Of a DNA stretch of 64,000 nucleotides, positions 1-64,000 are shown piece by piece; within the stretch, counting starts at the first letter, position 1, and the number at the start of each line of letters is the position of its first letter. Made by a program: the position numbers and the translations under genes. The DNA lies in assembly GCF_002786325.1 (NCBI RefSeq), contig NZ_PGTB01000009.1:1-64000 (forward strand), written 5' to 3'. This DNA is from Pseudooceanicola lipolyticus (GTDB taxonomy: Bacteria > Pseudomonadota > Alphaproteobacteria > Rhodobacterales > Rhodobacteraceae). The notes beneath the pieces were generated by a model. That model worked only from the letters and a program-made list of their open reading frames with translations. It had not been told where the DNA came from and ran no database searches.

Positions 1-378
1 GACCGCCTGGCCGCCCCGCGCGGCAAGGCGAGCCTGGCCAATCGCTTGCGCAAGCGGTTGGGCCTGCCGCCGGCGCAGATTGCGCTGTTGAATGAATTCG
101 CCCGGCCGCTGCCGCAGCATGCGACGGCGCTGGCGGCGCTGATCAAGGCGCTGCCGGTGCGCCATAGCGGGCTGCGCCCGCTCGACGAGGCGATTTCGAC
201 GGCGGGGGGAGTCAGGCAGGATGCCCTGGACGGGGCGTTGATGCTGAAGGCTTTGCCCGGCGTGTTCTGTGCCGGCGAGATGCTGGATTGGGAGGCGCCG
301 ACCGGCGGCTATCTTCTGACCGCCTGCCTGGCCACCGGGCGCTGGGCCGGACGCGGTGCGGCGGCCTACCTGGCCTGA
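1..378 (+). CDS. C-terminal part of an HI0933/BaiN-like FAD-dependent flavoprotein
   Basis: Only the last 125 codons are in the window; the start lies upstream. The tail contains the pattern [18 protein letters not shown] followed by a short Ala/Gly-rich end, the C-terminal FAD-contacting segment of the HI0933-like NAD(P)/FAD oxidoreductase family (members resembling TIGR03862). These are soluble flavoproteins whose physiological substrate is mostly unknown, so no reaction is assigned. The stop overlaps the stop of the convergent YaiI-like gene by 13 bases. Family call fairly safe; function unknown. Confidence 0.75.
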
Positions 379-827
379 CGCGCCGCGGCGCGCAGCTCGC
401 GCTCCAGTGCCTCCAGGAACCGCGAGCGGTCAGCCTTGGTAAAGCCGCGCCCGCCGCCGCCGGCGCCCAGCGGGTTGGCGGCGCGAAGATCGGCCATCAG
501 GTCGCGCATCGCCAGCTGCTGGCCGATATTGGCCCGGGTGAAGGCCTCGCCATTATGGCGCAGCACCCGCGCCCCGGCCTCGATGCATTTGGCGGCCAAC
601 GGGATGTCTCCGGTGACCACCACGTCGCCCGGCCCGGCGCGGTCGGCGATCCACTTGTCGGCCTCATCCGCACCCTGCGCCACGATCACCGTTTCCACCA
701 GCGGGTTGGGCGAGGGGCGCAACCCGCCATTGGAGACGACGTACATCTTCACCCGGTGCCGGGTGGCCACCTTTTCCGCCTCGGCTTTGACCGGGCAGGC
801 GTCGGCGTCGATAAACAGTGCCGTCAT
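366..827 (-). CDS. YaiI/YqxD family protein (UPF0178, DUF188)
   Basis: A complete 153-residue protein. It opens with the family signature IDADACPVK (residues 6-14) and has the conserved [12 protein letters not shown] segment near residue 70, characteristic of the UPF0178 (DUF188) family with a PIN-like fold. The biochemical role of the family is not established; the acidic residues suggest a metal-dependent nuclease-like site, which is inference. Its ATG overlaps the stop of the upstream S-formylglutathione hydrolase gene in an ATGA arrangement, so the two are probably cotranscribed and translationally coupled. Confidence 0.85.
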
Positions 828-1654
828 GCCATCAGGTGATCGGCGTGAAAGCGGACATGATCCTCCATGAAGGAGGCGACGAAGAAATAGCTGTGGTCAT
901 AGCCGGGCTGCAGCCGCAGCACCGCCTGCTGCCGTCGTTTGGCCACCGCGTTGGCCAGCGCCTCGGGGCGCAGCAGGTCGATGAACTGGTCGGCGGTGCC
1001 GGTATCGGTGAGGATCGGGCCGTCAAAGCCGTTGGCTTCCATCAGCAGCGTCGCGTCATGCGGTGCCCAGGCGGTCTCATCATCGCCCAGATAGGCGCTC
1101 AGCTGCTTGCGCCCCCAGTCCGAAGCGGTGGGATTGGCGATCGGCGCGAAGGCCGAGACCGAGCGGAAGCGCCCCGGCAGGCCCATGGCCAGCGTCAACG
1201 CGCCATGCCCGCCCATGGAATGGCCGGTGATCGCCTGGCGTTCCATGTCCAGTGCAAAGGTCTCGCCCAGCAGCGCCGGCAGTTCGGTCGCCACGTAATC
1301 CCACATGGAAAAATGCGGCGCCCAGGGCGATTGGGTGGCATTGACGTAAAAGCCGGCGCCCTTGCCCAGGTCATAGGCTTCGTCATCGGCCACCTCCGCG
1401 CCGCGCGGCGAAGTGTCGGGAAAAACCAGCGCGATGCCTTCTTCGGCGGCCCAGGCCTGCGCCCCGGCCTTGGTCATGGCGTTTTCATGGGTGCAGGTCA
1501 GGCCGGAGAGATACCATAGCAGGGGCACCGGGCCGTCCTTGGCCTCTTCCGGCAGGAACAGGCCAAAGGTCATGTCGCATTTGCAGGTGGCCGAGGCGTG
1601 GGTATAGACGCCCTGCACACCTCCGAAGCAGCGGTTTTCCGACTGGATGTCCAT
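824..1654 (-). CDS. fghA: S-formylglutathione hydrolase
   Basis: Hydrolyses S-formylglutathione to formate and glutathione in the cytoplasm, the second step of glutathione-linked formaldehyde oxidation. The 276-residue protein is of family length. The nucleophile elbow [10 protein letters not shown] carries the catalytic Ser at residue 146; a His in the YDHSYFF segment near the C terminus would complete the esterase-D-type triad. The ATG at 1654 is preceded by AAGGA at 7-nt spacing and gives the usual N terminus, whereas an in-frame extension to 1705 has no family match. The partner alcohol dehydrogenase lies about 1.7 kb away on the same strand but is not in the same operon, because two plus-strand genes separate them. 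Confidence 0.93.
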
Positions 1655-1774
1655 TGTGCAGTCCTTGTTCAGGTTTGGCCCTTGGCTATCCGGCGCGGCC
1701 GGCAAGGTCCAGCCGGCTCTTTACATTCCCGGACCGCTCCCGTTTTTTGGCCCTGCAAAATTTGAGAGGCAGGC

Positions 1775-2395
1775 ATGACCCCGCAGGCGGTGATTTTTGA
1801 CATCGGCAATGTTCTGATCGAATGGCAGCCGGAACGGTTTTACGACCGCGAGATCGGCGAGGCGCGCCGGCGGGCCCTGTTTGCCGAGGTCGATCTGCAC
1901 GGCATGAACGACAAGGTCGACCGCGGCGGACATTTCACCGAGGTGATCTATGCCACCGCCGAAGATTATCCCGACTGGCGCGCCGAGATCCGCATGTGGC
2001 ACGACCGCTGGATCGAGCTGGCCACCCCGGTCATCGATCACTCGGTGCGGCTGATGCGGGCGCTGCAGGCAAAGGGGGTGCCGGTCTTCTCGTTGACCAA
2101 TTTCGGCATCCAGAGTTTCGACTATGCCGCCACGCACTACCCCTTTCTGCGCGATTTCGACCGGCCCTATATCTCGGGCCATATGGGGGTGATCAAACCC
2201 GAACCGCGTATCTATGAAATGGTCGAACAGGATTGCGGCGTCGCTCCCGGCGCGCTGCTGTTCACCGATGACCGGGCCGACAATATCGCGATGGCCGCCA
2301 GCCGCGGCTGGCAGACCCATCTGTTCGAAAGCCCCGCAGGTTGGGCAAACCGGCTGGTTGCGGCGGGTCTGCTGAGCGAAAAGGAGGCCGCATGA
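1775..2395 (+). CDS. HAD-superfamily hydrolase, subfamily IA
   Basis: 206 residues. Motif I is FDIGNVLIEW at residues 8-17 with the nucleophilic Asp at 9, motif II is the SLTN segment, and motif III/IV is KPEPRIYE followed by FTDDRADNI. This is the YihX/epoxide-hydrolase-N-like branch of HAD phosphatases, which usually act on sugar phosphates or nucleotides; the substrate here cannot be told from sequence. A GAGAGG-type ribosome site precedes the ATG. The stop overlaps the next ATG (ATGA), coupling it to the ornithine cyclodeaminase-like gene. Confidence 0.85.
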   Translation: MTPQAVIFDIGNVLIEWQPERFYDREIGEARRRALFAEVDLHGMNDKVDRGGHFTEVIYATAEDYPDWRAEIRMWHDRWIELATPVIDHSVRLMRALQAKGVPVFSLTNFGIQSFDYAATHYPFLRDFDRPYISGHMGVIKPEPRIYEMVEQDCGVAPGALLFTDDRADNIAMAASRGWQTHLFESPAGWANRLVAAGLLSEKEAA

Positions 2396-3303
2396 CCCTG
2401 CCGATCATCCCCTTTGCCGAAGGCGAGGCACTGCTGAACTGGCTGGAACTGACCGAGGCCCTGGCTGCGGGGCACCAGCTGCCCAAGGCCGAAATCGGCG
2501 ATACCTTCCTCTATCGCGACCCCGACACGCTGCTGTCGCGCGCCGCCTGGATCGACGGCATGGGGCTGGCGGTGAAATCGGCCACCGTGTTTCCCGGCAA
2601 TCCGGGCAAGGGCAAGCCGATGGTGAATGGCGGTGTCTGCCTGTATTCCGACGCGGATGGCATGCTGGAGGCGCTGGTGGATTTCCACCTGGTGACCAAG
2701 TGGAAAACCGCCGGCGACAGCCTGCTGGGGGCGCTGCGGCTGGCCCGCGCGGACAGCGAGCGCATCCTGATCGTCGGCGCGGGAACGGTGGGCGCCTCGC
2801 TGTGCGAGGCCTTTGCCGCGGGCTTTCCGCAGGCGAAACAGGCGGTGTGGAACCGCACCACCAGCAAGGCGCGGGCGCTGGCCGAGGCAAAGGGTGTGGA
2901 CCTCGCCGAGGATCTGGAAACGGCGGTGCGCGCGGCCGACATCATCGTGTCCGCCACCATGTCGACCGAGCCGGTGATCAAGGGCGAGTGGCTGCGCCCG
3001 GGCCAGCATCTGAACCTGATCGGTGCCTACCGCCCCGACATGCGCGAGGCGGATGACGCCGCGCTGCTAAAATCGAAGGTCTATGTCGACAGTTTCGACA
3101 CCACGCTGGACCATATCGGCGAGCTGAAAATGCCGCTGGCCGAAGGGGTGCTGCAGCGCGCCGATGTGCTGGCCGATTTCTACGCGCTCGACGCCTTCCG
3201 GCGCGGCGGCGCCGACGAGATCACCCTGTTCAAGAATGGCGGCGGCGCGCATCTGGACCTGATGACCAGCCGCTATATCCTCGACAAGTGGCGGGCGGCC
3301 TGA
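2392..3303 (+). CDS. Ornithine cyclodeaminase / mu-crystallin family protein
   Basis: 303 residues with the family layout: an N-terminal substrate domain with the conserved KSATVFPGNP segment, then a Rossmann NAD(P) domain with the motif IVGAGTVGA near residue 125, and a return to the first domain ending in NGGGAHLDL. Family members include ornithine cyclodeaminase, alanine dehydrogenase, ketimine reductases and iminosuccinate reductase (BhcD). No neighbour decides between them; the bhc cycle genes are not present. The ATG at 2392 is fixed by a strong AAGGAGG site and the ATGA overlap with the HAD gene. Confidence 0.85.
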   Translation: MTLPIIPFAEGEALLNWLELTEALAAGHQLPKAEIGDTFLYRDPDTLLSRAAWIDGMGLAVKSATVFPGNPGKGKPMVNGGVCLYSDADGMLEALVDFHLVTKWKTAGDSLLGALRLARADSERILIVGAGTVGASLCEAFAAGFPQAKQAVWNRTTSKARALAEAKGVDLAEDLETAVRAADIIVSATMSTEPVIKGEWLRPGQHLNLIGAYRPDMREADDAALLKSKVYVDSFDTTLDHIGELKMPLAEGVLQRADVLADFYALDAFRRGGADEITLFKNGGGAHLDLMTSRYILDKWRAA

Positions 3304-3325
3304 CCGGCAGTCCGCCCGGCCCGGC

Positions 3326-4522
<1,197 letters not shown>

Positions 4523-4562
4523 TCAGCGAGGGGCCAGTGATTTGCGCGCAGGGGAAAGCAGA

Positions 4563-4913
4563 GTGACAAGAGTGAAGTGGATGGTGCCGGTGTTGGTTCT
4601 TGTCGCCGCCTGTGCCGATGTGCCGGATGACACGTTGCCCCCGGAGCCGGTTGAAACGGTGCAGTCCAATCCCGGCTTTGGCGGGATCGAGGGGTTGGAG
4701 CGCCCCGCCGCCGAGTTCGAAGTGCTGGAGGCCTGCTTGGAGGAGTCACAAAAGCTGTTGGTCGGCCAGCCGGTGGCGCAGGCGCGCCTGACGCTGCCCG
4801 CGACGGCGCGGATCATCGGGCCCGACGATATCTATGTGCAGGACTATCGCCCGGAACGGCTTAATGCGGATTACAACGCGCAGGGCATCGTCACCCGCCT
4901 ATGGTGTGGCTGA
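4563..4913 (+). CDS. Small lipoprotein with peptidase-inhibitor I78-type domain
   Basis: 116 residues starting at GTG 4563, preceded by a GGGGAAA ribosome-site-like stretch. The N terminus is a short lipoprotein signal: MTRVKW, a hydrophobic stretch, then the lipobox VAAC with Cys18 as the lipidation site. The C-terminal half carries the I78 pattern: an early Cys in LEACLEE, then LVGQPVAQA, and the ending RLNADYNAQGIVTRLWCG. Family members in eukaryotes inhibit serine peptidases. A periplasmic peptidase-inhibitor role here is inference. The gene stands alone, divergent from frmA. Confidence 0.72.
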   Translation: MTRVKWMVPVLVLVAACADVPDDTLPPEPVETVQSNPGFGGIEGLERPAAEFEVLEACLEESQKLLVGQPVAQARLTLPATARIIGPDDIYVQDYRPERLNADYNAQGIVTRLWCG

Positions 4914-5139
4914 ACCGGACCAGAGACCCCTATCGGCACCTCGCGGGCGGTGTGCCGTTGCATAACCGGGCCCTGTGCCCGTCCGGCCACACTGCGCCTC
5001 ATTTGCAACGATTCCGGGCGGAGGAAAGTTTCATCTTCCCCGCAACCACAAGTGGTTTAGATTTTCAGCACGCGTAAGCGGCCGCCTGCCGCGGCCGTAT
5101 AGTTGGTAAATCTAGAGTTCGGTCAAGAAAGAGCGGAGA

Positions 5140-8013
5140 TTGAGGTTCGGAACGAAAACGGCGCAGACCGGCTTGTTGGTCTTGTGCCTGGCTTTGACGG
5201 TATTTTCCTTCTTCACCGTCCGCAACGCGGCCGAGGACCGCTCTCGTGCGGCGTTTGGTGCGCTGGTTACCGACAGCCAAGACGCATTTCTCGCACGCCT
5301 GAAATCCTATCGGCAGAACCTGGTCGGGTTGGGCGGGCTGTTCGTGGCATCCGAACAGGTGACCAAGGACGACTTTGCGCTCTACGCCGCGCAATTGCGG
5401 CTGGATGAAAGCATGCCAGCGGCGCTCGGTGTCGGCTATCTGGCGCCGGTGGCGCGGCAAGCGCTGCCCGCTTACCTCGAAACCGCGCGCACCGACGGCG
5501 CGGGCCGTCTTGAAATCTGGCCCGATACCGGCTTGGACGAGCTGTTCATCACCAAGTATTACCAAGAATACGAGGCCAGCACCCTGCAGGCCGGGTTCGA
5601 CATGGCCTCGCATGACGGCTGTCGCGCAGCGGCGCAACTCTCGCGTGACAGCGGCGCGCCGCAGATTTCTCCCGTGCAGCAGCCCGAAGGCGGCGTGCGG
5701 GAATTTCACTTGTTGCTGCCGGTCTATCGCACCGGGCCGCCCCCCGAAACCGCAGCGGCGCGCCGCGAGTCCTTCATGGGTTGGGTGTTTGCCGCCTTCG
5801 CCGGAGAGCAGGCCTTTGACCGGATCACCGCGACGCAATCAAACCTGTTTCACCTGCGCGCCTATGATGCCTCGGACACCGGCGCGCGCAGCCTGATCTA
5901 TGACAGCGCCGAGGCCGGGTTCGACCGCACCGCCGCCGCGTTCACCGCGACCGCGCAGCTGGAGGTAATGGGACGCCGCTGGATCCTGGACTGGGCCAGC
6001 ACGCCAGAGTTCGACGCCAGCCAGAAAGATTTCACCGCGGCAATCATCCTGTTGGCGGGGGCGATTTTGACCCTGCTGTTCTGGCTGCTGTTCCGGAATA
6101 CCACGCGGCGCGAGGCGGATGTGAACCGCAAGGTCGCCGAGGTCACCTCGGACCTGCGCAACAGCGAACAGGAAAACAGCGCCATCGTCGAAAACGCCCG
6201 CGCCGGGATCGTTCTGGTCGATGGGGGCCAGACCGTACTTGGCTGCAACCGGGCGGGGCTGGACATGCTGGGGCGCGACGCATCGGATGTGGTGGGGCGA
6301 GATCTGGCCGAGCTTTTCCCGGCGCTTGACCCATCGGCCGACAGTGGCATCTTCGAATTTTCCCCGATGACCAAAGACGGCGATGCGCCGGAGCGCCTGA
6401 CCCTGGAATTCCAGAAAAGCGCCTGGCGGGCCGCAGACGGGCAGGCGCGTGGCATGCTGATCCTGCACGATGTCAGCCAGGAGGCACGTGCCAAGGCGCA
6501 GATCGCCGAGACCGAGCGCCGCTTTGATCTGGCGATGAAAGGGGCCGAGATCGGCGTGTTCGACATCGATCTTACAACCGGGAAATCGGTGGTGTCGGAC
6601 ACCTGGCGGCAGCTTATGGCGGTGCCACTGGACGATGCGGATTTCGACACGCAGGCCAATTTCCTGTCCCGCATCCACCCCGAGGACTACCCGGCGCTGC
6701 AGGCCGCGGATGCCGCCTGCCTGCGCGGCGAGACCGAGCGCAGCGTGGCCCAGTACCGGGTGAAATTCAGCGGTGATCGCTGGCGCTGGATGCGTTCGGA
6801 CGCGGTGGTGGTGGAACGCGACCGGGCGGGCGCACCGCTGCGTATGGTTGGCACCCAGGCCGACATCACCGAGGAAATCCGCGCGCAGATCAAGCTGAAG
6901 CACAGCGAAGAACGGTTCCGCCTGATCTTTTCCCATGCGCCTGTTGGCAACGCGGTGATCGATCACATGGGGAATTTCATCCTGATCAACGACGCGTTGA
7001 CCCTGCTGCTGGGCTATTCCGAGCGGGAGTTGAAGGAAGAGTGCCGGTTCCGCGATTTCGTGTCCGAAGAGGATCTGAAGAACATCCTGACCGAGGTGGA
7101 ACGCTGCAAGGCCGACGGCATTCATGCGCTGGAGGTCGAAACCGAGCTGCGCCGCAAGGATGGCACGACCTGCTGGGGCCTGATGAGCCTGGCCTGGACC
7201 CTGGACGAGCATACCGGCGAAGACATCTTCATCCTGCAGGTCAACGATATTTCCGAGAAGCAGCAGGTCGAACATATGAAGAGCGTCTTCGTGGCGACCG
7301 TCAGCCACGAGCTGCGCACACCGCTGACCTCGATCCGGGGCGCGCTGGCGATCCTGGATGATTCCGCCGGCGCCGAGTTGAGTTCCTCCGGCCGCCGTCT
7401 GCTGGATATCGCCCAGACCAATTCGGACCGGCTGATCGAACTGGTCAACGATATTCTGGACCTCGAGCGGATCGAGACCGGCCGGCTGGAATTCGCCTTC
7501 TCGAAGGAAAGCGCCCGTGAACTGATGGAAGAGGCGCAGGCGCAGATCCTGCCCTATGCCTCACGCTTGGGAATCAAGGTCGAGCTGAACGTGCCCGAGG
7601 ACGAGGACATCCTGGTCTGGTGCGACCGTGCCCGTATCGCGCAGGTTTTTGGAAACCTGGTGTCCAATTCCTGCAAATTTTCGAAATCCGGCAGCACCGT
7701 GACGATCGATGCCCAGAAGGAAGGAAAATTTGTCAAATTCCTGGTTCGCGATGAGGGCCAGGGCGTGCCGGATTCCTTCCGCAGCAACATTTTCAAACCT
7801 TTCTCGCAGGCCGATGGTACCGACACGCGACAGAAGGGCGGCACCGGTCTGGGGCTGAGCATTGCCAAGCAGCTGGTCGAACGGATGGGTGGCAAGATCG
7901 GCTATGACAGCGTGCCAAACGTGGAAACGGTGTTCTGGTTTACCACGGTGCTGCATGACGAAAGCCTGGAGGATCAATCCCATGTGCTGGGCCGTATGGC
8001 CATGCGTGTGTGA
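5140..8013 (+). CDS. CHASE-domain, multi-PAS sensor histidine kinase
   Basis: 957 residues. Order: transmembrane helix about 10-27, periplasmic CHASE domain about 35-285, second membrane helix about 298-319, three PAS/PAC segments between about 345 and 705, HisKA dimerisation domain with SHELRTP and phospho-acceptor His723, and a HATPase_c domain from about 825 with the N-box FGNLVSNSCKF and G-box GTGLGLSIAKQ. CHASE domains sense small extracellular ligands; the ligand is unknown. The TTG start at 5140 has only a weak AAAGAG site, so the start is less certain. No receiver is attached; downstream genes may supply the phosphorelay. Confidence 0.88.
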   Translation: MRFGTKTAQTGLLVLCLALTVFSFFTVRNAAEDRSRAAFGALVTDSQDAFLARLKSYRQNLVGLGGLFVASEQVTKDDFALYAAQLRLDESMPAALGVGYLAPVARQALPAYLETARTDGAGRLEIWPDTGLDELFITKYYQEYEASTLQAGFDMASHDGCRAAAQLSRDSGAPQISPVQQPEGGVREFHLLLPVYRTGPPPETAAARRESFMGWVFAAFAGEQAFDRITATQSNLFHLRAYDASDTGARSLIYDSAEAGFDRTAAAFTATAQLEVMGRRWILDWASTPEFDASQKDFTAAIILLAGAILTLLFWLLFRNTTRREADVNRKVAEVTSDLRNSEQENSAIVENARAGIVLVDGGQTVLGCNRAGLDMLGRDASDVVGRDLAELFPALDPSADSGIFEFSPMTKDGDAPERLTLEFQKSAWRAADGQARGMLILHDVSQEARAKAQIAETERRFDLAMKGAEIGVFDIDLTTGKSVVSDTWRQLMAVPLDDADFDTQANFLSRIHPEDYPALQAADAACLRGETERSVAQYRVKFSGDRWRWMRSDAVVVERDRAGAPLRMVGTQADITEEIRAQIKLKHSEERFRLIFSHAPVGNAVIDHMGNFILINDALTLLLGYSERELKEECRFRDFVSEEDLKNILTEVERCKADGIHALEVETELRRKDGTTCWGLMSLAWTLDEHTGEDIFILQVNDISEKQQVEHMKSVFVATVSHELRTPLTSIRGALAILDDSAGAELSSSGRRLLDIAQTNSDRLIELVNDILDLERIETGRLEFAFSKESARELMEEAQAQILPYASRLGIKVELNVPEDEDILVWCDRARIAQVFGNLVSNSCKFSKSGSTVTIDAQKEGKFVKFLVRDEGQGVPDSFRSNIFKPFSQADGTDTRQKGGTGLGLSIAKQLVERMGGKIGYDSVPNVETVFWFTTVLHDESLEDQSHVLGRMAMRV

Positions 8014-8014
8014 T

Positions 8015-8029
8015 CCGGGCGAAGCCCGG
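8015..8029 (+). terminator. Short GC stem-loop after the CHASE histidine kinase
   Basis: CCGGGC-GAA-GCCCGG forms a perfect 6-bp stem with a 3-nt loop starting two bases after the stop codon. No T-tract follows, so it is either a weak terminator or an mRNA 3-prime-end stabiliser. Confidence 0.4.
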
Positions 8030-8222
8030 TCCGGAGGCCCCGCGCTACTGTGGGAAATATCTCACTTTTGACATGATCTCGGCCTTAAAATAGCAGATAG
8101 CCGGACCAATCTGCGGTTCGAAGATTGACAGTTTGGGCGCCGACTTTAGAAAGTTGGGCGTTATCAAGAACCTGACAGAAAGAAGCAGGTAAAATTATTT
8201 GATCGGAGAGGGCAGCCGGACG

Positions 8223-9875
8223 ATGAAATCGGAACGGTTTAAATTGAAGATCGCCATAATGGCACTGGGTTTGGTTTTGGCCGTCCCGCCCGTGGCGCAT
8301 CTGGCTGGTTGGCAGCTTCCCGACATTGCCTATCCCTTTCTTCTGACCGCTACCGGCCTTTTCCTGGCAATGCTGGCAAAGGTTTTGTTCCACCGGTCCA
8401 AAGGCGCGCTGGAAAACGAACTCGAAGCGCACCAGCGTCAGCTGTTGCAAGAGGCCTCGGCCCTGAACCACCACGCGATGGTCTGCCTGACTGACACCAA
8501 CGCCAAGATGTTCCACGTCAATGAGAAGATGCTGGCCACGCTTGGTTACGAGGCCTCCGAACTGATCGGCAAGACTGCGGGCCATGTCTATGACGGTGAC
8601 AATGTCGAACTGTTCGAGGAAATCCGCGCCGGCCTGGCCTCAGGCCGCCCCTGGAGCGGTGAAACCCGGCTGAAGCATAAGAACGGCAGCACGGTCTGGA
8701 CGCTGGCCACTGTCATTCCGCATCTGGACCGCCAAGGCAATCTGGCCGGCTCGATCTCGATCCGCAATGACATCACCGCGGCCAAGATGGATGTCGAGCA
8801 AAAGGACATGCACGCCGCGCTGCACAAGCTGTGGGACGAGGTTTACATCCTCGACCCGCAGACGTTTTCCTATGTGTACATGAACGAAGCGTCGATGGCG
8901 CGGCTGGGACTGTCCGAAGACGAGTACCGGTGCAAATCCGTCAGGCATGGTGAGTGCCAGATCGACGAGCAACAATTTCGCGATCGCATTGCACCTTTGC
9001 TGAGTGGTGAGGTCGATCACGTCAACTATCCCGACGTGATCGGCAAAACGCATTATGACGTGCGGGTACAGAAGGTCAGCACCTTTGCGGGTCAGCCCAA
9101 GCTGCTGGTGGTTTTGCGCGACACCTCGGAACAGGCCGAAGTCGAACGGGTCAAGGCCGAGTTGCTGTCGACGATCAGCCACGAGCTGCGCACGCCGATG
9201 ACCTCGATCAAGGGCGCCATGGGGCTGCTGTTGTCCAATGCCGCCGGCGACCTGCCACAGAAAGCGCGCGACATGCTCAGCATTGCCTATCGCAATGCCG
9301 ACCGGCTGGTGATGATCATCAACGACATCCTCGATATCGAAAAAATCGCGGCGGGTCAGATGGAGTTCGACCTGCAGGCGCAACCGCTGGTCGATGTCAT
9401 CGAAGAGGCCATCGCCGCCAACGAGCAGTTTGCCAACCGGTTCGATGTCACCGTCAAAACCCATGATCTCGATGCCAAGGCGGTGGCCAGCTATGACTTC
9501 GGCCGCACCTTGCAGGTGTTGACCAATCTGCTGTCCAATGCCGCGAAATTCTCGCCACCCGGAGGCACGATCAACGTGCTGATGGAGCGCAAATCCGGCC
9601 GCATCCGCGTCAGCGTTCAGGACTTCGGTCCGGGTATTCCCAGGGAGTCGCAGAAGCGCATTTTCGAGCGTTTTGCGCAGGTTGCCAAAGCCACGAACAG
9701 TGCGGTGGCCAGCACCGGCCTGGGGCTGCACATCTCGCGCGCGATCATGGAACAGCAGCAGGGAACCATCGGCCTGGACAGCGAAGAAGGTGTCGGCTCG
9801 ACATTCTATATTGAATTTCCCGCCGTAAACCATGAATTATCGGCCAAGGAAAAGCAGGTCGGTTTCGCCGGGTAA
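8223..9875 (+). CDS. PAS-domain sensor histidine kinase with two N-terminal membrane helices
   Basis: 550 residues from ATG 8223; an upstream in-frame TTG at 8199 lacks a ribosome site. Two hydrophobic helices (about 9-24 and 36-54) with a very short loop anchor it in the inner membrane with no sizeable periplasmic sensor. One clear PAS/PAC (about 85-195), a second PAS-like stretch, then HisKA with SHELRTP (phospho-acceptor His320) and HATPase_c with LTNLLSNAAKF and STGLGLHISRA. Its kinase core resembles that of the CHASE kinase just upstream, so the pair looks like paralogues. A receiver gene follows 31 nt downstream, a likely partner. Confidence 0.88.
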   Translation: MKSERFKLKIAIMALGLVLAVPPVAHLAGWQLPDIAYPFLLTATGLFLAMLAKVLFHRSKGALENELEAHQRQLLQEASALNHHAMVCLTDTNAKMFHVNEKMLATLGYEASELIGKTAGHVYDGDNVELFEEIRAGLASGRPWSGETRLKHKNGSTVWTLATVIPHLDRQGNLAGSISIRNDITAAKMDVEQKDMHAALHKLWDEVYILDPQTFSYVYMNEASMARLGLSEDEYRCKSVRHGECQIDEQQFRDRIAPLLSGEVDHVNYPDVIGKTHYDVRVQKVSTFAGQPKLLVVLRDTSEQAEVERVKAELLSTISHELRTPMTSIKGAMGLLLSNAAGDLPQKARDMLSIAYRNADRLVMIINDILDIEKIAAGQMEFDLQAQPLVDVIEEAIAANEQFANRFDVTVKTHDLDAKAVASYDFGRTLQVLTNLLSNAAKFSPPGGTINVLMERKSGRIRVSVQDFGPGIPRESQKRIFERFAQVAKATNSAVASTGLGLHISRAIMEQQQGTIGLDSEEGVGSTFYIEFPAVNHELSAKEKQVGFAG

Positions 9876-9906
9876 CCACCCCGGCCCCCAAGAAGGTAAG
9901 CAGAAA

Positions 9907-10275
9907 ATGCTACGTCTGATGCATGTCGAGGATGACGAGGACATCCGTGAAGTTGCCAAGATGGCCCTGGAGCTGTCGGGCAAGTTTGAGTTGCTGCAAT
10001 GCGAGTCAGGCGAAGAGGCATTGAAGAAGGCCCCGGAGTTCATGCCCGAGGTGCTGTTGCTGGATGTGATGATGCCGGGGATGAGCGGCCCGACCACGCT
10101 GGAGACCCTGCGCAAGATGGACGCGTTTCGCGATACGCCCGCAATCTTCATGACGGCACGCGCGCAGCCTGCCGAGATCGAAGAGCTGAAGGCGATTTCG
10201 GCGATTGCGGTGGTGGTCAAACCCTTTGATCCGATCACCCTGGGGGATCAGATCATGGACGCGCTAAACGCCTGA
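9907..10275 (+). CDS. Single-domain response regulator (CheY-like receiver)
   Basis: 122 residues, essentially one receiver domain: acidic pocket EDD at 8-10, phospho-acceptor Asp53 in LLLDVMMPGMSG, the MTA Thr and the KPF Lys near residue 108. There is no output domain. With the Hpt gene just beyond on the other strand, it could act as a phosphorelay intermediate. AAGGTAAG precedes the ATG. Probably cotranscribed with the upstream kinase. Confidence 0.92.
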   Translation: MLRLMHVEDDEDIREVAKMALELSGKFELLQCESGEEALKKAPEFMPEVLLLDVMMPGMSGPTTLETLRKMDAFRDTPAIFMTARAQPAEIEELKAISAIAVVVKPFDPITLGDQIMDALNA

Positions 10276-10323
10276 GCCATTAAATTTAGAGAATGTGTGC
10301 CAGGCTGGCCGGGAGGACAGCGC

Positions 10324-10647
10324 TCAGCTGTCCTCGGTCAGGAGGTCTTCGGCGATTTCGGCGAAATCGCCCAGCGACTGGTAGACCTGCGACAGTTCCA
10401 TGTTGCCGGTATCGAGAAACTCGATGATCCGGGTCTCGCATACCCGCGCCGTTTCGCCCAGATCCTGCAGGCCCAGCGTCCCGGCCGAGCCGGCGATCTT
10501 GTGCAAGATCTGCTGGGACTGACGCAGCGAGGCGGTGCTGGGCTCTTCGCACAGCGTTTCGATCTCGGTCAGCCGGTCGACCAGCATGTCGAGAAACCTG
10601 GCCCGGATCCGTTCAAGGCCGGGGATCAGAGCTGCTTGTGCGGTCAT
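10324..10647 (-). CDS. Histidine phosphotransfer (Hpt) domain protein
   Basis: 107 residues, a stand-alone Hpt four-helix protein. The signature ILHKIAGSAGTLG has His49 as the phospho-acceptor. Its ATG at 10647 overlaps the stop of the upstream receiver gene (ATGA), so both are made from one transcript. Its stop is 48 bases from the stop of the convergent receiver gene. Together with the two kinases and two receivers it completes the parts list of a His-Asp-His-Asp relay; the wiring is inference. Confidence 0.85.
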   Translation of the reverse strand: MTAQAALIPGLERIRARFLDMLVDRLTEIETLCEEPSTASLRQSQQILHKIAGSAGTLGLQDLGETARVCETRIIEFLDTGNMELSQVYQSLGDFAEIAEDLLTEDS

Positions 10648-11627
10648 ACCGCCTGCTCCGTCAGCCAGAAGCCATCGCTCATCCGCTCGCGCCGCTGCGC
10701 CTCGTCCTCGGCGCTGGCATGGGCCTGGATCACCGCATCCAAAGCGTTGCGCCCGGCCCGCCAGATCAGGCGGAAGGACTGGCCGGCGCAGACGCGGAAG
10801 TCCAGCTTGCGACCATCGCAGAAATGCAGGTCCATGTTGTGGATCTGAAGGTTGATCGCATCGGTCAGCTTGTCCAGGTCGGGGCGATAGCCGCCCTCGA
10901 CAACGCAGATAAAGGTGCCGTTGCCGGCATAGGAAATCAGGAACTGATGCGGTTTCAGGCAGTCCGAAATCGCTTCGGAGGTGTCCGTGATCAAGCATTC
11001 AAAGCCGAATGGCGTGGAGTCCGCGTACAGCTCGTCGATCCGGCGGATGGTGAAGGCGAATACCGTTGACCCGAAAAGCGAGCCGCGCGAAAGCTCGGTG
11101 ATGTAGTTTTCGAAGGCGAAATAATCGATGACGCCGTCAACATCCAGAATCGTCACCGGCTCGTTCAGTGCCACTTTCGGCTGCGGTGTGTTCGCGGCCT
11201 CGCTGGCGCGCGACACGGCAAAGATCTTCTTGGCCATGCCGCCTTCGCTGGTCAGGCGGGCCTCGGCGTTCTTGATCCGGAAGCGCAGCTCGGTGATATC
11301 GAAGGGTTTGGTGACGTAATCGGTGGCCCCGGCGGAAAAGGCATTGTCAATATAAGCCTTGTCCGACATCGCCGTGATCATCAGGATCGGGCTGCGGGCA
11401 TAGGCCTGGGTCTGGCGCAGCAAACCGCAGAGTTCGATGCCGTCGGTTTCCGGCATCTGGATGTCCAGCAGGAAACAGTCATAGATGCCGGCCGCGGGAT
11501 CCGAGAGCCGCGCCAGGGCTTCCTTGGCCGATTCTGCTGTGTCGACCTCGTGTTGACCAAATGTTGCCAGGAGTTCTGTCAGCAACTCCAGGATGATCGG
11601 ATCGTCGTCGACCGCAAGTATTCTCAT
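10644..11627 (-). CDS. Response regulator with degenerate GGDEF-like output domain
   Basis: 327 residues. Residues 1-120 are a receiver: DDD at 7-9, phospho-acceptor Asp55 in LLDIQMPETDG, ITA, and KPF. The C-terminal part (about 160-320) has the length and spacing of a GGDEF domain, but in place of GGDEF there is YAGNGTF, so diguanylate cyclase activity is not expected. It may be a binding or docking output. It is the first gene of the pair with the Hpt protein. Confidence 0.75.
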   Translation of the reverse strand: MRILAVDDDPIILELLTELLATFGQHEVDTAESAKEALARLSDPAAGIYDCFLLDIQMPETDGIELCGLLRQTQAYARSPILMITAMSDKAYIDNAFSAGATDYVTKPFDITELRFRIKNAEARLTSEGGMAKKIFAVSRASEAANTPQPKVALNEPVTILDVDGVIDYFAFENYITELSRGSLFGSTVFAFTIRRIDELYADSTPFGFECLITDTSEAISDCLKPHQFLISYAGNGTFICVVEGGYRPDLDKLTDAINLQIHNMDLHFCDGRKLDFRVCAGQSFRLIWRAGRNALDAVIQAHASAEDEAQRRERMSDGFWLTEQAV

Positions 11628-11922
11628 TCCTTCGCCTCGCAGTATTTGGTGCGCCTGCCGAAACGCAGCGTCCTACGTCTCCCTTTTGGGGCGTCGCGAT
11701 ATTGTTAGTTGGATACTGGCGATCGAATGCGGCAGGATTGTGGCTTTAATCTTCCTCTTTAAGGAATCTGAAAGGAATTCAACGGCTCAAATGCCGTCAT
11801 TTGGAGCCCCCGCTGGCAGGCGATCCTACCGGTTCACCGAGTGGCTCGGGAACGCCGGAGCCGACTCCGCTGTAGGGCCTGGAATCGTGCACGGATATCC
11901 AGCAGATAAAATGGCTTGCCCG
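11628..11922. other. Intergenic region upstream of the receiver/Hpt pair
   Basis: 295 bases between the start of the receiver gene and the end of the VanZ-like gene. It should hold the promoter of the receiver/Hpt pair. No convincing coding sequence, RNA gene or repeat was seen. Confidence 0.5.
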
Positions 11923-12291
11923 TCAGGGTTTTGGCACGAATAGCGACAGGAGCAAACCGGCGCCCGCGCCGATGCAAATGCCCGCGGCATCGGCAAGGAA
12001 ATCATTCAGATCCGCTGTGCGTCCCACCATCGGTTGAATCAACTCGATCGCGGCGCCATAGCAGGCCGCCGCCGGGATGATCCAGAACAGCCTCCGGGGG
12101 GTGAAGATCGCCGTCGGCAGCACGATTGCGGCAAAGGCCAGAAGATGGATGGTTTTGTCGGTGCCTGCCGGCCCGTGCACCACCAATGTCGGCCACAGGG
12201 TGCCAAAGCCGACGGCAAGCACCACGCAGGCCGTCAATAGCATGGCAAGTGATTGCGCCCTTCGGGCAGCGGCGATGGCAACAGACGACAA
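11923..12291 (-). CDS. VanZ-like small membrane protein
   Basis: 122 residues with three to four hydrophobic helices. The pattern DKTIHLLAFA followed by AIELIQPMVGRTADLNDFLA is the VanZ-like signature (helix, acidic DxxDxxAN-type loop, helix). VanZ in enterococci gives low-level teicoplanin resistance; bacterial homologues are mostly uncharacterised inner-membrane proteins. The TTG start at 12291 has no clear ribosome site, and a start a few codons downstream is possible. Stands alone on the minus strand. Confidence 0.7.
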   Translation of the reverse strand: MSSVAIAAARRAQSLAMLLTACVVLAVGFGTLWPTLVVHGPAGTDKTIHLLAFAAIVLPTAIFTPRRLFWIIPAAACYGAAIELIQPMVGRTADLNDFLADAAGICIGAGAGLLLSLFVPKP

Positions 12292-12384
12292 ACCCGTTCC
12301 GCTCCGGTGTCATTAACGTTTTGGCCTTCGGGTCAATTAGAAACCCAGACTTCAATTGGGATATAGGGATCTCATCCGCCGAAG

Positions 12385-12705
12385 TCACCCATTGCCATCG
12401 GGCCGGTCGCTGGCGCGCATGTCCTTGCCCAGCGCATGCTGAATCCATAGGCGGAGATTGGCCATCATGCGGCCAAACCAATTCAATCTGACACGATCGG
12501 ATTTGGGAGTTTGCAGCGGCACGGCGTGGCGGTTGCCGAATAGGCGTCTCGCAATTGGCGGGAGCAAACAGAGCAGCAGAACGGTCAACATCCCGGTCCC
12601 GGCATAGACAGCCAAAGCGATCCATACCGAAAAGCCGCCCAGCAGGGTCAGCACGCCTGCGATCAGTCCCAACAGAGTCGCGGCAAGGATGAGTCCGACG
12701 ATCAT
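12385..12705 (-). CDS. Hypothetical membrane protein with two N-terminal helices
   Basis: 106 residues from ATG 12705. Two hydrophobic segments (about 2-24 and 28-50) are followed by a basic, soluble tail of about 55 residues. No family recognised. It precedes the VanZ-like gene in the same direction with a gap of about 90 bases, so the two may be cotranscribed. Coding potential is supported by the clean membrane-protein profile, but this is moderate evidence only. Confidence 0.5.
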   Translation of the reverse strand: MIVGLILAATLLGLIAGVLTLLGGFSVWIALAVYAGTGMLTVLLLCLLPPIARRLFGNRHAVPLQTPKSDRVRLNWFGRMMANLRLWIQHALGKDMRASDRPDGNG

Positions 12706-13085
12706 GCCGAATTCCTGCGCTGTGCGATTCCCCCGAAGCGTCAGGCGACAAGGCCGCGGAAATCGCCAATGGGTTGGTAATCTTTACCGGTCACCTTTTA
12801 ACTTAGTGTTAAGATAGTGCGCGTTGGGCGGGTTTCCTTGGCCTTGGGGTTTGCCGCCGCCGCGTTCGCAATAAAGTGATTGTCGCCTGTGATTCTTTTT
12901 ATTGTGGATGCCGCGCCGGGACATGACCCAAACGGGGGCATACATCGGATCAATCAGGGTCAGTTCCGGCCGGGTCTGATCCGTTCGAGTTATCTTTACG
13001 GCCTCTTCCGGCCCGGCTACTCAGGGACAAGGCCGGGTCAGGGTTGTCCGACCCGGCGCTGTTTACTCTGCGAGGAATTTGCCTG
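12706..13085. other. Intergenic region with a leader hairpin before the FAA-hydrolase gene
   Basis: 380 bases between divergent genes, presumably holding both promoters. At 13032-13057 an 8-bp perfect stem, GCCGGGTC and GACCCGGC with a 10-nt loop, lies 28 bases before the ATG at 13086 and would be in the 5-prime leader. No coding sequence here looks real. Confidence 0.45.
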
Positions 13086-13784
13086 ATGACCGATTTGCTG
13101 TTCGACCAGCCTCAACCGTTGACCCTGCCGGTATCGGGGGAAAGCGCCGAATACCCGGTGCGGCGGATCTTTTGCGTGGGGCGCAACTATGCCGCCCATG
13201 CCGCCGAGATGGGGTTCGAGGTCGATCGCGAGGCACCGTTCTATTTTACCAAGTCCGCCGCCAATGCGGTTCTGACCGGGGCCTCGCAACCCTATCCACC
13301 GGGCACCGCGAATTATCACCATGAAATGGAACTGGTTGTAGCCATCGGTGCCCCGGTGTTCCAGGCCACGAAAGAACAGGCGCTTGCGGCGATCTATGCC
13401 TATGGCTGCGGGCTGGACATGACCCGGCGCGACCTGCAAATCGCCTCGCGCAAGATTCAGCGGCCTTGGGACCTGGGCAAGGATGTCGAACAGGGCGCGG
13501 TGCTGGCGCCGCTGACCAAGGCGGCCGGCTTCGGCGAGATCGGGCCGCAGCGCATTTACCTTGAGGTGAATGGCGAGATTCGCCAGGACGCCACCCTGAG
13601 CGAGCTGATCTGGAAGTTGGACGAGATCGTGATGGACCTGTCGAAATTCTATCACCTGGAACCGGGCGACCTGATCATGACCGGGACGCCCGCCGGGGTG
13701 GGCCCGGTGGTTGCAGGCGATGTGATCACAGGGGGAATCGACGGGTTGGAGCCCATCCGGTTGAGCATCACGGCAGCGGAATAA
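13086..13784 (+). CDS. Fumarylacetoacetase-family hydrolase (fumarylpyruvate hydrolase-like)
   Basis: 232 residues, the length of single-domain FAH proteins. Conserved elements: FCVGRNYAAHAAEMG, the metal-site HHEMELVVAIG (His-x-Glu), DMTRRDLQ, KPxxWxxGK-like segment, and the C-terminal MTGTPAGVGPV. Such enzymes cleave C-C bonds of 2,4-dioxo acids, for example fumarylpyruvate in the gentisate pathway, using Mg2+ or Mn2+. Gentisate dioxygenase genes are not in the window, so the substrate is open. A GAGGA site precedes the ATG. It lies just before the aromatic-acid block but has a separate promoter. Confidence 0.85.
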   Translation: MTDLLFDQPQPLTLPVSGESAEYPVRRIFCVGRNYAAHAAEMGFEVDREAPFYFTKSAANAVLTGASQPYPPGTANYHHEMELVVAIGAPVFQATKEQALAAIYAYGCGLDMTRRDLQIASRKIQRPWDLGKDVEQGAVLAPLTKAAGFGEIGPQRIYLEVNGEIRQDATLSELIWKLDEIVMDLSKFYHLEPGDLIMTGTPAGVGPVVAGDVITGGIDGLEPIRLSITAAE

Positions 13785-13830
13785 AGCACGCCAAACCCCG
13801 CTGGTTGACCGCGCTGGATAGGGTCGAAAT

Positions 13831-13861
13831 TAACTAGTTATGCATCATAACTAAATTGACA
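13831..13861 (+). promoter_or_regulatory. Overlapping palindromes next to a -35-like box upstream of the TRAP operon
   Basis: TAACTAGTTA (13831-13840) is a perfect 10-bp palindrome and GTTATG-CAT-CATAAC (13837-13851) a perfect 6-bp inverted repeat; they overlap by four bases. They end five bases before TTGACA (13856-13861), a consensus -35 hexamer. A poor match at -10 weakens the promoter call. The size and symmetry suit a MarR-type operator, and a MarR gene ends this operon. Confidence 0.5.
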
Positions 13862-13908
13862 AATCGGCGCGCGCTGTGTTTCCTCGTGGATGGAGAAAGA
13901 CTTCGCTG

Positions 13909-13943
13909 TTGCACTATATTCACAAAAGGGCAGTATAGTGCAA
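13909..13943 (+). promoter_or_regulatory. TGCA-type inverted repeat upstream of the TRAP operon (candidate BoxR site)
   Basis: TTGCACTATA (13909-13918) and TATAGTGCAA (13934-13943) are perfect inverted repeats separated by 15 bases, 28 bases before the dctP ATG. The half-site recurs before the other transcription units of the benzoate block. Confidence 0.6.
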
Positions 13944-13970
13944 TAAGGGGTGGTCACAGGGAGGAGACAC

Positions 13971-15029
13971 ATGACCAATCGCAGAACGCTTCTGAGCGTT
14001 GTCACTGGCGCGGCCGTTGCCGCGTTGGTGGCGGGGCTTTCCGGAACCGCGGCGACAGCGCAGGAGGTGACGCTGAAGCTGCACCAGTTCCTGCCGCCGC
14101 AGGCCAACGTGCCGAAACTGGTGCTGGATGTCTGGGCCGACAATGTCGAAGAGGATTCCGGCGGCCGCATCAAGATCGATCGCTATCCGTCGATGCAGCT
14201 GGGCGGCAAGCCGCCCGAGCTGATGGACCAGGCGATCGATGGCGTCGCCGATATTGTCTGGACGGTGGTGGGGTATACCCCGGGCCGTTACCTCAGCACC
14301 GAGGTCTTCGAACTACCCTTCATGATGACCAATGCCCGCGCGGTCAGCCACGCGTATTGGGAGATGTTCGAAGAGCATATGAAGGATGACGAGTTCAAGG
14401 ACGTGCACATCCTGGGTACCTGGGTGCACGGGCCGGGCATGTTCCACACCAAGGATCCGGTCGAGCGCCCCGAGGATCTGCAAGGTATGAAGATCCGCGG
14501 CGGTTCGCGCTCGGTCAATGCCTTGCTGACCGAACTGGGCGCGACGCCGGTCGGCATGCCGGTGCCCGCGGTGACCGAGGGCCTGTCCAAGGGGGTGATC
14601 GACGGCACCACCATTCCGTGGGAGGTGACCCCGGCGCTGAAAGTGCCGGAACTGGTTGCAAACCACACCGAATTCGAAGGGCACGCGCTGTATGTGCTGA
14701 CCTTCGTGCTGGCGATGAACAAGGCCAAATATGAAAGCCTGCCCGACGATCTGAAGGCGGTGATCGATGAAAATTCCGGCCTGGAATTCTCGGTCTTTGC
14801 CGGCGGCACCCAGGCCGATGCCGATGGCCCGGCGCGCGAGATCGCCCTCGATCTGGGCAATAACATCATTACCATTCCGGCCGATCAGACCGAAGAATGG
14901 CGCAAGCGTGCTCAGCCGGTCTATGACGCCTGGCTGGAAGAAATGGCCGCCAAGGGCAAGGATGGCCAGGCGCTGCTCGATCAGGCGCGGATGCTGATCG
15001 AGAAATACACGCCGATGTATACCAACTAG
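13971..15029 (+). CDS. dctP: TRAP transporter substrate-binding protein (aromatic-acid block)
   Basis: 352 residues. A signal peptide of about 31 residues ends at ATAQ, followed by the mature start EVTLKLHQFLPP. The DctP fold is recognisable from LQGMKIRGGSRSVNALLTELGATPVGMP and the conserved Arg of that segment, which in DctP proteins binds a substrate carboxylate. As a periplasmic protein it would hand the substrate to the DctQM proteins encoded next. Its place ahead of benzoate-CoA ligase and the box genes suggests benzoate or a related aromatic acid as ligand; this is inference. GGAGGAG lies 6-12 bases before the ATG. Confidence 0.9.
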   Translation: MTNRRTLLSVVTGAAVAALVAGLSGTAATAQEVTLKLHQFLPPQANVPKLVLDVWADNVEEDSGGRIKIDRYPSMQLGGKPPELMDQAIDGVADIVWTVVGYTPGRYLSTEVFELPFMMTNARAVSHAYWEMFEEHMKDDEFKDVHILGTWVHGPGMFHTKDPVERPEDLQGMKIRGGSRSVNALLTELGATPVGMPVPAVTEGLSKGVIDGTTIPWEVTPALKVPELVANHTEFEGHALYVLTFVLAMNKAKYESLPDDLKAVIDENSGLEFSVFAGGTQADADGPAREIALDLGNNIITIPADQTEEWRKRAQPVYDAWLEEMAAKGKDGQALLDQARMLIEKYTPMYTN

Positions 15030-15046
15030 GACGACCAGCCTCGTCT

Positions 15047-15070
15047 GGCCGCGGCGGAAACGCCGCGGCC
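15047..15070 (+). promoter_or_regulatory. Stem-loop between dctP and dctQ
   Basis: GGCCGCGGCG-GAAA-CGCCGCGGCC: a perfect 10-bp stem with a GAAA tetraloop, 18 bases after the dctP stop and 30 bases before dctQ. No T-tract follows. Such hairpins typically protect the upstream mRNA end and give more binding protein than membrane subunits. Confidence 0.65.
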
Positions 15071-15100
15071 CTCTGTCCACCCGGCAACCGGGGAACCCTC

Positions 15101-15685
15101 ATGAAATCAATGATGTTGGGCCTGTCGCGCTTTATGTCCGTCCTGGGCGGGCTGGTGCTGAGTTTTCTGATCCTGCTGACCTGCACGTCGATCGCCGGGC
15201 GTCTGCTGAACGGGTTTTTCCACGGCGATTTCATGACCGCCATTGCGCCCGGCCTGTCAGACTGGATGCTCAATTTGGGGGTCGGCCCGGTCACCGGCGA
15301 TTTTGAACTGGTCGAGGCCGGCGTCGCCTTTGCCATCTTCGCCTTCATCCCGCTATGCCAGATGACCGCCGGCCATGCCTCGGTCGATATCTTCGTCAGT
15401 TTCATGCCCGAGCGCCTGGTCGGCTTTCTGCGCATGGTGACCGAGGTGGTGTTCGGCCTGGTGCTGGTGGTGATCGCGGTGCAGCTGTGCAGCGGCATGC
15501 TGGACAAGATCGACAATCGCGAAACCAGCTTTCTTCTGGCCTATCCGGTCTGGTGGGCCTACGCGCTCAGCCTGTTTGGCGCCGTCGCCGCTGCAATCGT
15601 CGGCGTCTATATGGGCGCGGTGCGCGTCTATGAATTCTTCACCCACACCACCATCATCCCCGAAGGCACGGAGGCAGGGCATTGA
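15101..15685 (+). CDS. dctQ: TRAP transporter small membrane subunit
   Basis: 194 residues with four membrane helices, as in DctQ. Family features are the N-terminal helix LVLSFLILLTCTSIAGRLL, the central EAGVAFAIFAFIPLCQMTAGHASVDIF loop pattern (given here only in part) and the terminal helix. DctQ is the small integral subunit that pairs with DctM. The stop overlaps the TTG start of dctM. Confidence 0.88.
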   Translation: MKSMMLGLSRFMSVLGGLVLSFLILLTCTSIAGRLLNGFFHGDFMTAIAPGLSDWMLNLGVGPVTGDFELVEAGVAFAIFAFIPLCQMTAGHASVDIFVSFMPERLVGFLRMVTEVVFGLVLVVIAVQLCSGMLDKIDNRETSFLLAYPVWWAYALSLFGAVAAAIVGVYMGAVRVYEFFTHTTIIPEGTEAGH

Positions 15686-17172
15686 CCGACCTGCAAATTG
15701 GCATTTACTCGTTTCCCGCCCTGCTGCTGCTGATCTTTTTCAGGGTGCCCATCGGGTTGGCGATGTTCGTGGTGGCCTTTGTCGGCCTGTCGCTGCTGGA
15801 AGGCGTTAGCTTTCCGCTGCTGCGCCTGAAGAACGAGGTGTTTTCCACCTTTGCCAATTATTCGCTGTCCATCGTGCCGATGTTCCTGCTGATGGGGCAT
15901 TTCGCGACGCTGGGCGGCATGTCGACCGCGCTGTTCCGGGCGGCGGAAAGTTTCCTGGGCCACCGCCGCGGCGGGGTCGGCATGGCGGCCATTGGGGCCT
16001 GTGCCGGGTTCGGCGCGATCTGCGGCAGTTCGCTGGCCACCGCGGCCACCATGGGCCGCGTCGCCCTGCCTGAGCTGAAGCGCTATGGCTATGCTGGCGG
16101 ATTTTCCACTGCGACACTGGCCGCCGGTGGGACGCTCGGCATTCTTATCCCGCCCTCGGTGGTGCTGGTGATCTATGCCATCCTGACCGAACAGAACATC
16201 GCCAAGCTGTTCCTGGCTGCCTTCATTCCGGGGATCCTGGCGGCGCTGGGCTATGTGCTTGCGATCTCGCTGTATGTGCGGCTGTTTCCGGACAGTGCCG
16301 GCACCCGCCCGCCGGTGCCTTGGCGCGAACGCTTGGCCGCGCTGGTCGACGTCTGGCCGGTGCTGCTGGTCTTCGGGCTGGTGGTCGGCGGTATCTATCT
16401 GGGCTGGTTCTCGCCCACCGAAGGCGCGGCGGTGGGGGCGGCGGGCACCGGTCTGATCGCGCTGGTGAATGGCGGGCTGAACCGCGCCACCCTGATCGAA
16501 AGCTTTATCGTCACCGGCCGGTCGACGGCGATGATTTTCTTCATCGTGTTGGGGGCGGCGTTTTACAACGGCTTCCTTGCGCTGACCAAGCTGCCCGATG
16601 AAATGGTCAGTTTCGTGGTGTCGCAGGGCTTTGCCCCTTTGACGGTGCTGGTGGTCTTCCTGGTGTTCTACCTGGTGTTCGGCTGCGTCATGGACAGCCT
16701 GTCGATGATCCTGCTGACCATTCCGGTGTTCTGGCCGGTGATCCAGGCGCTGGATTTCAACCTGCTGTCGATGGAGGCGTTCCAGGCCCATCGCGCCGCC
16801 GAGGCGCTGGCCGAAGGGGTGGAGATCGCGCAGCCGATGCTGCAATCGATCCAGGAGGCGCTGGCGCAGGGCGTGTTGCTGACCAAAGAGCAGATCGATG
16901 CGTTGGGCATCCGCGTCAGCGAACGCCTGCTGGACCGGATCAACATGGAATACACCGCGATCTGGTTCGGCATCCTGGTGCTGATCGTGGTCGAGGTGGG
17001 CCTGATCACGCCGCCGGTGGGCATGAACCTGTTCATCATCAACTCGATGGACCGGGAAACGCCGATGCTGGAAACCTACAAGGCGGTCGGGTTCTTCGTT
17101 GCCTCCGACATCCTGCGGGTGATCCTGCTGGTGGCGGTGCCGGCGATCACGCTGTTCCTCTTGCCGATGTGA
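15682..17172 (+). CDS. dctM: TRAP transporter large membrane subunit with an internal insertion
   Basis: 496 residues, longer than the usual 425-440 for DctM. The TTG start at 15682 overlaps the dctQ stop. Many hydrophobic helices and the motifs GTLGILIPPSVVLVIYAILTE (partial) and EVGLITPPVGMNLF identify the sodium-driven TRAP permease. Between residues about 361 and 422, just before the last conserved helix pair, there is a mainly hydrophilic, Ala/Glu/Gln-rich helical insertion absent from ordinary DctM. The gene is in frame, so this is not a frameshift artefact. Confidence 0.9.
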   Translation: MTDLQIGIYSFPALLLLIFFRVPIGLAMFVVAFVGLSLLEGVSFPLLRLKNEVFSTFANYSLSIVPMFLLMGHFATLGGMSTALFRAAESFLGHRRGGVGMAAIGACAGFGAICGSSLATAATMGRVALPELKRYGYAGGFSTATLAAGGTLGILIPPSVVLVIYAILTEQNIAKLFLAAFIPGILAALGYVLAISLYVRLFPDSAGTRPPVPWRERLAALVDVWPVLLVFGLVVGGIYLGWFSPTEGAAVGAAGTGLIALVNGGLNRATLIESFIVTGRSTAMIFFIVLGAAFYNGFLALTKLPDEMVSFVVSQGFAPLTVLVVFLVFYLVFGCVMDSLSMILLTIPVFWPVIQALDFNLLSMEAFQAHRAAEALAEGVEIAQPMLQSIQEALAQGVLLTKEQIDALGIRVSERLLDRINMEYTAIWFGILVLIVVEVGLITPPVGMNLFIINSMDRETPMLETYKAVGFFVASDILRVILLVAVPAITLFLLPM

Positions 17173-17178
17173 CGCGGG

Positions 17179-17703
17179 ATGGCAGGCGGACCGGCAAAAA
17201 GGAGGAAGCCAAAAGGGTCGCAACGTGACATCAGCGACGCCACGCTGCGCCGCTTTTCCGGCTATAACATGAAGCGCGCCTTCAACACGGTGCAGACCGA
17301 TGTGAATCGCGTGTTGGCGCCGTTCGGGTTGCGGATGGTGACCTTTTCGGCGCTGGTGATCATTGTCGACAATCCCGGCCTGCGGCAGTCGCAACTGGCC
17401 GATGCATTGTCGGTCGAACGGCCCAACCTGGTGTTGATCGTCGACGATTTGGAGCGGCGCGGCCTGATCAGCCGTAACCCGTCGCCAAAGGACCGGCGCG
17501 CTTATGCGCTGAATCCCACCGACGATGGCGCCAAGCTATACCGTGCGGCGGTTGCCGCGGTCGGTGACCACGACGCGTGGATCACCCGGCATCTGAGCCA
17601 CGCAGAGCGCGCGGCGCTGATCCCGGTTTTGCAGCGGATCGAAGCCGCCGACCGCGCCGAGGTGCCAGAGGAGAAGGCGAGCGGCCGGCCGCAGACCTCC
17701 TGA
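17179..17703 (+). CDS. MarR-family transcriptional regulator
   Basis: 174 residues. After a basic N-terminal tail comes the winged-helix core: helix LRQSQLADALSVERPNLVLI, wing DLERRGLISRNPSPKDRRAYAL, the standard MarR DxRxxxxxLT-like signature. It starts six bases after the dctM stop, so it is the last gene of the TRAP operon and may autoregulate it through the palindromes at 13831-13851. MarR proteins in aromatic catabolism often respond to CoA thioesters or the free acid; the ligand here is unknown. Confidence 0.88.
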   Translation: MAGGPAKRRKPKGSQRDISDATLRRFSGYNMKRAFNTVQTDVNRVLAPFGLRMVTFSALVIIVDNPGLRQSQLADALSVERPNLVLIVDDLERRGLISRNPSPKDRRAYALNPTDDGAKLYRAAVAAVGDHDAWITRHLSHAERAALIPVLQRIEAADRAEVPEEKASGRPQTS

Positions 17704-17743
17704 ACCTGCCGGGCGCGCGTCACGGCGCGGGTAAAATTTAGAT

Positions 17744-17780
17744 ATGCAGTATATTGCCACAAATTGGCATTATGTTGCAT
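17744..17780 (+). promoter_or_regulatory. TGCA-type inverted repeat upstream of benzoate-CoA ligase (candidate BoxR site)
   Basis: ATGCAGTATATTGCCA (17744-17759) pairs imperfectly with TTGGCATTATGTTGCAT (17764-17780), 13 of 17 positions matching across a 4-nt spacer. It lies about 68 bases before the ligase ATG and shares the TGCA...TAT half-site with the other sites of the block. Confidence 0.5.
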
Positions 17781-17847
17781 AGTCGCACCCAGAGGAGATG
17801 ATTCCGCGCAAGACCGGCCATGGCCGGGCCAGCAGGGAGGGGATGGA

Positions 17848-19386
17848 ATGGGTGAATCGGAAAATGCCGCTGTTTACTTTGTGGATCGTCACGTCGAGGA
17901 GGGGCGCGCCGACAAGGTGGCGTTCCGCGAGGCGGACGGGCGCAAGCGCAGCCTGACCTATGGCCAGTTGGCCGAGGAGGCCTCGCGCTTTGCCGGGGCG
18001 CTCTACCGCCATGGCGTGCGCCGGGAAGAGCGGATCGCGATGATCGTCCGCGATCAGATTGAATTTCCGGTGGTGTTCTGGGGGGCGCTCAAGGCCGGCG
18101 CCATTCCGGTGCCGCTGAACACGTTGCTGTCCTCGGCGGTTTACGAAGACATCCTGAACGACAGCCGCGCCTCGATCCTGGTGGTGTCCGAGCAGCTGTG
18201 GGAGGTGGTCGAGCCGGCGGTGCAGGGCAACCGTTTCCTGCGGGCGATCCTGGTGATTGGCGAGGCGCCGCGGGGCACCGAAAGCTATGCCGAATTCATC
18301 AGGGACGCGCCGCCGCAGCCGGCGGTCGAGGCACATGGCGACGAACTGGCCTTCTGGCTTTATTCCTCGGGTTCGACGGGCACGCCCAAGGGGGTCCGCC
18401 ATGTGCATGCCTCGCTGAAGGCGACGGTGGATACCTTCGGGCGGCAGGTGCTGGGCATTCGCGAGGACGACACCGTGTATTCGGTGGCCAAGATGTTCTT
18501 TGCCTACGGGTTGGGCAATGCCATGTCCTTCCCGATGGCGGTGGGGGCGACCACCATCCTTTATGGCGGCCGCCCCACGCCCGATGCCGCCCTGGAGATC
18601 ATGAAAACTGAAAGGCCCACGGTGTTCTGTGCGGTGCCGACGCTTTATGCGGCGCTGGTCGCGGCGCAGGAAAAGGCCGGTGGCAAGCCCGACCACGCGA
18701 TCCGCATCTGCACCTCGGCGGGCGAGGCGTTGCCGCGCGAGGTGGGCGAACGCTGGGAAAAGCTGTGGGGCGCCGAGATTGTCGATGGCGTCGGCTCGAC
18801 CGAGATGCTGCATATCTTCCTGTCAAACCGTCCCGGCGATTGCGTCTATGGCACGTCGGGCCTGGCGGTGCCCGGCTACGAGGTGCGGCTGGTCGATGAG
18901 CATGACGAGGATGTGGCCGAGGGCGAGGTTGGTGAACTTCTGGTGCGCGGCCCGTCCAGCGCCGATGGCTATTGGAACCGCCGCAGCAAAAGCATGTCGA
19001 CCTTCCAGGGCCACTGGACCCGCACCGGCGACAAATACGAGCGCACCCCTGCCGGGCGCTTTGTCTATTGCGGGCGCACCGACGACATGTTCAAGGTCTC
19101 GGGCATCTGGGTTTCGCCCTTCGAGGTCGAGCAGGCGCTGGTCGAGCATCCCGGCGTGCTGGAGGCGGCGGTGGTGCCCAAGGCCGATGACAAGGGGTTG
19201 GAGAAGCCCAAGGCCTTTGTGGTGCTGAAATCGGGCACCTGCGCCGAAGATGTCGGCGACCTGAAAGAGTTCGTGAAGCAGAAGATCGGCATGTGGAAAT
19301 ATCCCCGCTGGATCGAATTTGTCGACGATCTTCCCAAGACCGCAACTGGCAAGATCCAGCGGTTCAAGCTGAGGGAGTCTGTGTGA
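17848..19386 (+). CDS. bclA: Benzoate-CoA ligase
   Basis: 512 residues, an ANL-superfamily adenylate-forming enzyme that makes benzoyl-CoA from benzoate, ATP and CoA, the entry step to the box pathway. The P-loop-like motif YSSGSTGTPKG starts near residue 172, the A5 region VDGVGSTEML follows, then TGDKYERT and the catalytic Lys motif PKTATGKIQRF close to the C terminus. The assignment to benzoate rests on similarity to benzoate-CoA ligases and on the neighbouring box genes; 2-aminobenzoate or other benzoates could also be used. The start at 17848 has GGGAGGGG upstream and removes a non-conserved leader. Confidence 0.9.
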   Translation: MGESENAAVYFVDRHVEEGRADKVAFREADGRKRSLTYGQLAEEASRFAGALYRHGVRREERIAMIVRDQIEFPVVFWGALKAGAIPVPLNTLLSSAVYEDILNDSRASILVVSEQLWEVVEPAVQGNRFLRAILVIGEAPRGTESYAEFIRDAPPQPAVEAHGDELAFWLYSSGSTGTPKGVRHVHASLKATVDTFGRQVLGIREDDTVYSVAKMFFAYGLGNAMSFPMAVGATTILYGGRPTPDAALEIMKTERPTVFCAVPTLYAALVAAQEKAGGKPDHAIRICTSAGEALPREVGERWEKLWGAEIVDGVGSTEMLHIFLSNRPGDCVYGTSGLAVPGYEVRLVDEHDEDVAEGEVGELLVRGPSSADGYWNRRSKSMSTFQGHWTRTGDKYERTPAGRFVYCGRTDDMFKVSGIWVSPFEVEQALVEHPGVLEAAVVPKADDKGLEKPKAFVVLKSGTCAEDVGDLKEFVKQKIGMWKYPRWIEFVDDLPKTATGKIQRFKLRESV

Positions 19387-20210
19387 TGGTGCTGGACTGG
19401 TCCGAAGCCTCGAACACGCCGCTGGTGATCGATGGCGCGCGGCTGGAATATTATTGCCTGGGCCCGGCGCCGGATGCGGCGCCCACCATCGTCATGTTGC
19501 ACGAGGGGCTGGGCTGCGCCGCGCTGTGGCGCGACTTTCCCAAGCGGGTGGCCGAGGTCACCGGCATGGGAGTATTCGTCTATTCGCGCGCTGGCTATGG
19601 TCAGTCCGACCCGGTCGATCTGCCGCGCCCGCTGGATTTCATGACCCGCGAGGCCAAGCAGAGCCTGCCGCAGATTCTGGACGCCATCGGGTTTCGGCGC
19701 GGTATCCTGTTCGGCCATTCCGACGGCGCCACCATCGCCGGGATCCATGCCGGCAGCGTCGAAGATTTCCGCGTGCGCGGCCTGATCCTGATGGCGCCGC
19801 ATTTCTTCACCGAACCCGGTGGGCTGGCGGCGATTGCCGAGGCCAGGAAGAGCTATGAACAAGGCGGGCTGAAAGAGCGGCTGGCCAGGTATCACCGCGA
19901 CCCCGAAATCGCCTTTCGCGGCTGGAACGATGTCTGGCTGGATCCTGGCTTTGCCAAGTGGAACGTGGCCGAGGTGATCGATTATTTCCGCATTCCTGCG
20001 CTGGCGATCCAGGGGCGCGACGACCAGTACGGCACGCTGGCGCAGATCGAGGTGATCGAAGAGCGCGCCTATTCCCCGGTGGATATGGTGGTGATCGACA
20101 ATTGCAAACATGCGCCGCATCTGGAGCAGCCCGAGGCGGTGCTGGCGGCGGTGGCAGAGTTCACCGCACGGCTGGAGCGGATCGAGGCGGCCGAGGTTGA
20201 GCAGGCCTGA
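19386..20210 (+). CDS. Alpha/beta-hydrolase of the box cluster
   Basis: 274 residues. The oxyanion segment LHEGLGCAALWRDFP and the nucleophile elbow FGHSDGAT (Ser112) identify an alpha/beta hydrolase; the late His in NCKHAPHLEQP completes a plausible triad. Hydrolases of this type are often found in box clusters, where a thioester or ring-opened intermediate may be the substrate; no reaction is established from sequence. Its ATG shares the last base of the ligase stop (TGATG), so the two are translationally coupled. Confidence 0.85.
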   Translation: MVLDWSEASNTPLVIDGARLEYYCLGPAPDAAPTIVMLHEGLGCAALWRDFPKRVAEVTGMGVFVYSRAGYGQSDPVDLPRPLDFMTREAKQSLPQILDAIGFRRGILFGHSDGATIAGIHAGSVEDFRVRGLILMAPHFFTEPGGLAAIAEARKSYEQGGLKERLARYHRDPEIAFRGWNDVWLDPGFAKWNVAEVIDYFRIPALAIQGRDDQYGTLAQIEVIEERAYSPVDMVVIDNCKHAPHLEQPEAVLAAVAEFTARLERIEAAEVEQA

Positions 20211-20655
20211 ACCTATCCCGCTGCCGCCCCATGCCCATGTGCCGGGGCGCAATGGGCGGCATGACGACGCTGTCTTCGCGCGGTTTCACGACAGCGTCCG
20301 CCCCGGCATGGGGGCGAAGGAACTGGCCCGCACCCTCGCCTGGCGGGCCGGCTGGGTCTATCTGAACCGGGGGTTCTATTGGGAAGCGCATGAGGTGCTG
20401 GAGCCGGTCTGGATGGTATTGCCGGACGGATCGGCCGAACGGCAGTTCACCCAGGCGCTGATCCAGCTGGCCAATGCCGCGCTGAAACACCGGATGGGGC
20501 GCGAGAACGCGGTACGGCGGCTGTGCGGCATCGTCGAGAAGCATCTGGCCGCCTGTGGCACGTCAGAGCGGGTCATGGGGCTGGAGGTGAGGGCGGTCCG
20601 CGACCGGCTGGCGATTCTTCGTGGCGGCGGTGGTTTGGGGGTTTTGGTAGAATGA
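20197..20655 (+). CDS. DUF309 family protein
   Basis: 152 residues from TTG 20197, a start chosen because it begins just before the conserved part and lies 14 bases inside the end of the hydrolase gene with CGAGG upstream. The DUF309 pattern is clear: LNRGFYWEAHEVLEPVW and, later, FTQALIQLANAALKHRMG. The fold is an all-helical bundle with a conserved Glu-x-His-Glu; function unknown. Its place at the end of the ligase-hydrolase operon suggests a role linked to benzoate use, which is inference. Confidence 0.75.
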   Translation: MSRPEPIPLPPHAHVPGRNGRHDDAVFARFHDSVRPGMGAKELARTLAWRAGWVYLNRGFYWEAHEVLEPVWMVLPDGSAERQFTQALIQLANAALKHRMGRENAVRRLCGIVEKHLAACGTSERVMGLEVRAVRDRLAILRGGGGLGVLVE

Positions 20656-20750
20656 TGCACTATAGTGCACTTCAAGATGGCAGTAAAATGCCAGCAATTC
20701 GATAATTCGATGATTTTAAACAATTTAAAAATGGCACTATTTTGCACACC
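20656..20750 (+). promoter_or_regulatory. Cluster of TGCA/GCACTAT repeats upstream of boxC (candidate BoxR operators)
   Basis: TGCACTATAGTGCA (20656-20669) is a perfect 14-bp palindrome. TGGCA-N6-TGCCA follows at 20678-20693, and GGCACTATTTTGCAC at about 20733-20747 contains two more half-sites. All lie in the 158 bases between the DUF309 stop and the boxC ATG, a stretch that is clearly AT-richer than its surroundings. Confidence 0.6.
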
Positions 20751-20813
20751 GCTCTTTACCTGAGCTGTGCAAAGCATTAAAGTGCCACCCAGGAGAAACC
20801 CAGGGAGCGCGAC

Positions 20814-22475
20814 ATGTCCAAGGTAATCGACTTTCAGACCGATCCTTCGAAATATCGGCACTGGCGTGTGGAGTATGACGGGGATGTCGCCAATCTCTAC
20901 ATGGATGTGGATGAAAAGGGTGGCCTGTTTGACGGGTATGAGCTGAAGCTCAATTCCTACGACCTGGGCGTCGATATCGAGCTGGCCGACGTGGTTCAGC
21001 GGATGCGGTTCGAGCATCCCGAGGTCAAGGTTGTGGTGATGCAATCCGGCAAGGACAAGGTGTTCTGCGCCGGCGCGAATATCCGCATGCTGGGTGGGGC
21101 CAGCCACGCCCACAAGGTGAATTTCTGCAAGTTCACCAACGAGACCCGCAACACCTTTGAAGCCGCCGAGGCGGATTCGGGCCAGAAATACATCGCCGCG
21201 GTGCGTGGCGCCTGTGCCGGTGGCGGCTATGAGCTGGCGCTGGCCTGCAATTACATCATGCTGACCAATGACAGTTCGTCCTCGGTCGCGCTGCCCGAGG
21301 TGCCGCTGCTGGCGGTGCTGCCCGGCACCGGCGGGCTGACCCGTGTCACCGACAAGCGCAAGGTGCGTCGCGACCGGGCCGATGTGTTCTGCTCGATCGA
21401 GGAAGGCGTGCGCGGCGACCGCGCCAAGGAATGGAAGCTGGTCGACGAGGTCGTCGCCAATTCCAAGTTCGACGACACCGTCAAGGAGCGCGCGAGGGAA
21501 TTTGCCGCCGCGTCGAACAAGCCGGATGGGTTGACCGGGATCGAGCTGAAACCGCTTGATCGCAAGATCGCCAAGGACGGTTCGCTCACCTATTCGCTGG
21601 TCGAGGTCACGCTGGACCGTGACGCCGGCAAGGCGACCATCCTGATCAAGGGGCCCGAGGGCGATGCCCCGGCCGACACCGACGCGCTGCAGGCCGAGGG
21701 CTGCAACGGCTATATGCTGCGCCTGGCCCGCGAGTTGGACGATGCCATATTGCATCTGCGGCTGAACGAGCGTCAGGTCGGGCTGGTGGTGTTTACCACC
21801 CAGGGCGATGGCGAACGGGTGGCCGCGCATGAAAAGCTGCTGTTGGACAATGCCGATCACTGGCTGGCCAATGAGATCCTGCAATACTGGAAGCGGGTGC
21901 TGAAACGCATCGACCTGACCTCGCGCAGCATGGTGGCGCTGGTCGAACATGGCTCGTGCTATACCGGGATGCTGGCCGAGATCCTGTGGGCGGTCGACCG
22001 CAGCTATATGATGCTGGACGAGTTCGAGGGCGACAACCGGCCGCTGGCGGCGATCACCCTGACCGAGTCGAATTTCGGCACCTACCCGATGAGCAATGAC
22101 CTGACCCGCCTGGAAACCCGGTTCCTGGGGGAACCCGAGGCAGTGGCCGCCGCGAAGGACAAGATTGGCGAGCCGCTGGAGGCGGACGACGCAGATGAAC
22201 TGGGCCTGGTCACTTACATCCTGGATGACATCGACTGGGAAGACGAGGTGCGGATCTTCATGGAAGAGCGCGCCAGCTTCTCGCCCGACGCGATGACCGG
22301 GATGGAGGCGAACCTGCGCTTTGCCGGGCCCGAAACCATGGAAACCCGGATCTTCGGCCGCCTGACCGCCTGGCAGAACTGGATCTTCCAGCGGCCCAAC
22401 GCCGTCGGCAAGGACGGGGCGCTGCAACGCTACGGCAGCGGGGTGCGTGGCGAATACAACATGGAACGGGTGTGA
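20814..22475 (+). CDS. boxC: 2,3-epoxybenzoyl-CoA dihydrolase / benzoyl-CoA-dihydrodiol lyase BoxC
   Basis: 553 residues, the family length. BoxC opens the ring of 2,3-epoxybenzoyl-CoA hydrolytically, releasing formate and 3,4-dehydroadipyl-CoA semialdehyde. It belongs to the crotonase superfamily: the N-terminal half shows VFCAGANIRMLGG and GACAGGGYELALACN (CoA-binding and oxyanion-hole segments). The long C-terminal half with the YNMERV ending is specific to BoxC. GGAGCGCGAC precedes the ATG. First gene of the box operon proper. Confidence 0.95.
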   Translation: MSKVIDFQTDPSKYRHWRVEYDGDVANLYMDVDEKGGLFDGYELKLNSYDLGVDIELADVVQRMRFEHPEVKVVVMQSGKDKVFCAGANIRMLGGASHAHKVNFCKFTNETRNTFEAAEADSGQKYIAAVRGACAGGGYELALACNYIMLTNDSSSSVALPEVPLLAVLPGTGGLTRVTDKRKVRRDRADVFCSIEEGVRGDRAKEWKLVDEVVANSKFDDTVKERAREFAAASNKPDGLTGIELKPLDRKIAKDGSLTYSLVEVTLDRDAGKATILIKGPEGDAPADTDALQAEGCNGYMLRLARELDDAILHLRLNERQVGLVVFTTQGDGERVAAHEKLLLDNADHWLANEILQYWKRVLKRIDLTSRSMVALVEHGSCYTGMLAEILWAVDRSYMMLDEFEGDNRPLAAITLTESNFGTYPMSNDLTRLETRFLGEPEAVAAAKDKIGEPLEADDADELGLVTYILDDIDWEDEVRIFMEERASFSPDAMTGMEANLRFAGPETMETRIFGRLTAWQNWIFQRPNAVGKDGALQRYGSGVRGEYNMERV

Positions 22476-22563
22476 GGACGGGGGTGAACCCCATCCGGCA
22501 AACCAACTTTCCGGCGCAGGATGCGGGCAACCTCATCCTTCCCCGGCCCAAACGGAGGAAAAT

Positions 22564-24015
22564 ATGCTCGATCTCATCAATGTCAGCTACGACACCCAGA
22601 TCCCCAACAATGTCGGGCTTTCCAGCGACAAGAAGGTGCTGAAGGCGCTGGAGAAATGGCATCCCGGCTATATCAACTGGTGGAACCACCTGATCCCGCA
22701 GAACTTCCAGGAATCGATGGTCTATCTGCGCACCGCCGTGTCGGTCGATCCCAAGGGCTGGGCCAAGTTCGATTATGTGAAGATGCCGGAATACCGCTGG
22801 GGCGTGTTGCTTGCGCCGCAGGTCGAGGACCGCAAGATCCCCTGTGGTGAACATTACGGCCAGCCCGCCTGGCAGGAAGTGCCGGGCGAATACCGCAATA
22901 TGCTGAAACGCCTGATCGTGATCCAGGGGGATACCGAGCCAGGATCGGTCGAGCAGCAGAAGTTCCTCGGCCTGACCGCGCCCTCGCTCTATGACATGCG
23001 CAACCTGTTCCAGGTGAACGTGGAAGAGGGGCGCCATCTCTGGGCGATGGTCTACCTGCTGCAGAAATATTTCGGCCGTGACGGCCGGGAAGAGGCGGAC
23101 GAACTGCTGGTCCGCTCGTCGGGCTCGGACGAGGCGCCACGGATGCTGGGTGCCTTCAACGAGGAAACGCCCGATTGGCTGTCCTTCTTCATGTTCACCT
23201 ATTTCACCGACCGTGACGGCAAGATGCAGCTGGAATCGCTGGCGCAATCCGGCTTTGACCCGCTGTCGCGCACCTGCCGCTTCATGCTGACCGAAGAGGC
23301 GCACCATATGTTCGTGGGCGAAACCGGGGTTGGCCGGGTGATCCAGAAAACCTGCGAGCGCATGAACGAGGCCGGGATCACCGACCCCTATGACATCAAC
23401 AAGGTGCGCGACCTGGGGGTGATCGACCTGCCCACGATCCAGAAAAAGCTGAACCTGCATTACACTCTGTCGCTGGACCTGTTCGGGCAGGAGGTGTCGA
23501 CCAACGCGGCGAACGCCTTCAACGCCGGGATCAAGGGCCGCTTTATGGAAATGCGGATCGACGACGATCACCAGTTGAAGGATGCGACCTATCAGGTTTG
23601 CACCATCAAGGACGGCAAGATCGTCACCGAAGAGGCGCCGGCGCTGACCGCGATCAACATGCGGCTGCGCGACGACTATATCCGCGACGCTGCCGGTGGC
23701 GTGGGTCGCTGGAACAAGATCATCGATAAACACGGGATCGAGTTCGAGCTGAAGCTGCCGCATGAGGGCTTTCACCGCCAGATCGGCGTGTTCAGTGCGG
23801 TCGCGGTCGATCCCGAAGGCAAGATCATCTCGTCCGAGGAATGGAACAAGCGCCGCGACGAGTGGCTGCCGACCAAGGCCGATGGCGACTACATCCAGTC
23901 GCTGATGAAACCAGTCTATGAACCCGGCAAGTTCGCCGGCTGGATCGCGCCGCCGAAAGTCGGGATCGACAACAAGCCCGGCGATTTCGAATACGTCAAA
24001 CTGCACATGGCCTGA
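22564..24015 (+). CDS. boxB: Benzoyl-CoA 2,3-epoxidase oxygenase subunit BoxB
   Basis: 483 residues. BoxB is the non-haem di-iron monooxygenase that epoxidises benzoyl-CoA using O2 and electrons from BoxA. A ferritin-like iron-ligand segment is visible in MLTEEAHHMFVGE (adjacent Glu/His residues near 245) and in NVEEGRHLWAMVY (near 155). The ATG at 22564 follows CGGAGG at 5-nt spacing; an in-frame extension upstream to 22447 is non-conserved and overlaps boxC. Confidence 0.95.
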   Translation: MLDLINVSYDTQIPNNVGLSSDKKVLKALEKWHPGYINWWNHLIPQNFQESMVYLRTAVSVDPKGWAKFDYVKMPEYRWGVLLAPQVEDRKIPCGEHYGQPAWQEVPGEYRNMLKRLIVIQGDTEPGSVEQQKFLGLTAPSLYDMRNLFQVNVEEGRHLWAMVYLLQKYFGRDGREEADELLVRSSGSDEAPRMLGAFNEETPDWLSFFMFTYFTDRDGKMQLESLAQSGFDPLSRTCRFMLTEEAHHMFVGETGVGRVIQKTCERMNEAGITDPYDINKVRDLGVIDLPTIQKKLNLHYTLSLDLFGQEVSTNAANAFNAGIKGRFMEMRIDDDHQLKDATYQVCTIKDGKIVTEEAPALTAINMRLRDDYIRDAAGGVGRWNKIIDKHGIEFELKLPHEGFHRQIGVFSAVAVDPEGKIISSEEWNKRRDEWLPTKADGDYIQSLMKPVYEPGKFAGWIAPPKVGIDNKPGDFEYVKLHMA

Positions 24016-24057
24016 CCCAACCGGTCGCGCCTTAGATCGCGCCGATACCCGGGCCGG

Positions 24058-24080
24058 GAAGGGGCGGCCGCCGCCCCTTC
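24058..24080 (+). terminator. Strong stem-loop after boxB
   Basis: GAAGGGGCGG-CCG-CCGCCCCTTC: perfect 10-bp stem, 3-nt loop, 42 bases after the boxB stop. No T-tract, so partial termination or mRNA-end protection is more likely than full termination. The next gene starts 146 bases further on and may also have its own promoter. Confidence 0.55.
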
Positions 24081-24226
24081 ACCGCCAGCCGGCAGGCCGC
24101 CACGCGACGCAAGATCGTATGCTGGGGGAAACTGTGGTAAAGTGAGTGCTGTGTCACAGACTTAGACCAAAGCTCGTTCTACCAATCTGATTGCAACCGG
24201 CCCTTTTTCTATTCGGAGTATCAGTC

Positions 24227-24403
24227 ATGGAAATCGTTCGCAGCAAACCCGACACCTCCCAAACCTCGGCCCTGATGGCGGAGCTGGGCGCGCTCAATTG
24301 CGCCTGTGTCGGCTGCAGCAATTGCAATGGCTTGTGCGCGGAACTGATCGACGCTCTGACAATTCCAGAGCTGATCCTGTCCAGGAAACGCCAGTCGCAA
24401 TGA
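24227..24403 (+). CDS. Cys-rich miniprotein coupled to boxA
   Basis: A 58-residue protein from ATG 24227 with CGGAG eight bases upstream. Its centre carries five Cys in the pattern CxCxxCxxCxxxC (Cys 25, 27, 30, 33, 37), a spacing that looks like a metal or Fe-S site; the flanks are short helices. I do not recognise the family. Its stop overlaps the boxA ATG (ATGA), while boxA itself has only a poor ribosome site, so boxA translation probably depends on it. It could serve Fe-S delivery to BoxA or BoxB, but nothing in the sequence proves this. Confidence 0.65.
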   Translation: MEIVRSKPDTSQTSALMAELGALNCACVGCSNCNGLCAELIDALTIPELILSRKRQSQ

Positions 24404-25593
24404 ACAAGCCGCTCAAGCAGCACCTGATCGACCCCGAAATCTGCATCCGCTGTTACACCTGCGAGATGACCTGCCCGGTGCAGGCCATCGAGCATGACGA
24501 CAACAATGTCGTCGTCGATGCCTCCAAATGTAATTTCTGCATGGATTGCATCCCGGTCTGTCCCACCGGGTCCATCGACGAATGGCGGGTGGTGAACGAA
24601 CCCTATTCGCTGGAACAGCAATACGAGTGGATGGAACTGCCCGAGCAGGAAGAGATCGCAACCGCCGAGGATGCCGATGCCGATCTCGACACGCTGGACG
24701 AGGCGATGGCCGCCCTGTTGGCCGAGGCCCATGCCGGCGCGGGTGGCAAGGCCAAGGCGCCGGCCACGGCGTCAAAGCCGACCGTCAACATGTACAACCT
24801 CGGCAAGCCGGCCGAGGCCAAGGTACAGGGCAATTACCGCCTGACCGATGCCGATAGCGACAGCGACGTGCGGCTGATCCTGCTGGATTTCGGCGGCCAG
24901 CCGTTTCCGGTGCTGGAAGGCCAGTCGCTGGGCATCATCCCGCCGGGCAGCGACGATGCCGGCAAGCCGCACCTGCCGCGGCTCTATTCCGTGTCTTCGC
25001 CGCGCGATGGCGAGCGGCCGGGATACAACAACGTCTCGCTGACGGTGAAGCGCGAGGAAAAGGGCCTCTGCTCGAACTATGTCTGCGACCTGAAGCCGGG
25101 CGATACGGTGAAAGTGACGGGGCCGTTCGGCGCCACCTTCCTGCTGCCCTCGGATCCGGAGGCGCATCTGCTGATGATCTGCACCGGCACCGGTTCGGCC
25201 CCGTTCCGCAGCTTTACCATGCGGCGGCAGCGCGAATACCCGTCGCTGAAGAATTCGCTGACGCTGGTCTTCGGGGCGCGGCGGCCCGGCGAACTGCCCT
25301 ATTTCGGCCCGCTGAAAAAGGTGCCCGAAACCTTCATGCGCAAGGTCTTCGCCTTCTCGCGCGAGGATGGTGCGCCCAAGCAATATGTACAGGACAAGCT
25401 GCGCGAGGACCGGTCGCAGGTCGAGGCGCTGTTGAAGGATCCGAACGGACATATCTATATCTGTGGTCTGAAGGCGATGGAGAAGGGCGTGGAAGAGGCG
25501 CTGTCGGACATCGCCCGCGGCATTGGCATGAAATGGACCGATATCCGCGACGCGATGCGCGAAGACGGTCGTTATCACGTGGAAACCTACTGA
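24400..25593 (+). CDS. boxA: Benzoyl-CoA 2,3-epoxidase reductase subunit BoxA
   Basis: 397 residues. The N-terminal ferredoxin part holds two [4Fe-4S] motifs, CIRCYTCEMTCPVQAIE (from about residue 15) and CNFCMDCIPVCPTGSID (from about 46). A variable acidic/Ala-rich linker (about 75-130) leads to a ferredoxin-NADP reductase module with the FAD motif RLYSVSS and the NADPH motif ICTGTGSAPFRS. It passes electrons from NADPH to BoxB. The start at 24400 is inside an ATGA overlap with the Cys-rich miniprotein gene. Confidence 0.95.
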   Translation: MNKPLKQHLIDPEICIRCYTCEMTCPVQAIEHDDNNVVVDASKCNFCMDCIPVCPTGSIDEWRVVNEPYSLEQQYEWMELPEQEEIATAEDADADLDTLDEAMAALLAEAHAGAGGKAKAPATASKPTVNMYNLGKPAEAKVQGNYRLTDADSDSDVRLILLDFGGQPFPVLEGQSLGIIPPGSDDAGKPHLPRLYSVSSPRDGERPGYNNVSLTVKREEKGLCSNYVCDLKPGDTVKVTGPFGATFLLPSDPEAHLLMICTGTGSAPFRSFTMRRQREYPSLKNSLTLVFGARRPGELPYFGPLKKVPETFMRKVFAFSREDGAPKQYVQDKLREDRSQVEALLKDPNGHIYICGLKAMEKGVEEALSDIARGIGMKWTDIRDAMREDGRYHVETY

Positions 25594-26028
25594 ATGGCCG
25601 ATGCATCGGGGCCCGCAGTGTTCGAACATGAAATCCGCGTCGGCTGGGGCGATTGCGACCCGGCCAGGATTGCCTATACCGGGCGCCTGCCGGTCTTTGC
25701 GCTGGAGGCCATCGACGCCTGGTGGGAACATGTCCTGGGCGGGGACGGCTGGTATCAGCTTGAACTGGATCGCGGGTTCGGGACCCCGTTCGTACATCTG
25801 TCGCTGGATTTCCGTGCACCCGTGACCCCGCGCCACCGGCTGAAATGCGAGGTCTGGCCGACCCGGCTGGGCCGCACCTCGATCTCGTTCCGGGTGCTGG
25901 GACGGCAGGATGGCGTCTTGTGTTTCGAAGGCAATTTCACCTGCGTGTTCACCCGTGCGGCCACCGTCGACACCCGCGAACCGCCGCCTGAAATTCGCGA
26001 AATCGTCGAACCGCTGATCCGCGCCTGA
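25594..26028 (+). CDS. 4HBT-type acyl-CoA thioesterase
   Basis: 144 residues, a single hot-dog domain. GDCDPARIAYTGR near residue 20 is the catalytic-Asp motif of 4-hydroxybenzoyl-CoA thioesterase-like enzymes. It starts at the base after the boxA stop, so it belongs to the box operon. A benzoyl-CoA thioesterase that releases CoA when the pathway stalls is the likely role, as reported for box clusters in other bacteria; substrate choice here is inference. Confidence 0.88.
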   Translation: MADASGPAVFEHEIRVGWGDCDPARIAYTGRLPVFALEAIDAWWEHVLGGDGWYQLELDRGFGTPFVHLSLDFRAPVTPRHRLKCEVWPTRLGRTSISFRVLGRQDGVLCFEGNFTCVFTRAATVDTREPPPEIREIVEPLIRA

Positions 26029-26097
26029 GGGCGACGCGGCACAGAACCGCTGTAACGGTTTGGAAACGGATTGCCTGAGGCCCGGTCCCGTCGTAGA

Positions 26098-26117
26098 TTG
26101 TGCAATATATCACACAA
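26098..26117 (+). promoter_or_regulatory. TGCA-type inverted repeat at the boxR promoter
   Basis: TTGTGCAATATATCACACAA, a 20-bp imperfect palindrome with 16 of 20 symmetric positions, ends 11 bases before the boxR ATG. It contains one TGCA half-site and fits autoregulation by BoxR. Confidence 0.55.
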
Positions 26118-26128
26118 GCGCGGCGGGC

Positions 26129-27046
26129 ATGACCGAGATTACGAATTTCCGAGGCGAAACCTCTCCCGACCCGGTGCACCGGTCCTCCGATGATGCGGTG
26201 GCGGCGCTGATCCGCCGCGTGGGCGAGCGCGTGCGCAAGGCGCGCGAACTCAAGGGGATTCCGCGCCGCGTGCTGTCCGAGATTTCCGGCGTGTCGCCGC
26301 GCTACCTCGCCCAGCTCGAGGCCGGCGAGGGCAATATCTCGATCGGGTTGTTGCAGCGCGTGGCCATCGCGCTGGACCATCGGATCGAATGGCTGATGGG
26401 CGAGGACGACCCGTGGTCGTCCGACGTGAACCGGGTGGCCGACCTGTTCCGCGCCGCCAGCGCCGATGTGCAGCAGGCGGTGATGCGCAAGCTGAGCCCC
26501 GAGCCGATCGAAACCAAGCGCGCTCGCCGCATCTGCCTGGTCGGGCTGCGCGGGGCGGGCAAATCGACCCTGGGCGCGATGGCGGGCAAGGCGCTGGGCG
26601 TGCCCTTTGTCGAGCTGAACCGCGAGATCGAGGACCACAGCGGCATGCCGGTGGACGAGGTGCTGGCGCTCTACGGTCAGGAGGGCTATCGCCGGCTGGA
26701 GGCGCAGGCGGTCGAGCGGGTGATCTGCACCCATGACGCCATGGTGCTGGCCGTCGCCGGCGGTATCGTGGTCGAGCCCGAGACCTATAATTCGCTGCTG
26801 GGGCATTTTCACACCATCTGGCTGAAAACCACGCCCGACGAACACATGGCCCGCGTCCGCGCCCAGGGCGACGAACGGCCGATGGCGGGCAATCCCGAGG
26901 CGATGGAACAGCTGAAATCGATCCTGACCAGCCGGGAATCGCTCTATGCCCGTGCCGAGGCGCAGCTCAACACCTCGGGTCGCCCGGTCGAGGAGTCTTT
27001 GAAGGATCTGCTGGCGCTGATCGAAGAGCGCGGGTTCCTGAAATAA
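26129..27046 (+). CDS. boxR: BoxR benzoyl-CoA-responsive regulator (HTH plus shikimate-kinase-like domain)
   Basis: 305 residues. An XRE-type helix-turn-helix lies at about 30-90 (RRVLSEISGVSPRYLAQLEAG), a linker follows, then a shikimate-kinase-like domain with Walker A motif GLRGAGKST at 139-147. This is the BzdR/BoxR architecture, in which benzoyl-CoA binds the kinase-like domain and relieves repression. The start at 26129 places the TGCA-type palindrome directly upstream; a longer frame from 26060 would bury that site in coding sequence. Likely repressor of the block. Confidence 0.93.
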   Translation: MTEITNFRGETSPDPVHRSSDDAVAALIRRVGERVRKARELKGIPRRVLSEISGVSPRYLAQLEAGEGNISIGLLQRVAIALDHRIEWLMGEDDPWSSDVNRVADLFRAASADVQQAVMRKLSPEPIETKRARRICLVGLRGAGKSTLGAMAGKALGVPFVELNREIEDHSGMPVDEVLALYGQEGYRRLEAQAVERVICTHDAMVLAVAGGIVVEPETYNSLLGHFHTIWLKTTPDEHMARVRAQGDERPMAGNPEAMEQLKSILTSRESLYARAEAQLNTSGRPVEESLKDLLALIEERGFLK

Positions 27047-27059
27047 GGGGGGGCAGGCC

Positions 27060-28274
27060 CTATTTCGGGGCCCTCAGCCAGTCATCGGCAAATGCCACCC
27101 TGGCCACCCCGGCCAGCCGGGCGAGGCGGGTCAGTTCGGCCTCCAGCCGCCCGGTGCGGGCGGCGGACCAGCGTATGCCGGGTTCGGGCCACAGCGCGGT
27201 AACGCGCAGCACGTCCTGGTCGCGATGCGCCTTCATGTCGATACGCCCGACGATGCGGTCGCCTTCCAGCAGCGGGAAGACGTAATAGCCATAGCTGCGC
27301 TTGGCCTCGGGCACGAAGATCTCGATGCGATAGCGGAACCCGAACAGGCGCTCGGCGCGGTTGCGGTCGCGCAGCGCCGGGTCGAACGGGCTGAGCGCGC
27401 GCATCCGCCCGCTGGGCGCGGGCGCGTTCTCGGCCTGCTCGATCACGTCGGGGCGGGCAAAGACCTTGCGCAGCGCGCCGCCGGTACAGACCACTTCGAC
27501 CGGGATCAGCGCGCCCGCCGCCTGTTGCGCCGCGCACCAGGCCTTGGCCTCGTCCGGGCGCACGATGTCCCAGAACGCGGCGATTTCGCCGGACGTGGCA
27601 AAGCCCAACCGCTCCAGCGCGGCGCTGCACAGCCAGTCGACGCTTTCAGCCTCGTCCGGCACCGCGGCGGTGTGCAGCAGCGCCTGGTCGATCACCCGTT
27701 CGGTCAGGTCATAGCGTTTCTGGAACCCGTCGCGGCCAACCACCGTCACGGCTCCGGAACGCCAGAGGAATTCCAGTGCGGTCTTGGACGGGTGCCAGTC
27801 CCACCAGCCGCCGCTGCTGCGTTCTTCATCGGCGCCGACCTCGGAGGAACTGACCGGGCCGTTGTCGCGGATATGCGCCAGCACGCTGTCAAACCGGTGG
27901 TGAAATTCCTCGCCCTGCCAGCTTTTCCAGCGCTGTTTCAGCCGCGCGGCGTCGCGCCGGAACCGCAGGTGCCAGTGCGGGAAAAACGCCATCGGGATAA
28001 CCGAGGCGTCATGGGTCCAGTGTTCGAACAGCGCCCGGTCGGCTTCGTACAGCCGTTTCAGATGGTTCGGGCGATAGGCCGGGCGGCGCGCGAACAGGAT
28101 AAGGTCATGCGCCCGCGCCACGGTGTTGATGCTGTCGATCTGGACAAAGCCCAGCCTCTGGATCAGCTGCTGCAGGTCGGCGCCCTTGGCCGGGCCGCTG
28201 GGCGCTTCGGCCAGCGCGTGGCGGTGCAGGAACAGCCGGCGCGCAGTGCGGGTGTCGAGGCGGGGCAGTGCCAC
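27060..28274 (-). CDS. YcaQ/AlkZ-type DNA glycosylase family protein (HTH_42)
   Basis: 404 residues. The N-terminal part contains GFVQIDSINTVARAHDLILF; Gln45-Ile-Asp47 matches the Q-x-D catalytic motif of the YcaQ branch, which unhooks interstrand DNA crosslinks, as opposed to the Q-x-Q of AlkZ. Tandem winged-helix segments and the C-terminal beta-barrel region (SYGYYVFPLLEGDRIVGRID) agree with the family. It starts six bases after the LacI-type gene on the same strand. Convergent with boxR, 13 bases apart. Confidence 0.85.
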   Translation of the reverse strand: MALPRLDTRTARRLFLHRHALAEAPSGPAKGADLQQLIQRLGFVQIDSINTVARAHDLILFARRPAYRPNHLKRLYEADRALFEHWTHDASVIPMAFFPHWHLRFRRDAARLKQRWKSWQGEEFHHRFDSVLAHIRDNGPVSSSEVGADEERSSGGWWDWHPSKTALEFLWRSGAVTVVGRDGFQKRYDLTERVIDQALLHTAAVPDEAESVDWLCSAALERLGFATSGEIAAFWDIVRPDEAKAWCAAQQAAGALIPVEVVCTGGALRKVFARPDVIEQAENAPAPSGRMRALSPFDPALRDRNRAERLFGFRYRIEIFVPEAKRSYGYYVFPLLEGDRIVGRIDMKAHRDQDVLRVTALWPEPGIRWSAARTGRLEAELTRLARLAGVARVAFADDWLRAPK

Positions 28275-28280
28275 AAGGGC

Positions 28281-29315
28281 CTACCAGCGTTTCAGCGTGT
28301 CGCCATAGCTGATCGTCGGCGTCAGCGTCACCTGCTGTTCGATTTCGACCGCCGGCTCGGCCAGCCGCGCGGCGATGATCTCGGCCGCCTTGCGCCCGAT
28401 CTCCAGCCGGCAGGCATCCATCGTGGCCAGCTTGCGCGGCAGGCCCTGCAACAGCTCCACCCCGTTGAACCCGGCCAGCCCGATCTGTTTTGGCACCTCG
28501 ATGCCCTGGTCCAGCAGGTAGAGCAGCCCGCCGGCACCAATCATGTCGTTGGAATAATAGAGGAAATCCAGGTCGGGCGAGCGGTCCAGCATCGCCTTGG
28601 TCATTTCCCGGCCCTTGGCCAGCGCCGAGCCGCCGGAATAGAATTCGCGGTCCTCGATTTCGACGCCGCTTTTGGCCAGCACCTCGGTGAACCCTTCGAA
28701 CCGCTTCCGCGCCCGGTGGTCCAGCGGCATCTTGGTGCCCATGAAGCCGATATGGCTGTAGCCGGCCTTGAGGATCGCCTTGGCCATCTCGCGCCCGGCG
28801 CGGCGGTGCGAGATGCCGACCATGGCATCGACCGGCTTGCCGTCGGTATCCATGATCTCGACCACCGGAATGCCTGCCGCCTCCAGCATCGCCCGCGAGG
28901 CCTCGGTATGTTCCAGCCCGGCGATGATCACCCCCGAGGGGCGCCAGGACAGCATTTCGTACAGAACCCGCTCTTCCTTTTCCGGCAGATAGTCGGTGAC
29001 GCCGACCACCGGCTGCAGCACGGTGTCTTCCAGCACCTGGTTGACGCCGGTCAGCACCTCGGGGAACACCATGTTGGACAGCGACGGGATGATCACCGCC
29101 ACCAGGTTGACCCGGCTTGAGGCCAGCGCGCCGGCGATCTTGTTGGGCACATAGCCCAGCTCTTTCGCTGCGGCGAGCACCCGTTCGCGGGTGGTGTCCG
29201 AGACGTCGCCCCGGTTGCGCAGCACCCGGCTGACCGTCATCTCGGACACGCCCGACGCTTCGGAAACATCGCGCAGGGTCAGCGGGCGTTTGGCATCCAG
29301 TGTCACGGGGAACAA
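28281..29315 (-). CDS. LacI-family transcriptional regulator
   Basis: 344 residues. The N-terminal LacI helix-turn-helix is TLRDVSEASGVSEMTVSRVL with the hinge helix LGYVPNKIAGALAS, followed by a periplasmic-binding-protein-like sensor domain. It resembles the GntR (gluconate) type of LacI regulators. No sugar genes are adjacent; the gene downstream encodes a YcaQ-like protein. The TTG at 29315 has no good ribosome site, and a GTG three codons later is an alternative start. Ligand unknown. Confidence 0.85.
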   Translation of the reverse strand: MFPVTLDAKRPLTLRDVSEASGVSEMTVSRVLRNRGDVSDTTRERVLAAAKELGYVPNKIAGALASSRVNLVAVIIPSLSNMVFPEVLTGVNQVLEDTVLQPVVGVTDYLPEKEERVLYEMLSWRPSGVIIAGLEHTEASRAMLEAAGIPVVEIMDTDGKPVDAMVGISHRRAGREMAKAILKAGYSHIGFMGTKMPLDHRARKRFEGFTEVLAKSGVEIEDREFYSGGSALAKGREMTKAMLDRSPDLDFLYYSNDMIGAGGLLYLLDQGIEVPKQIGLAGFNGVELLQGLPRKLATMDACRLEIGRKAAEIIAARLAEPAVEIEQQVTLTPTISYGDTLKRW

Positions 29316-29449
29316 CTTTCGAAAGGAACAATATCCCCACGTTACCGCAACTTCACGAGACCATTCAACAACCTGTTCCGACCTGCGGCGGGGGTGGGGA
29401 AATCAAGCCATGACATTCGGCGCCGGTGACGGTAAGAGCAGGGCGGCGT

Positions 29450-29526
29450 GGCCCCGTGGCTCAACTGGATAGAGCAGCCCCCTCCTAAGGGGCAGGTTGC
29501 AGGTTCGAATCCTGCCGGGGTCACCA
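29450..29526 (+). tRNA. tRNA-Arg (anticodon CCT)
   Basis: A full cloverleaf: acceptor stem GGCCCCG with CGGGGTC, D-arm GCTCAACTGGATAGAGC, anticodon stem GCCCC/GGGGC around loop CTCCTAA (anticodon CCT), T-arm GCAGGTTCGAATCCTGC, discriminator A and an encoded CCA end. It stands alone between the LacI gene and the arsenate/phosphate block. Confidence 0.97.
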
Positions 29527-29796
29527 TCAGGTCTCTAAAAGCAAACGGGAAATAGGCACCTTTGACGGAGTGCAAGTCGCCGTGCAGGGCAGGCAAGTCG
29601 TTGCCAATGCCATGGGTTGATTGCCGTTTTTGGTGGTTTGAGAGCGTTCTGGCAGGAAAATCGTCGCAGGGGGTGTGCCAAAAGCCCATGTCAGGCAAGC
29701 GCCATTCCGGCGCGGGCGGTTTTGGTGGGGGCCGGAAGCCCCCAAAATCAGCGAAGACACCGGCGACGAGACATGGGGCCGTTCTGGGCGCGCGGA

Positions 29797-30648
29797 TCAA
29801 ATCGCCTTGGTCGCCTCGAGCATCTGGCCGATATCGTCCAGTTCCCTCTGCAAGGAGATCCGCGACAGCGATGGGAGCGGCAGCGAGATGAAAGCCTTCA
29901 GGCGGCGTTCCATGGTGGTATAGCTCTGCTTGAACGCCAGCGCACGCTCGGCATCGCTGCCCTCGGTCTTGCCCGGGTCGGACATGCCCCAGTGGGCCGT
30001 CACCGGCTGGCCCAGCAGCGGAGGGCACTCCTCGTTGGCGGCACGATCGCAAACGGTAAACACGAAATCCATCCGGGGTGCAGAGAGTTCGTAAAACACC
30101 TCGATGCTTTTCGGATAGAACAGCGACACGTCATGTCCCCGGGCGCGCAGCACCTCGGCGGCAAGCGGCTTGAGGTCTTTGCGCGGCTGCGTTCCGGCCG
30201 AAAAGGCGCGAAACCGCTCTCCCCCCTCGGCCCTGAGAATGGCCTCGGCAAAGATCGACCGGGTGGAATTGCCGGTGCACACGAACAGCACGTTAAAAAT
30301 CTGCTTCTGGCCAAGCGCCTGATCGGGCTGGCCCTGAGACAGCAAGGTCGCCAAAAGCTCGGGCCGGCCCCGGCAACAATCGTTTACAAGGTATTCGATC
30401 AGGGAGCCGGTCAGCGCGAGGTCGATGCTGTAGTGAAGCGAGCGCCCGCGCCGCGACTGTTGGATCAGGCCCGCGCGCGTCAGGATCCCCAGATAGACCG
30501 AAAGCGTGCTGGGCTTCAGCTCCAGCGCCTCGGTCAACTCTCCGGCTGAAAGGGTGTCGGGCGTGCGCCGCGCCAAAAGGCGAAACACCGCCATGCGCCC
30601 GGGATGCGCAAGAGCAGCGAGCGCCGAGATGTTTGCCTTTTCGTTCAC
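29797..30648 (-). CDS. ArsR-type HTH fused to arsenate reductase (LMW-PTP type ArsC)
   Basis: 283 residues from GTG 30648. Residues 1-100 form an ArsR winged helix (LAHPGRMAVFRLLA, LKPSTLSVYLGILTRAGLI). Residues about 115-283 are a low-molecular-weight phosphatase fold with the loop CTGNSTRS (Cys124, Arg130), the ArsC redox segment TVCDRAANEEC and the HWGMSDP motif typical of thioredoxin-coupled arsenate reductases. A sensor and a detoxifying enzyme are thus on one chain. It is the last gene on the minus strand of the pst operon, 140 bases after the PhoB-like gene. No Acr3 or ArsB efflux gene is nearby. Confidence 0.87.
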   Translation of the reverse strand: MNEKANISALAALAHPGRMAVFRLLARRTPDTLSAGELTEALELKPSTLSVYLGILTRAGLIQQSRRGRSLHYSIDLALTGSLIEYLVNDCCRGRPELLATLLSQGQPDQALGQKQIFNVLFVCTGNSTRSIFAEAILRAEGGERFRAFSAGTQPRKDLKPLAAEVLRARGHDVSLFYPKSIEVFYELSAPRMDFVFTVCDRAANEECPPLLGQPVTAHWGMSDPGKTEGSDAERALAFKQSYTTMERRLKAFISLPLPSLSRISLQRELDDIGQMLEATKAI

Positions 30649-30788
30649 GCCTGTCCGATTTCGAAGCCTGAGACCACTGCACGAAGGAGGTTGCCCAGCC
30701 GATATCAGCATCACACCGCCCAAGGCCGTATATCTAGCATCGTTTCAAGGAGGCCGCCAGAGGACCGCAACAGCCGAGCACCGCGCTC

Positions 30789-31115
30789 TCAGCCCAGCGC
30801 ATATCCCACGCCGCGTATCGTGCGGATCGGATATCTATTATCCGTCTGGCCCAGCGCTTTGCGCAGCCGCGCGATGTGGGTATCAACGGTGCGCTTGTCG
30901 ATTGTCGTTTCCTGGCCCCATACGCGATCGACAAGCGCGGCGCGTGTCCAGGTTTTGCCGGGCCTTTCGATCAGGGCGACCAGTAAAAGAAACTCGGTCG
31001 AGCCGAGATGCACCAGCTTGCCTCCGCGCCGGACCCGCAGGCATTCGATCTCAAGCAGGATATCGTCGAATTCGAACACGAGGTCCGTGGCGATCGATGC
31101 CCGCGCCCAGGTCAT
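30789..31115 (-). CDS. PhoB-like winged-helix DNA-binding domain without receiver
   Basis: 108 residues. After about 15 residues the sequence is a complete OmpR/PhoB effector domain: LGSTEFLLLVALIERPGKTW, RAALVDRVWG, recognition helix KRTVDTHIARLRKAL, and the wing RTIRGVGYALG. No receiver domain exists upstream: the ATG overlaps the phoU stop (ATGA), and phoU is intact. So it is a stand-alone effector domain that cannot be phosphorylated in the usual way. It may bind the promoter of its own operon constitutively or be controlled by PhoU or another partner. Confidence 0.85.
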   Translation of the reverse strand: MTWARASIATDLVFEFDDILLEIECLRVRRGGKLVHLGSTEFLLLVALIERPGKTWTRAALVDRVWGQETTIDKRTVDTHIARLRKALGQTDNRYPIRTIRGVGYALG

Positions 31116-31816
31116 CCGAAATCCGATCCGGTTCTGGTCGCGCCTGGTGGAATGCCGCGCGATACGAACAGAACTTCTTCGGCGATGTTGGTGGCGTGGT
31201 CTCCGATCCGCTCGAGCGCGGTGGCAACGAACAGGCGCCCCACCGAAGCCTGCGCCTGGGCCCGGCCCTGCCCAAGCGCCACCATTGCCGCGTCGAACAC
31301 CGCATCCCTATAGGCGTCAATCCGTTCATCGGTAACCAGGACCTGCTTTGCGGCCTCGGTGGAATTGTCAACCAGCGCCGTCACGCTCAGTTCAAGCGTG
31401 CGCGCGACAAGGGCGGCCATATCCGCGATCTGACCGGCTTCGGCGGGTGCCATTTTCCGGGCCGGCTTGGCAATCCCATGCCGGGCGATGGTCTTGGCAT
31501 GGTCGCCCGCGCGCTCAAGGTTGCCCACCGCGTGCTCGATGCCCATGACCAGCCGCAAATCCTTGGCCACCGGCTGAAACTTCAACAGCACGTCAAAGCA
31601 ATCGGCGCGCAACTCTTCGAAGGCCGTGTCTATATCGAGGTCGCGGGTGATCGCCTCCAGCGCGCGGGGCTCATCGGAGGCGAGATAGGCGGATGTCGCC
31701 AGGCTACAGTTCTCTGCGGTCATTGTACCCATGCGTTTGAAACTCTGGCGAAGAACCTCCAGCGCCGTTTCGAAGGATTTCAGCAGATGCGGGTTGGAAG
31801 CCATGGCCATGCTCAT
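31112..31816 (-). CDS. phoU: Phosphate signalling protein PhoU
   Basis: 234 residues, all-helical with the twofold PhoU repeat; each half ends in the metal-binding signature, [15 protein letters not shown] in the first and [15 protein letters not shown] in the second. PhoU links the Pst transporter with the PhoR/PhoB system and limits phosphate uptake. ATGA overlaps with both pstB and the PhoB-like gene show tight coupling. No PhoR kinase is encoded here. Confidence 0.95.
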
Positions 31817-32691
31817 CCATACCGGCCGGTGATGTAACTTTCGGTGCGCGGGTGCCTGGGGGTGGTGAAGATCTGGTTGGTGTCCCCGAATTCCATCGCT
31901 TCACCGAGATACATGAAGGCTGTGCGATGCGAGATGCGTGCCGCCTGCTGCATGTTGTGGGTGACGATCACGATGGTCACGGTCTCTGACAGTTCCTGCA
32001 AGAGATCCTCGACCTTGGCCGTGGCGATCGGATCGAGCGCCGAGGTCGGCTCGTCCAGCAGCAGGATCTCCGGGTTGGGCGCCAGCCCGCGCGCGATGCA
32101 GAGCCGCTGCTGCTGTCCGCCCGAAAGGTCATAGGCGGAACCGTGCAGCTTGTCCTTCACCTCGTCCCAGATCGCGGCGCGGCGCAGGGCGCTTTCCACC
32201 GCCTCGTCGATCAGCGACCGTTTCTTGATACCGCGCACGCGCAGGCCGGCAGCGACATTTTCATAGATCGACTTCGGAAAGGGATTGGGCTTTTGAAACA
32301 CCATGCCCACGCGCAGGCGCACCAGCACCGGATCGACCTCCGGGCCAATCAGGTTCTCGCCCTCGGGTTCAAGGATCACTTTGCCTTCGTAACGGTTGCC
32401 CGGATAGAGATCATGCATCCGGTTCAGGCTGCGCAGCAAGGTCGACTTGCCACATCCCGAGGGGCCGATGATCGCGGTGATCTTCCGGTCGAGGATCGGC
32501 ATGTCGACATGTTTGATCGCCTGATGACCATTGGCGTAATAGAAGCTGAAATTTTCGATCCGAGCGCGCAGCGGGTCGCGTTCGGCGGAAGGTTTGATCG
32601 GCGGCGGCATGCCGGCCTTTTGCGGGCTGGCCGCGGGCTTGGCTTCGGTGTGTGTCGGCGCCGCGTCATGCGTCATGGATGTGTCTGTCAT
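31813..32691 (-). CDS. pstB: Phosphate ABC transporter ATP-binding protein PstB
   Basis: 292 residues. Walker [10 protein letters not shown], the PstB-specific [13 protein letters not shown], signature [15 protein letters not shown], Walker [13 protein letters not shown] and the H-loop [11 protein letters not shown]. An N-terminal Pro/Ala-rich extension of about 40 residues precedes the ABC core; E. coli PstB lacks it. Starts three bases after pstA. Confidence 0.95.
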
Positions 32692-32694
32692 GGA

Positions 32695-33648
32695 TCAGTT
32701 CCTGTAGCCTTGGCGCAGCCGATAGCGGATCCAGATCGCGATGCCGTTGAGCGAGAAGGTCAAGGCGATCAGAACAACGCCGGTTGCGGCGGCAGCAATG
32801 TGAAATTCGGCCTGGGGGCGGGACACCCAGTTGAACATCTGGATCGGAAGCACGGTGAAACCGTCGTTCAGCCAGGCGAATGAGATGAAGGGAAAATCGC
32901 CGGTCACCGGCGGCGGCGGCAGAAAGGCAATGAAGGTCAGCGCGCCGATGGTGATGATCGGGGCGGTCTCGCCGATGGCGCGGCTCAGGCCCACGATGGC
33001 ACCCGTCAGGATACCTGGGCGCGCGGCAGGGATGATGTAGTTCCACATCACCTGCCATTGGTCGGCGCCAAGCCCGTATGCGCCTTCCTTGATCACTCGT
33101 GGGATCGCGCGCACCGCTTCGCGGGTCGAGACGATCACGATCGGCAGGATCAGCAGCGCCAGCGTCATTCCCGCGACGAGGATCGTCTTGCCGAGGCTGA
33201 AGCCGTAGACGAAAAGCCCGAGCGCAAGCAGGCCGTAGATGATCGAGGGCACCCCGGCGAGGTTCGAGACGTTGATCTCGATAAAATTCGACAGCCACCC
33301 CTTGCGGGCATATTCCTCGAGGTAGAGCCCCGCGCCGATGCCGATGGGAATGGCGAGGAAGGCGGTCACCAGCATAACCAGCAGAGACCCGACCCAGGCC
33401 GACAGGATGCCGGCCCGTTCGGGCAAGCGTGACGGATAACTTGTCAGGAAGGCGTAGTCGATACGCGCGGCGCCCCGGATCACCAGATCGCCGATCAATG
33501 ACAGCAGCAGGGTCATGGCGAGGGCCATGACGACAAGGCCGCCGGCGGCAAACAGGATATCTTTTCTCTTGGCCCGCCGCACCGCGTCGAAGGCGGTTTG
33601 ATCGGTTGTCACGGCAGCGTCGAGGGTGCCTTCGGTGGTCGTGGTCAT
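32695..33648 (-). CDS. pstA: Phosphate ABC transporter permease PstA
   Basis: 317 residues from ATG 33648; longer frames overlap pstC and are Cys/Ser-rich nonsense. Six membrane helices and the permease EAA-type loop EGAYGLGADQWQVMWNYIIPAA. The segment NVSNLAGVPSIIYGLLAL is the PstA-type GVPSIIYG motif. Forms the phosphate channel with PstC. Confidence 0.93.
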   Translation of the reverse strand: MTTTTEGTLDAAVTTDQTAFDAVRRAKRKDILFAAGGLVVMALAMTLLLSLIGDLVIRGAARIDYAFLTSYPSRLPERAGILSAWVGSLLVMLVTAFLAIPIGIGAGLYLEEYARKGWLSNFIEINVSNLAGVPSIIYGLLALGLFVYGFSLGKTILVAGMTLALLILPIVIVSTREAVRAIPRVIKEGAYGLGADQWQVMWNYIIPAARPGILTGAIVGLSRAIGETAPIITIGALTFIAFLPPPPVTGDFPFISFAWLNDGFTVLPIQMFNWVSRPQAEFHIAAAATGVVLIALTFSLNGIAIWIRYRLRQGYRN

Positions 33649-33649
33649 C

Positions 33650-34582
33650 TCAATACGCCTCGCGGAATTTGCGGCGAAGGTAGAAGCCGATGATGTTGAA
33701 GAGCAGCGTGATGACGAACAGCAGCAGCCCGACGGCAAAGATCGACTGGTAGGCGATTGATCCATGTGCCACATCGCCTAGGCTCATCTGGACGATATAG
33801 GCGGTGATCGTTGCGGCGCCTTCGCGGGGATCCCATGTCAAATTGGGGTTCTGGCCGGCGGCGACGGCCAGGACCATCGTTTCTCCCACCGCCCGCGACA
33901 TGCCGAGAATGAAGGCCGCGGTGATGCCGGAAAAGGCGCCGGGAATGACGATGCGTGTGGCCACCTGCCATTTCGCCATGCCGAGGCCATAGCCGCCTTC
34001 GCGCAAACTGTTGGGCACGGCGCGCATGGCGTCTTCGCTGACCGAAACGACATAGGGCAGGATCATGATGCCCAGGATGATGCCAGGGACCAGCAGGTTG
34101 ATGCCTTTCAGGCCCGGAATGATGCCTTGCAGAAAGGGCGTCATCACCAGCAGCGCGAAATAGCCGTAGACCACGGTGGGCACGGCCTCCAGCATCTCCA
34201 GCGCGGGCTTGATCGTTTCGCGGACGGCGGGGCGGGCATATTCGCTCAGATAGACCGCCATGATCAGGCCGAAGGGGACGGCGATGATCATCGCCAGCCC
34301 GGCGGTCTGCAGGGTCGCCGCCAACAGCGGCAGCACGCCGAATTGCGGGTTGGCGAAGACCGGGGTCCACATCGTTCCGAACAGGAAGTCGAACAGCGGT
34401 ACGTTGACGAAAAAATCCCAGGAATCACGCAGGAGGATAAAGACGATCGCGGTGGTCACGAAGACCGACAACGCCGCGCAGAGAAACAGGAAAACCTTCA
34501 TGCCGCGCGCAATCCAGCGTCTGCGCCGGACAAAGCCGCTGCGGATCAGCTCTGCCGAGGTGGGGATGGAAGTGTCGGACAC
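33650..34582 (-). CDS. pstC: Phosphate ABC transporter permease PstC
   Basis: 310 residues, six membrane helices, with the motifs MLEAVPTVVYGYFALL and the EAA loop EGGYGLGMAKWQVATRIVIPGA. Its stop lies one base before the pstA start codon. Paralogue of PstA; the two form the membrane core of the transporter. Confidence 0.93.
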   Translation of the reverse strand: MSDTSIPTSAELIRSGFVRRRRWIARGMKVFLFLCAALSVFVTTAIVFILLRDSWDFFVNVPLFDFLFGTMWTPVFANPQFGVLPLLAATLQTAGLAMIIAVPFGLIMAVYLSEYARPAVRETIKPALEMLEAVPTVVYGYFALLVMTPFLQGIIPGLKGINLLVPGIILGIMILPYVVSVSEDAMRAVPNSLREGGYGLGMAKWQVATRIVIPGAFSGITAAFILGMSRAVGETMVLAVAAGQNPNLTWDPREGAATITAYIVQMSLGDVAHGSIAYQSIFAVGLLLFVITLLFNIIGFYLRRKFREAY

Positions 34583-34607
34583 GATGACCTCGCTTGGCCG
34601 GAACAGG

Positions 34608-34633
34608 GGCGGTGGGGCCGAGGTCCCACCGCC
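34608..34633 (-). promoter_or_regulatory. Stem-loop between pstS and pstC
   Basis: GGCGGTGGG (34608-34616) and CCCACCGCC (34625-34633) form a perfect 9-bp stem with an 8-nt loop, 15 bases after the pstS stop on the transcribed strand. No T-tract. Expected to favour pstS mRNA over the permease genes. Confidence 0.6.
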
Positions 34634-34648
34634 GGATCGAGAAAGGTC

Positions 34649-35620
<972 letters not shown>

Positions 35621-35690
35621 GAGCAGACATTCTCCTGTCAGTGTTGGTAAGCTCGGCGCCTTGTTACGAATGCCTTGTAAAAGTTTTGTG

Positions 35691-35702
35691 AATTCATGAA
35701 TT
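35691..35702. promoter_or_regulatory. Palindrome AATTCATGAATT, pstS-side copy
   Basis: A perfect 12-bp palindrome, followed on the right by ATC as in the second copy. It lies 71 bases upstream of the pstS start codon, where a repressor would block that promoter. The right half GAATTATC is identical to that of the copy at 35888-35905. Confidence 0.6.
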
Positions 35703-35887
35703 ATCAAATTAAAGATTTTGGCCCGGCATTGACGACTTGTCCATCGATCGAAACATGCACGATCTCACCTGTCTGCAAGGCCTTTTCTTGCCATCGGGCC
35801 GGAGAGCGAGGCCGGAAGGTGAAGTGTGAAGATTTTGTAAAAACTGAATTTTCTCGGCAATGACTGTCACGGCGCGCTTGATGAAAT
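35703..35887. other. Divergent promoter region between pstS and phnD
   Basis: Non-coding DNA between the two palindromes, within the 375-base pstS/phnD intergenic region. A single CTGTCAC half of a Pho box occurs near 35863, but no second half at the required 11-base spacing was found, so a PhoB box is not claimed. Confidence 0.45.
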
Positions 35888-35905
35888 GATAATTCATGAA
35901 TTATC
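35888..35905. promoter_or_regulatory. Palindrome GATAATTCATGAATTATC, phnD-side copy
   Basis: A perfect 18-bp palindrome 91 bases before the phnD ATG. Its centre is exactly 200 bp from the centre of the pstS-side copy. ATTCATGAAT resembles the inverted repeats bound by ArsR/SmtB-family repressors; the ArsR-ArsC fusion is the obvious candidate protein. Confidence 0.65.
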
Positions 35906-35995
35906 GAATGAATCGCGCCCCTCGCATCGAGCCGGGCGCCAGACCGATTGTCAATTTCCTCACGCGGCACCGACCGCACTTCCGACGGAGACACC

Positions 35996-36952
35996 ATGTC
36001 CTTTCTTTCCAACAGCATTGCCGGCGCAACGGTTGCGGCCTTCTGCGCGACACCCGTCCTGGCAGAATTCCAGCTGGGCGACCGCTATACCGATGCCGAT
36101 GGCGATCTCGTGGCCGATATCCCGGCGGATGCCGCCGATCAGATCGACCCGTCGACGTTGATCTTTGCCTATACCCCGGTCGAAGACCCGGCCGTCTATG
36201 CCGATGTCTGGTCCGAATTCCTCGACCACATGAGCGAAGTCACCGGCAAAAGCGTCCAGTTCTTCCCGGTCCAGTCTAATGCCGCCCAGATCGAGGCGAT
36301 GCGCGCCGGTCGTCTGCATGTGGCGGGGTTCAACACCGGTTCCAATCCGCTGGCCGTGGCCTGCGCCGGGTTTCGGCCCTTCGCCATGATGGCGGGCGAA
36401 GACGGCTCCTTCGGTTACGAAATGGAGATCATCACCCACCCGGATTCGGGGATCACTGCTGTTGAGGATATCAAGGGCGGGCAGATGGCCTTCACCTCGG
36501 AAACCTCGAATTCGGGCTTCAAGGCACCCTCGGCGATCCTGAAGGCCGATTTCGACATGGAAGCGGGCCGCGATTTCGAGCCGGTGTTCTCCGGCAAGCA
36601 CGACAATTCGATCCTCGGCGTCGCCAACAAGGACTATCCGGCGGCGGCCATCGCGAATTCCGTCAAGGCGCGGATGATCGAGCGCGAGGTTGTCTCGGAC
36701 GACCAGATGAACGTGATCTACACCTCGCAGACCTTCCCGACGACCGGTTACGGCGTGGCCTACAACCTGACGCCCGCGCTTCAGGACAGCATCCGCGAGG
36801 CGTTCTTCAGCTTCGACTGGACCGGCACCGGGCTGGAAGAGGAATTCGGCAAGAACGGCGAAGCCCAGTTCATTGAGATCAGCTTCAAAGAGGACTGGTC
36901 GGTGATCCGCAAGATCGACGAGGCCAACGGCGTCTCTTACGACTGCCAGTAA
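35996..36952 (+). CDS. phnD: Phosphate/phosphite/phosphonate ABC transporter binding protein (PhnD-like)
   Basis: 318 residues from ATG 35996 with CGGAG upstream. Signal peptide ending at PVLAEFQ. The PhnD fold is seen in [25 protein letters not shown], and [15 protein letters not shown], where Ser/Thr residues contact the phosph(on)ate oxyanion. Ligand could be phosphonate, phosphite, phosphate or a mimic such as arsenate; no C-P lyase or phosphite dehydrogenase gene is in the window, so the ligand stays open. Confidence 0.88.
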
Positions 36953-36968
36953 CCGATGCCGCAATGCA

Positions 36969-36996
36969 GGCCAGGCGGGCAATGTCCCGCCTGGCC
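36969..36996 (+). promoter_or_regulatory. Stem-loop between phnD and phnC
   Basis: GGCCAGGCGGG-CAATGT-CCCGCCTGGCC: perfect 11-bp stem, 6-nt loop, 16 bases after the phnD stop and 20 before phnC. No T-tract. Confidence 0.65.
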
Positions 36997-37016
36997 GTTC
37001 AGCGAAAGCCACACCC

Positions 37017-37838
37017 ATGCTTGAACTTGTCTCCCTGTCCAAGATCTACCGGACCGGCGACGCCGCCCTGACCGAGGTGTCCTTGCAGGTACCCAAGGGC
37101 CAGATCGTCGGGCTGATCGGCCCGTCGGGTGCCGGGAAATCCACTCTGATCCGCTGCATAAACCGCCTGGTCGAGCCGAGCGCGGGCGAGATCCGGCTGG
37201 GAGGTATGAGCCTGGTGGCTCTGGGGCGCAGCGATCTGCGCCGGCAGCGCCGACGGATCGGCATGATCTTTCAGGAATATGCGCTGGTCGAACGGCTGAC
37301 GGTGATGGAAAACGTGCTTTCCGGACGGTTGGGCTATGTGCCGTTCTGGCGCAGCTTCCTGCGCCGGTACCAGTCGAAGGACATCCAGCGCGCCTATCAA
37401 CTGTTGGACCGGGTCGGACTTCTGGCCCATGCGAACAAGCGCGCCGATGCGCTTTCCGGTGGACAGCGCCAAAGGGTGGGCATTGCCCGAGCCTTGGCGC
37501 AAGAGCCCGATCTGCTGTTGGTGGACGAACCTACCGCCAGCCTCGACCCCAAGACCAGCCGCCAGATCATGCGCCTGCTGACAGAAATCTGCGCCGAACG
37601 CGATCTGCCTGCCATCGTCAACATCCATGACGTGCCGCTGGCGCGGCAATTCATGCAGCGCATCGTGGGTCTTCGCGCCGGGCAGGTGGTGTTCGATGGC
37701 TCCCCGGTCGAGTTGACCGAGGCGTCGCTTACCGAGATTTATGGCGCCGAGGATTGGGACGCCATGCGCAAGGGGGACGCCGAACAGGCCGCTGCCGAAA
37801 GTGACGCGTTGCAGCATCTCGCTGAGGTCGGGGCATGA
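37017..37838 (+). CDS. phnC: Phosphonate-type ABC transporter ATP-binding protein PhnC
   Basis: 273 residues. Walker [10 protein letters not shown], the PhnC-type [21 protein letters not shown], signature [15 protein letters not shown], Walker [14 protein letters not shown] and H-loop [11 protein letters not shown]. Encodes the ATPase of the transporter formed with the two permeases that follow. Its stop overlaps the next ATG. Confidence 0.93.
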
Positions 37839-38638
37839 GTGCGCCATACCCGGGCACATGGCATCGTCCGCCCCAGATCATACGTGACCGGCGATTGCGG
37901 GTTGCGCTACAGATCGCGGTCCTGCTGTATCTCGCGCTGGCCTTCGGCACGATCGAGGTCAATTGGCAGCGTGTTTCCGAGGGGTTGGAGCGCGGCCAGC
38001 GTTTCGTCATGGGCTTCTTGCAGCCGGATTTCACCAGTCGTTGGCGCGACATCAGCCAGGGGCTCCTGGAAAGCCTGACGATGACGCTGACCTCGACGGT
38101 GATCGGCGTGCTGATTTCTGTGCCTATCGGGATCGGGGCGGCGCGCAACCTTGTCCCGCGCCCGGTCTACCTTGTCTGCCGTGCCATCGTCGCGGTCAGC
38201 CGGTCGCTGCAAGAGGTGATTGTTGCCATCTTCCTGGTCGCGATGTTCGGCTTTGGCCCATTCGCGGGCTTCCTCACGCTGACCTTCGCCACGATCGGCT
38301 TTATCGCCAAGCTTCTCGCCGACGATATCGAAGAGATCGACGAGGCCCAGGCCGAGGCCATTCGCGCCACCGGAGCCACGTGGTTTCAGCTGTTGAACTA
38401 TGCGGTTCAGCCGCAGGTGATGCCGCGCCTGATCGGCCTGTCGCTATATCGGTTGGACATCAACTTTCGCGAAAGCGCGGTGATCGGCATCGTCGGCGCG
38501 GGCGGGATCGGCGCCACTCTGAACACTTCAATCGACCGCTACGAATATGACAGCGCCGGAGCGATCCTGTTGATCATCATCGCCATCGTGATGGTGGCGG
38601 AATACAGCTCCAGCTATCTCAGGAAGTTCCTGCAATGA
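37835..38638 (+). CDS. phnE: Phosphonate-type ABC transporter permease PhnE (first copy)
   Basis: 267 residues. After an N-terminal helix, the permease core has five or so helices and the EAA-loop [22 protein letters not shown], with [24 protein letters not shown], the hallmark of PhnE. ATGA overlaps on both sides with phnC and the second phnE. Two PhnE-type subunits suggest a heterodimeric channel. Confidence 0.92.
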
Positions 38639-39447
38639 CCCACGCCGCTTCGCTTCCTGCCACATGGTCCTATCGCAGCCGGACCGTGCGACTCGCGCTT
38701 TGGGCCGGTTGGTTGGCACTGGTCGCTCTTTTTGTCTGGTGCTGGCAGATAATGACCCAGACAACCATCTGGGCCTTTGTGCTCGATGCGCCGCGGCAAG
38801 CCGCCGATATCGGTGCGCGGATGGTTCCGCCGAAATGGGGTTACCTCCCCGAGTTGATGCTGCCGCTGTGGGACACGCTGAACATCGCCACGCTGGGCAC
38901 GATGGGCGGGGTGATCCTTGCTGTGCCCGTGGCCTTGATGGCGGCGCGCAACACCACACCTTCGGCCACCATTCTGCGTCCGATCGCGCTGTTCATCATC
39001 GTTGCATCGCGGTCGATCAACTCGTTGATCTGGGCGCTCCTGCTGGTGACGATCATCGGACCCGGATTGCTGGCCGGGATCATCGCTATCGCGCTGCGTT
39101 CGATCGGATTCATCGGCAAGCTGTTCTATGAGGCCATCGAGGAAACCGATCCGACCCAGATCGAGGCCATCGAGGCAACCGGCGCCGGACCCGTGCAGGT
39201 TTTGACCTATGGCGTGGTGCCGCAAGTCATGCCGACGCTGTGGGGCATCTCCGTCTTTCGATGGGACATCAACATTCGGGAAAGCACCATTCTCGGATTG
39301 GTTGGCGCGGGTGGTATCGGCCTGAAGTTGAACGCCTCGATGGCGGTTCTGGCATGGGACCAGGTCACGGTGATCCTGTTGTTGATCCTGGGCACCGTCA
39401 TCGCCAGCGAATGGGTCGCTGCCTGGGTCCGCCGCACCATCATCTGA
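38635..39447 (+). CDS. phnE: Phosphonate-type ABC transporter permease PhnE (second copy)
   Basis: 270 residues, paralogous to the preceding gene: IEAIEATGAGPVQVLTYGVVPQ and SVFRWDINIRESTILGLVGAGGIGL align with the first copy. Last gene of the phnDCEE operon. Confidence 0.92.
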   Translation: MTHAASLPATWSYRSRTVRLALWAGWLALVALFVWCWQIMTQTTIWAFVLDAPRQAADIGARMVPPKWGYLPELMLPLWDTLNIATLGTMGGVILAVPVALMAARNTTPSATILRPIALFIIVASRSINSLIWALLLVTIIGPGLLAGIIAIALRSIGFIGKLFYEAIEETDPTQIEAIEATGAGPVQVLTYGVVPQVMPTLWGISVFRWDINIRESTILGLVGAGGIGLKLNASMAVLAWDQVTVILLLILGTVIASEWVAAWVRRTII

Positions 39448-39790
39448 CCAAACGTGCCACCATATGCCGAACGGTGGCGGCGGGACGGTTATTGCTGGCC
39501 AGAGGCGCTTAACTTTTGGGCTTGGCGCGAGGGGGTTTGCACGATCGCACCCACGCGATCACGCTTCGTTATTCTGGTGGCTGCGATTGTGCTGTATTGG
39601 ATCGGGTGGAATTCTGTACCAAAGCGGCGCCTGCGGTAGGTCCGGTGCAGGGCATGGGGCAGCGTGTCGCGCGCGAGGGGCTTGCACGTGGCGTCCATGT
39701 TGTATACCGCAGTATACAATTATGCGCAGCTGCCGGACGCCTTCGGCCTGTGACCGTCAAAACTGTAATATCTTGTCAGCGGATAAGCCA
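39448..39790. other. Intergenic region upstream of acnB
   Basis: 343 bases. An in-frame extension of acnB runs through it to 39464 but is Cys/Arg-rich, has no family match and would put the 39700-39719 operator inside coding sequence, so it is not used. It should contain the acnB promoter. Confidence 0.55.
39700..39719. promoter_or_regulatory. Perfect inverted repeat TTGTATACCGCAGTATACAA upstream of acnB
   Basis: Two 8-bp arms, TTGTATAC and GTATACAA, around CGCA, ending 71 bases before the acnB ATG. The form (palindromic GTATAC arms) is that of operators of GntR-family or similar dimeric regulators. No adjacent regulator gene; the binding protein is unknown. Confidence 0.6.
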
Positions 39791-42580
39791 ATGACCCTCT
39801 ATGCTAGCTACCTTGAAGAGATCGAAACACGCAAGGACCAGGGGCTGCACCCCAAGCCCATCGACGATGGCGCCCTGCTTGCCGAGATCATCACGCAGAT
39901 CAAGACGCCGGACCATGCGCACCGGGCCGACTCGCTGAATTTTTTCATCTACAATACGCTGCCCGGCACGACCAGCGCCGCCGGCGTCAAGGCGAAGTTC
40001 CTGAAAGAGATCATCCTGGGCGAGGCGGCGGTCGAAGAGATCAGCCAAGAATTTGCCTTTGAACTGCTGTCGCACATGAAGGGCGGGCCCTCGGTGGCGG
40101 TGCTGCTTGATCTTGCTCTGGGCGATGAGGCCGATATCGCCCGGCAGGCGGCGGATGTCCTCAAGACGCAGGTGTTCCTTTACGAGGCAGATACCGACCG
40201 GCTGGAAGCGGCGCATAAGGCCGGCAACGCCATCGCAACAGACATCCTTCAGAGCTATGCCCAGGCGGAGTTCTTCACCTCCCTCCCCGAGGTCGAGGAA
40301 GAGATCGAGGTTGTCACCTTCATCGCCGCCGAGGGCGACATTTCCACCGACCTGCTGTCTCCGGGCAACCAGGCGCACTCGCGCGCCGACCGTGAGCTGC
40401 ACGGGAAATGCATGTGTGACGAGGCCGCTCAGAAACACATCGAGGAGCTGAAGCTGCAGCACCCGGACAAGCGCGTCATGCTGATCGCGGAAAAGGGCAC
40501 CATGGGCGTCGGCTCCAGCCGGATGTCGGGCGTCAACAACGTCGCGCTTTGGACTGGCAAGCAGGCCAGCCCCTATGTGCCCTTCGTCAACTATGCGCCG
40601 GTGGTGGCCGGGACCAACGGCATCTCTCCGATCTTTCTGACCACGGTCGGCGTGACCGGAGGGATCGGCATCGACCTCAAGAACTGGGTTCGCAAGACTG
40701 GCGAGGACGGCAGGCCGATCCTCGGCAATGACGGGAACCCGATCCTTGAGCAGAAATACTCGGTCGAGACCGGCAAGGTTCTGAAGATCAACACGAAAAA
40801 GAAAAAGCTGTTCGACGAGGACGGCAACGAACTGACCGATCTGTCGGCCTCCTTCACGCCGCAGAAGGTCGAATTTATGAAGGCCGGCAGCTCTTACGCC
40901 ATCGTCTTTGGCAAGAAGCTGCAATCCACTGCCGCCGACATCCTCGGGATTGAGCCGCCGCAGGTCTTTGCCCCCGCGCGCGAGGTCAGCCACGAGGGGC
41001 AGGGCCTGACCGCGGTGGAAAAGATCTTCAACGCCAATGCGGTCGGCGCGACGCCGGGAAAGGTGCTGCACGCCGGATCGGACGTGCGGGTCAAGGTCAA
41101 CATCGTCGGCAGCCAGGACACCACCGGCCCGATGACCGCGCAAGAGCTGGAAGCGATGGCCGCGACCGTGCTGTCGCCCGCCGTCGATGGCGCCTATCAG
41201 TCCGGCTGTCACACCGCATCGGTCTGGGACAAGAAGGCCGAGGCAAATATCCCGCGCCTGATGGCCTTCATGAACAAGTTCGGCCTCGTCACCGCGCGCG
41301 ATCCGAAAAATGTCTATCACCCGATGACGGATGTGATCCACAAGGTGCTGAACGACATCACCGTGGACGATTGGGCGATCATCATCGGCGGCGACAGCCA
41401 CACCCGGATGTCCAAGGGGGTCGCCTTTGGCGCGGATTCGGGCACCGTGGCGCTGGCGCTGGCAACCGGCGAGGCGTCTATGCCGATCCCGGAATCGGTC
41501 AAGGTGACCTTCCGTGGCGAGATGGCCGAGCACATGGATTTCCGCGATGTCGTCCACGCCACCCAGGCGCAGATGCTGGCGCAACATGGCGACAACGTCT
41601 TCCAGGGCCGGATCATCGAAGTGCACATCGGTACCCTGCTGGCCGACCAGGCCTTTACCTTCACCGACTGGACCGCAGAGATGAAGGCCAAGGCCTCGAT
41701 CTGCATCTCGAACGACGAGACGCTGATCGAAAGCCTCGAACTGGCCAAGCACCGCATCCAGATCATGATCGACAAGGGGATGGAGCAGGACAGCGGCATG
41801 CTCGCCGGCCTGATCGCCATTGCCGACCAGCGCATCGCGCAGATCCGTTCGGGCGAGAAGCCGGCGCTGAAGCCCGATGACAACGCGAAATACTTTGCCG
41901 AGGTGGTGGTTGACCTCGACGCCATCGACGAGCCGATGATCGCCGACCCGGACGTCAACAACGCCGATGTCTCCAAACGCTATACCCACGACACCATCCG
42001 CCCGATTTCCTACTACATGGCGGAAAAAAAGGTGGACCTGGGCTTTGTCGGCTCCTGCATGGTGCACAAGGGCGACATCAAGATCGTCGCCCAGATGCTG
42101 AAGAACCTCGAAGAGACGAATGGCAAGGTCGAATTCAAGGCGCCGCTGGTCGTTGCCGCGCCGACCTACAACATCATCGACGAACTCAAGGAAGAGGGCG
42201 ACTGGGAGATTCTGCAGAAGTATTCGGGCTTCGAGTTCGACGACTTCAACCTGAAGACCAAGGCGCGCACGGAATACGAGAATATCCTCTATCTCGAACG
42301 CCCGGGCTGTAACCTGTGCATGGGCAACCAGGAAAAAGCGGCCAAGGGCGATACGGTCCTGGCCACCTCGACCCGGCTGTTCCAGGGCCGCGTGGTGGCC
42401 GACAGCGACACCAAGAAAGGGGAATCGCTGCTGGCCTCGACCCCGGTCGTGGTGCTGTCGGCGATCCTGGGCCGCACGCCGACGATGTCAGAGTACAAAT
42501 CGGCGGTGAAGGGCATCAACCTGACGAAATTCGCGCCGCCGCAGCAAAATCCGCTGGACAGCCGGTCGGTGCATTTCTGA
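39791..42580 (+). CDS. acnB: Aconitate hydratase B (2-methylisocitrate dehydratase)
   Basis: 929 residues, in the upper range for AcnB. TCA-cycle enzyme interconverting citrate and isocitrate; AcnB also handles 2-methylisocitrate. N-terminal HEAT-like and swivel domains come first, as in AcnB rather than AcnA. Catalytic-site segments: MLIAEKGTMGVGSSRMSGVN, IIGGDSHTRMSKG, and the C-terminal Fe-S ligand loop ERPGCNLCMGNQ with two Cys. The ATG 39791 starts the conserved MTLYASYLEEI; its ribosome site is weak. It is monocistronic and followed by a strong hairpin. Confidence 0.95.
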   Translation: MTLYASYLEEIETRKDQGLHPKPIDDGALLAEIITQIKTPDHAHRADSLNFFIYNTLPGTTSAAGVKAKFLKEIILGEAAVEEISQEFAFELLSHMKGGPSVAVLLDLALGDEADIARQAADVLKTQVFLYEADTDRLEAAHKAGNAIATDILQSYAQAEFFTSLPEVEEEIEVVTFIAAEGDISTDLLSPGNQAHSRADRELHGKCMCDEAAQKHIEELKLQHPDKRVMLIAEKGTMGVGSSRMSGVNNVALWTGKQASPYVPFVNYAPVVAGTNGISPIFLTTVGVTGGIGIDLKNWVRKTGEDGRPILGNDGNPILEQKYSVETGKVLKINTKKKKLFDEDGNELTDLSASFTPQKVEFMKAGSSYAIVFGKKLQSTAADILGIEPPQVFAPAREVSHEGQGLTAVEKIFNANAVGATPGKVLHAGSDVRVKVNIVGSQDTTGPMTAQELEAMAATVLSPAVDGAYQSGCHTASVWDKKAEANIPRLMAFMNKFGLVTARDPKNVYHPMTDVIHKVLNDITVDDWAIIIGGDSHTRMSKGVAFGADSGTVALALATGEASMPIPESVKVTFRGEMAEHMDFRDVVHATQAQMLAQHGDNVFQGRIIEVHIGTLLADQAFTFTDWTAEMKAKASICISNDETLIESLELAKHRIQIMIDKGMEQDSGMLAGLIAIADQRIAQIRSGEKPALKPDDNAKYFAEVVVDLDAIDEPMIADPDVNNADVSKRYTHDTIRPISYYMAEKKVDLGFVGSCMVHKGDIKIVAQMLKNLEETNGKVEFKAPLVVAAPTYNIIDELKEEGDWEILQKYSGFEFDDFNLKTKARTEYENILYLERPGCNLCMGNQEKAAKGDTVLATSTRLFQGRVVADSDTKKGESLLASTPVVVLSAILGRTPTMSEYKSAVKGINLTKFAPPQQNPLDSRSVHF

Positions 42581-42641
42581 GGCCTTGCGCCGGGGCGGGC
42601 CTGCCGTGCGGCAGCCGATGCGCCAATTAATGCCCTGACAA

Positions 42642-42677
42642 ACAAACCCCCGGGGCCGTGCGGCCTCGGGGGTTTGT
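42642..42677. terminator. Terminator hairpin between acnB and the convergent dehydratase gene
   Basis: ACAAACCCCC (42642-42651) pairs with GGGGGTTTGT (42668-42677), and the inner GGGCC/GGCC lengthens the stem. AC-rich and GT-rich outer arms make it AT-flanked on both sides, suiting a bidirectional terminator for the two convergent genes. Confidence 0.8.
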
Positions 42678-42798
42678 GCATCGATGACGGCTCGGGGCGG
42701 CACAGGAGCGGCCGTCGTTATTTGTCCTGATCCCTCAGGGCGCCGCCGCGCGTCTTGCTCCGGGCAAGCCCCATATCCATCCGGCGGCGTCCGGCTCG

Positions 42799-44580
42799 TC
42801 AGTGATTGTCCACGGGCAGATCCCGCGCCACGCGATGATAGGCCGTTGCAAATTCAAGACAGCCGCCATTTGCCAACTGACCCACGTGTTTGCGGTAAAG
42901 CTCCTGCCAGGGCGTTTGATGGCGCAGCTCGGGCGGCTGCCAATCGGCTTTGCGTTTCTCCCAGTCTTCCTTGGACACGCAGGCGTTCAACGTGCATCGA
43001 TTCAGATCGAGTTCGATCGGATCGCCGGTTTTGAGGAATGCGAGGCCGCCACCGACCACGGATTCGGGTGATGCATTCAGAATGGAAGGGCTTTCCGAGG
43101 TTCCGGACTGGCGCCCGTCTCCCACGGTGGGCAGGTGGTCGATACCGCTTTGCACCAACGCGTCTGGCGGCAACATGTTGACCACTTCGGCCGAACCGGG
43201 ATAGCCGACACATCCGACCCCCCTGATGAACAAGATCGATTTCTCATCAATCTGCAGTTCAGGGTCGTTGATACGCTGGTGGTAATCGTCGGGGCCGTCA
43301 AACACGATCGCTTTGGCCCGGAAGATGTTTTCCGAACCGGGCGCCGAAAGGAACCGCGCGCGGAATTCCGCGGAAATGACCGAGGTCTTCATCAAGGCGC
43401 TGTCAAAAAGATTGCCGGACAGGACCATGAAACCGGCCTTCTCACGCATCGGGTTGAGATAAGTCTTGATCACCCGCTCATCCCGGCTGCGCCATCCCTT
43501 CAGCGTGTCGCCGACATGTTTCCCGGAGGCGGTCATGGCGTCGGTATGGATCCGCCCGGCAGCATTCAGTTCGCCCATCACGGCCGGAACGCCGCCGGCC
43601 CGGAAAAATGCCTCGCCCAGAAATTCACCGGCCGGCTGCATGTTCACCAAGAGCGGGACATCATATCCGATCTCCTGCCAGTCCGAGACATCAAGCTTGA
43701 TGCCCGCATGGCGCGCGATGGCCTGCAGGTGCGGAGGGGCGTTGGTTGATCCGCCGATCGCCGAGTTGACCACAATCGCATTTTCGAACGATTTCCGGCT
43801 CAGGATGTCAGATGGTTTGAGATCCTCGAATACCATCTCGACGCAGCGTTTCCCGGTCTGATAGGCCATCGCCATGCGTTCGCGGAACGGCGCCGGAATG
43901 GCGGAGTTCCCAGGCAGGCACATGCCCAGGGCCTCTGCCATCGCGTTCATCGTGCTGGCGGTTCCCATCGTGTTGCAATGGCCCAGCGACGGGGCCGAGG
44001 CACAGACCCGCGCCATGAACTCATCATAGTCGATGTCGCCCTTGGCCAGCAGCCGCCGGCTTTCCCAGACAACGCTGCCGGAGCCCGCCAGCGACCCGTT
44101 CCACCAGCCATCCAGCATCGGACCGCCATTGAGCGTGATCGCGGGAAGGTCCACCGTGACCGCGCCCATCAACATCGCGGGCGTGGTCTTGTCGCATCCG
44201 GTTGTCAGCACGACCCCGTCAATCGGATAGCCGTGCAGGACTTCAACCAGCCCGAGATAGGCCAGGTTTCGATCAAGGGCTGCCGTCGGGCGTTTTCCGG
44301 TTTCCTGGATCGGGTGTACAGGAAATTCCATCGGGATCCCGCCAGCATCGCGAATGCCTGCTTTGATGCGATCCATCAGGAAAACATGGATCTTGTTGCA
44401 AGGTGTCAGATCAGAGCCGGTCTGGGCAATGCCGATGATGGGCCGGTCGCCCTGCAATTCCTCTCGGGTGTATTCCTGGTTTAGGTAGCGCTCGATATAG
44501 AGCGCCGTCATCCCCGGATTGTTGGGGTTGTCGAACCATTCCTGGGACCGGAATTTGCCGTTGGCGCGCCGCGTGGACAT
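42799..44580 (-). CDS. IlvD/Edd-family sugar-acid dehydratase
   Basis: 593 residues. Fe-S cluster ligands are likely Cys in LTPCNKIH, TTGCDKTTP and LGHCNTMGTAST; GSTNAPPHLQAIARHAG and the C-terminal GDGRQSGTSESPSILN are family motifs. Within the family it resembles the aldonate dehydratases (L-arabonate, D-xylonate, D-galactonate/gluconate type) rather than IlvD, as expected for its place in a sugar cluster. The reaction would be aldonate to 2-keto-3-deoxyaldonate. Start 44580 has GAAGGAGG at good spacing. Exact substrate not decidable. Confidence 0.85.
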   Translation of the reverse strand: MSTRRANGKFRSQEWFDNPNNPGMTALYIERYLNQEYTREELQGDRPIIGIAQTGSDLTPCNKIHVFLMDRIKAGIRDAGGIPMEFPVHPIQETGKRPTAALDRNLAYLGLVEVLHGYPIDGVVLTTGCDKTTPAMLMGAVTVDLPAITLNGGPMLDGWWNGSLAGSGSVVWESRRLLAKGDIDYDEFMARVCASAPSLGHCNTMGTASTMNAMAEALGMCLPGNSAIPAPFRERMAMAYQTGKRCVEMVFEDLKPSDILSRKSFENAIVVNSAIGGSTNAPPHLQAIARHAGIKLDVSDWQEIGYDVPLLVNMQPAGEFLGEAFFRAGGVPAVMGELNAAGRIHTDAMTASGKHVGDTLKGWRSRDERVIKTYLNPMREKAGFMVLSGNLFDSALMKTSVISAEFRARFLSAPGSENIFRAKAIVFDGPDDYHQRINDPELQIDEKSILFIRGVGCVGYPGSAEVVNMLPPDALVQSGIDHLPTVGDGRQSGTSESPSILNASPESVVGGGLAFLKTGDPIELDLNRCTLNACVSKEDWEKRKADWQPPELRHQTPWQELYRKHVGQLANGGCLEFATAYHRVARDLPVDNH

Positions 44581-45176
44581 TTGCTTCCTCCTTCTATGCT
44601 GCGTCACCGGGCGGCACCAAACGGTCCGAGCTCCCGGAGGACGAGAGGCAAGGGTCGCTGTCGAACCCCTTGCAAAAACTGCCAGCCAGCGGCTCGGAGC
44701 GCTTCCGATCTGCTGCTATGTGGTCTGGGATGGCCTTGCGCGCCTTCCCAACACCCTGGTCGGCCAAATCGGGAGTTGCAAGATAGCAAGACATGCGATG
44801 CGTGCAACGTAGCCGCATTGGTCGATGCCAACAAACACCCCGGCTTTGATCTGGGCATCTGTCTTCGCAGCTTCATGGCATCGGCCCTAAGACGCGAAGA
44901 CGGATGCGGTGTGCTTCGAGCGGCCCCGACAATTGGCGTCGTCCAGGATTGCCAGACCTGAGAATTCAAGCCGAACGCCGTGCAAACGGCGTATCCTGAC
45001 AACCCTGTGGTGCGTTTCCCAGCGACACCGGCGATCATCGTCGAGAAGAGGCGCGGTATTGTCTGGCGATCGCAGGTCTGGGGGCTGCCTTGCCTCGGCT
45101 CCTGGCCGATGAAGGCGGGGCTTGGTCAAAGAGCGCATCGCACCAACCAGCTATTCCGACCTCACAGAGCCTCGGC
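44581..45176. other. Long intergenic region without a recognised gene
   Basis: 596 bases between the dehydratase start and the end of the hydroxyacid dehydrogenase gene. Several short frames are open, but none has a good start site or a recognisable protein pattern. The part near the dehydratase presumably holds its promoter; the remainder could be a decayed gene, though I cannot name one. Confidence 0.5.
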
Positions 45177-46058
45177 CTAGGCGCCGAGCTTCACGAAATA
45201 ATCGTAGATTTCGGGAACGTTGCCTTCACCCAGCCCGGCTTCAACCGCTGCCTGCAAATTGCTCGACGTGCCTTCGGCGATCTCTGCCCGGGTGCCGATA
45301 TCCTCGGCCATTTTCAGGAAATAGCCCAAATCCTTGTTGGCATTGTTAATCGAGAACCCCAGATCGCTCACGCCATCCACGGCGTAATTCTTGCAGAACC
45401 CCATGAAGGGCGAATTTGACGGGCCCGTCGACATGATGTCGTAAAGCTGCTGGCGATCGACGCCGGCGCGCTCTGCGACGGCAAAGGCCTGGCTCATGGT
45501 GCAAACGGTGGTCATGCCCATGAAATTGTTGATCAGCTTGGTCACATGCCCGGCGCCCAGCGCGCCCAGGTAGAAGACGTTCTCGCCCTGCAGATCCAGC
45601 ACCGGTTTGACCTTGTCGAATGTCGCCTTGTCACCGGCCGCCATGATGTTGAGCAACCCGTCCTTGGCATGGGCCGGAGTGCGGCCCAATGGCGCGTCGA
45701 CCATACCGGCCCCCTTGGCCGCGAGGTCCGCCCCGATCTTGCGGGTCGAGGCCGGGATGGAGGTGCCGAAATCGATCAGAACCGCACCTTCCTTGATGCC
45801 GGCCAGGATGCCGTCTTCGCCATAGACGATCTTTTCCACGACCTCAGAAGTGGTCAGGCAAAGCATGATGATGTCGCTTGCCGCGGCCAGTTCTTTCGGC
45901 GACGCGGCCTCGGTGGCATTGCCACGATCAAGGACGGTCTGAACCGCGTCCTTGTTGAGGTCCATCACGACCATTTGGAACCCCTTTTTCTGAAGGTTTT
46001 CCACCATGTTTCCGCCCATGAGGCCGAGGCCGATGAAACCGATGACGGGTTTGGTCAT
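45177..46058 (-). CDS. NAD(P)-dependent beta-hydroxyacid dehydrogenase (tartronate-semialdehyde reductase / HIBADH family)
   Basis: 293 residues. N-terminal dinucleotide motif GFIGLGLMGGNM, the substrate loop DAPLGRTPAHAKDG, and the catalytic-Lys segment GAGHVTKLINNFM (Lys near 171). Family members include 2-hydroxy-3-oxopropionate reductase (GarR), 3-hydroxyisobutyrate dehydrogenase and L-threonate dehydrogenase. Being 11 bases downstream of a GlcG-like gene and within a TRAP sugar-acid operon, a sugar-acid or short hydroxyacid substrate is likely. Confidence 0.88.
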   Translation of the reverse strand: MTKPVIGFIGLGLMGGNMVENLQKKGFQMVVMDLNKDAVQTVLDRGNATEAASPKELAAASDIIMLCLTTSEVVEKIVYGEDGILAGIKEGAVLIDFGTSIPASTRKIGADLAAKGAGMVDAPLGRTPAHAKDGLLNIMAAGDKATFDKVKPVLDLQGENVFYLGALGAGHVTKLINNFMGMTTVCTMSQAFAVAERAGVDRQQLYDIMSTGPSNSPFMGFCKNYAVDGVSDLGFSINNANKDLGYFLKMAEDIGTRAEIAEGTSSNLQAAVEAGLGEGNVPEIYDYFVKLGA

Positions 46059-46069
46059 GATTGCTTCCT

Positions 46070-46507
46070 TTAGTTTTTGACAGAGGATTGGGTTTCGATC
46101 AGCGCTCGGATCCCGGCTTCGGCGACCTCGAGATCCTGGGCTGGAGTCCCGGAACTGACGCCGATGCCGCCGACAACCTCGCCGTCAATGCGGATCGGCA
46201 GTCCGCCGGCGATCACCATCATCCGCCCGCCAAGGGCGGATGCAATCCCATGGGCCGGCTGGCCCGGCTGGTTTGCCTCGCCAAGTTCGTGCGTGCCCTT
46301 TCGGATTCCGGTTGCCGTAAAGCTTTTGTCGATGGCGAGCGTGATGCTGGGGATTTTTCCGCCATCCATCCGCTCGAAGGCCAGCAGATTGCTGCTTTCA
46401 TCGGTAACGGCGATACACATGGGTACACCGATTTCTTCGGCCTTGGCCTTCGCCCCATCGATCAACAAGCGTGCGTCCTTCACATCGAGCCGTTTGATGG
46501 TCAGCAT
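46070..46507 (-). CDS. GlcG/HbpS family protein (DUF336)
   Basis: 145 residues, one GlcG/HbpS domain: AKAEEIGVPMCIAVTDESSNLLAFERMDG (partial) at the N terminus and the Gly-rich GGLPIRIDGEVVGGIGVSSG near the end. Members bind haem or small ligands in some bacteria, and many sit next to catabolic oxidoreductases without a known role. It lies between dctM and the hydroxyacid dehydrogenase. Confidence 0.88.
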   Translation of the reverse strand: MLTIKRLDVKDARLLIDGAKAKAEEIGVPMCIAVTDESSNLLAFERMDGGKIPSITLAIDKSFTATGIRKGTHELGEANQPGQPAHGIASALGGRMMVIAGGLPIRIDGEVVGGIGVSSGTPAQDLEVAEAGIRALIETQSSVKN

Positions 46508-46558
46508 TCTTGTTCTCCTTGGTCGGCCAACCCTGCCGGCGGGCCCCGATATCGGGGC

Positions 46559-47842
46559 CTAGGGCATGATCAGGTAGGGTAGGGTCAGCGAGATCGCCGG
46601 GACGAAGGTGATCAGCATCAGCGCCACGAAGATTGCCAGGTAAAACGGCCAGATCGTGCGCACCGCTTTTTCCATCGGCAATTTACCCACCGCACAGCCG
46701 ACGAACAGGCAAGTGCCCACGGGCGGGGTGCACAGACCAAGCCCAAGGTTCACCAGCAGGATCATGCCAAACTGCAGGGGGTCGATGCCCAGGGTGTTCA
46801 TCACCGGCAGAAAGATCGGCGTGCAGATCAAAATGAGTGCCGCCATGTCCATGATCATTCCCAAGATCAACAGCACGGCATTGATCATCAGCAGGATCAT
46901 GATCGGGTTTTCGGTGACCGACAGCAGGAAGTCGACGGTCTTGTCCGGCACCCGGTAAAAGGTCAGCATATAGGCAAACGCACCCGCGCAGGCGATCAGG
47001 ATTGTCACCATCGAGGTGGTGCGCACCGACGAGATCACGGCGGTCTTGAACTTTTCCCAGGTGAGGTTCCGATAGACCAGCAGGGTGATCACCAAGGCAT
47101 ACATGGCGCCAAAGGCCCCGGATTCGGTGACGGTAAAGATGCCCGACAGCACGCCGCCAACGATGATCACGGCCGTCAACAGGCCGGGAATGGCTGCGGC
47201 AAAGGCTACGGCCAGCGCGGCAAAACCGGGGAATTTCTCGGCCCGATAGCCCCGTTTCACGGCCACGACATAGGCGGCGACGGCCAGGCAGATGCACATC
47301 AGCACACCGGGCACGACGCCGGCGATAAACAGCTTGGAGATCGACACCGCGCCGCCGGTGGCCAGCGCGAAGATGATCATGTTGTGACTGGGGGGAATGA
47401 TGATCCCGGCAATCGACGAGGTCACGGTGACGTTCACCGCATAGTCGGCGTCATATCCCTTGTCTTTCATAACCGGGATCAGGATCGATCCCAGCGCCGA
47501 GATATCCGCAATTGCCGAGCCGGAAATACCGCCGAACAGCATCGACGAGAACACGTTGACGATGCCGAGCCCGCCGCGCACCGCGCCCACAGCGGCCTGG
47601 GCAAACCGGACCAGCCGCTGTGCGATGCCGCCGTGGAACATCAATTCACCGGCGAAGATGAAAAAGGGGATCGCCATGAACGCGTAGACGTTGATGCCCG
47701 CGACGATGCGCTGGAAGCCGACAAACAGCGGCAGCCCTTCGAACCAGAAAGCGGCAATCGCGGAGATGCCCAATGCAAAGGCAACCGGGACCCCGATGAC
47801 GAGACAAAAGGCAAAGGCCCCGAAAAGTAGCAACAGTCCCAT
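46559..47842 (-). CDS. dctM: TRAP transporter large membrane subunit (sugar-acid block)
   Basis: 427 residues, normal DctM length (no insertion, unlike the copy at 15682). Multiple helices; SSMLFGGISGSAIADISALGSI and LGLCTPPVGTCLFVGCAVGK are the characteristic DctM segments. Probably the sodium-coupled channel for the substrate bound by the DctP at 48449-49429. Confidence 0.93.
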   Translation of the reverse strand: MGLLLLFGAFAFCLVIGVPVAFALGISAIAAFWFEGLPLFVGFQRIVAGINVYAFMAIPFFIFAGELMFHGGIAQRLVRFAQAAVGAVRGGLGIVNVFSSMLFGGISGSAIADISALGSILIPVMKDKGYDADYAVNVTVTSSIAGIIIPPSHNMIIFALATGGAVSISKLFIAGVVPGVLMCICLAVAAYVVAVKRGYRAEKFPGFAALAVAFAAAIPGLLTAVIIVGGVLSGIFTVTESGAFGAMYALVITLLVYRNLTWEKFKTAVISSVRTTSMVTILIACAGAFAYMLTFYRVPDKTVDFLLSVTENPIMILLMINAVLLILGMIMDMAALILICTPIFLPVMNTLGIDPLQFGMILLVNLGLGLCTPPVGTCLFVGCAVGKLPMEKAVRTIWPFYLAIFVALMLITFVPAISLTLPYLIMP

Positions 47843-47845
47843 TTC

Positions 47846-48376
47846 TTAACCTTCTATGTGGTCTTGGCGTGCGTCACGCCCCAGGACCAGGCGGATCAGG
47901 TGGCCGACAGAGAACAGGAAAACCAGCGCCCCGCAGATGGTCAGCGGCAGCGAACGCAGCCCCTCGGACCACTGGATCAGCGGGATCAGCGTCTTCCATT
48001 TGAAAATCGTCAATTCGGTGCCGTACCAGAACATCATGGCGCCGAAGGTCGCCAGAAGCAGATCGGTTGCGAAGACAAAGACGGTGCGCACCCAGTCGGG
48101 CACCAAGGCCCGAAACAGGACCACCGACAGGTGGTGGTCTTGATGCACGCCGACCGCCGCACCCAGAAACGCAATCACCATGACCAGGAGCAGAGATACC
48201 TGTTCCACCCAGGTCGGCGTGTCGTTCAGGACGTAGCGGCCGAAAACCAGCCAGGCAAAGATCGCTGTCATCACGACCAGCGACAGACCGGCCAGGAACA
48301 GACAAAGCTTGGCGATCAGGTCATAGACCCAGTCCATCGCCCGCAGAAATGCCGGAGGTACAGTGGTATCTCGCAT
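47846..48376 (-). CDS. dctQ: TRAP transporter small membrane subunit (sugar-acid block)
   Basis: 176 residues with four predicted helices; the pattern FGRYVLNDTPTWVEQVSLLL and the charged AVGVHQDHHLSV loop are those of DctQ. Three bases separate it from dctM. Confidence 0.9.
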   Translation of the reverse strand: MRDTTVPPAFLRAMDWVYDLIAKLCLFLAGLSLVVMTAIFAWLVFGRYVLNDTPTWVEQVSLLLVMVIAFLGAAVGVHQDHHLSVVLFRALVPDWVRTVFVFATDLLLATFGAMMFWYGTELTIFKWKTLIPLIQWSEGLRSLPLTICGALVFLFSVGHLIRLVLGRDARQDHIEG

Positions 48377-48395
48377 AATCTCCCCCCTTTGATGA

Positions 48396-48426
48396 AACGC
48401 TCGGAACCCGAGTGGCGCCGAGCGTT
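48396..48426 (-). promoter_or_regulatory. Stem-loop between dctP and dctQ (sugar-acid block)
   Basis: AACGCTCGG (48396-48404) and CCGAGCGTT (48418-48426) form a perfect 9-bp stem with a 13-nt loop, 22 bases after the dctP stop. The fourth case in this window of a hairpin right after a binding-protein gene. Confidence 0.6.
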
Positions 48427-48448
48427 CAGTTGTTGTTGCGACGCGAGA

Positions 48449-49429
48449 TCACTCGGTCGATTGAGCCAGTTCCACCAGCGTTTTCATGTCCGGATTGGCG
48501 GCAAGGTACTCGTCGTAGACCGATGTCATTGCGGCCTGGAACGGGGACTTGTCGGCGATCTCGGTAACAACGATGCCAGCGGCTTCGACATCCGCCCGCG
48601 CCTTGTCAGAATCGACGGCCCACAGCTCGCGCTGGTACAGGGCGGCTTCTTCAGCCGCGGCGCGCACCGCGCTTTGCAGCTCGGGCGAAAGCGCGTTGAA
48701 CTTGGTGGTGTTCACGCAGATGCATTCGGGAATGATCAGGTGTTCTGACAGCGAATAGTGGCTGGTCACCTCGTAGTGGCCCACGTTCTTGAACGACGGG
48801 AAGTTGTTCTCCGCACCGTCCACGACGCCGGTCTTCAGCGCCTGCTGCACTTCCGAGAACGCCATCGGTGAAGGGTTGCCGCCCATGGCCGAAATCATCG
48901 CCGTGTACAGGTCATTGTTCATGACGCGGATTTTCAGGCCCTCAACATCTGCAGGCGTGCTGATCGCCTTTTGCGCATAGAACGAACGCGCCCCGGCGTC
49001 GATCCAGGCAATCGGCAGCAAACCGGCTTCGCCCATGGCGTCGGCGATGATGTCACCTGCTTCGCCTTCGAGAACGCGGAACATGTGCGGCACGCTTTTG
49101 AAGATGAACGGCAGGGAAACCAGGTTGGCTTCTTTCACCATCGGGCCAATCGGGCCAAGGTTGAAGTTGCCGACTTCGATCGCGCCGATGCGGACCTGCT
49201 CCAGAGCGTCGGGCTGCGAGCCCAGAACGCCGCCGTGGAACACATCGACCGTCACTTCGCCATCCGTTTTCTCGGCGACCAGTTCAGCGAAACGATCCAT
49301 CGCAGCGGTATTGGGGTGGCCATCGTGGTGGATGTTCCACGCGCGCCAGTTCTCAGCCGCGGCCGAGCCGGCAACCAGGGTAAACGCCGTGGCTGCGGCG
49401 AAAATTGATTTGGAAATGTCAAAGCTCAT
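48449..49429 (-). CDS. dctP: TRAP transporter substrate-binding protein (sugar-acid block)
   Basis: 326 residues. Signal peptide ending at GSAAAENWRAWN; conserved DctP segments VEGLKIRVMNNDLYTAMISA and ALKTGVVDGAENN. The Arg in KIRVMNN is the carboxylate-binding position. Its substrate is probably a sugar acid, from context. First gene of the minus-strand operon, divergent from the GntR gene. Confidence 0.92.
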   Translation of the reverse strand: MSFDISKSIFAAATAFTLVAGSAAAENWRAWNIHHDGHPNTAAMDRFAELVAEKTDGEVTVDVFHGGVLGSQPDALEQVRIGAIEVGNFNLGPIGPMVKEANLVSLPFIFKSVPHMFRVLEGEAGDIIADAMGEAGLLPIAWIDAGARSFYAQKAISTPADVEGLKIRVMNNDLYTAMISAMGGNPSPMAFSEVQQALKTGVVDGAENNFPSFKNVGHYEVTSHYSLSEHLIIPECICVNTTKFNALSPELQSAVRAAAEEAALYQRELWAVDSDKARADVEAAGIVVTEIADKSPFQAAMTSVYDEYLAANPDMKTLVELAQSTE

Positions 49430-49542
49430 TGGGTTCCTCCCGTGTGTCTATGCAACAGCTCCCGGCGCTCGGAGACCTGAAGAGACGGCGGCCACTACGC
49501 ATGGCACAAACCCCAAGCCCGGATTCGTTGCTGACAAGCAAG

Positions 49543-49556
49543 GGACACTAGTATCC
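49543..49556. promoter_or_regulatory. ACTAGT-centred inverted repeat in the dctP/GntR intergenic region
   Basis: GGACACTAGTATCC, 12 of 14 bases symmetric, lies 114 bases upstream of the dctP ATG and 193 bases upstream of the GntR ATG. A TTGACT hexamer on the minus strand (49563-49568) just upstream could be the -35 of the TRAP promoter, which would put the repeat in the -10 area. Confidence 0.5.
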
Positions 49557-49749
49557 AAGTTTAGTCAATAGTAGACTTCTAGGATCCCAGTATGTTAGCA
49601 CTATGAAGCCGCCATCCTGGCCGGATTTTCGTAAACGGTTCAGCGTGAGAGGATCCGAACAATGGCTCATCGGCCGCTCTGCCTGGATGCGTATCTGCCG
49701 GAGATTGTTTTCAACTGCCGGATAATAAAAAGAAAAGGCAACGCCAGAC

Positions 49750-50439
49750 ATGAGCCAGATGCAAGAACCCTTAGAGCCCCGAGTCCGGCGCACAACCACC
49801 GACGACGTCTATGAGAAATTGCACGAAGAGATCGTGTCGCTCAAAGTTCTGCCTGGCACCAAACTGTCCGAATCCGAAGTTGGCCGGCGATTCGGTGTTT
49901 CCCGACAACCCGTGCGCAAGGCGTTTACCCGGTTGGGGAACGAGGAATTGCTGCTCATCCGCCCGCAGAAAGCAACGCAGGTGCGCGGTTTTTCGATGGA
50001 GCGCATCGCGCATGCTCGCTTCGTGCGGCTGTCGGTCGAGTTGGAGGTGGTCCGCTGTGCCTGCGAGACCTGGTCACGCGAAAATCAGGCCATCCTCGAG
50101 GAAAACCTGAATCGGCAAAAACAGGCCAAAGAAGCGGGAGACATGCCAAGATTCCACGCGTTGGACTATGAATTCCATCGCCTGATCTGCGAACTCAGCG
50201 GCAAGCCACTGGCATTCGAAGCGGTCCAGGGGTGCAAGCAGAAGGTCGACCGGCTGTGTATGCTCGGGCTGGCCCGGGACCAAGAGGCCGCAGCGGTTCT
50301 GGCCGATCACCGTGACCTGGCCGATTGCATCGGATCGGGCGATTTGGACAAGGCGCGACACACCATCCGGCGTCACCTCACCCGATTGGATGCAACGATC
50401 GAACTCATTCACGAGACCCACCCGGACTATTTCGAATAG
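49750..50439 (+). CDS. GntR-family (FCD) transcriptional regulator, copy 1
   Basis: 229 residues. N-terminal GntR winged helix (KLHEEIVSLKVLPGTKLSES, VGRRFGVSRQPVRKAFTRL) and an all-helical FCD ligand domain with conserved Asp/His metal ligands (DYEFHRLICELSG; a late ADHRDLADCI). Strongly similar over its length to the second GntR at 53857. Divergent from dctP, so probably the repressor of the TRAP operon. Confidence 0.92.
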   Translation: MSQMQEPLEPRVRRTTTDDVYEKLHEEIVSLKVLPGTKLSESEVGRRFGVSRQPVRKAFTRLGNEELLLIRPQKATQVRGFSMERIAHARFVRLSVELEVVRCACETWSRENQAILEENLNRQKQAKEAGDMPRFHALDYEFHRLICELSGKPLAFEAVQGCKQKVDRLCMLGLARDQEAAAVLADHRDLADCIGSGDLDKARHTIRRHLTRLDATIELIHETHPDYFE

Positions 50440-50556
50440 CCGGGCCTCCCGGACACCATCTGACGAGCGGCAACCTGCGCGGCGGCTTGAAAGAGAGTGC
50501 GGCACGCTTTTGGCGTTCAGACCCGGCGCAGTTGCCGCCACGCCCCGCGGACGGGC

Positions 50557-51438
50557 CTAGCCCTTGAACCGGGCCTGCGGCACACCCTTGATGCCCAGAC
50601 CGGTAATCGCGAACAGGCTGCCTGCCTCGGGCTGCGCCTCGCGCTGCGTGACAGACTGCCCCAGCGAGGTGAAGAACAGGATGTCGAGGTTTTTGCCGCC
50701 GAACATCGGTTTGGTCGGTTTTTCGACCGGCACCTCCACTGTCTCCAAGATCTCGCCTTTTGGCGAGAACCGACGCAGGCACCAGCCCTCGATCGCGGCC
50801 TGCCAATAGCAGCCATCGGCATCCACCGTACCTCCATCGGGGCGCCCTTTGGCCTGCCTTGTATCAAAAAACAGCTCCGGCTCGCCCGGTGTTCCTGTAT
50901 CGCCGTCATAGTCGCAGGCCCAGATCGTCCGTACCTTCGGGTTGCTGTCCGACAGATACATGCGCGAGCCGTCGGGCGAGAAAGCCAGACCGTTGGTCGT
51001 CCAGAACCCGTCTTTCCACTTCGAAACGGACAGGTTCGTATCCAGCCGGTAGAAGGCGCCGCAGGGTTCCGGGGTGCCCATGTCCTTCATTGTCCCGGCC
51101 CAGAAACGCCCCTGCGGATCGGTTCCGCCGTCGTTAAAGCGGCTCTCGGGCAGGTGTGCCTCTGGATCGCCGATATGTTCGCGCGCGCCGTTTTCGGGAT
51201 CAAAGAACCAAAAGCCGGACTTGGCCGCGATGACCAGGCCGCCCTTTTCGCGACGGGCGATACAGCCCACCGGTTCGCCAAAGTCAAAGGTGTCGTTGGC
51301 GCCGGTTTCCGGGTCGAAGCGATGGATCAGGCCATGCGGGATATCCACCCACCACAGTCTTTGGTCGCCAACATCCCAGACCGCCCCTTCGCCAATAGCG
51401 GATCGTGTGGGGGCAACGCAGGTGATTTCGATGGGCAT
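50557..51438 (-). CDS. SMP-30/gluconolactonase/LRE family lactonase
   Basis: 293 residues, six-bladed beta-propeller. The first metal ligand is in IGEGAVWD (Glu17), then RFNDGGTDPQGRFWAGTM, TTNGLAFSPDG and the acidic TVDADGCYW. These enzymes hydrolyse aldonolactones to aldonates with a divalent cation. It fits between the SDR dehydrogenase (sugar to lactone) and the IlvD/Edd dehydratase (aldonate to 2-keto-3-deoxyaldonate). Confidence 0.92.
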   Translation of the reverse strand: MPIEITCVAPTRSAIGEGAVWDVGDQRLWWVDIPHGLIHRFDPETGANDTFDFGEPVGCIARREKGGLVIAAKSGFWFFDPENGAREHIGDPEAHLPESRFNDGGTDPQGRFWAGTMKDMGTPEPCGAFYRLDTNLSVSKWKDGFWTTNGLAFSPDGSRMYLSDSNPKVRTIWACDYDGDTGTPGEPELFFDTRQAKGRPDGGTVDADGCYWQAAIEGWCLRRFSPKGEILETVEVPVEKPTKPMFGGKNLDILFFTSLGQSVTQREAQPEAGSLFAITGLGIKGVPQARFKG

Positions 51439-51692
51439 GATGGCGGTTCCTTCGCATGCGGCCCGGGTATCGGGCAGAGTGCCGGGCGGATTTCCGATTG
51501 TGATGCGAATTGATCCGCGCCGTCCAGATCAGGAATCGCCATCGCCAACACCATGGGATCGCCGCACCTGTTCAGAAGCCGGGCAGGGCCCGCGGTGCTG
51601 GCCGTTGTTTAAGGGTGAAAATTTGCGGCGCCCAAGAACACCGCATCGACAGGTTCTGGTGCGGAACGGTCGATTCCCCGTTTCGGGCAGGG
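51439..51692. other. Gap between lactonase and kinase genes
   Basis: 254 non-coding bases between two genes of the same strand. It may hold a separate lactonase promoter. No clear regulatory repeat was seen. Confidence 0.4.
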
Positions 51693-52610
51693 TCAGGCAA
51701 GCTGGTCCAGAAATTCCAGGCTGATCGGGACCAACGCCCCTTTGCCCTGCACGACCTGACCGGCCAGGCTGCAAGCCTGTTCGATAGAGGTATTGATCGG
51801 CAGTTCAGCGGCTAGCCCGGCAAAAATCGCGGCGTTAAAGCTGTCCCCTGCGGCGGTGGTATCCACAACAGAAGTCAGAGGGCGAACCGAGACCGATCCG
51901 TCGGTCCCGGCGTCGCGGTAAAGCACCGGGTCCGAGCCATTCTTGACAATGACGGTGCCGGCGCCCGCCTTGGAATAGCGTTCAAGTGTGGCCTCGGCAT
52001 CGCTGTCACCGAACCAGCGCGCTTCGTCCTCAAAGGAGGGCAAGGCAATGTCGCAACAGGCGGCGGCGTGCATGATGGTTTCCGTCATCTGGGCAGGGCT
52101 GTCCCAGAGGTGAACGCGCAGGTTGGGATCAAACGCCACCCGTTTGCCGGCCCTGCGCGCGTTCTGCATGGCGCCGAGCAGGGTGGCGCGGCCCTGCGCG
52201 TCCAGAATGGCCAATGTGATCCCCGAGACATAGACCAGTTCGGCGCTGGCAATGGCCGCATCCAGCGCGCTGGCGTCCCGCGCCAGAAGGCGCGCGGCGG
52301 ATTGACCGCGCCAGTACGAGAAACTGCGCTCGCCATTGTCGAGGGAAATCATGTACAGCCCGACAGACTTGCCCGGCAGCATCTGGATATGGCGGGTGTC
52401 GATACCGCCATCGGCGATCACCTGAACCATGCGGGTTGACAGTGCATCATCCCCGACTGCCGTGAAATACGACACCTCCGCCTTCGACGACAGCATCGCC
52501 AGATACCACGCCGTGTTGAAGGTGTCTCCGGCAAAGCCCAGCCGGAATTCGTCCGGCTGGGTGCCCGGGGCCATTTCGGCCATGCATTCGCCAATCGCGA
52601 GTACGCGCAT
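51693..52610 (-). CDS. kdgK: PfkB-family 2-dehydro-3-deoxygluconokinase
   Basis: 305 residues. Ribokinase-fold sugar kinase: N-terminal GECMAEMAPG and the GDTFNTAWYLA motif near residue 30, and the C-terminal PfkB signature VVDTTAAGDSFNAA with the catalytic Asp. The N-terminal pattern is that of KDG kinases, which phosphorylate 2-keto-3-deoxygluconate for the Entner-Doudoroff aldolase. The start 52610 lies 28 bases after the SDR stop. Confidence 0.87.
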   Translation of the reverse strand: MRVLAIGECMAEMAPGTQPDEFRLGFAGDTFNTAWYLAMLSSKAEVSYFTAVGDDALSTRMVQVIADGGIDTRHIQMLPGKSVGLYMISLDNGERSFSYWRGQSAARLLARDASALDAAIASAELVYVSGITLAILDAQGRATLLGAMQNARRAGKRVAFDPNLRVHLWDSPAQMTETIMHAAACCDIALPSFEDEARWFGDSDAEATLERYSKAGAGTVIVKNGSDPVLYRDAGTDGSVSVRPLTSVVDTTAAGDSFNAAIFAGLAAELPINTSIEQACSLAGQVVQGKGALVPISLEFLDQLA

Positions 52611-52638
52611 GATAGGGCTCCGGTCAGGGTTGCGGGCG

Positions 52639-53382
52639 TTACGAGAACAGCATCCCGCCATTGATGTCGACATTTGCCCCAGTGATGTAGGCGGCATCGT
52701 CCGAGGCCAGGAAAGCCACCAGATTGGCGGTATCCTCGGAGGTGCCTTGCCGTTTCAGCGGCGCGGCGGCCTCAAGCCCGCGGCGACCGGCATCCGGGGT
52801 GTGGATGTTGTGAAAGTCGGTGTCGATCATGCCGGGGCACAGCGCGTTCACGCGGATATCGGGGCCCAGTTCCTTGGCCAATCCGCGCGTCATGGTCATG
52901 ACCGCGCCTTTCGATGTGCCATAGGCGACCGCACCGGCGCCGCCACCATCGCGGCCCGCCTGGCTGGCCAGATTGACGATCGCGCCCTTGGTCATGTGCG
53001 GCAGGCAGGCTTTGATCATCAGGAAGGTGCTGGTCAGGTTCAGATCCATCACCGCCTGCCAATGTTCCAGCGACATTTCCGCAATGGTCTTGCGGGCGAT
53101 CAGACCGCCGGCGTTGTTCACCAGAATATCGACACCGCCAAAGGTTTCGACCGCTTTGGACACCAGCGCCTCGACATCTTCGGGTTTGTTCAGATCGCCC
53201 TGAACGGCAATCGCCTTGCCGCCCTGCTGTTCAATCTTGGCGACGGTGGCCTCGGCCCCGGTGCTGCTGGCGAAATAGTTGATCACCAGATTGGCGCCCT
53301 CGGACGCCAGCTTGATCGCGCAGGCGCTCCCGATGTCGCGGCCGCCGCCGGTGACAATTGCTGTTTTTCCTTTGAGTTTCAT
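52639..53382 (-). CDS. Short-chain dehydrogenase/reductase (sugar dehydrogenase-like)
   Basis: 247 residues from ATG 53382 (TTG at 53391 possible). Cofactor motif [17 protein letters not shown], and the catalytic Ser-Tyr-Lys ([11 protein letters not shown] and YGTSK). The C-terminal [15 protein letters not shown] is the classic SDR end. Its place in the cluster suggests oxidation of a free sugar to its lactone or a related keto/alcohol step. First gene of the operon, divergent from the GntR gene. Confidence 0.88.
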
Positions 53383-53856
53383 CGTTCGCAACCACTTGCT
53401 TTTGGGTTTCAGTTTTGTCGTCGTCGTTTGCCGGTGTCACAACGCAGCCAGAGTATTCCGGCATATCGCCGTCGCCACCGGCCCGGCGACCCTGCGCTGC
53501 GTCCCGAGTGCGCCACAGCCGGACCATCCGACTCGCGCCACAAACTGGTTTTGCCGGTCCAGCGGATCGATCCCGCCGACACCGTGAGTGGGCCGCAGGT
53601 CTGTACGGGTCCTATTAGAACAATGCCAGACATCCCCTCCCACTTTCCGCATCGTCTTCCCGTGACACCTTGGTTCCGGGGGCCGATTCGAGATGGCTTG
53701 ATCTGGGATACTAGTAAATTATCTGGTGTACTAGTCTAAATTTTAGTGGTCAACCATCAGAACCGCGTGTTATCAAGCCTAGCGCGTCAAATTCGCATGA
53801 TGCGCCGCATGGCTTGCGCGGCGCCCGCGGATGGATGCCGTTGCAGGAGAAAAGCG
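53383..53856. other. Divergent promoter region between the SDR gene and GntR copy 2
   Basis: 474 bases. The right-hand third is AT-rich and has the two ACTAGT repeats at 53710-53735; the remainder shows no real gene. Confidence 0.45.
53710..53735. promoter_or_regulatory. Two ACTAGT motifs one double helical turn pair apart
   Basis: ATACTAGTAAAT and GTACTAGTCTAAA carry ACTAGT at 53710-53715 and 53730-53735, 20 bases centre to centre, about two helical turns. Same core as the single copy at 49547-49552 upstream of the other GntR-controlled operon. Candidate operators of the FCD-GntR regulators. Confidence 0.55.
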
Positions 53857-54549
53857 ATGGTGCAGCCGGCACAATTTGGGGATCGACGAACAAGCGTCGA
53901 TGACATCTTCGATTTCCTTTACGAGGAAATCAGTGACCTGCGCCTGCGCCCGGGTGACAAGATTTCAGAAGCCGATATCGCCGCCCGGTTCGGTGTGTCA
54001 CGCCAGCCGGTGCGCGACGCGTTCAGCCGGCTGGCCAATATCGATCTGCTGCTGATCCGTCCGCAGCGCGCCACCGAGGTCAAGCGCTTTTCCATGCGAG
54101 AGATCGAGAAGTCGCGCTTTGTCCGCGCCTCGGTTGAAATGGAGGTGCTGCGCCGCGCTGCCAAGCTGTGCGACGCGGAGAATGCGGCGCAGCTGGATGC
54201 CGCGCTGGAGCGGCAGCAGGCCGTCTTGGAGGCCGGCGATTTCGATGCCTTCGGCGCCCTCGACTACGAGTTCCACAGGACGCTTTGCGAGATTGCCCAG
54301 GTCGATTTTGCCTTTGATGTGATCACGGCCGAGAAGTCCAAGGTGGATCGTCTGTGCGTGTTGGGCCTGGCCAAGGAATCCCGCATGCCCGAACTGGTGG
54401 AGGACCACCGTGCCATCGCCGAGGCGGTCAAGGCGCATGATGCGGAACGGGCCGTTGCCGCCGGCATACTGCACCTGTCGCGTCTGGATGAAACCATCGA
54501 GCGCATATCGTCGAACAACGCCAATTACTTCGAACCGGAAGGCCGCTGA
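53857..54549 (+). CDS. GntR-family (FCD) transcriptional regulator, copy 2
   Basis: 230 residues from ATG 53857, preceded by AGGAGA; a longer frame to 53746 adds an Arg/Cys-rich leader without support. GntR winged helix (IAARFGVSRQPVRDAFSRLA) and FCD domain (LDYEFHRTLCEIA, VEDHRAIAEAV). Paralogue of the regulator at 49750: both share, for example, RPQ-ATEV-like and KVDRLC-LGLA segments. Probably controls the SDR-kinase-lactonase genes. Confidence 0.92.
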   Translation: MVQPAQFGDRRTSVDDIFDFLYEEISDLRLRPGDKISEADIAARFGVSRQPVRDAFSRLANIDLLLIRPQRATEVKRFSMREIEKSRFVRASVEMEVLRRAAKLCDAENAAQLDAALERQQAVLEAGDFDAFGALDYEFHRTLCEIAQVDFAFDVITAEKSKVDRLCVLGLAKESRMPELVEDHRAIAEAVKAHDAERAVAAGILHLSRLDETIERISSNNANYFEPEGR

Positions 54550-54942
54550 CCAACCCCGCCGGGCGATCCGGGCTCAGCCTTCCTGCCGGGGCAATGAGCA
54601 TGACGGGCGGGCGCAACTTTCAGCTTCCAGAGTGATTGCAGGCACCCGTGCCTTGGGCCACCGGTGCCCCGACCCAGAGGGGCGCTCTGTGCCGGGTCGA
54701 AGCGGTACGGCGACGGCGCAAGAAACGGCGAAATCATTCTCATCCACAGGGACGCCGCCAAGGCGCTGAACGGCCACCGCAACACAGGTTGGCCCGTGGT
54801 TCTGCGCGCTGCAAGAGCGCGGATTGATTGGACGCAAGAGATGCGTTGTCGCCATGACCTGCAAAGCGGTAGGTGCTTAACAGCTTAGGTAATTTTCACG
54901 AATCGAGATAGACTGACGCTCGCCAATTAGGGGGGGCTTCAC
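54550..54942. other. Intergenic region without a recognised gene
   Basis: 393 bases between GntR copy 2 and the VPLPA-CTERM gene. No convincing protein, RNA or repeat; it presumably contains the promoter of the gene that follows. Confidence 0.45.
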
Positions 54943-55587
54943 ATGCGATACATTCTCGCACTTCTTTTGCTGTGCGCCGGCACGGCCAATGCTTCGATTT
55001 ATCATTACAGATATACCGGACCTGAACTTTTTCTGACTGAAGACTGGGACCGTGACTACCGGGTGAAGTACATGGGGCAAAACCCGCCGCCCACGCCAAC
55101 CACACGCGGACCATATTTCATCGACATCAGGATTAATGCGGCGCATCTGCCCGGTGGCGTTCTAGGCGATTTCGCGCGCAATTGGTGGTATGCGGAGAGC
55201 AGCGGACCGCTGTTTTACATAGAACCAACAGCGGGCAAATATCGATCGGTCAAGGGATACCAGGAACACCCAAACCCCAACGGCTGGTTCGATACGTGGA
55301 ACAACAAGTACAAGGAGGTTTCTTTCCAATTCTCTGGAACGAAGATTGTGAGTTGGGATATCAAAGCCGATGGCGATTATACCAGCCAGGGCGCGTGGGT
55401 TACCGATCAAGGCGACCGCTTTTCTATCTGGAATATCGATTACACCACATGGGAGTCCCAGGTTCCAGGTTCGTGGCAGTTGATCAACGTCACCGAAGTG
55501 CCGCTGCCCGCGAGCGGCTTGCTGTTGATGGGCGGAATTGGACTCCTGGCGGCGCGCCGCAGGTTCAAGCCGGCAAAACGGCGATAA
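54943..55587 (+). CDS. Secreted protein with VPLPA-CTERM sorting signal
   Basis: 214 residues. N-terminal signal peptide (MRYILALLLLCAGTANAS). A Trp/Tyr-rich central domain of unknown fold follows. The C terminus has VPLPASGLLLMGGIGLLAA followed by an Arg/Lys-rich tail: a sorting signal of the PEP-CTERM/exosortase kind, in the VPLPA form common in Rhodobacteraceae. The protein is expected to be exported and processed by an exosortase-type enzyme (gene not in this window). Function unknown. Confidence 0.8.
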   Translation: MRYILALLLLCAGTANASIYHYRYTGPELFLTEDWDRDYRVKYMGQNPPPTPTTRGPYFIDIRINAAHLPGGVLGDFARNWWYAESSGPLFYIEPTAGKYRSVKGYQEHPNPNGWFDTWNNKYKEVSFQFSGTKIVSWDIKADGDYTSQGAWVTDQGDRFSIWNIDYTTWESQVPGSWQLINVTEVPLPASGLLLMGGIGLLAARRRFKPAKRR

Positions 55588-55908
55588 CTGGCCCGAACGT
55601 CCAATGGCGTGTTGTGTCCGGTGGGTTCGGAAGGGCTTGAAGGAAACATGACAGGGCCCCGGAACCGCCAACGGACACGGCCCAAAGCCAAAAAGAATGC
55701 ACTGGCGGTGGTTCGAATGCGTTCCGGACGAACGTCACCGCTTGGCGGCGCTGTCGTGGTCGGCAGTGTCGCGCAAGTAGGAGAGCAATCCTCTACCCGA
55801 GGTGCTGGCTTTCAAAGCACGCTGGCGACATGCACCAGGGGGATTTAGCAGGGGATCGGGCCGGTAGAAGCGACCGAATCTGCTGCAAAGATGTGTTTGT
55901 CGGATGAA
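55588..55908. other. Intergenic region before tRNA-Leu
   Basis: 321 bases downstream of both the VPLPA-CTERM gene and the minus-strand tRNA-Leu. Nothing recognisable was seen. Confidence 0.45.
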
Positions 55909-55995
55909 TGGTGCCCAGGAGAGGACTCGAACCTCCACGTCCATACGGACACTAGCACCTGAAGCTAGCGCGTCTACCAATTCCGCCACCTGGGC
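55909..55995 (-). tRNA. tRNA-Leu (anticodon CAG)
   Basis: On the minus strand: acceptor GCCCAGG pairs with CCTGGGC, D-arm as in Leu tRNAs, anticodon stem CTAGC/GCTAG around loop TTCAGGT (anticodon CAG), a long variable arm (class II), T-arm GAGGTTCGAGTCCTC, discriminator A and encoded CCA. Confidence 0.97.
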
Positions 55996-56169
55996 AGGTG
56001 TCGTGAGCCGTGCGTTTAAGCCCACATGCGGGGGGTGTCAAACGGATTTTCTGCCCAGTTGATCGATTGTTTGTCTGCGCCGTTCTACGGCGGGGTGGGG
56101 CAAATTGCGGCTTGTTCGGGCGGGTGCAGGGCGCTAGACCCTTAGGGCCTGCAAAATAGGAGCGTGGGA

Positions 56170-57153
56170 ATGTCCAAGCTGGTCACGATCTATGGCGGTT
56201 CGGGCTTTGTTGGCCGCTATGTCGCGCGGCGCCTGGCCAAGGAAGGTTGGCGCGTGCGCGTTGCGGTGCGGCGGCCGAACGAGGCGGTGTTCGTGCGCCC
56301 CTATGGCGTGGTTGGCCAGGTCGAGCCGGTCTTCTGCAACATCCGCGACGACGCCTCGGTGGCGCAGGTGATGACCGGCGCCGATGCGGTGGTCAATTGC
56401 GTCGGCATCCTGACCGAATCGGGGGCCAACGGATTTGACGCGATCCAGGCCGAGGGCGCCGGCCGGGTGGCGCGGATCGCCGCCGCACAGGGCGTGGCGC
56501 ATCTGGTGCATCTCTCGGCGCTGGGCGCCGATGCCGAGGCGGCCAGCGACTATGCCCGGACCAAGGCCGAGGGCGAGGCCGCGGTGCTGGAGCACCGGCC
56601 CGATGCGGTGATCCTGCGCCCGTCGATCATCTTCGGCCCCGAAGACCAGTTCTTCAACCGGTTCGCCGGGATGACCCGGATGGGGCCAGTGCTGCCGGTG
56701 GTGGGGGCCCAGACGCGGTTTCAGCCGGTCTATGTCGACGATGTGGCGCAGGCGGCGGTCAAGGGCGTGCTGGGCACGGCGGCGCCGGGGATCTACGAGC
56801 TCGGCGGCCCCGAGGTGGCCACCTTCCGCGAGCTGATGCAACGGATGCTGCAGGTGATTCACCGCCGCCGGCTGATCGTCGGGCTGCCCTTCTGGGCGGC
56901 GCGCCTAATGGCGATGGGGCTGGACCTGGTGCAGTTCGTGACGCTGGGCCTGATCACCAACACCATGCTGACGCGCGACCAGGTGGCCAACCTGCGCCAT
57001 GACAACGTGGTGAGCCCCGATGCCAAGGGCCTGGCTGACCTGGGCATCAGCCCGGTGGCGCTGGGGTCGGTGCTGCCGGAATACCTGTGGCGCTTCCGCC
57101 CCTCTGGGCAATATGACGAGATCAAGGCCTCGGCCCGGAATCTGCGCATCTGA
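56170..57153 (+). CDS. NDUFA9-like NAD(P)-binding protein (complex I assembly/accessory)
   Basis: 327 residues. Atypical/extended SDR fold: N-terminal [17 protein letters not shown] nucleotide motif, later [13 protein letters not shown] (Tyr-x-x-x-Lys) and [19 protein letters not shown]. It aligns with the alphaproteobacterial relatives of the mitochondrial complex I subunit NDUFA9. Role in complex I here is inference. The ATG at 56170 has AGGAG at 7-nt spacing, better than the GTG at 56164. Confidence 0.88.
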
Positions 57154-57167
57154 TCGCAGCTCGGCGC

Positions 57168-57296
57168 AAAAGCGATCGATCGCTTTTTACAAATTCCATC
57201 CATGGAATTTGACCCGCCCGCATTGCCGGGGTGGTTGGGAGAACGAAAAGCCGTGGACGGCTTTTGGGAAATTCCGTCGACGGAATTTCCCGCCCG
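57168..57296. repeat. Tandem twin-hairpin repeat between NDUFA9-like gene and uppP
   Basis: Two units of the same build. Unit 1 (57168-57220): palindrome AAAAGCGATCGATCGCTTTT, three bases, hairpin AAATTCCATCCATGGAATTT, then CCCGCCCG. Unit 2 (57246-57296): hairpin AAAAGCCGTGGACGGCTTTT, three bases, palindrome AAATTCCGTCGACGGAATTT, then CCCGCCCG. The outer arms (AAAAGC/GCTTTT, AAATTCC/GGAATTT) are the same in both units, while the inner stem bases differ in a paired way that preserves the hairpins. Lies between convergent genes, so may also act as a bidirectional terminator. Confidence 0.8.
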
Positions 57297-57298
57297 GG

Positions 57299-58102
57299 TC
57301 AGCTATAGGCGTAGATCAGCAGGACGACGCCCAGGATCACCCGGTAGATCACGTAGGGCGTGAAGCTGACGCTGCGCAGCAGGCGCATCATCAGCATCAG
57401 CGCCACCAGCGCCGACACGAAGGCCAGCGCAGCGGCAATGCCGGCGTCGCGGGCAACGGCGGCATCGGCCTCCATCGCCACCTCGGCGCCCAGCAACAGC
57501 CCCGAGGCGGCGATGGTGGGAATCGACATCAGCATCGCCAGCTTGGCCGCGCCCTCGCGGCCATAGCCCAGCTGCCGCCCGGCGGTGATGGTGATGCCCG
57601 AGCGCGAGGTGCCGGGGATCAGCGCCACCGCCTGCCACAGCCCCATGACCAGCGCATCGCGCAGGGTCCAGTCCGCGGCGGTTTTGGTTTCGGCGCCGGT
57701 CTGGTCGGCCCAGTACAGCACCACGCCGAAGATCAGCATGGTCCAGCCGATCACCGCGACCGAGCGCAGCTGGTCGCTGAGACCGGTGAGGCTGAGCACC
57801 GCGCCGATGATGATCACCGGAATGGTGGCGATGACCAGCTGCAGCGCCAGCCGCGCGCCCGGGGTATCGGCGCGGCCGGTGGCCAGCCGCGGCAGACCGG
57901 CCAGCCCTAGTTTCACATCGCGCCAGAAATACAGGATCACCGCGCCCAGCGTGCCGACATGCACCGCCACGTCGATCACCTGGCCCTGATCCGCCATCCC
58001 GGTCAGCCCCGGCAGCAGAATCAGATGGCCCGAGGAGGAGATCGGCAGAAATTCGGTCACGCCCTGGATCACGGCGACCAGGATCAGTTGGAAAAGCGGC
58101 AT
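57299..58102 (-). CDS. uppP: Undecaprenyl-diphosphatase UppP (BacA type)
   Basis: 267 residues. An integral membrane phosphatase that recycles undecaprenyl pyrophosphate to the phosphate for cell-wall synthesis. Motifs: the EFLPISSSGH pair (Glu and Ser/His) near residue 20 and the PGTSRSGITI loop near residue 170. About eight helices. Start 58102 gives the family N terminus MPLFQLILVAVIQG; ribosome site weak. Confidence 0.95.
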   Translation of the reverse strand: MPLFQLILVAVIQGVTEFLPISSSGHLILLPGLTGMADQGQVIDVAVHVGTLGAVILYFWRDVKLGLAGLPRLATGRADTPGARLALQLVIATIPVIIIGAVLSLTGLSDQLRSVAVIGWTMLIFGVVLYWADQTGAETKTAADWTLRDALVMGLWQAVALIPGTSRSGITITAGRQLGYGREGAAKLAMLMSIPTIAASGLLLGAEVAMEADAAVARDAGIAAALAFVSALVALMLMMRLLRSVSFTPYVIYRVILGVVLLIYAYS

Positions 58103-58332
58103 TCGGGACAGGCGCCTGTTTTTGGAGAGGTGTCGGGAATCATGTATAAATTGCCGGGACAAAATGGAAAGCGGGCAAATAGGTCCGGTTCGATACCTAA
58201 ATTTTCGTAAATTTTGACGTTCGGGGCGCTGCTGGCTGCGGAAAAGTGCATTTTATGTCAGCATTACTGACTTTTAATTTGGTTTCACCTCTCATAAAAG
58301 GTCCCAAGCCAGATTTTGCCGGAGACTGACCC

Positions 58333-59775
58333 GTGGCCAAACAGCCGATGCTCAAGTTTGTAAAGATCGAACGCGACATGCCGCAGAAACGGGATGCCGA
58401 GGAGCGCCGTGGCGACTTTCACGAAATTTATGCCGAATATGCCGCGGCCAAGGCGCAAGAGCAGGCGAGCCGGTGCAGCCAGTGTGGCGTGCCCTATTGC
58501 CAGAGCCATTGCCCGCTGCAGAACAACATTCCCGATTGGCTGCACCTGACCGCCACCGGGCGGTTGAAAGAGGCCTACGAGGTCAGCCAGGCCACCAATA
58601 CCTTCCCCGAGATCTGCGGCCGGATCTGTCCGCAGGACCGGCTGTGCGAGGGCAATTGCGTGATCGAGCAGTCGGGGCACGGCACCGTGACCATCGGCTC
58701 GGTCGAGAAATACATCACCGATACCGCCTGGGAAAACGGCTGGGTCACACCGGCGGCGCCGGCGCAGGAGCGCAGCGAAAGCGTTGGCATCATCGGCGCC
58801 GGGCCCGGCGGGCTGGCGGCGGCGGATATGCTGCGTCGGGCCGGGGTGCAGGTGACGGTTTATGACCGCTATGACCGCGCCGGCGGGCTGCTGACCTATG
58901 GCATCCCCGGTTTCAAGCTGGAAAAGGACGTGGTGATGCGCCGCAACCAGCAGCTGGAAGCGGGCGGCGTCACCTTCGTGCTGAACTGCACCGTGGGCGA
59001 GGATATCGGCTTTGAGGAGCTGCGCCAGAAACATGACGCGGTGATCATCGCCACCGGTGTCTATAAATCGCGCGATCTGGGCGGGCCGGGCAGCGGTGCC
59101 GAGGGCATCGAGAAGGCGATCGAGTTCCTGACCGCGAGCAACCGCAAGAGCTTTGGCGACACCGTCGAGGCATTCGAAAGCGGCCGGCTGAACGCGGCGG
59201 GCAAGCGGGTGGTGGTGATCGGCGGCGGTGACACCGCGATGGACTGCGTCCGCACCTCGATCCGGCAGGGCGCGGAGAGCGTGAAATGCCTGTATCGGCG
59301 CGACCGGGCCAACATGCCCGGTTCGCAGCGCGAGGTGGCCAATGCCGAGGAAGAGGGCGTGGAATTTGTTTGGCTGTCGGCGCCGAAAGGCTTTGTCAGC
59401 GGCAAGGACGACAAGGTCAGCGGCGTGATGGTGCAGAAGATGCGCCTGGGCGCACCGGATGCCAGCGGGCGGCAGTCGCCCGAGGTGATCGAGGGCGCGG
59501 ATTACGTCGAGGAAGCCGACCTGGTGATCAAGGCGCTGGGCTTCGAGCCCGAGGAACTGCCGACGCTGTGGGACCAGCCCGAGCTGACGGTGACCCGCTG
59601 GGGCACCATTCGGGCCGAGTTCACCACCGGGCAGACCGATTTGCCGGGGGTCTACGCGGTGGGCGATATCGTGCGCGGCGCCTCGCTGGTGGTCTGGGCG
59701 ATCCGGGACGGGCGCGATTGTGCTGCGGCGATCCTGAACGAGTTCGACGGCAAGGCCGCGGTGGCGGCGGAATAA
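58333..59775 (+). CDS. gltD: Glutamate synthase small subunit (NADPH)
   Basis: 480 residues from GTG 58333 with GGAG nine bases upstream. Provides electrons from NADPH to GltB. N-terminal Cys clusters (CSQCGVPYCQSHC and CGRICPQDRLCEGNC) bind the [4Fe-4S] centres; then FAD motif GAGPGGLAAADML, NADPH motif GGGDTAMDC, and the C-terminal YAVGDIVRGASLVVWA FAD contact. First gene of the operon with the GFA genes and gltB. Confidence 0.95.
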   Translation: MAKQPMLKFVKIERDMPQKRDAEERRGDFHEIYAEYAAAKAQEQASRCSQCGVPYCQSHCPLQNNIPDWLHLTATGRLKEAYEVSQATNTFPEICGRICPQDRLCEGNCVIEQSGHGTVTIGSVEKYITDTAWENGWVTPAAPAQERSESVGIIGAGPGGLAAADMLRRAGVQVTVYDRYDRAGGLLTYGIPGFKLEKDVVMRRNQQLEAGGVTFVLNCTVGEDIGFEELRQKHDAVIIATGVYKSRDLGGPGSGAEGIEKAIEFLTASNRKSFGDTVEAFESGRLNAAGKRVVVIGGGDTAMDCVRTSIRQGAESVKCLYRRDRANMPGSQREVANAEEEGVEFVWLSAPKGFVSGKDDKVSGVMVQKMRLGAPDASGRQSPEVIEGADYVEEADLVIKALGFEPEELPTLWDQPELTVTRWGTIRAEFTTGQTDLPGVYAVGDIVRGASLVVWAIRDGRDCAAAILNEFDGKAAVAAE

Positions 59776-59781
59776 CTTGCG

Positions 59782-59847
59782 GATGTCCCCGCTGGGACAT
59801 CGCGTAACTTTCTGAATTCGAAGAGCGATTCCCAAATGACGAATCGC
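59782..59847 (+). promoter_or_regulatory. Two stem-loops between gltD and the first GFA gene
   Basis: GATGTCCC-CGCT-GGGACATC (59782-59801) has a perfect 8-bp stem with a 4-nt loop; GCGATTC (59825-59831) and GAATCGC (59841-59847) form a second, 7-bp stem with a 9-nt loop. They occupy most of the 109-base gap. They could be a partial terminator plus processing site that tune gltD against the downstream genes. Confidence 0.5.
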
Positions 59848-59884
59848 GGTTAATGAAACCTTGTCCCGTGGGGATAGGACGGCG

Positions 59885-60298
59885 ATGACGGATCGGACCG
59901 GAAAATGCCTGTGCGGCGCGGTGAGATACACACTGCGCGAAACGCCGGATGCGTTCGGCGTCTGCCATTGCACCATGTGCCAGCGGGTGTCCGGCGGGGT
60001 GAACATGGCGTTCACCGTGCCGGCGGACGACATCGAGATCACCGGCGCCGAACATGTGCGCACCTATCGGTCTTCCGACCGGGCGGCGCGCAGTTTCTGC
60101 GGCATATGCGGCTCGAACCTGTGGTATCGCTCGACCGATCCGGCGGAGGTGTCGCCGGGCTATTCCATCGGTTTCGGCACCTTGGATGACAAGTCGGGCC
60201 TGCGCCTGGCCAAGGAAATCTGCATCGAGACCAAGCCCGAGAGCTATGCGCTGGCGGGTGATCACCCGCGCCTGACCAGTCAGGAGTGCCTGACATGA
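59885..60298 (+). CDS. GFA-domain (CENP-V/Mss4-like fold) protein 1
   Basis: 137 residues. Zinc-site pattern: KCLCGAVRY at residue 8, CHCTMCQRVSGG, and FCGICGSNLWY, i.e. CxCG, CHCxxC, CxxCG as in glutathione-dependent formaldehyde-activating (GFA) family proteins. The catalytic role of most members is unproven. Overlaps the next GFA gene (ATGA). Confidence 0.9.
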   Translation: MTDRTGKCLCGAVRYTLRETPDAFGVCHCTMCQRVSGGVNMAFTVPADDIEITGAEHVRTYRSSDRAARSFCGICGSNLWYRSTDPAEVSPGYSIGFGTLDDKSGLRLAKEICIETKPESYALAGDHPRLTSQECLT

Positions 60299-60732
60299 GC
60301 ACGCGGACGGGCCAATGCATGTGCGGCGCGGTACGCTTTTCCGCGCGGGACGTGCCCGACACTTTCGGGGCCTGCCATTGCGAGATGTGCCGGCGCTGGA
60401 CCGGTTCGGCGCTGTTGGGGATCACCGTGCCGGTGGCATCAGTCGAGTGGCAGGGCGAGGCGCATATCCGCACGCTGCAAAGTTCGGACTGGGCCGAGCG
60501 CGCCTGGTGCCAGCGTTGCGGGACGGGGCTGTATTATCACGTGACCCTGGATGGTCCGATGAGCGCGAATTACGAGATCCCGGTCGGTTTGCTGGATGAC
60601 CTGTCGGGCCTCGAAATGGACAGCGAGATCTATATCGACCACAAGCCCCACGCCTATGCCTATGCCGGTGAGCGCCTGCGGATGACCCGCAAGCAGATCC
60701 TGGAGAAGATCGGCATCGAGGGCGCGCCATGA
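60295..60732 (+). CDS. GFA-domain protein 2
   Basis: 145 residues. QCMCGAVRF, CHCEMCRRWTGSA and WCQRCGTGLYY give the full GFA zinc pattern; related to but clearly different from copy 1, so it is an old duplication. ATGA overlaps with both neighbours. Confidence 0.9.
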   Translation: MSTRTGQCMCGAVRFSARDVPDTFGACHCEMCRRWTGSALLGITVPVASVEWQGEAHIRTLQSSDWAERAWCQRCGTGLYYHVTLDGPMSANYEIPVGLLDDLSGLEMDSEIYIDHKPHAYAYAGERLRMTRKQILEKIGIEGAP

Positions 60733-61157
60733 GCGCGGCGCTGCAACACGGGCGCTGCCTGTGCGGCGCGGTCACGGTCTCGGCGCAACTGGCCGACGAG
60801 ATCAGCGCCTGTTTCTGCGACCTCTGCACACGCTGGAGCGGGTCGGCGATGATGTGTATCGACGCGCCGGCCGACAGTGTCACGGTCAGCGGGCCGGTCA
60901 AGACCTACCGGTCGTCGTCCTTTTCCGAGCGCGCCTGGTGCGACCGCTGCGGATCGGCCCTGTGGCTGCGCGACGATGGCAAGGACTATGAATTCGTGCC
61001 CGGCCTGTTTGCCAATGCCGGCGGCGCCCGGCTGACCCGCATTGTCTATGCCGACCGCGCGCCGGACGGCTGGGACTTTGCCGGGGCACCGCAGCGGGTC
61101 AGCCGCGCAGAATATGAGAAATCCAATCCGTTTGTTCGTGAAGGAGAAATGCCATGA
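60729..61157 (+). CDS. GFA-domain protein 3
   Basis: 142 residues. RCLCGAVTV, then CFCDLCTRWSGSA, where the usual CHC is CFC, and WCDRCGSALWL. The His-to-Phe change leaves the two Cys that form the zinc site. The stop overlaps the gltB ATG. Confidence 0.9.
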   Translation: MSAALQHGRCLCGAVTVSAQLADEISACFCDLCTRWSGSAMMCIDAPADSVTVSGPVKTYRSSSFSERAWCDRCGSALWLRDDGKDYEFVPGLFANAGGARLTRIVYADRAPDGWDFAGAPQRVSRAEYEKSNPFVREGEMP

Positions 61158-64000
61158 CCGTCTATGACGAAAACTGGGCCCGTGCCGAAGCGGCCAAGCG
61201 CAAGTGGATGGCAGAAAACAGCCTGTACACCGAGGAGACCGAGCATTCCTCGTGCGGCGTCGGCCTGGTGGTGTCGGTCAGCGGGCAGAAAAGCCGCAAG
61301 GTGGTCGAGGCCGGCATCAAGGCGCTGAAGGCGATCTGGCACCGCGGCGCGGTGGATGCCGATGGCAAGACCGGGGACGGTGCGGGCATTCACGTGCAGA
61401 TCCCGGTGCCGTTTTTCTATGACCAGATCGAACGCACCGGCCACAAGCCGCGCAAGAACGAATTGATCGCGGTGGGCCAGGTGTTTCTGCCGCGCACCGA
61501 TTTCGGCGCGCAGGAGACCTGCCGGACCATCGTGGAATCCGAAGTGCTGCGCATGGGCCATTACATCTATGGCTGGCGCCACGTTCCGGTGAATGTCGAC
61601 TGCCTGGGTGAAAAGGCCAATGCGACGCGGCCCGAGATCGAGCAGATCCTGATTTCGAATGCCAAGGGCGTGGACGAGGAAACCTTCGAGCGCGAGCTGT
61701 ATGTCATCCGCCGCCGGATCGAGAAGGCGGCGGCGGCGCAGGGCATCGGCGAGCTGTACCTGGCCAGCCTGAGCTGCCGGTCGATCATCTACAAGGGGAT
61801 GATGCTGGCCGAGCAGGTGGCCGAGTTTTATCCCGACCTGCTGGACGAGCGGTTCGAAAGCGCCTTTGCGATCTATCACCAGCGCTATTCCACCAACACC
61901 TTCCCGCAATGGTGGCTGGCCCAGCCGTTCCGGATGCTGGCCCATAACGGCGAGATCAACACGCTGAAGGGCAATGTGAACTGGATGAAGAGCCACGAGA
62001 TCCGCATGGCCTCGGCCACGTTCGGAGACATGGCCGAGGATATCAAGCCGATCATCGCCAGCGGCTCGTCGGATTCGGCAGCCTTGGACGCGGTGTTCGA
62101 GGTGCTGGTGCGGGCCGGGCGCAACGCGCCGATGGCGAAAACCATGCTGGTGCCGGAAAGCTGGTCGAAACAGGCGGTGGAACTGCCGCAGGCCTGGCGC
62201 GACATGTATTCCTATTGCAACTCGGTGATGGAACCCTGGGACGGCCCCGCGGCGCTGGCGATGACCGACGGGCGCTGGGTCTGCGCCGGGCTGGACCGCA
62301 ACGGTCTGCGCCCGATGCGCTATGTGGTGACGGGCGACGGGCTGCTGATTGCCGGCTCGGAGGCCGGGATGGTGCCGGTCAAGGAATCGACGGTGGTGGA
62401 AAAGGGCGCGCTGGGCCCTGGCCAGCTGCTGGCGGTCGATATGAAGGATGGCAAGCTGTACCACGACACCGAGATCAAGGATCAGCTGGCCGCCTCGCAG
62501 CCCTTTGGCGAATGGGTCGGCAAGATCAACGATGCCGACGTGTCGCTGAGCGGCGTGACCGAGCGGGCGCTGTTTACCGGCAAGGAACTGCGCCAGCGCC
62601 AGATCGCGGCGGGTTATTCCGTTGAGGAACTGGAGCAGCTGCTGGCGCCGATGGCCGAGGACGGCAAGGAGGCGCTGGCCAGCATGGGCGACGATACGCC
62701 CAGCGCGGTGCTGTCGAAACAGTACCGGCCGCTAAGCCATTTCTTCCGCCAGAACTTTTCCCAGGTGACCAACCCGCCGATCGACTCGTTGCGGGAATAC
62801 CGGGTGATGAGCCTGAAGACGCGGTTCGGCAACCTGAAGAACGTGCTGGACGAGGACAGCAGCCAGACCGAGATCATCGTGCTGGAAAGCCCGTTTGTCG
62901 GCAACGCGCAATATGACGAGCTGGCCAAGGAGTTCAACGCGCCGCTGGTCGAGATCGACTGTACCTTCCAGCCGGGTGAACGGGCGCTGCACGCGGCGCT
63001 GCGCCGGATCCGCTCCGAGGCCGAGGACGCGGTGCGTTCGGGCGCTGGGCATATCGTGCTGACCGATCATTATTCCGGGCCGGACAAAGTGGCGATGCCG
63101 ATGATCCTGGCCACCAGCGCGGTGCACAGCCACCTGATCCGCAACGGGTTGCGCACCTTCTGTTCGCTGCTGGTGCGGTCGGCGGAATGTATCGATCCGC
63201 ATTACTTCGCGGTGCTGATTTCCTGCGGCGCGACCATCGTGAACCCCTATCTGGCCGAGGATTCGCTGGCCGACCGGATCGAGCGCGGGCTGCTGGACGG
63301 GCCGCTGACCGAGGCGGTGGCGCGTTATCGCGAGGCGATCGACCAGGGGCTGCTGAAGATCATGGCGAAGATGGGGATCTCGGTGATTTCCTCCTATCGC
63401 GGCGGTCTGAACTTCGAGGCGGTGGGCCTGAGCCGGGCGATGTGTGCCGATTACTTCCCCGGCATGACCAGCCGGATCAGCGGCATCGGCGTCAGCGGCA
63501 TTCAGCACAAGGCCGAGGAGGTGCATCACAAGGGCTGGAAATCCGGTCTGGACGTGCTGCCGATCGGCGGCTTCTACAAGGCGCGCGCCAGCGGCGAGAC
63601 CCATGCCTGGGAAGCGACCTCGATGCATATGCTGCAGATGGCCTGCAACAAGGCGTCTTACGAGCTGTGGAAGCAGTATTCGAAGAAGATGCAGGCGAAT
63701 CCGCCGATCCATCTGCGCGACCTGCTGGACGTCAAGCCGCTGGGCAAGCCGGTGCCGATCGAGGAGGTGGAATCTATCACCTCGATCCGCAAGCGCTTTG
63801 TCACGCCGGGCATGAGCCTGGGCGCGCTGAGCCCCGAGGCGCATAAGACGCTGAACGTGGCGATGAACCGCATCGGCGCCAAGTCGGATTCGGGCGAAGG
63901 CGGCGAGGATCCGGCGCATTTCCACCCCGAGCCGAATGGCGACAACCCCTCGGCCAAGATCAAACAGGTGGCGAGCGGCCGGTTTGGCGTGACGGCGGAA
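61154..64000 (+). CDS. gltB: Glutamate synthase large subunit (N-terminal part; cut by the window end)
   Basis: 949 of about 1500 codons are present. The enzyme makes two glutamates from glutamine and 2-oxoglutarate. The start at 61154 lies in an ATGA overlap with the third GFA gene, with AAGGAG upstream. A short propeptide of 33 residues precedes Cys34 in HSSCGVGLV, the N-terminal nucleophile of the class II amidotransferase domain; RYSTNTFPQW and LAHNGEINTLKGN are further glutaminase motifs. The central domain follows, and the last part, SLGALSPEAHKTLNVAMNRI, begins the FMN-binding synthase domain. Confidence 0.95.
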   Translation, partial: MTVYDENWARAEAAKRKWMAENSLYTEETEHSSCGVGLVVSVSGQKSRKVVEAGIKALKAIWHRGAVDADGKTGDGAGIHVQIPVPFFYDQIERTGHKPRKNELIAVGQVFLPRTDFGAQETCRTIVESEVLRMGHYIYGWRHVPVNVDCLGEKANATRPEIEQILISNAKGVDEETFERELYVIRRRIEKAAAAQGIGELYLASLSCRSIIYKGMMLAEQVAEFYPDLLDERFESAFAIYHQRYSTNTFPQWWLAQPFRMLAHNGEINTLKGNVNWMKSHEIRMASATFGDMAEDIKPIIASGSSDSAALDAVFEVLVRAGRNAPMAKTMLVPESWSKQAVELPQAWRDMYSYCNSVMEPWDGPAALAMTDGRWVCAGLDRNGLRPMRYVVTGDGLLIAGSEAGMVPVKESTVVEKGALGPGQLLAVDMKDGKLYHDTEIKDQLAASQPFGEWVGKINDADVSLSGVTERALFTGKELRQRQIAAGYSVEELEQLLAPMAEDGKEALASMGDDTPSAVLSKQYRPLSHFFRQNFSQVTNPPIDSLREYRVMSLKTRFGNLKNVLDEDSSQTEIIVLESPFVGNAQYDELAKEFNAPLVEIDCTFQPGERALHAALRRIRSEAEDAVRSGAGHIVLTDHYSGPDKVAMPMILATSAVHSHLIRNGLRTFCSLLVRSAECIDPHYFAVLISCGATIVNPYLAEDSLADRIERGLLDGPLTEAVARYREAIDQGLLKIMAKMGISVISSYRGGLNFEAVGLSRAMCADYFPGMTSRISGIGVSGIQHKAEEVHHKGWKSGLDVLPIGGFYKARASGETHAWEATSMHMLQMACNKASYELWKQYSKKMQANPPIHLRDLLDVKPLGKPVPIEEVESITSIRKRFVTPGMSLGALSPEAHKTLNVAMNRIGAKSDSGEGGEDPAHFHPEPNGDNPSAKIKQVASGRFGVTAE

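Follow-up and report, generated by a model that had tools for sequence, protein, structure and literature searches.

A divergent pst/phn-type gene block of Pseudooceanicola lipolyticus as a candidate arsenic-linked switch of phosphorus supply

Results

Gene content and layout of the block

The locus lies in a 64,000-nucleotide stretch of Pseudooceanicola lipolyticus DNA (NZ_PGTB01000009.1, positions 1 to 64,000), which we call the window, and it consists of two divergent gene sets (Table 1). The minus strand carries pstSCAB-phoU, a gene for a receiverless PhoB DNA-binding domain and a gene for an ArsR–ArsC fusion, while phnDCEE is encoded on the plus strand, and pstS and phnD are separated by exactly 375 bp (35621-35995). 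Every gene was confirmed, and the genes, their order and the shared region of the preliminary description were borne out by profile matches and coordinates. The start codon of the receiverless PhoB gene overlaps the phoU stop codon (GGATGACC), and for the fusion the GTG at 30648 is a better start than the listed TTG at 30723, as it aligns with the ATG of the homologues L022, L023 and L182. The tRNA-Arg next to the fusion gene was considered as an insertion edge and rejected, as a search for a second copy of its 3' end (att repeat) in the window returned only the tRNA itself.

Table 1. Features of the block and its candidate operators (scores with curated cut-offs; the ranking by position weight matrix, PWM, is not fully independent of the window, see text)
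Feature	Position	Strand	Evidence or remark
tRNA-Arg (CCT), adjoins fusion gene	29450-29526	+	considered as possible border of inserted block
ArsR-LMWPc fusion, 283 aa	29797-30648	-	HTH_20, HTH_5, LMWPc above Pfam gathering
receiverless PhoB, 108 aa	30789-31115	-	Trans_reg_C only
phoU	31112-31816	-	TIGR02135 151.7 bits, cut-off 130.25
pstB	31813-32691	-	TIGR00972 372.6 bits, cut-off 343.2
pstA	32695-33648	-	TIGR00974 256.3 bits, cut-off 193.45
pstC	33650-34582	-	TIGR02138 267.2 bits, cut-off 196.45
pstS, arsenic-island type	34649-35620	-	TIGR02136 275.8 bits, cut-off 206.6
Operator 1 (candidate), pst side, TGAATTCATGAATTAT	35689-35704		PWM 22.5 bits, rank 2 of 64-kb window
Operator 2 (candidate), phn side, perfect palindrome ATAATTCATGAATTAT	35889-35904		PWM 30.0 bits, rank 1 of window
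phnD, better named gpxB-like	35996-36952	+	75.0% identity to GpxB
phnC-like ATPase, same importer as phnD	37017-37838	+	ABC_tran
phnE-like permease 1	37835-38638	+	TIGR01097 279.9 bits, cut-off 216.7
phnE-like permease 2	38635-39447	+	TIGR01097 274.5 bits, cut-off 216.7

The PhoB-like protein lacks the receiver

The PhoB profile TIGR02154 matched the 108-aa protein only at positions 127-225 (101.4 bits versus the curated 296.2), and the protein does not combine a receiver with the effector, as a PhoB would. In the alignment, the receiver is absent from the window protein and from L022, L023 and L182, whereas it is degenerate in the PhoB-like protein of plasmid pSinA and present in that of Martelella, with the acceptor Asp replaced by Asn. 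As the receiver is missing in four genomes or degenerate in the plasmid relatives, phosphorylation control appears to be gone. The frame is open in all four genomes of the clade, with the other three copies 64-76% identical to that of the window, pN/pS against L182 is 0.25, and the recognition helix RTVDTHIARLRKAL is identical to that of E. coli PhoB at 12 of 14 positions. A Pho box between pstS and phnD was considered and rejected, since the best match in this gap (11/14) was reached by 17 of 300 null sequences.

The ArsR–ArsC fusion retains two of three putative arsenite ligands

The winged helix of the ArsR half has the vicinal pair Cys91-Cys92, which aligns with the CC of ArsR chain 6j05, but Leu99 in the column of the third cysteine, so that the three C-terminal cysteines of the AfArsR-type As(III) site are incomplete; this third position follows the pair by seven residues, compared with six in AfArsR. 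The third cysteine is missing from the window protein, L022, L023, L025 and L182, and by alignment two of the three predicted arsenite-ligand cysteines remain in this fusion clade. The ArsC half has the CX5R loop from C124 to R130 (CTGNSTR) with Cys124, as well as Cys200 and Cys208, which we take to be the relay cysteines by analogy with ArsC of pI258. The thioredoxin-linked ArsC profile TIGR02691 scored 65.2 bits, below its curated 174.3, and ArsC activity is thus predicted from the domain alone. In the fusion family (82 rows, from which the unnamed loci L102-L130 and partial and duplicate rows were excluded and in which a few near-copies remain), the vicinal pair is intact in 49 and missing in 33 rows and the third cysteine is retained in 45, whereas the catalytic cysteines are present in 81/81 rows having an ArsC half. 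The gene gapdh, which belongs to the arsenate route, adjoins the fusion at 72 of 80 named loci, these being the best 80 of at least 578 confirmed relatives. In the fold model, two domains are joined by a flexible linker (residues 105-113, pLDDT <50). The fusion tree comprised 84 rows, excluding L101, which has no ArsC half, and its bootstrap support was not settled. The earlier idea that the fusion is a sensor of its own product, arsenite, is weakened by the cysteines lost from the ArsR half, though the catalytic cysteines are kept.

The two promoters share the palindrome core of arsRC operons

Both palindromes of the shared promoter region contain the core TTCATGAA. Operator 2 overlaps a -10-like GATAAT ending at 35893, as seen in a promoter scan, and is the sole WWWTTCATGAAWWW in the source genome. 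In an unbiased comparison of all 256 palindromic 8-mers, none of them chosen beforehand, TTCATGAA ranked first upstream of arsRC-gapdh, where it occurred in 33 of 92 non-redundant regions (0.6 expected; next best 8-mer: 5), mostly at a fixed position over the start codon; the exact core was not found in the other 59 of these regions. The removal of three near-copies had not changed this outcome (33/95 before, next best 6), but congeners such as seven Ruegeria rows were kept, and the 92 rows are therefore not independent events. The position weight matrix built from these arsRC-gapdh sites was trained on regions that excluded the window's own paralogue L006 as well as L022, L023, L025 and L102 and included L092, which has no core, and since the training sites were chosen when the core had already been seen in the window, its ranking is not fully independent. 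In 100 simulated windows, one site (24.9) scored above operator 1 (22.5) and none as high as operator 2. Among fusions without the vicinal cysteine pair, the wider core was found in 1 of 33.

Upstream of pstS or phnD, the core recurs at six other loci in five genomes (L022, L132, L023, L025, Martelella L163 and L182), with one exact core rather than two at L182, and it is kept in Harenicola, where the phn operon lies on another contig. Among the 73 phnD matches, 28 other loci (L133-L160) showed no copy of the exact core up to 400 bp away. Operators with TTCATGAA were not found at the promoters of pSinA and Agrobacterium CFBP6626, and the best matrix scores at these promoters and at L092 were weak or located elsewhere; L092 was also rejected as a divergent promoter pair, as about 1.9 kb with HAD genes lie in between. 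Nine WWWTTCATGAAWWW sites were found in four genomes, and four of them had none of the pst, phn or ars genes used as queries in the surrounding 1.5 kb. As judged from these comparisons, the palindrome core of the window is the same as the palindrome conserved in the start region of arsRC operons, and its presence at both promoters predicts joint control rather than a toggle.

The phn arm probably imports glycerol phosphate

The window PhnD is 75.0% identical over 304 residues to GpxB, a protein with micromolar binding of glycerol-1- and glycerol-3-phosphate that was solved with both ligands (PMC12718374; PDB 9LF9, 9LFB). All nine listed pocket residues of 9LF9 are present, compared with 4/9 in the phosphite binders PtxB and PhnD1. 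The pocket is complete in 39/39 rows from 36 distinct loci, all with at least 67% identity, a count that leaves out phnD homologues of 51-53% identity, and the same nine residues occur in phnD of the arsenic regions of pSinA, Agrobacterium CFBP6626 and Martelella (3/3). The window protein passed the broad profile TIGR01098 (225.7 bits, cut-off 112.05) and stayed below the curated value of the phosphonate PhnD profile TIGR03431 (134.8 versus 261.1 bits). Given the identity to GpxB and the full pocket, the phn arm probably serves to import glycerol phosphate. A HAD phosphatase as partner of this importer was rejected: HAD genes lie between phnD and arsRC in the metagenome-assembled genome L092 only, and a homologue of the first of them was not found at the other loci examined.

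Conservation and genomic context

The pst half occurs in the same order in three other genomes, which argues that the arrangement is not due to chance, and in two of them phn lies divergently beside it. That the arrangement is conserved in relatives, the point on which the preliminary description had staked its reading beforehand, held up, although the full order is rare: both halves are together in only three genomes (window, L023 and L182) and apart in one further genome. The fusion is in the same place in four genomes and also in Martelella, there with a different fusion branch. The arsenic-island type of PstS is rare in relatives. When eight plasmid relatives of this type were opened, six had arsenic-resistance genes nearby, one had an ArsR-family regulator and a permease only, and one had neither. 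The more distant Pst operons L185-L187 (51-54% PstS identity) have pstSCAB-phoU-phoB without the fusion in the stretch examined.

Elsewhere in the source genome, a separate pstB and a full PhoB, both above cut-offs, are encoded on contig C318, and the block is thus a second pst operon with a phn importer, in addition to the canonical pst, as in the pst1/phn1 loci of arsenic islands. An ACR3 is encoded on C417 and an arsRC-gapdh-arsJ operon on C354, and so the earlier statement that there is neither an efflux pump nor PhoR is correct within the block, but for efflux it does not apply to the whole genome. Among five genomes searched for AioA (E<=1e-30), only Labrenzia (G249) gave a match; none was found in the module genomes G000, G232, G248 and G705.

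Discussion

Arsenate mimics phosphate and enters by phosphate transporters, and phosphorus supply under arsenic is therefore a dilemma. The best reading of the block, which we consider moderately probable, is a compact, arsenic-derepressed switch of phosphorus supply and source. As long as arsenic is absent, the ArsR half would occupy both TTCATGAA operators, which are assigned to their family by comparison, and would repress both promoters; one of these would drive the fusion gene itself, which stands at the end of the pst operon. An arsenic species would free the DNA, and the derepressed cell would make a second, arsenic-island-type Pst for phosphate and a GpxB-type importer that, as its identity and pocket suggest, takes up glycerol-1- or glycerol-3-phosphate as a phosphorus source. 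As arsenate cannot imitate this form of phosphorus, its uptake would be a simple answer to the dilemma. The PhoB domain without receiver, which would be made as well, cannot be held back by phosphate via PhoR and may thus work at Pho-type promoters even when phosphate is replete. The ArsC domain, likewise made on derepression, would reduce arsenate and reset the loop, and arsenite and arsenate would leave by the ACR3 and ArsJ encoded elsewhere. Against a protective role, a review describes PstS1 of A. tumefaciens as arsenate-binding and Pst1 as an importer of arsenate (PMC7533571). A role of Gpx in making up for C3-phosphate lost by way of ArsJ was given up as leading idea because 1-arseno-3-phosphoglycerate is reported not to be exported in Vibrio cholerae (PMC9601151).

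The preliminary description had proposed a module that senses arsenic and switches between oxyanion transporters of differing selectivity. Arsenic-linked control of both operons by an ArsR-type protein is supported by the arsRC palindrome core and by the As(III)-induced homologous locus of A. tumefaciens 5A (PMC7965956), but the proposed pair of oxyanion transporters is supported in part at most, as PhnD matches a glycerol-phosphate binder. It appears unlikely that a classical ArsR senses arsenite supplied by its own fused LMW-PTP-type ArsC and toggles between phosphate and phosphonate, phosphite or arsenate transporters: the 5A precedent and the domain fusion fit it, but the complete GpxB pocket, the third cysteine missing throughout the clade and the common core at both promoters do not. 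The ArsC half could itself be the sensor, with arsenate bound or reduced at Cys124 and the Cys200/Cys208 relay altering DNA binding. The catalytic cysteines, conserved beyond those of the ArsR half, and the neighboring gapdh point to such a one-piece arsenate sensor, yet a plain enzyme would conserve the same cysteines, the flexible linker gives no sign of coupling, and in the 5A precedent induction is by As(III) through ArsR1 (PMC7965956), which leaves this proposal rather doubtful. We are similarly hesitant about a two-cysteine site that answers methylarsenite rather than arsenite, although SpArsR of Shewanella putrefaciens 200, which has the same vicinal pair and the same loss of the third cysteine, is reported to respond to MAs(III) and not to As(III) (PMC11868830, PMC13236881); the spacing of the third position differs from that of AfArsR. 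In the available accounts, SpArsR is described as an ArsR, with an ArsC half unmentioned. A combined version is offered tentatively: a non-arsenite trigger, either arsenate via the ArsC half or methylarsenite, would free one regulon of Pst, Gpx and a PhoB that is blind to phosphorylation and overrides the sensing of phosphate, and the "phn1" operons of the pSinA/Agrobacterium type would, by homology, be glycerol-phosphate importers too.

That the receiverless PhoB is a remnant in decay, or that it competes for PhoB sites and blocks them instead of activating, is possible but seems the lesser option; the receiver lost or degenerate to varying degrees and the Pho box not found in the pstS–phnD gap agree with it, and the open frames, the pN/pS ratio and the recognition helix speak against it. 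Very unlikely is the gain of an unrelated arsRC gene by an ordinary additional pst operon of the Pho regulon, for which the fusion-free operons L185-L187 could be cited, as an ArsRC-type operator core is found on both sides and the fusion keeps its place in four genomes and, from a different branch, in Martelella.

The kind of locus is already known: arsenic islands carry pst1/phn1 loci (PMC7965956, PMC3834237), and in A. tumefaciens 5A the pst/pho/phn1 genes are reported to be induced by As(III) and repressed by ArsR1, as an arsR1 mutant shows derepression (PMC7965956). Sharpened here, at the level of sequence, are the TTCATGAA operator core, the GpxB-like binding protein, the lost PhoB receiver and the predicted sensor without the third cysteine. 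Like the 5A-type locus, which is distinct from the canonical pst2, the block has pstSCAB-phoU with a PhoB-like gene and a phn importer (PMC7965956, PMC3834237), and pSinA and CFBP6626 share its gene order including the fusion. In its predicted working, the block thus resembles the pst1/phn1 locus, yet it is not an aio island, as the genome has no AioA match at E<=1e-30. It further differs from the 5A type in having no ars operon inside the block, in the candidate regulator (the fusion instead of ArsR1), in the TTCATGAA candidate operator, of which the promoters of pSinA and CFBP6626 showed no copy, in the wholly lost receiver and in the divergent phn genes. The plasmid of Martelella sp. AD-3 (NZ_CP014277.1) is alike in pstSCAB-phoU-PhoB-like-arsRC with divergent arsC and phnDCEE, in a TTTCATGAAA palindrome before pstS and in the lost third cysteine, but unlike in its Asp-to-Asn receiver, in an arsenic transporter, arsH and arsC alongside, and in a fusion on another, long branch. 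Among these relatives, the receiver of a response regulator is found intact, blunted or gone, and the block is a natural case of such a gene passing under another regulator. The marine GpxB paper has no link to arsenic ("arsen" does not occur in its main text; PMC12718374), whereas phn of the block lies under an ArsR-type candidate operator. As the nine pocket residues are shared by pSinA, CFBP6626 and Martelella, the glycerol-phosphate point would reach beyond the source genome, and if "phn1" of such islands imports glycerol phosphate, this would bear on the role of phn in the islands of arsenite oxidizers, which a review lists as unclear (PMC7533571).

Regarding the fusion, the arsRC gene of Leptospirillum ferriphilum is reported to work as both ArsR and ArsC, in an arsU-arsRC-arsB set for which no phosphate transporter is named in the available description (PMC4443643). 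The C354 operon, of the Rhodobacteraceae type, also has an ArsR–ArsC fusion and an operator of the TTCATGAA-type family, its own copy being the variant TTAATCCATGAATTAT, but this fusion is encoded at the head of an operon for arsenate efflux, retains the third cysteine and is 54% identical to that of the block. This second ArsRC could bind the same candidate sites.

Results

The preliminary description's account of gene content and order held throughout: the minus strand carries pstS, pstC, pstA, pstB, phoU, a PhoB domain and the ArsR-ArsC (ArsR-LMWPc) fusion, the plus strand carries phnD, phnC and two phnE genes, and pstS and phnD are 375 bp apart. Outside the window, the genome (5.2 Mb and 439 contigs in all) encodes a further pstB and a full PhoB on contig C318, each above cut-off, and ACR3 on C417. 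Contig C354 holds another ArsR-ArsC fusion, at 54% identity to that of the window and followed by an ArsJ-associated GAPDH and ArsJ, both above NCBIfam cut-offs. Past this arsRC-gapdh-arsJ operon lie genes for three proteins: one is ArsR-like, one resembles an oxidoreductase, has a Cys-rich tail and matches no NCBIfam model at E<=1e-10, and one is an MFS protein that is ArsK-like but scores under the ArsK cut-off.

Coordinates of features in the window and in compared loci
Feature	Location	Remark
Candidate operator 1	window, 35689..35704	pst side
Candidate operator 2	window, 35889..35904	phn side; overlapped by a -10-like GATAAT
Fusion start, most likely	window, 30648	GTG; ATG at the same place in three relatives
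Genes past arsRC-gapdh-arsJ	L006 (C354), 9420-12385	own-genome paralogue
Phage-type integrase	L022, 2965-4263	Harenicola maris; about 0.8 kb from pstS
HAD-type phosphatase genes	L092, 2185-3930	MAG M0106; between a gpxB-like operon and arsRC-gapdh

Fusions of this family are widespread: of 248 genomes from the bacterial family, 143 have a match, our own included (E<=1e-60), and among the fetched named fusion loci, the best 80 of 578, an arsenic-type gapdh lies within the stretch in 72. PstS of the window type is rare: it occurs in 2 of 248 family genomes (E<=1e-60), and in 3 of 390 order genomes and 5 of 385 class genomes (E<=1e-90), our own included in each. The pst half with a receiverless PhoB and the fusion was found in the window, in Harenicola maris (L022), in Mameliella sp. 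MMSF_3455 (L023) and at L182 (genome G705), and the pst and phn halves adjoin in the window, L023 and L182; in Harenicola, phnDCEE is on a separate contig from the pst half, and in Labrenzia sp. 011 (L025) the fusion is next to phnDCEE with no pst in the 10-kb flanks. PstS is 92-95% identical to the window copy, PhoU 71% and the PhoB domain 64-75% (tblastn), so the transporter is, at sequence level, more tightly conserved than the regulators across these relatives. The integrase near the Harenicola pstS points to a block that may move. Plasmid-borne PstS relatives amount to 37 records, and in six of the eight regions examined (Martelella AD-3, pSinA, CFBP6626, Xanthomonas, NT-25 and Acinetobacter PK01) annotated arsenic-resistance genes are near pst; in Cereibacter azotoformans, an ArsR-family regulator and a permease follow phoB and no gene is annotated as arsenical, and the Gloeocapsa region has neither arsenic-resistance genes nor such a regulator or permease near pst.

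Of 92 non-redundant regions upstream of arsRC-gapdh, 33 contain TTCATGAA, where random stretches taken from these loci would give 0.6; it ranked first among all 256 palindromic 8-mers, with the runner-up in 5 regions (before near-copy removal, 33 of 95 against 1.1 expected, runner-up 6). Its position is mostly fixed, over the start codon. The wider core TTC[AG][TC]GAA occurs in 48/92 of these upstream regions versus 39/1840 controls, and 40 of the 48 sites begin 10-11 nt ahead of the first matched codon. A matrix trained on the wider-core sites, with the window, its own paralogue and every pst-linked locus left out, ranked the two window palindromes first (30.0) and second (22.5) across the 64 kb, the training core having been picked once the window had been seen, a choice of which the 256-palindrome test is free. 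The best site averaged 11.8 in 100 simulated windows, of which one reached 24.9 and none 30; the top score in 50 simulated windows was 22.3.

Outside the window, the same core precedes pstS or phnD at six loci of five genomes, namely L022, L132, L023, L025, Martelella L163, with different flanks and a low matrix score, and L182, which has a single copy. It was not found at the pSinA, CFBP6626 or L092 promoters, and a further 28 phnD loci (L133-L160) lack an exact copy of it within 400 bp. For the stricter WWWTTCATGAAWWW, the own genome has a single site, operator 2; across four genomes, five of nine sites go with arsRC, pst or phn, and four have no query gene nearby.

In the 82-row ArsRC alignment, the catalytic cysteines are present in all 81 rows having the ArsC half, the vicinal Cys pair (Cys91-Cys92 in the window) is intact in 49 rows and the third Cys is present in 45. 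The pair without the third Cys, which is Leu99 in the window, is seen in four rows, those of the window, L022, L023 and L025, each pst- or phn-linked; they form one clade (98/86, a rough bootstrap), and the Martelella and pSinA-type fusions are placed outside it. The L182 and Martelella fusions likewise have the pair without the third Cys, and those of pSinA and CFBP6626 have no Cys in this segment. The wider core precedes 31 of the 39 testable gapdh-linked fusions in which all these cysteines are present, and 1 of 33 in which the vicinal pair is lacking, so that sensor type is associated with operator type. In 33 of the 82 rows the pair is lost, mostly with VG instead, and the TTCATGAA-type core is mostly missing; in its place, upstream regions of pair-less arsRC-gapdh fusions hint at an inverted repeat of wider spacing close to the start codon.

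The 108-residue PhoB-like protein of the window is the C-terminal domain of PhoB only, and its ATG overlaps the phoU stop, which therefore leaves no space for a receiver; the receiver is also absent at L022, L023 and L182. The Cereibacter gene after phoU encodes a full PhoB above cut-off (317 bits), the Martelella protein keeps a receiver in which the aligned acceptor Asp is replaced by Asn, and the pSinA receiver falls slightly below the Pfam threshold (30.0 versus 30.2). With a pN/pS of 0.25 against L182, the domain is under constraint, and its recognition helix is kept, with 12 of 14 residues identical to E. coli PhoB. PhoB output domains on their own are able to act when unphosphorylated. 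The interval between pstS and phnD shows no outstanding Pho box.

The nearest solved structures to the window PhnD, 9LF9 and 9LFB (E 3e-157), are described as the Marinobacter DSM11874 protein GpxB in complex with glycerol-1- and glycerol-3-phosphate, bound with a Kd of about 1-2 micromolar (PMC12718374). Across 304 residues PhnD and GpxB are 75.0% identical, and each of the nine listed ligand residues is conserved. Four of the nine, the same head-group residues in both cases, are shared by PtxB and by the 5jvb protein, which we take to be PhnD1 of Prochlorococcus. These comparisons argue strongly for glycerol phosphate as the ligand. All 39 homologous rows (36 distinct loci, each at least 67% identical), pSinA, CFBP6626 and Martelella among them, have the complete pocket, and by this alignment the nine residues therefore do not mark arsenic-linked copies. 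At L092, where HAD-type phosphatase genes are found, the region is possibly a cluster for glycerol-phosphate use.

Discussion

We read the block as a pared-down relative of the phosphorus locus of arsenic islands, a known kind, and as probably self-regulated. The features of greatest use are its operator, the reading of 'phn' as a glycerol-phosphate importer, the PhoB without a receiver and the sensor with two cysteines. Islands with pst1/phn1 have been surveyed (PMC3834237), and what phn does in them is described as unclear in a review (PMC7533571). In Agrobacterium tumefaciens 5A (PMC7965956), PhoB1, PstS1CAB, PhoU1, a PhoB-like gene, 'ArsC' and four phn genes are raised with As(III), most of these also without ArsR1, and pst2 shows no response. 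Gene order, though not sequence, leads us to equate this 'ArsC' (AT5A_25620) with the fusion. Like the window fusion, SpArsR is without the third Cys; it responds to methylarsenite and not to arsenite (PMC11868830, PMC13236881). AioA was matched in none of the four module genomes searched; the Labrenzia genome has one match. Among the top matches listed from open-licence papers, none joined GpxB-type transport to arsenic or an ArsR-ArsC fusion to pst, which is weak evidence of absence. One contig (L061) is binned in a Verrucomicrobiaceae MAG and is possibly mis-binned; its arsRC-gapdh-arsJ operon groups among Rhodobacteraceae in the tree.
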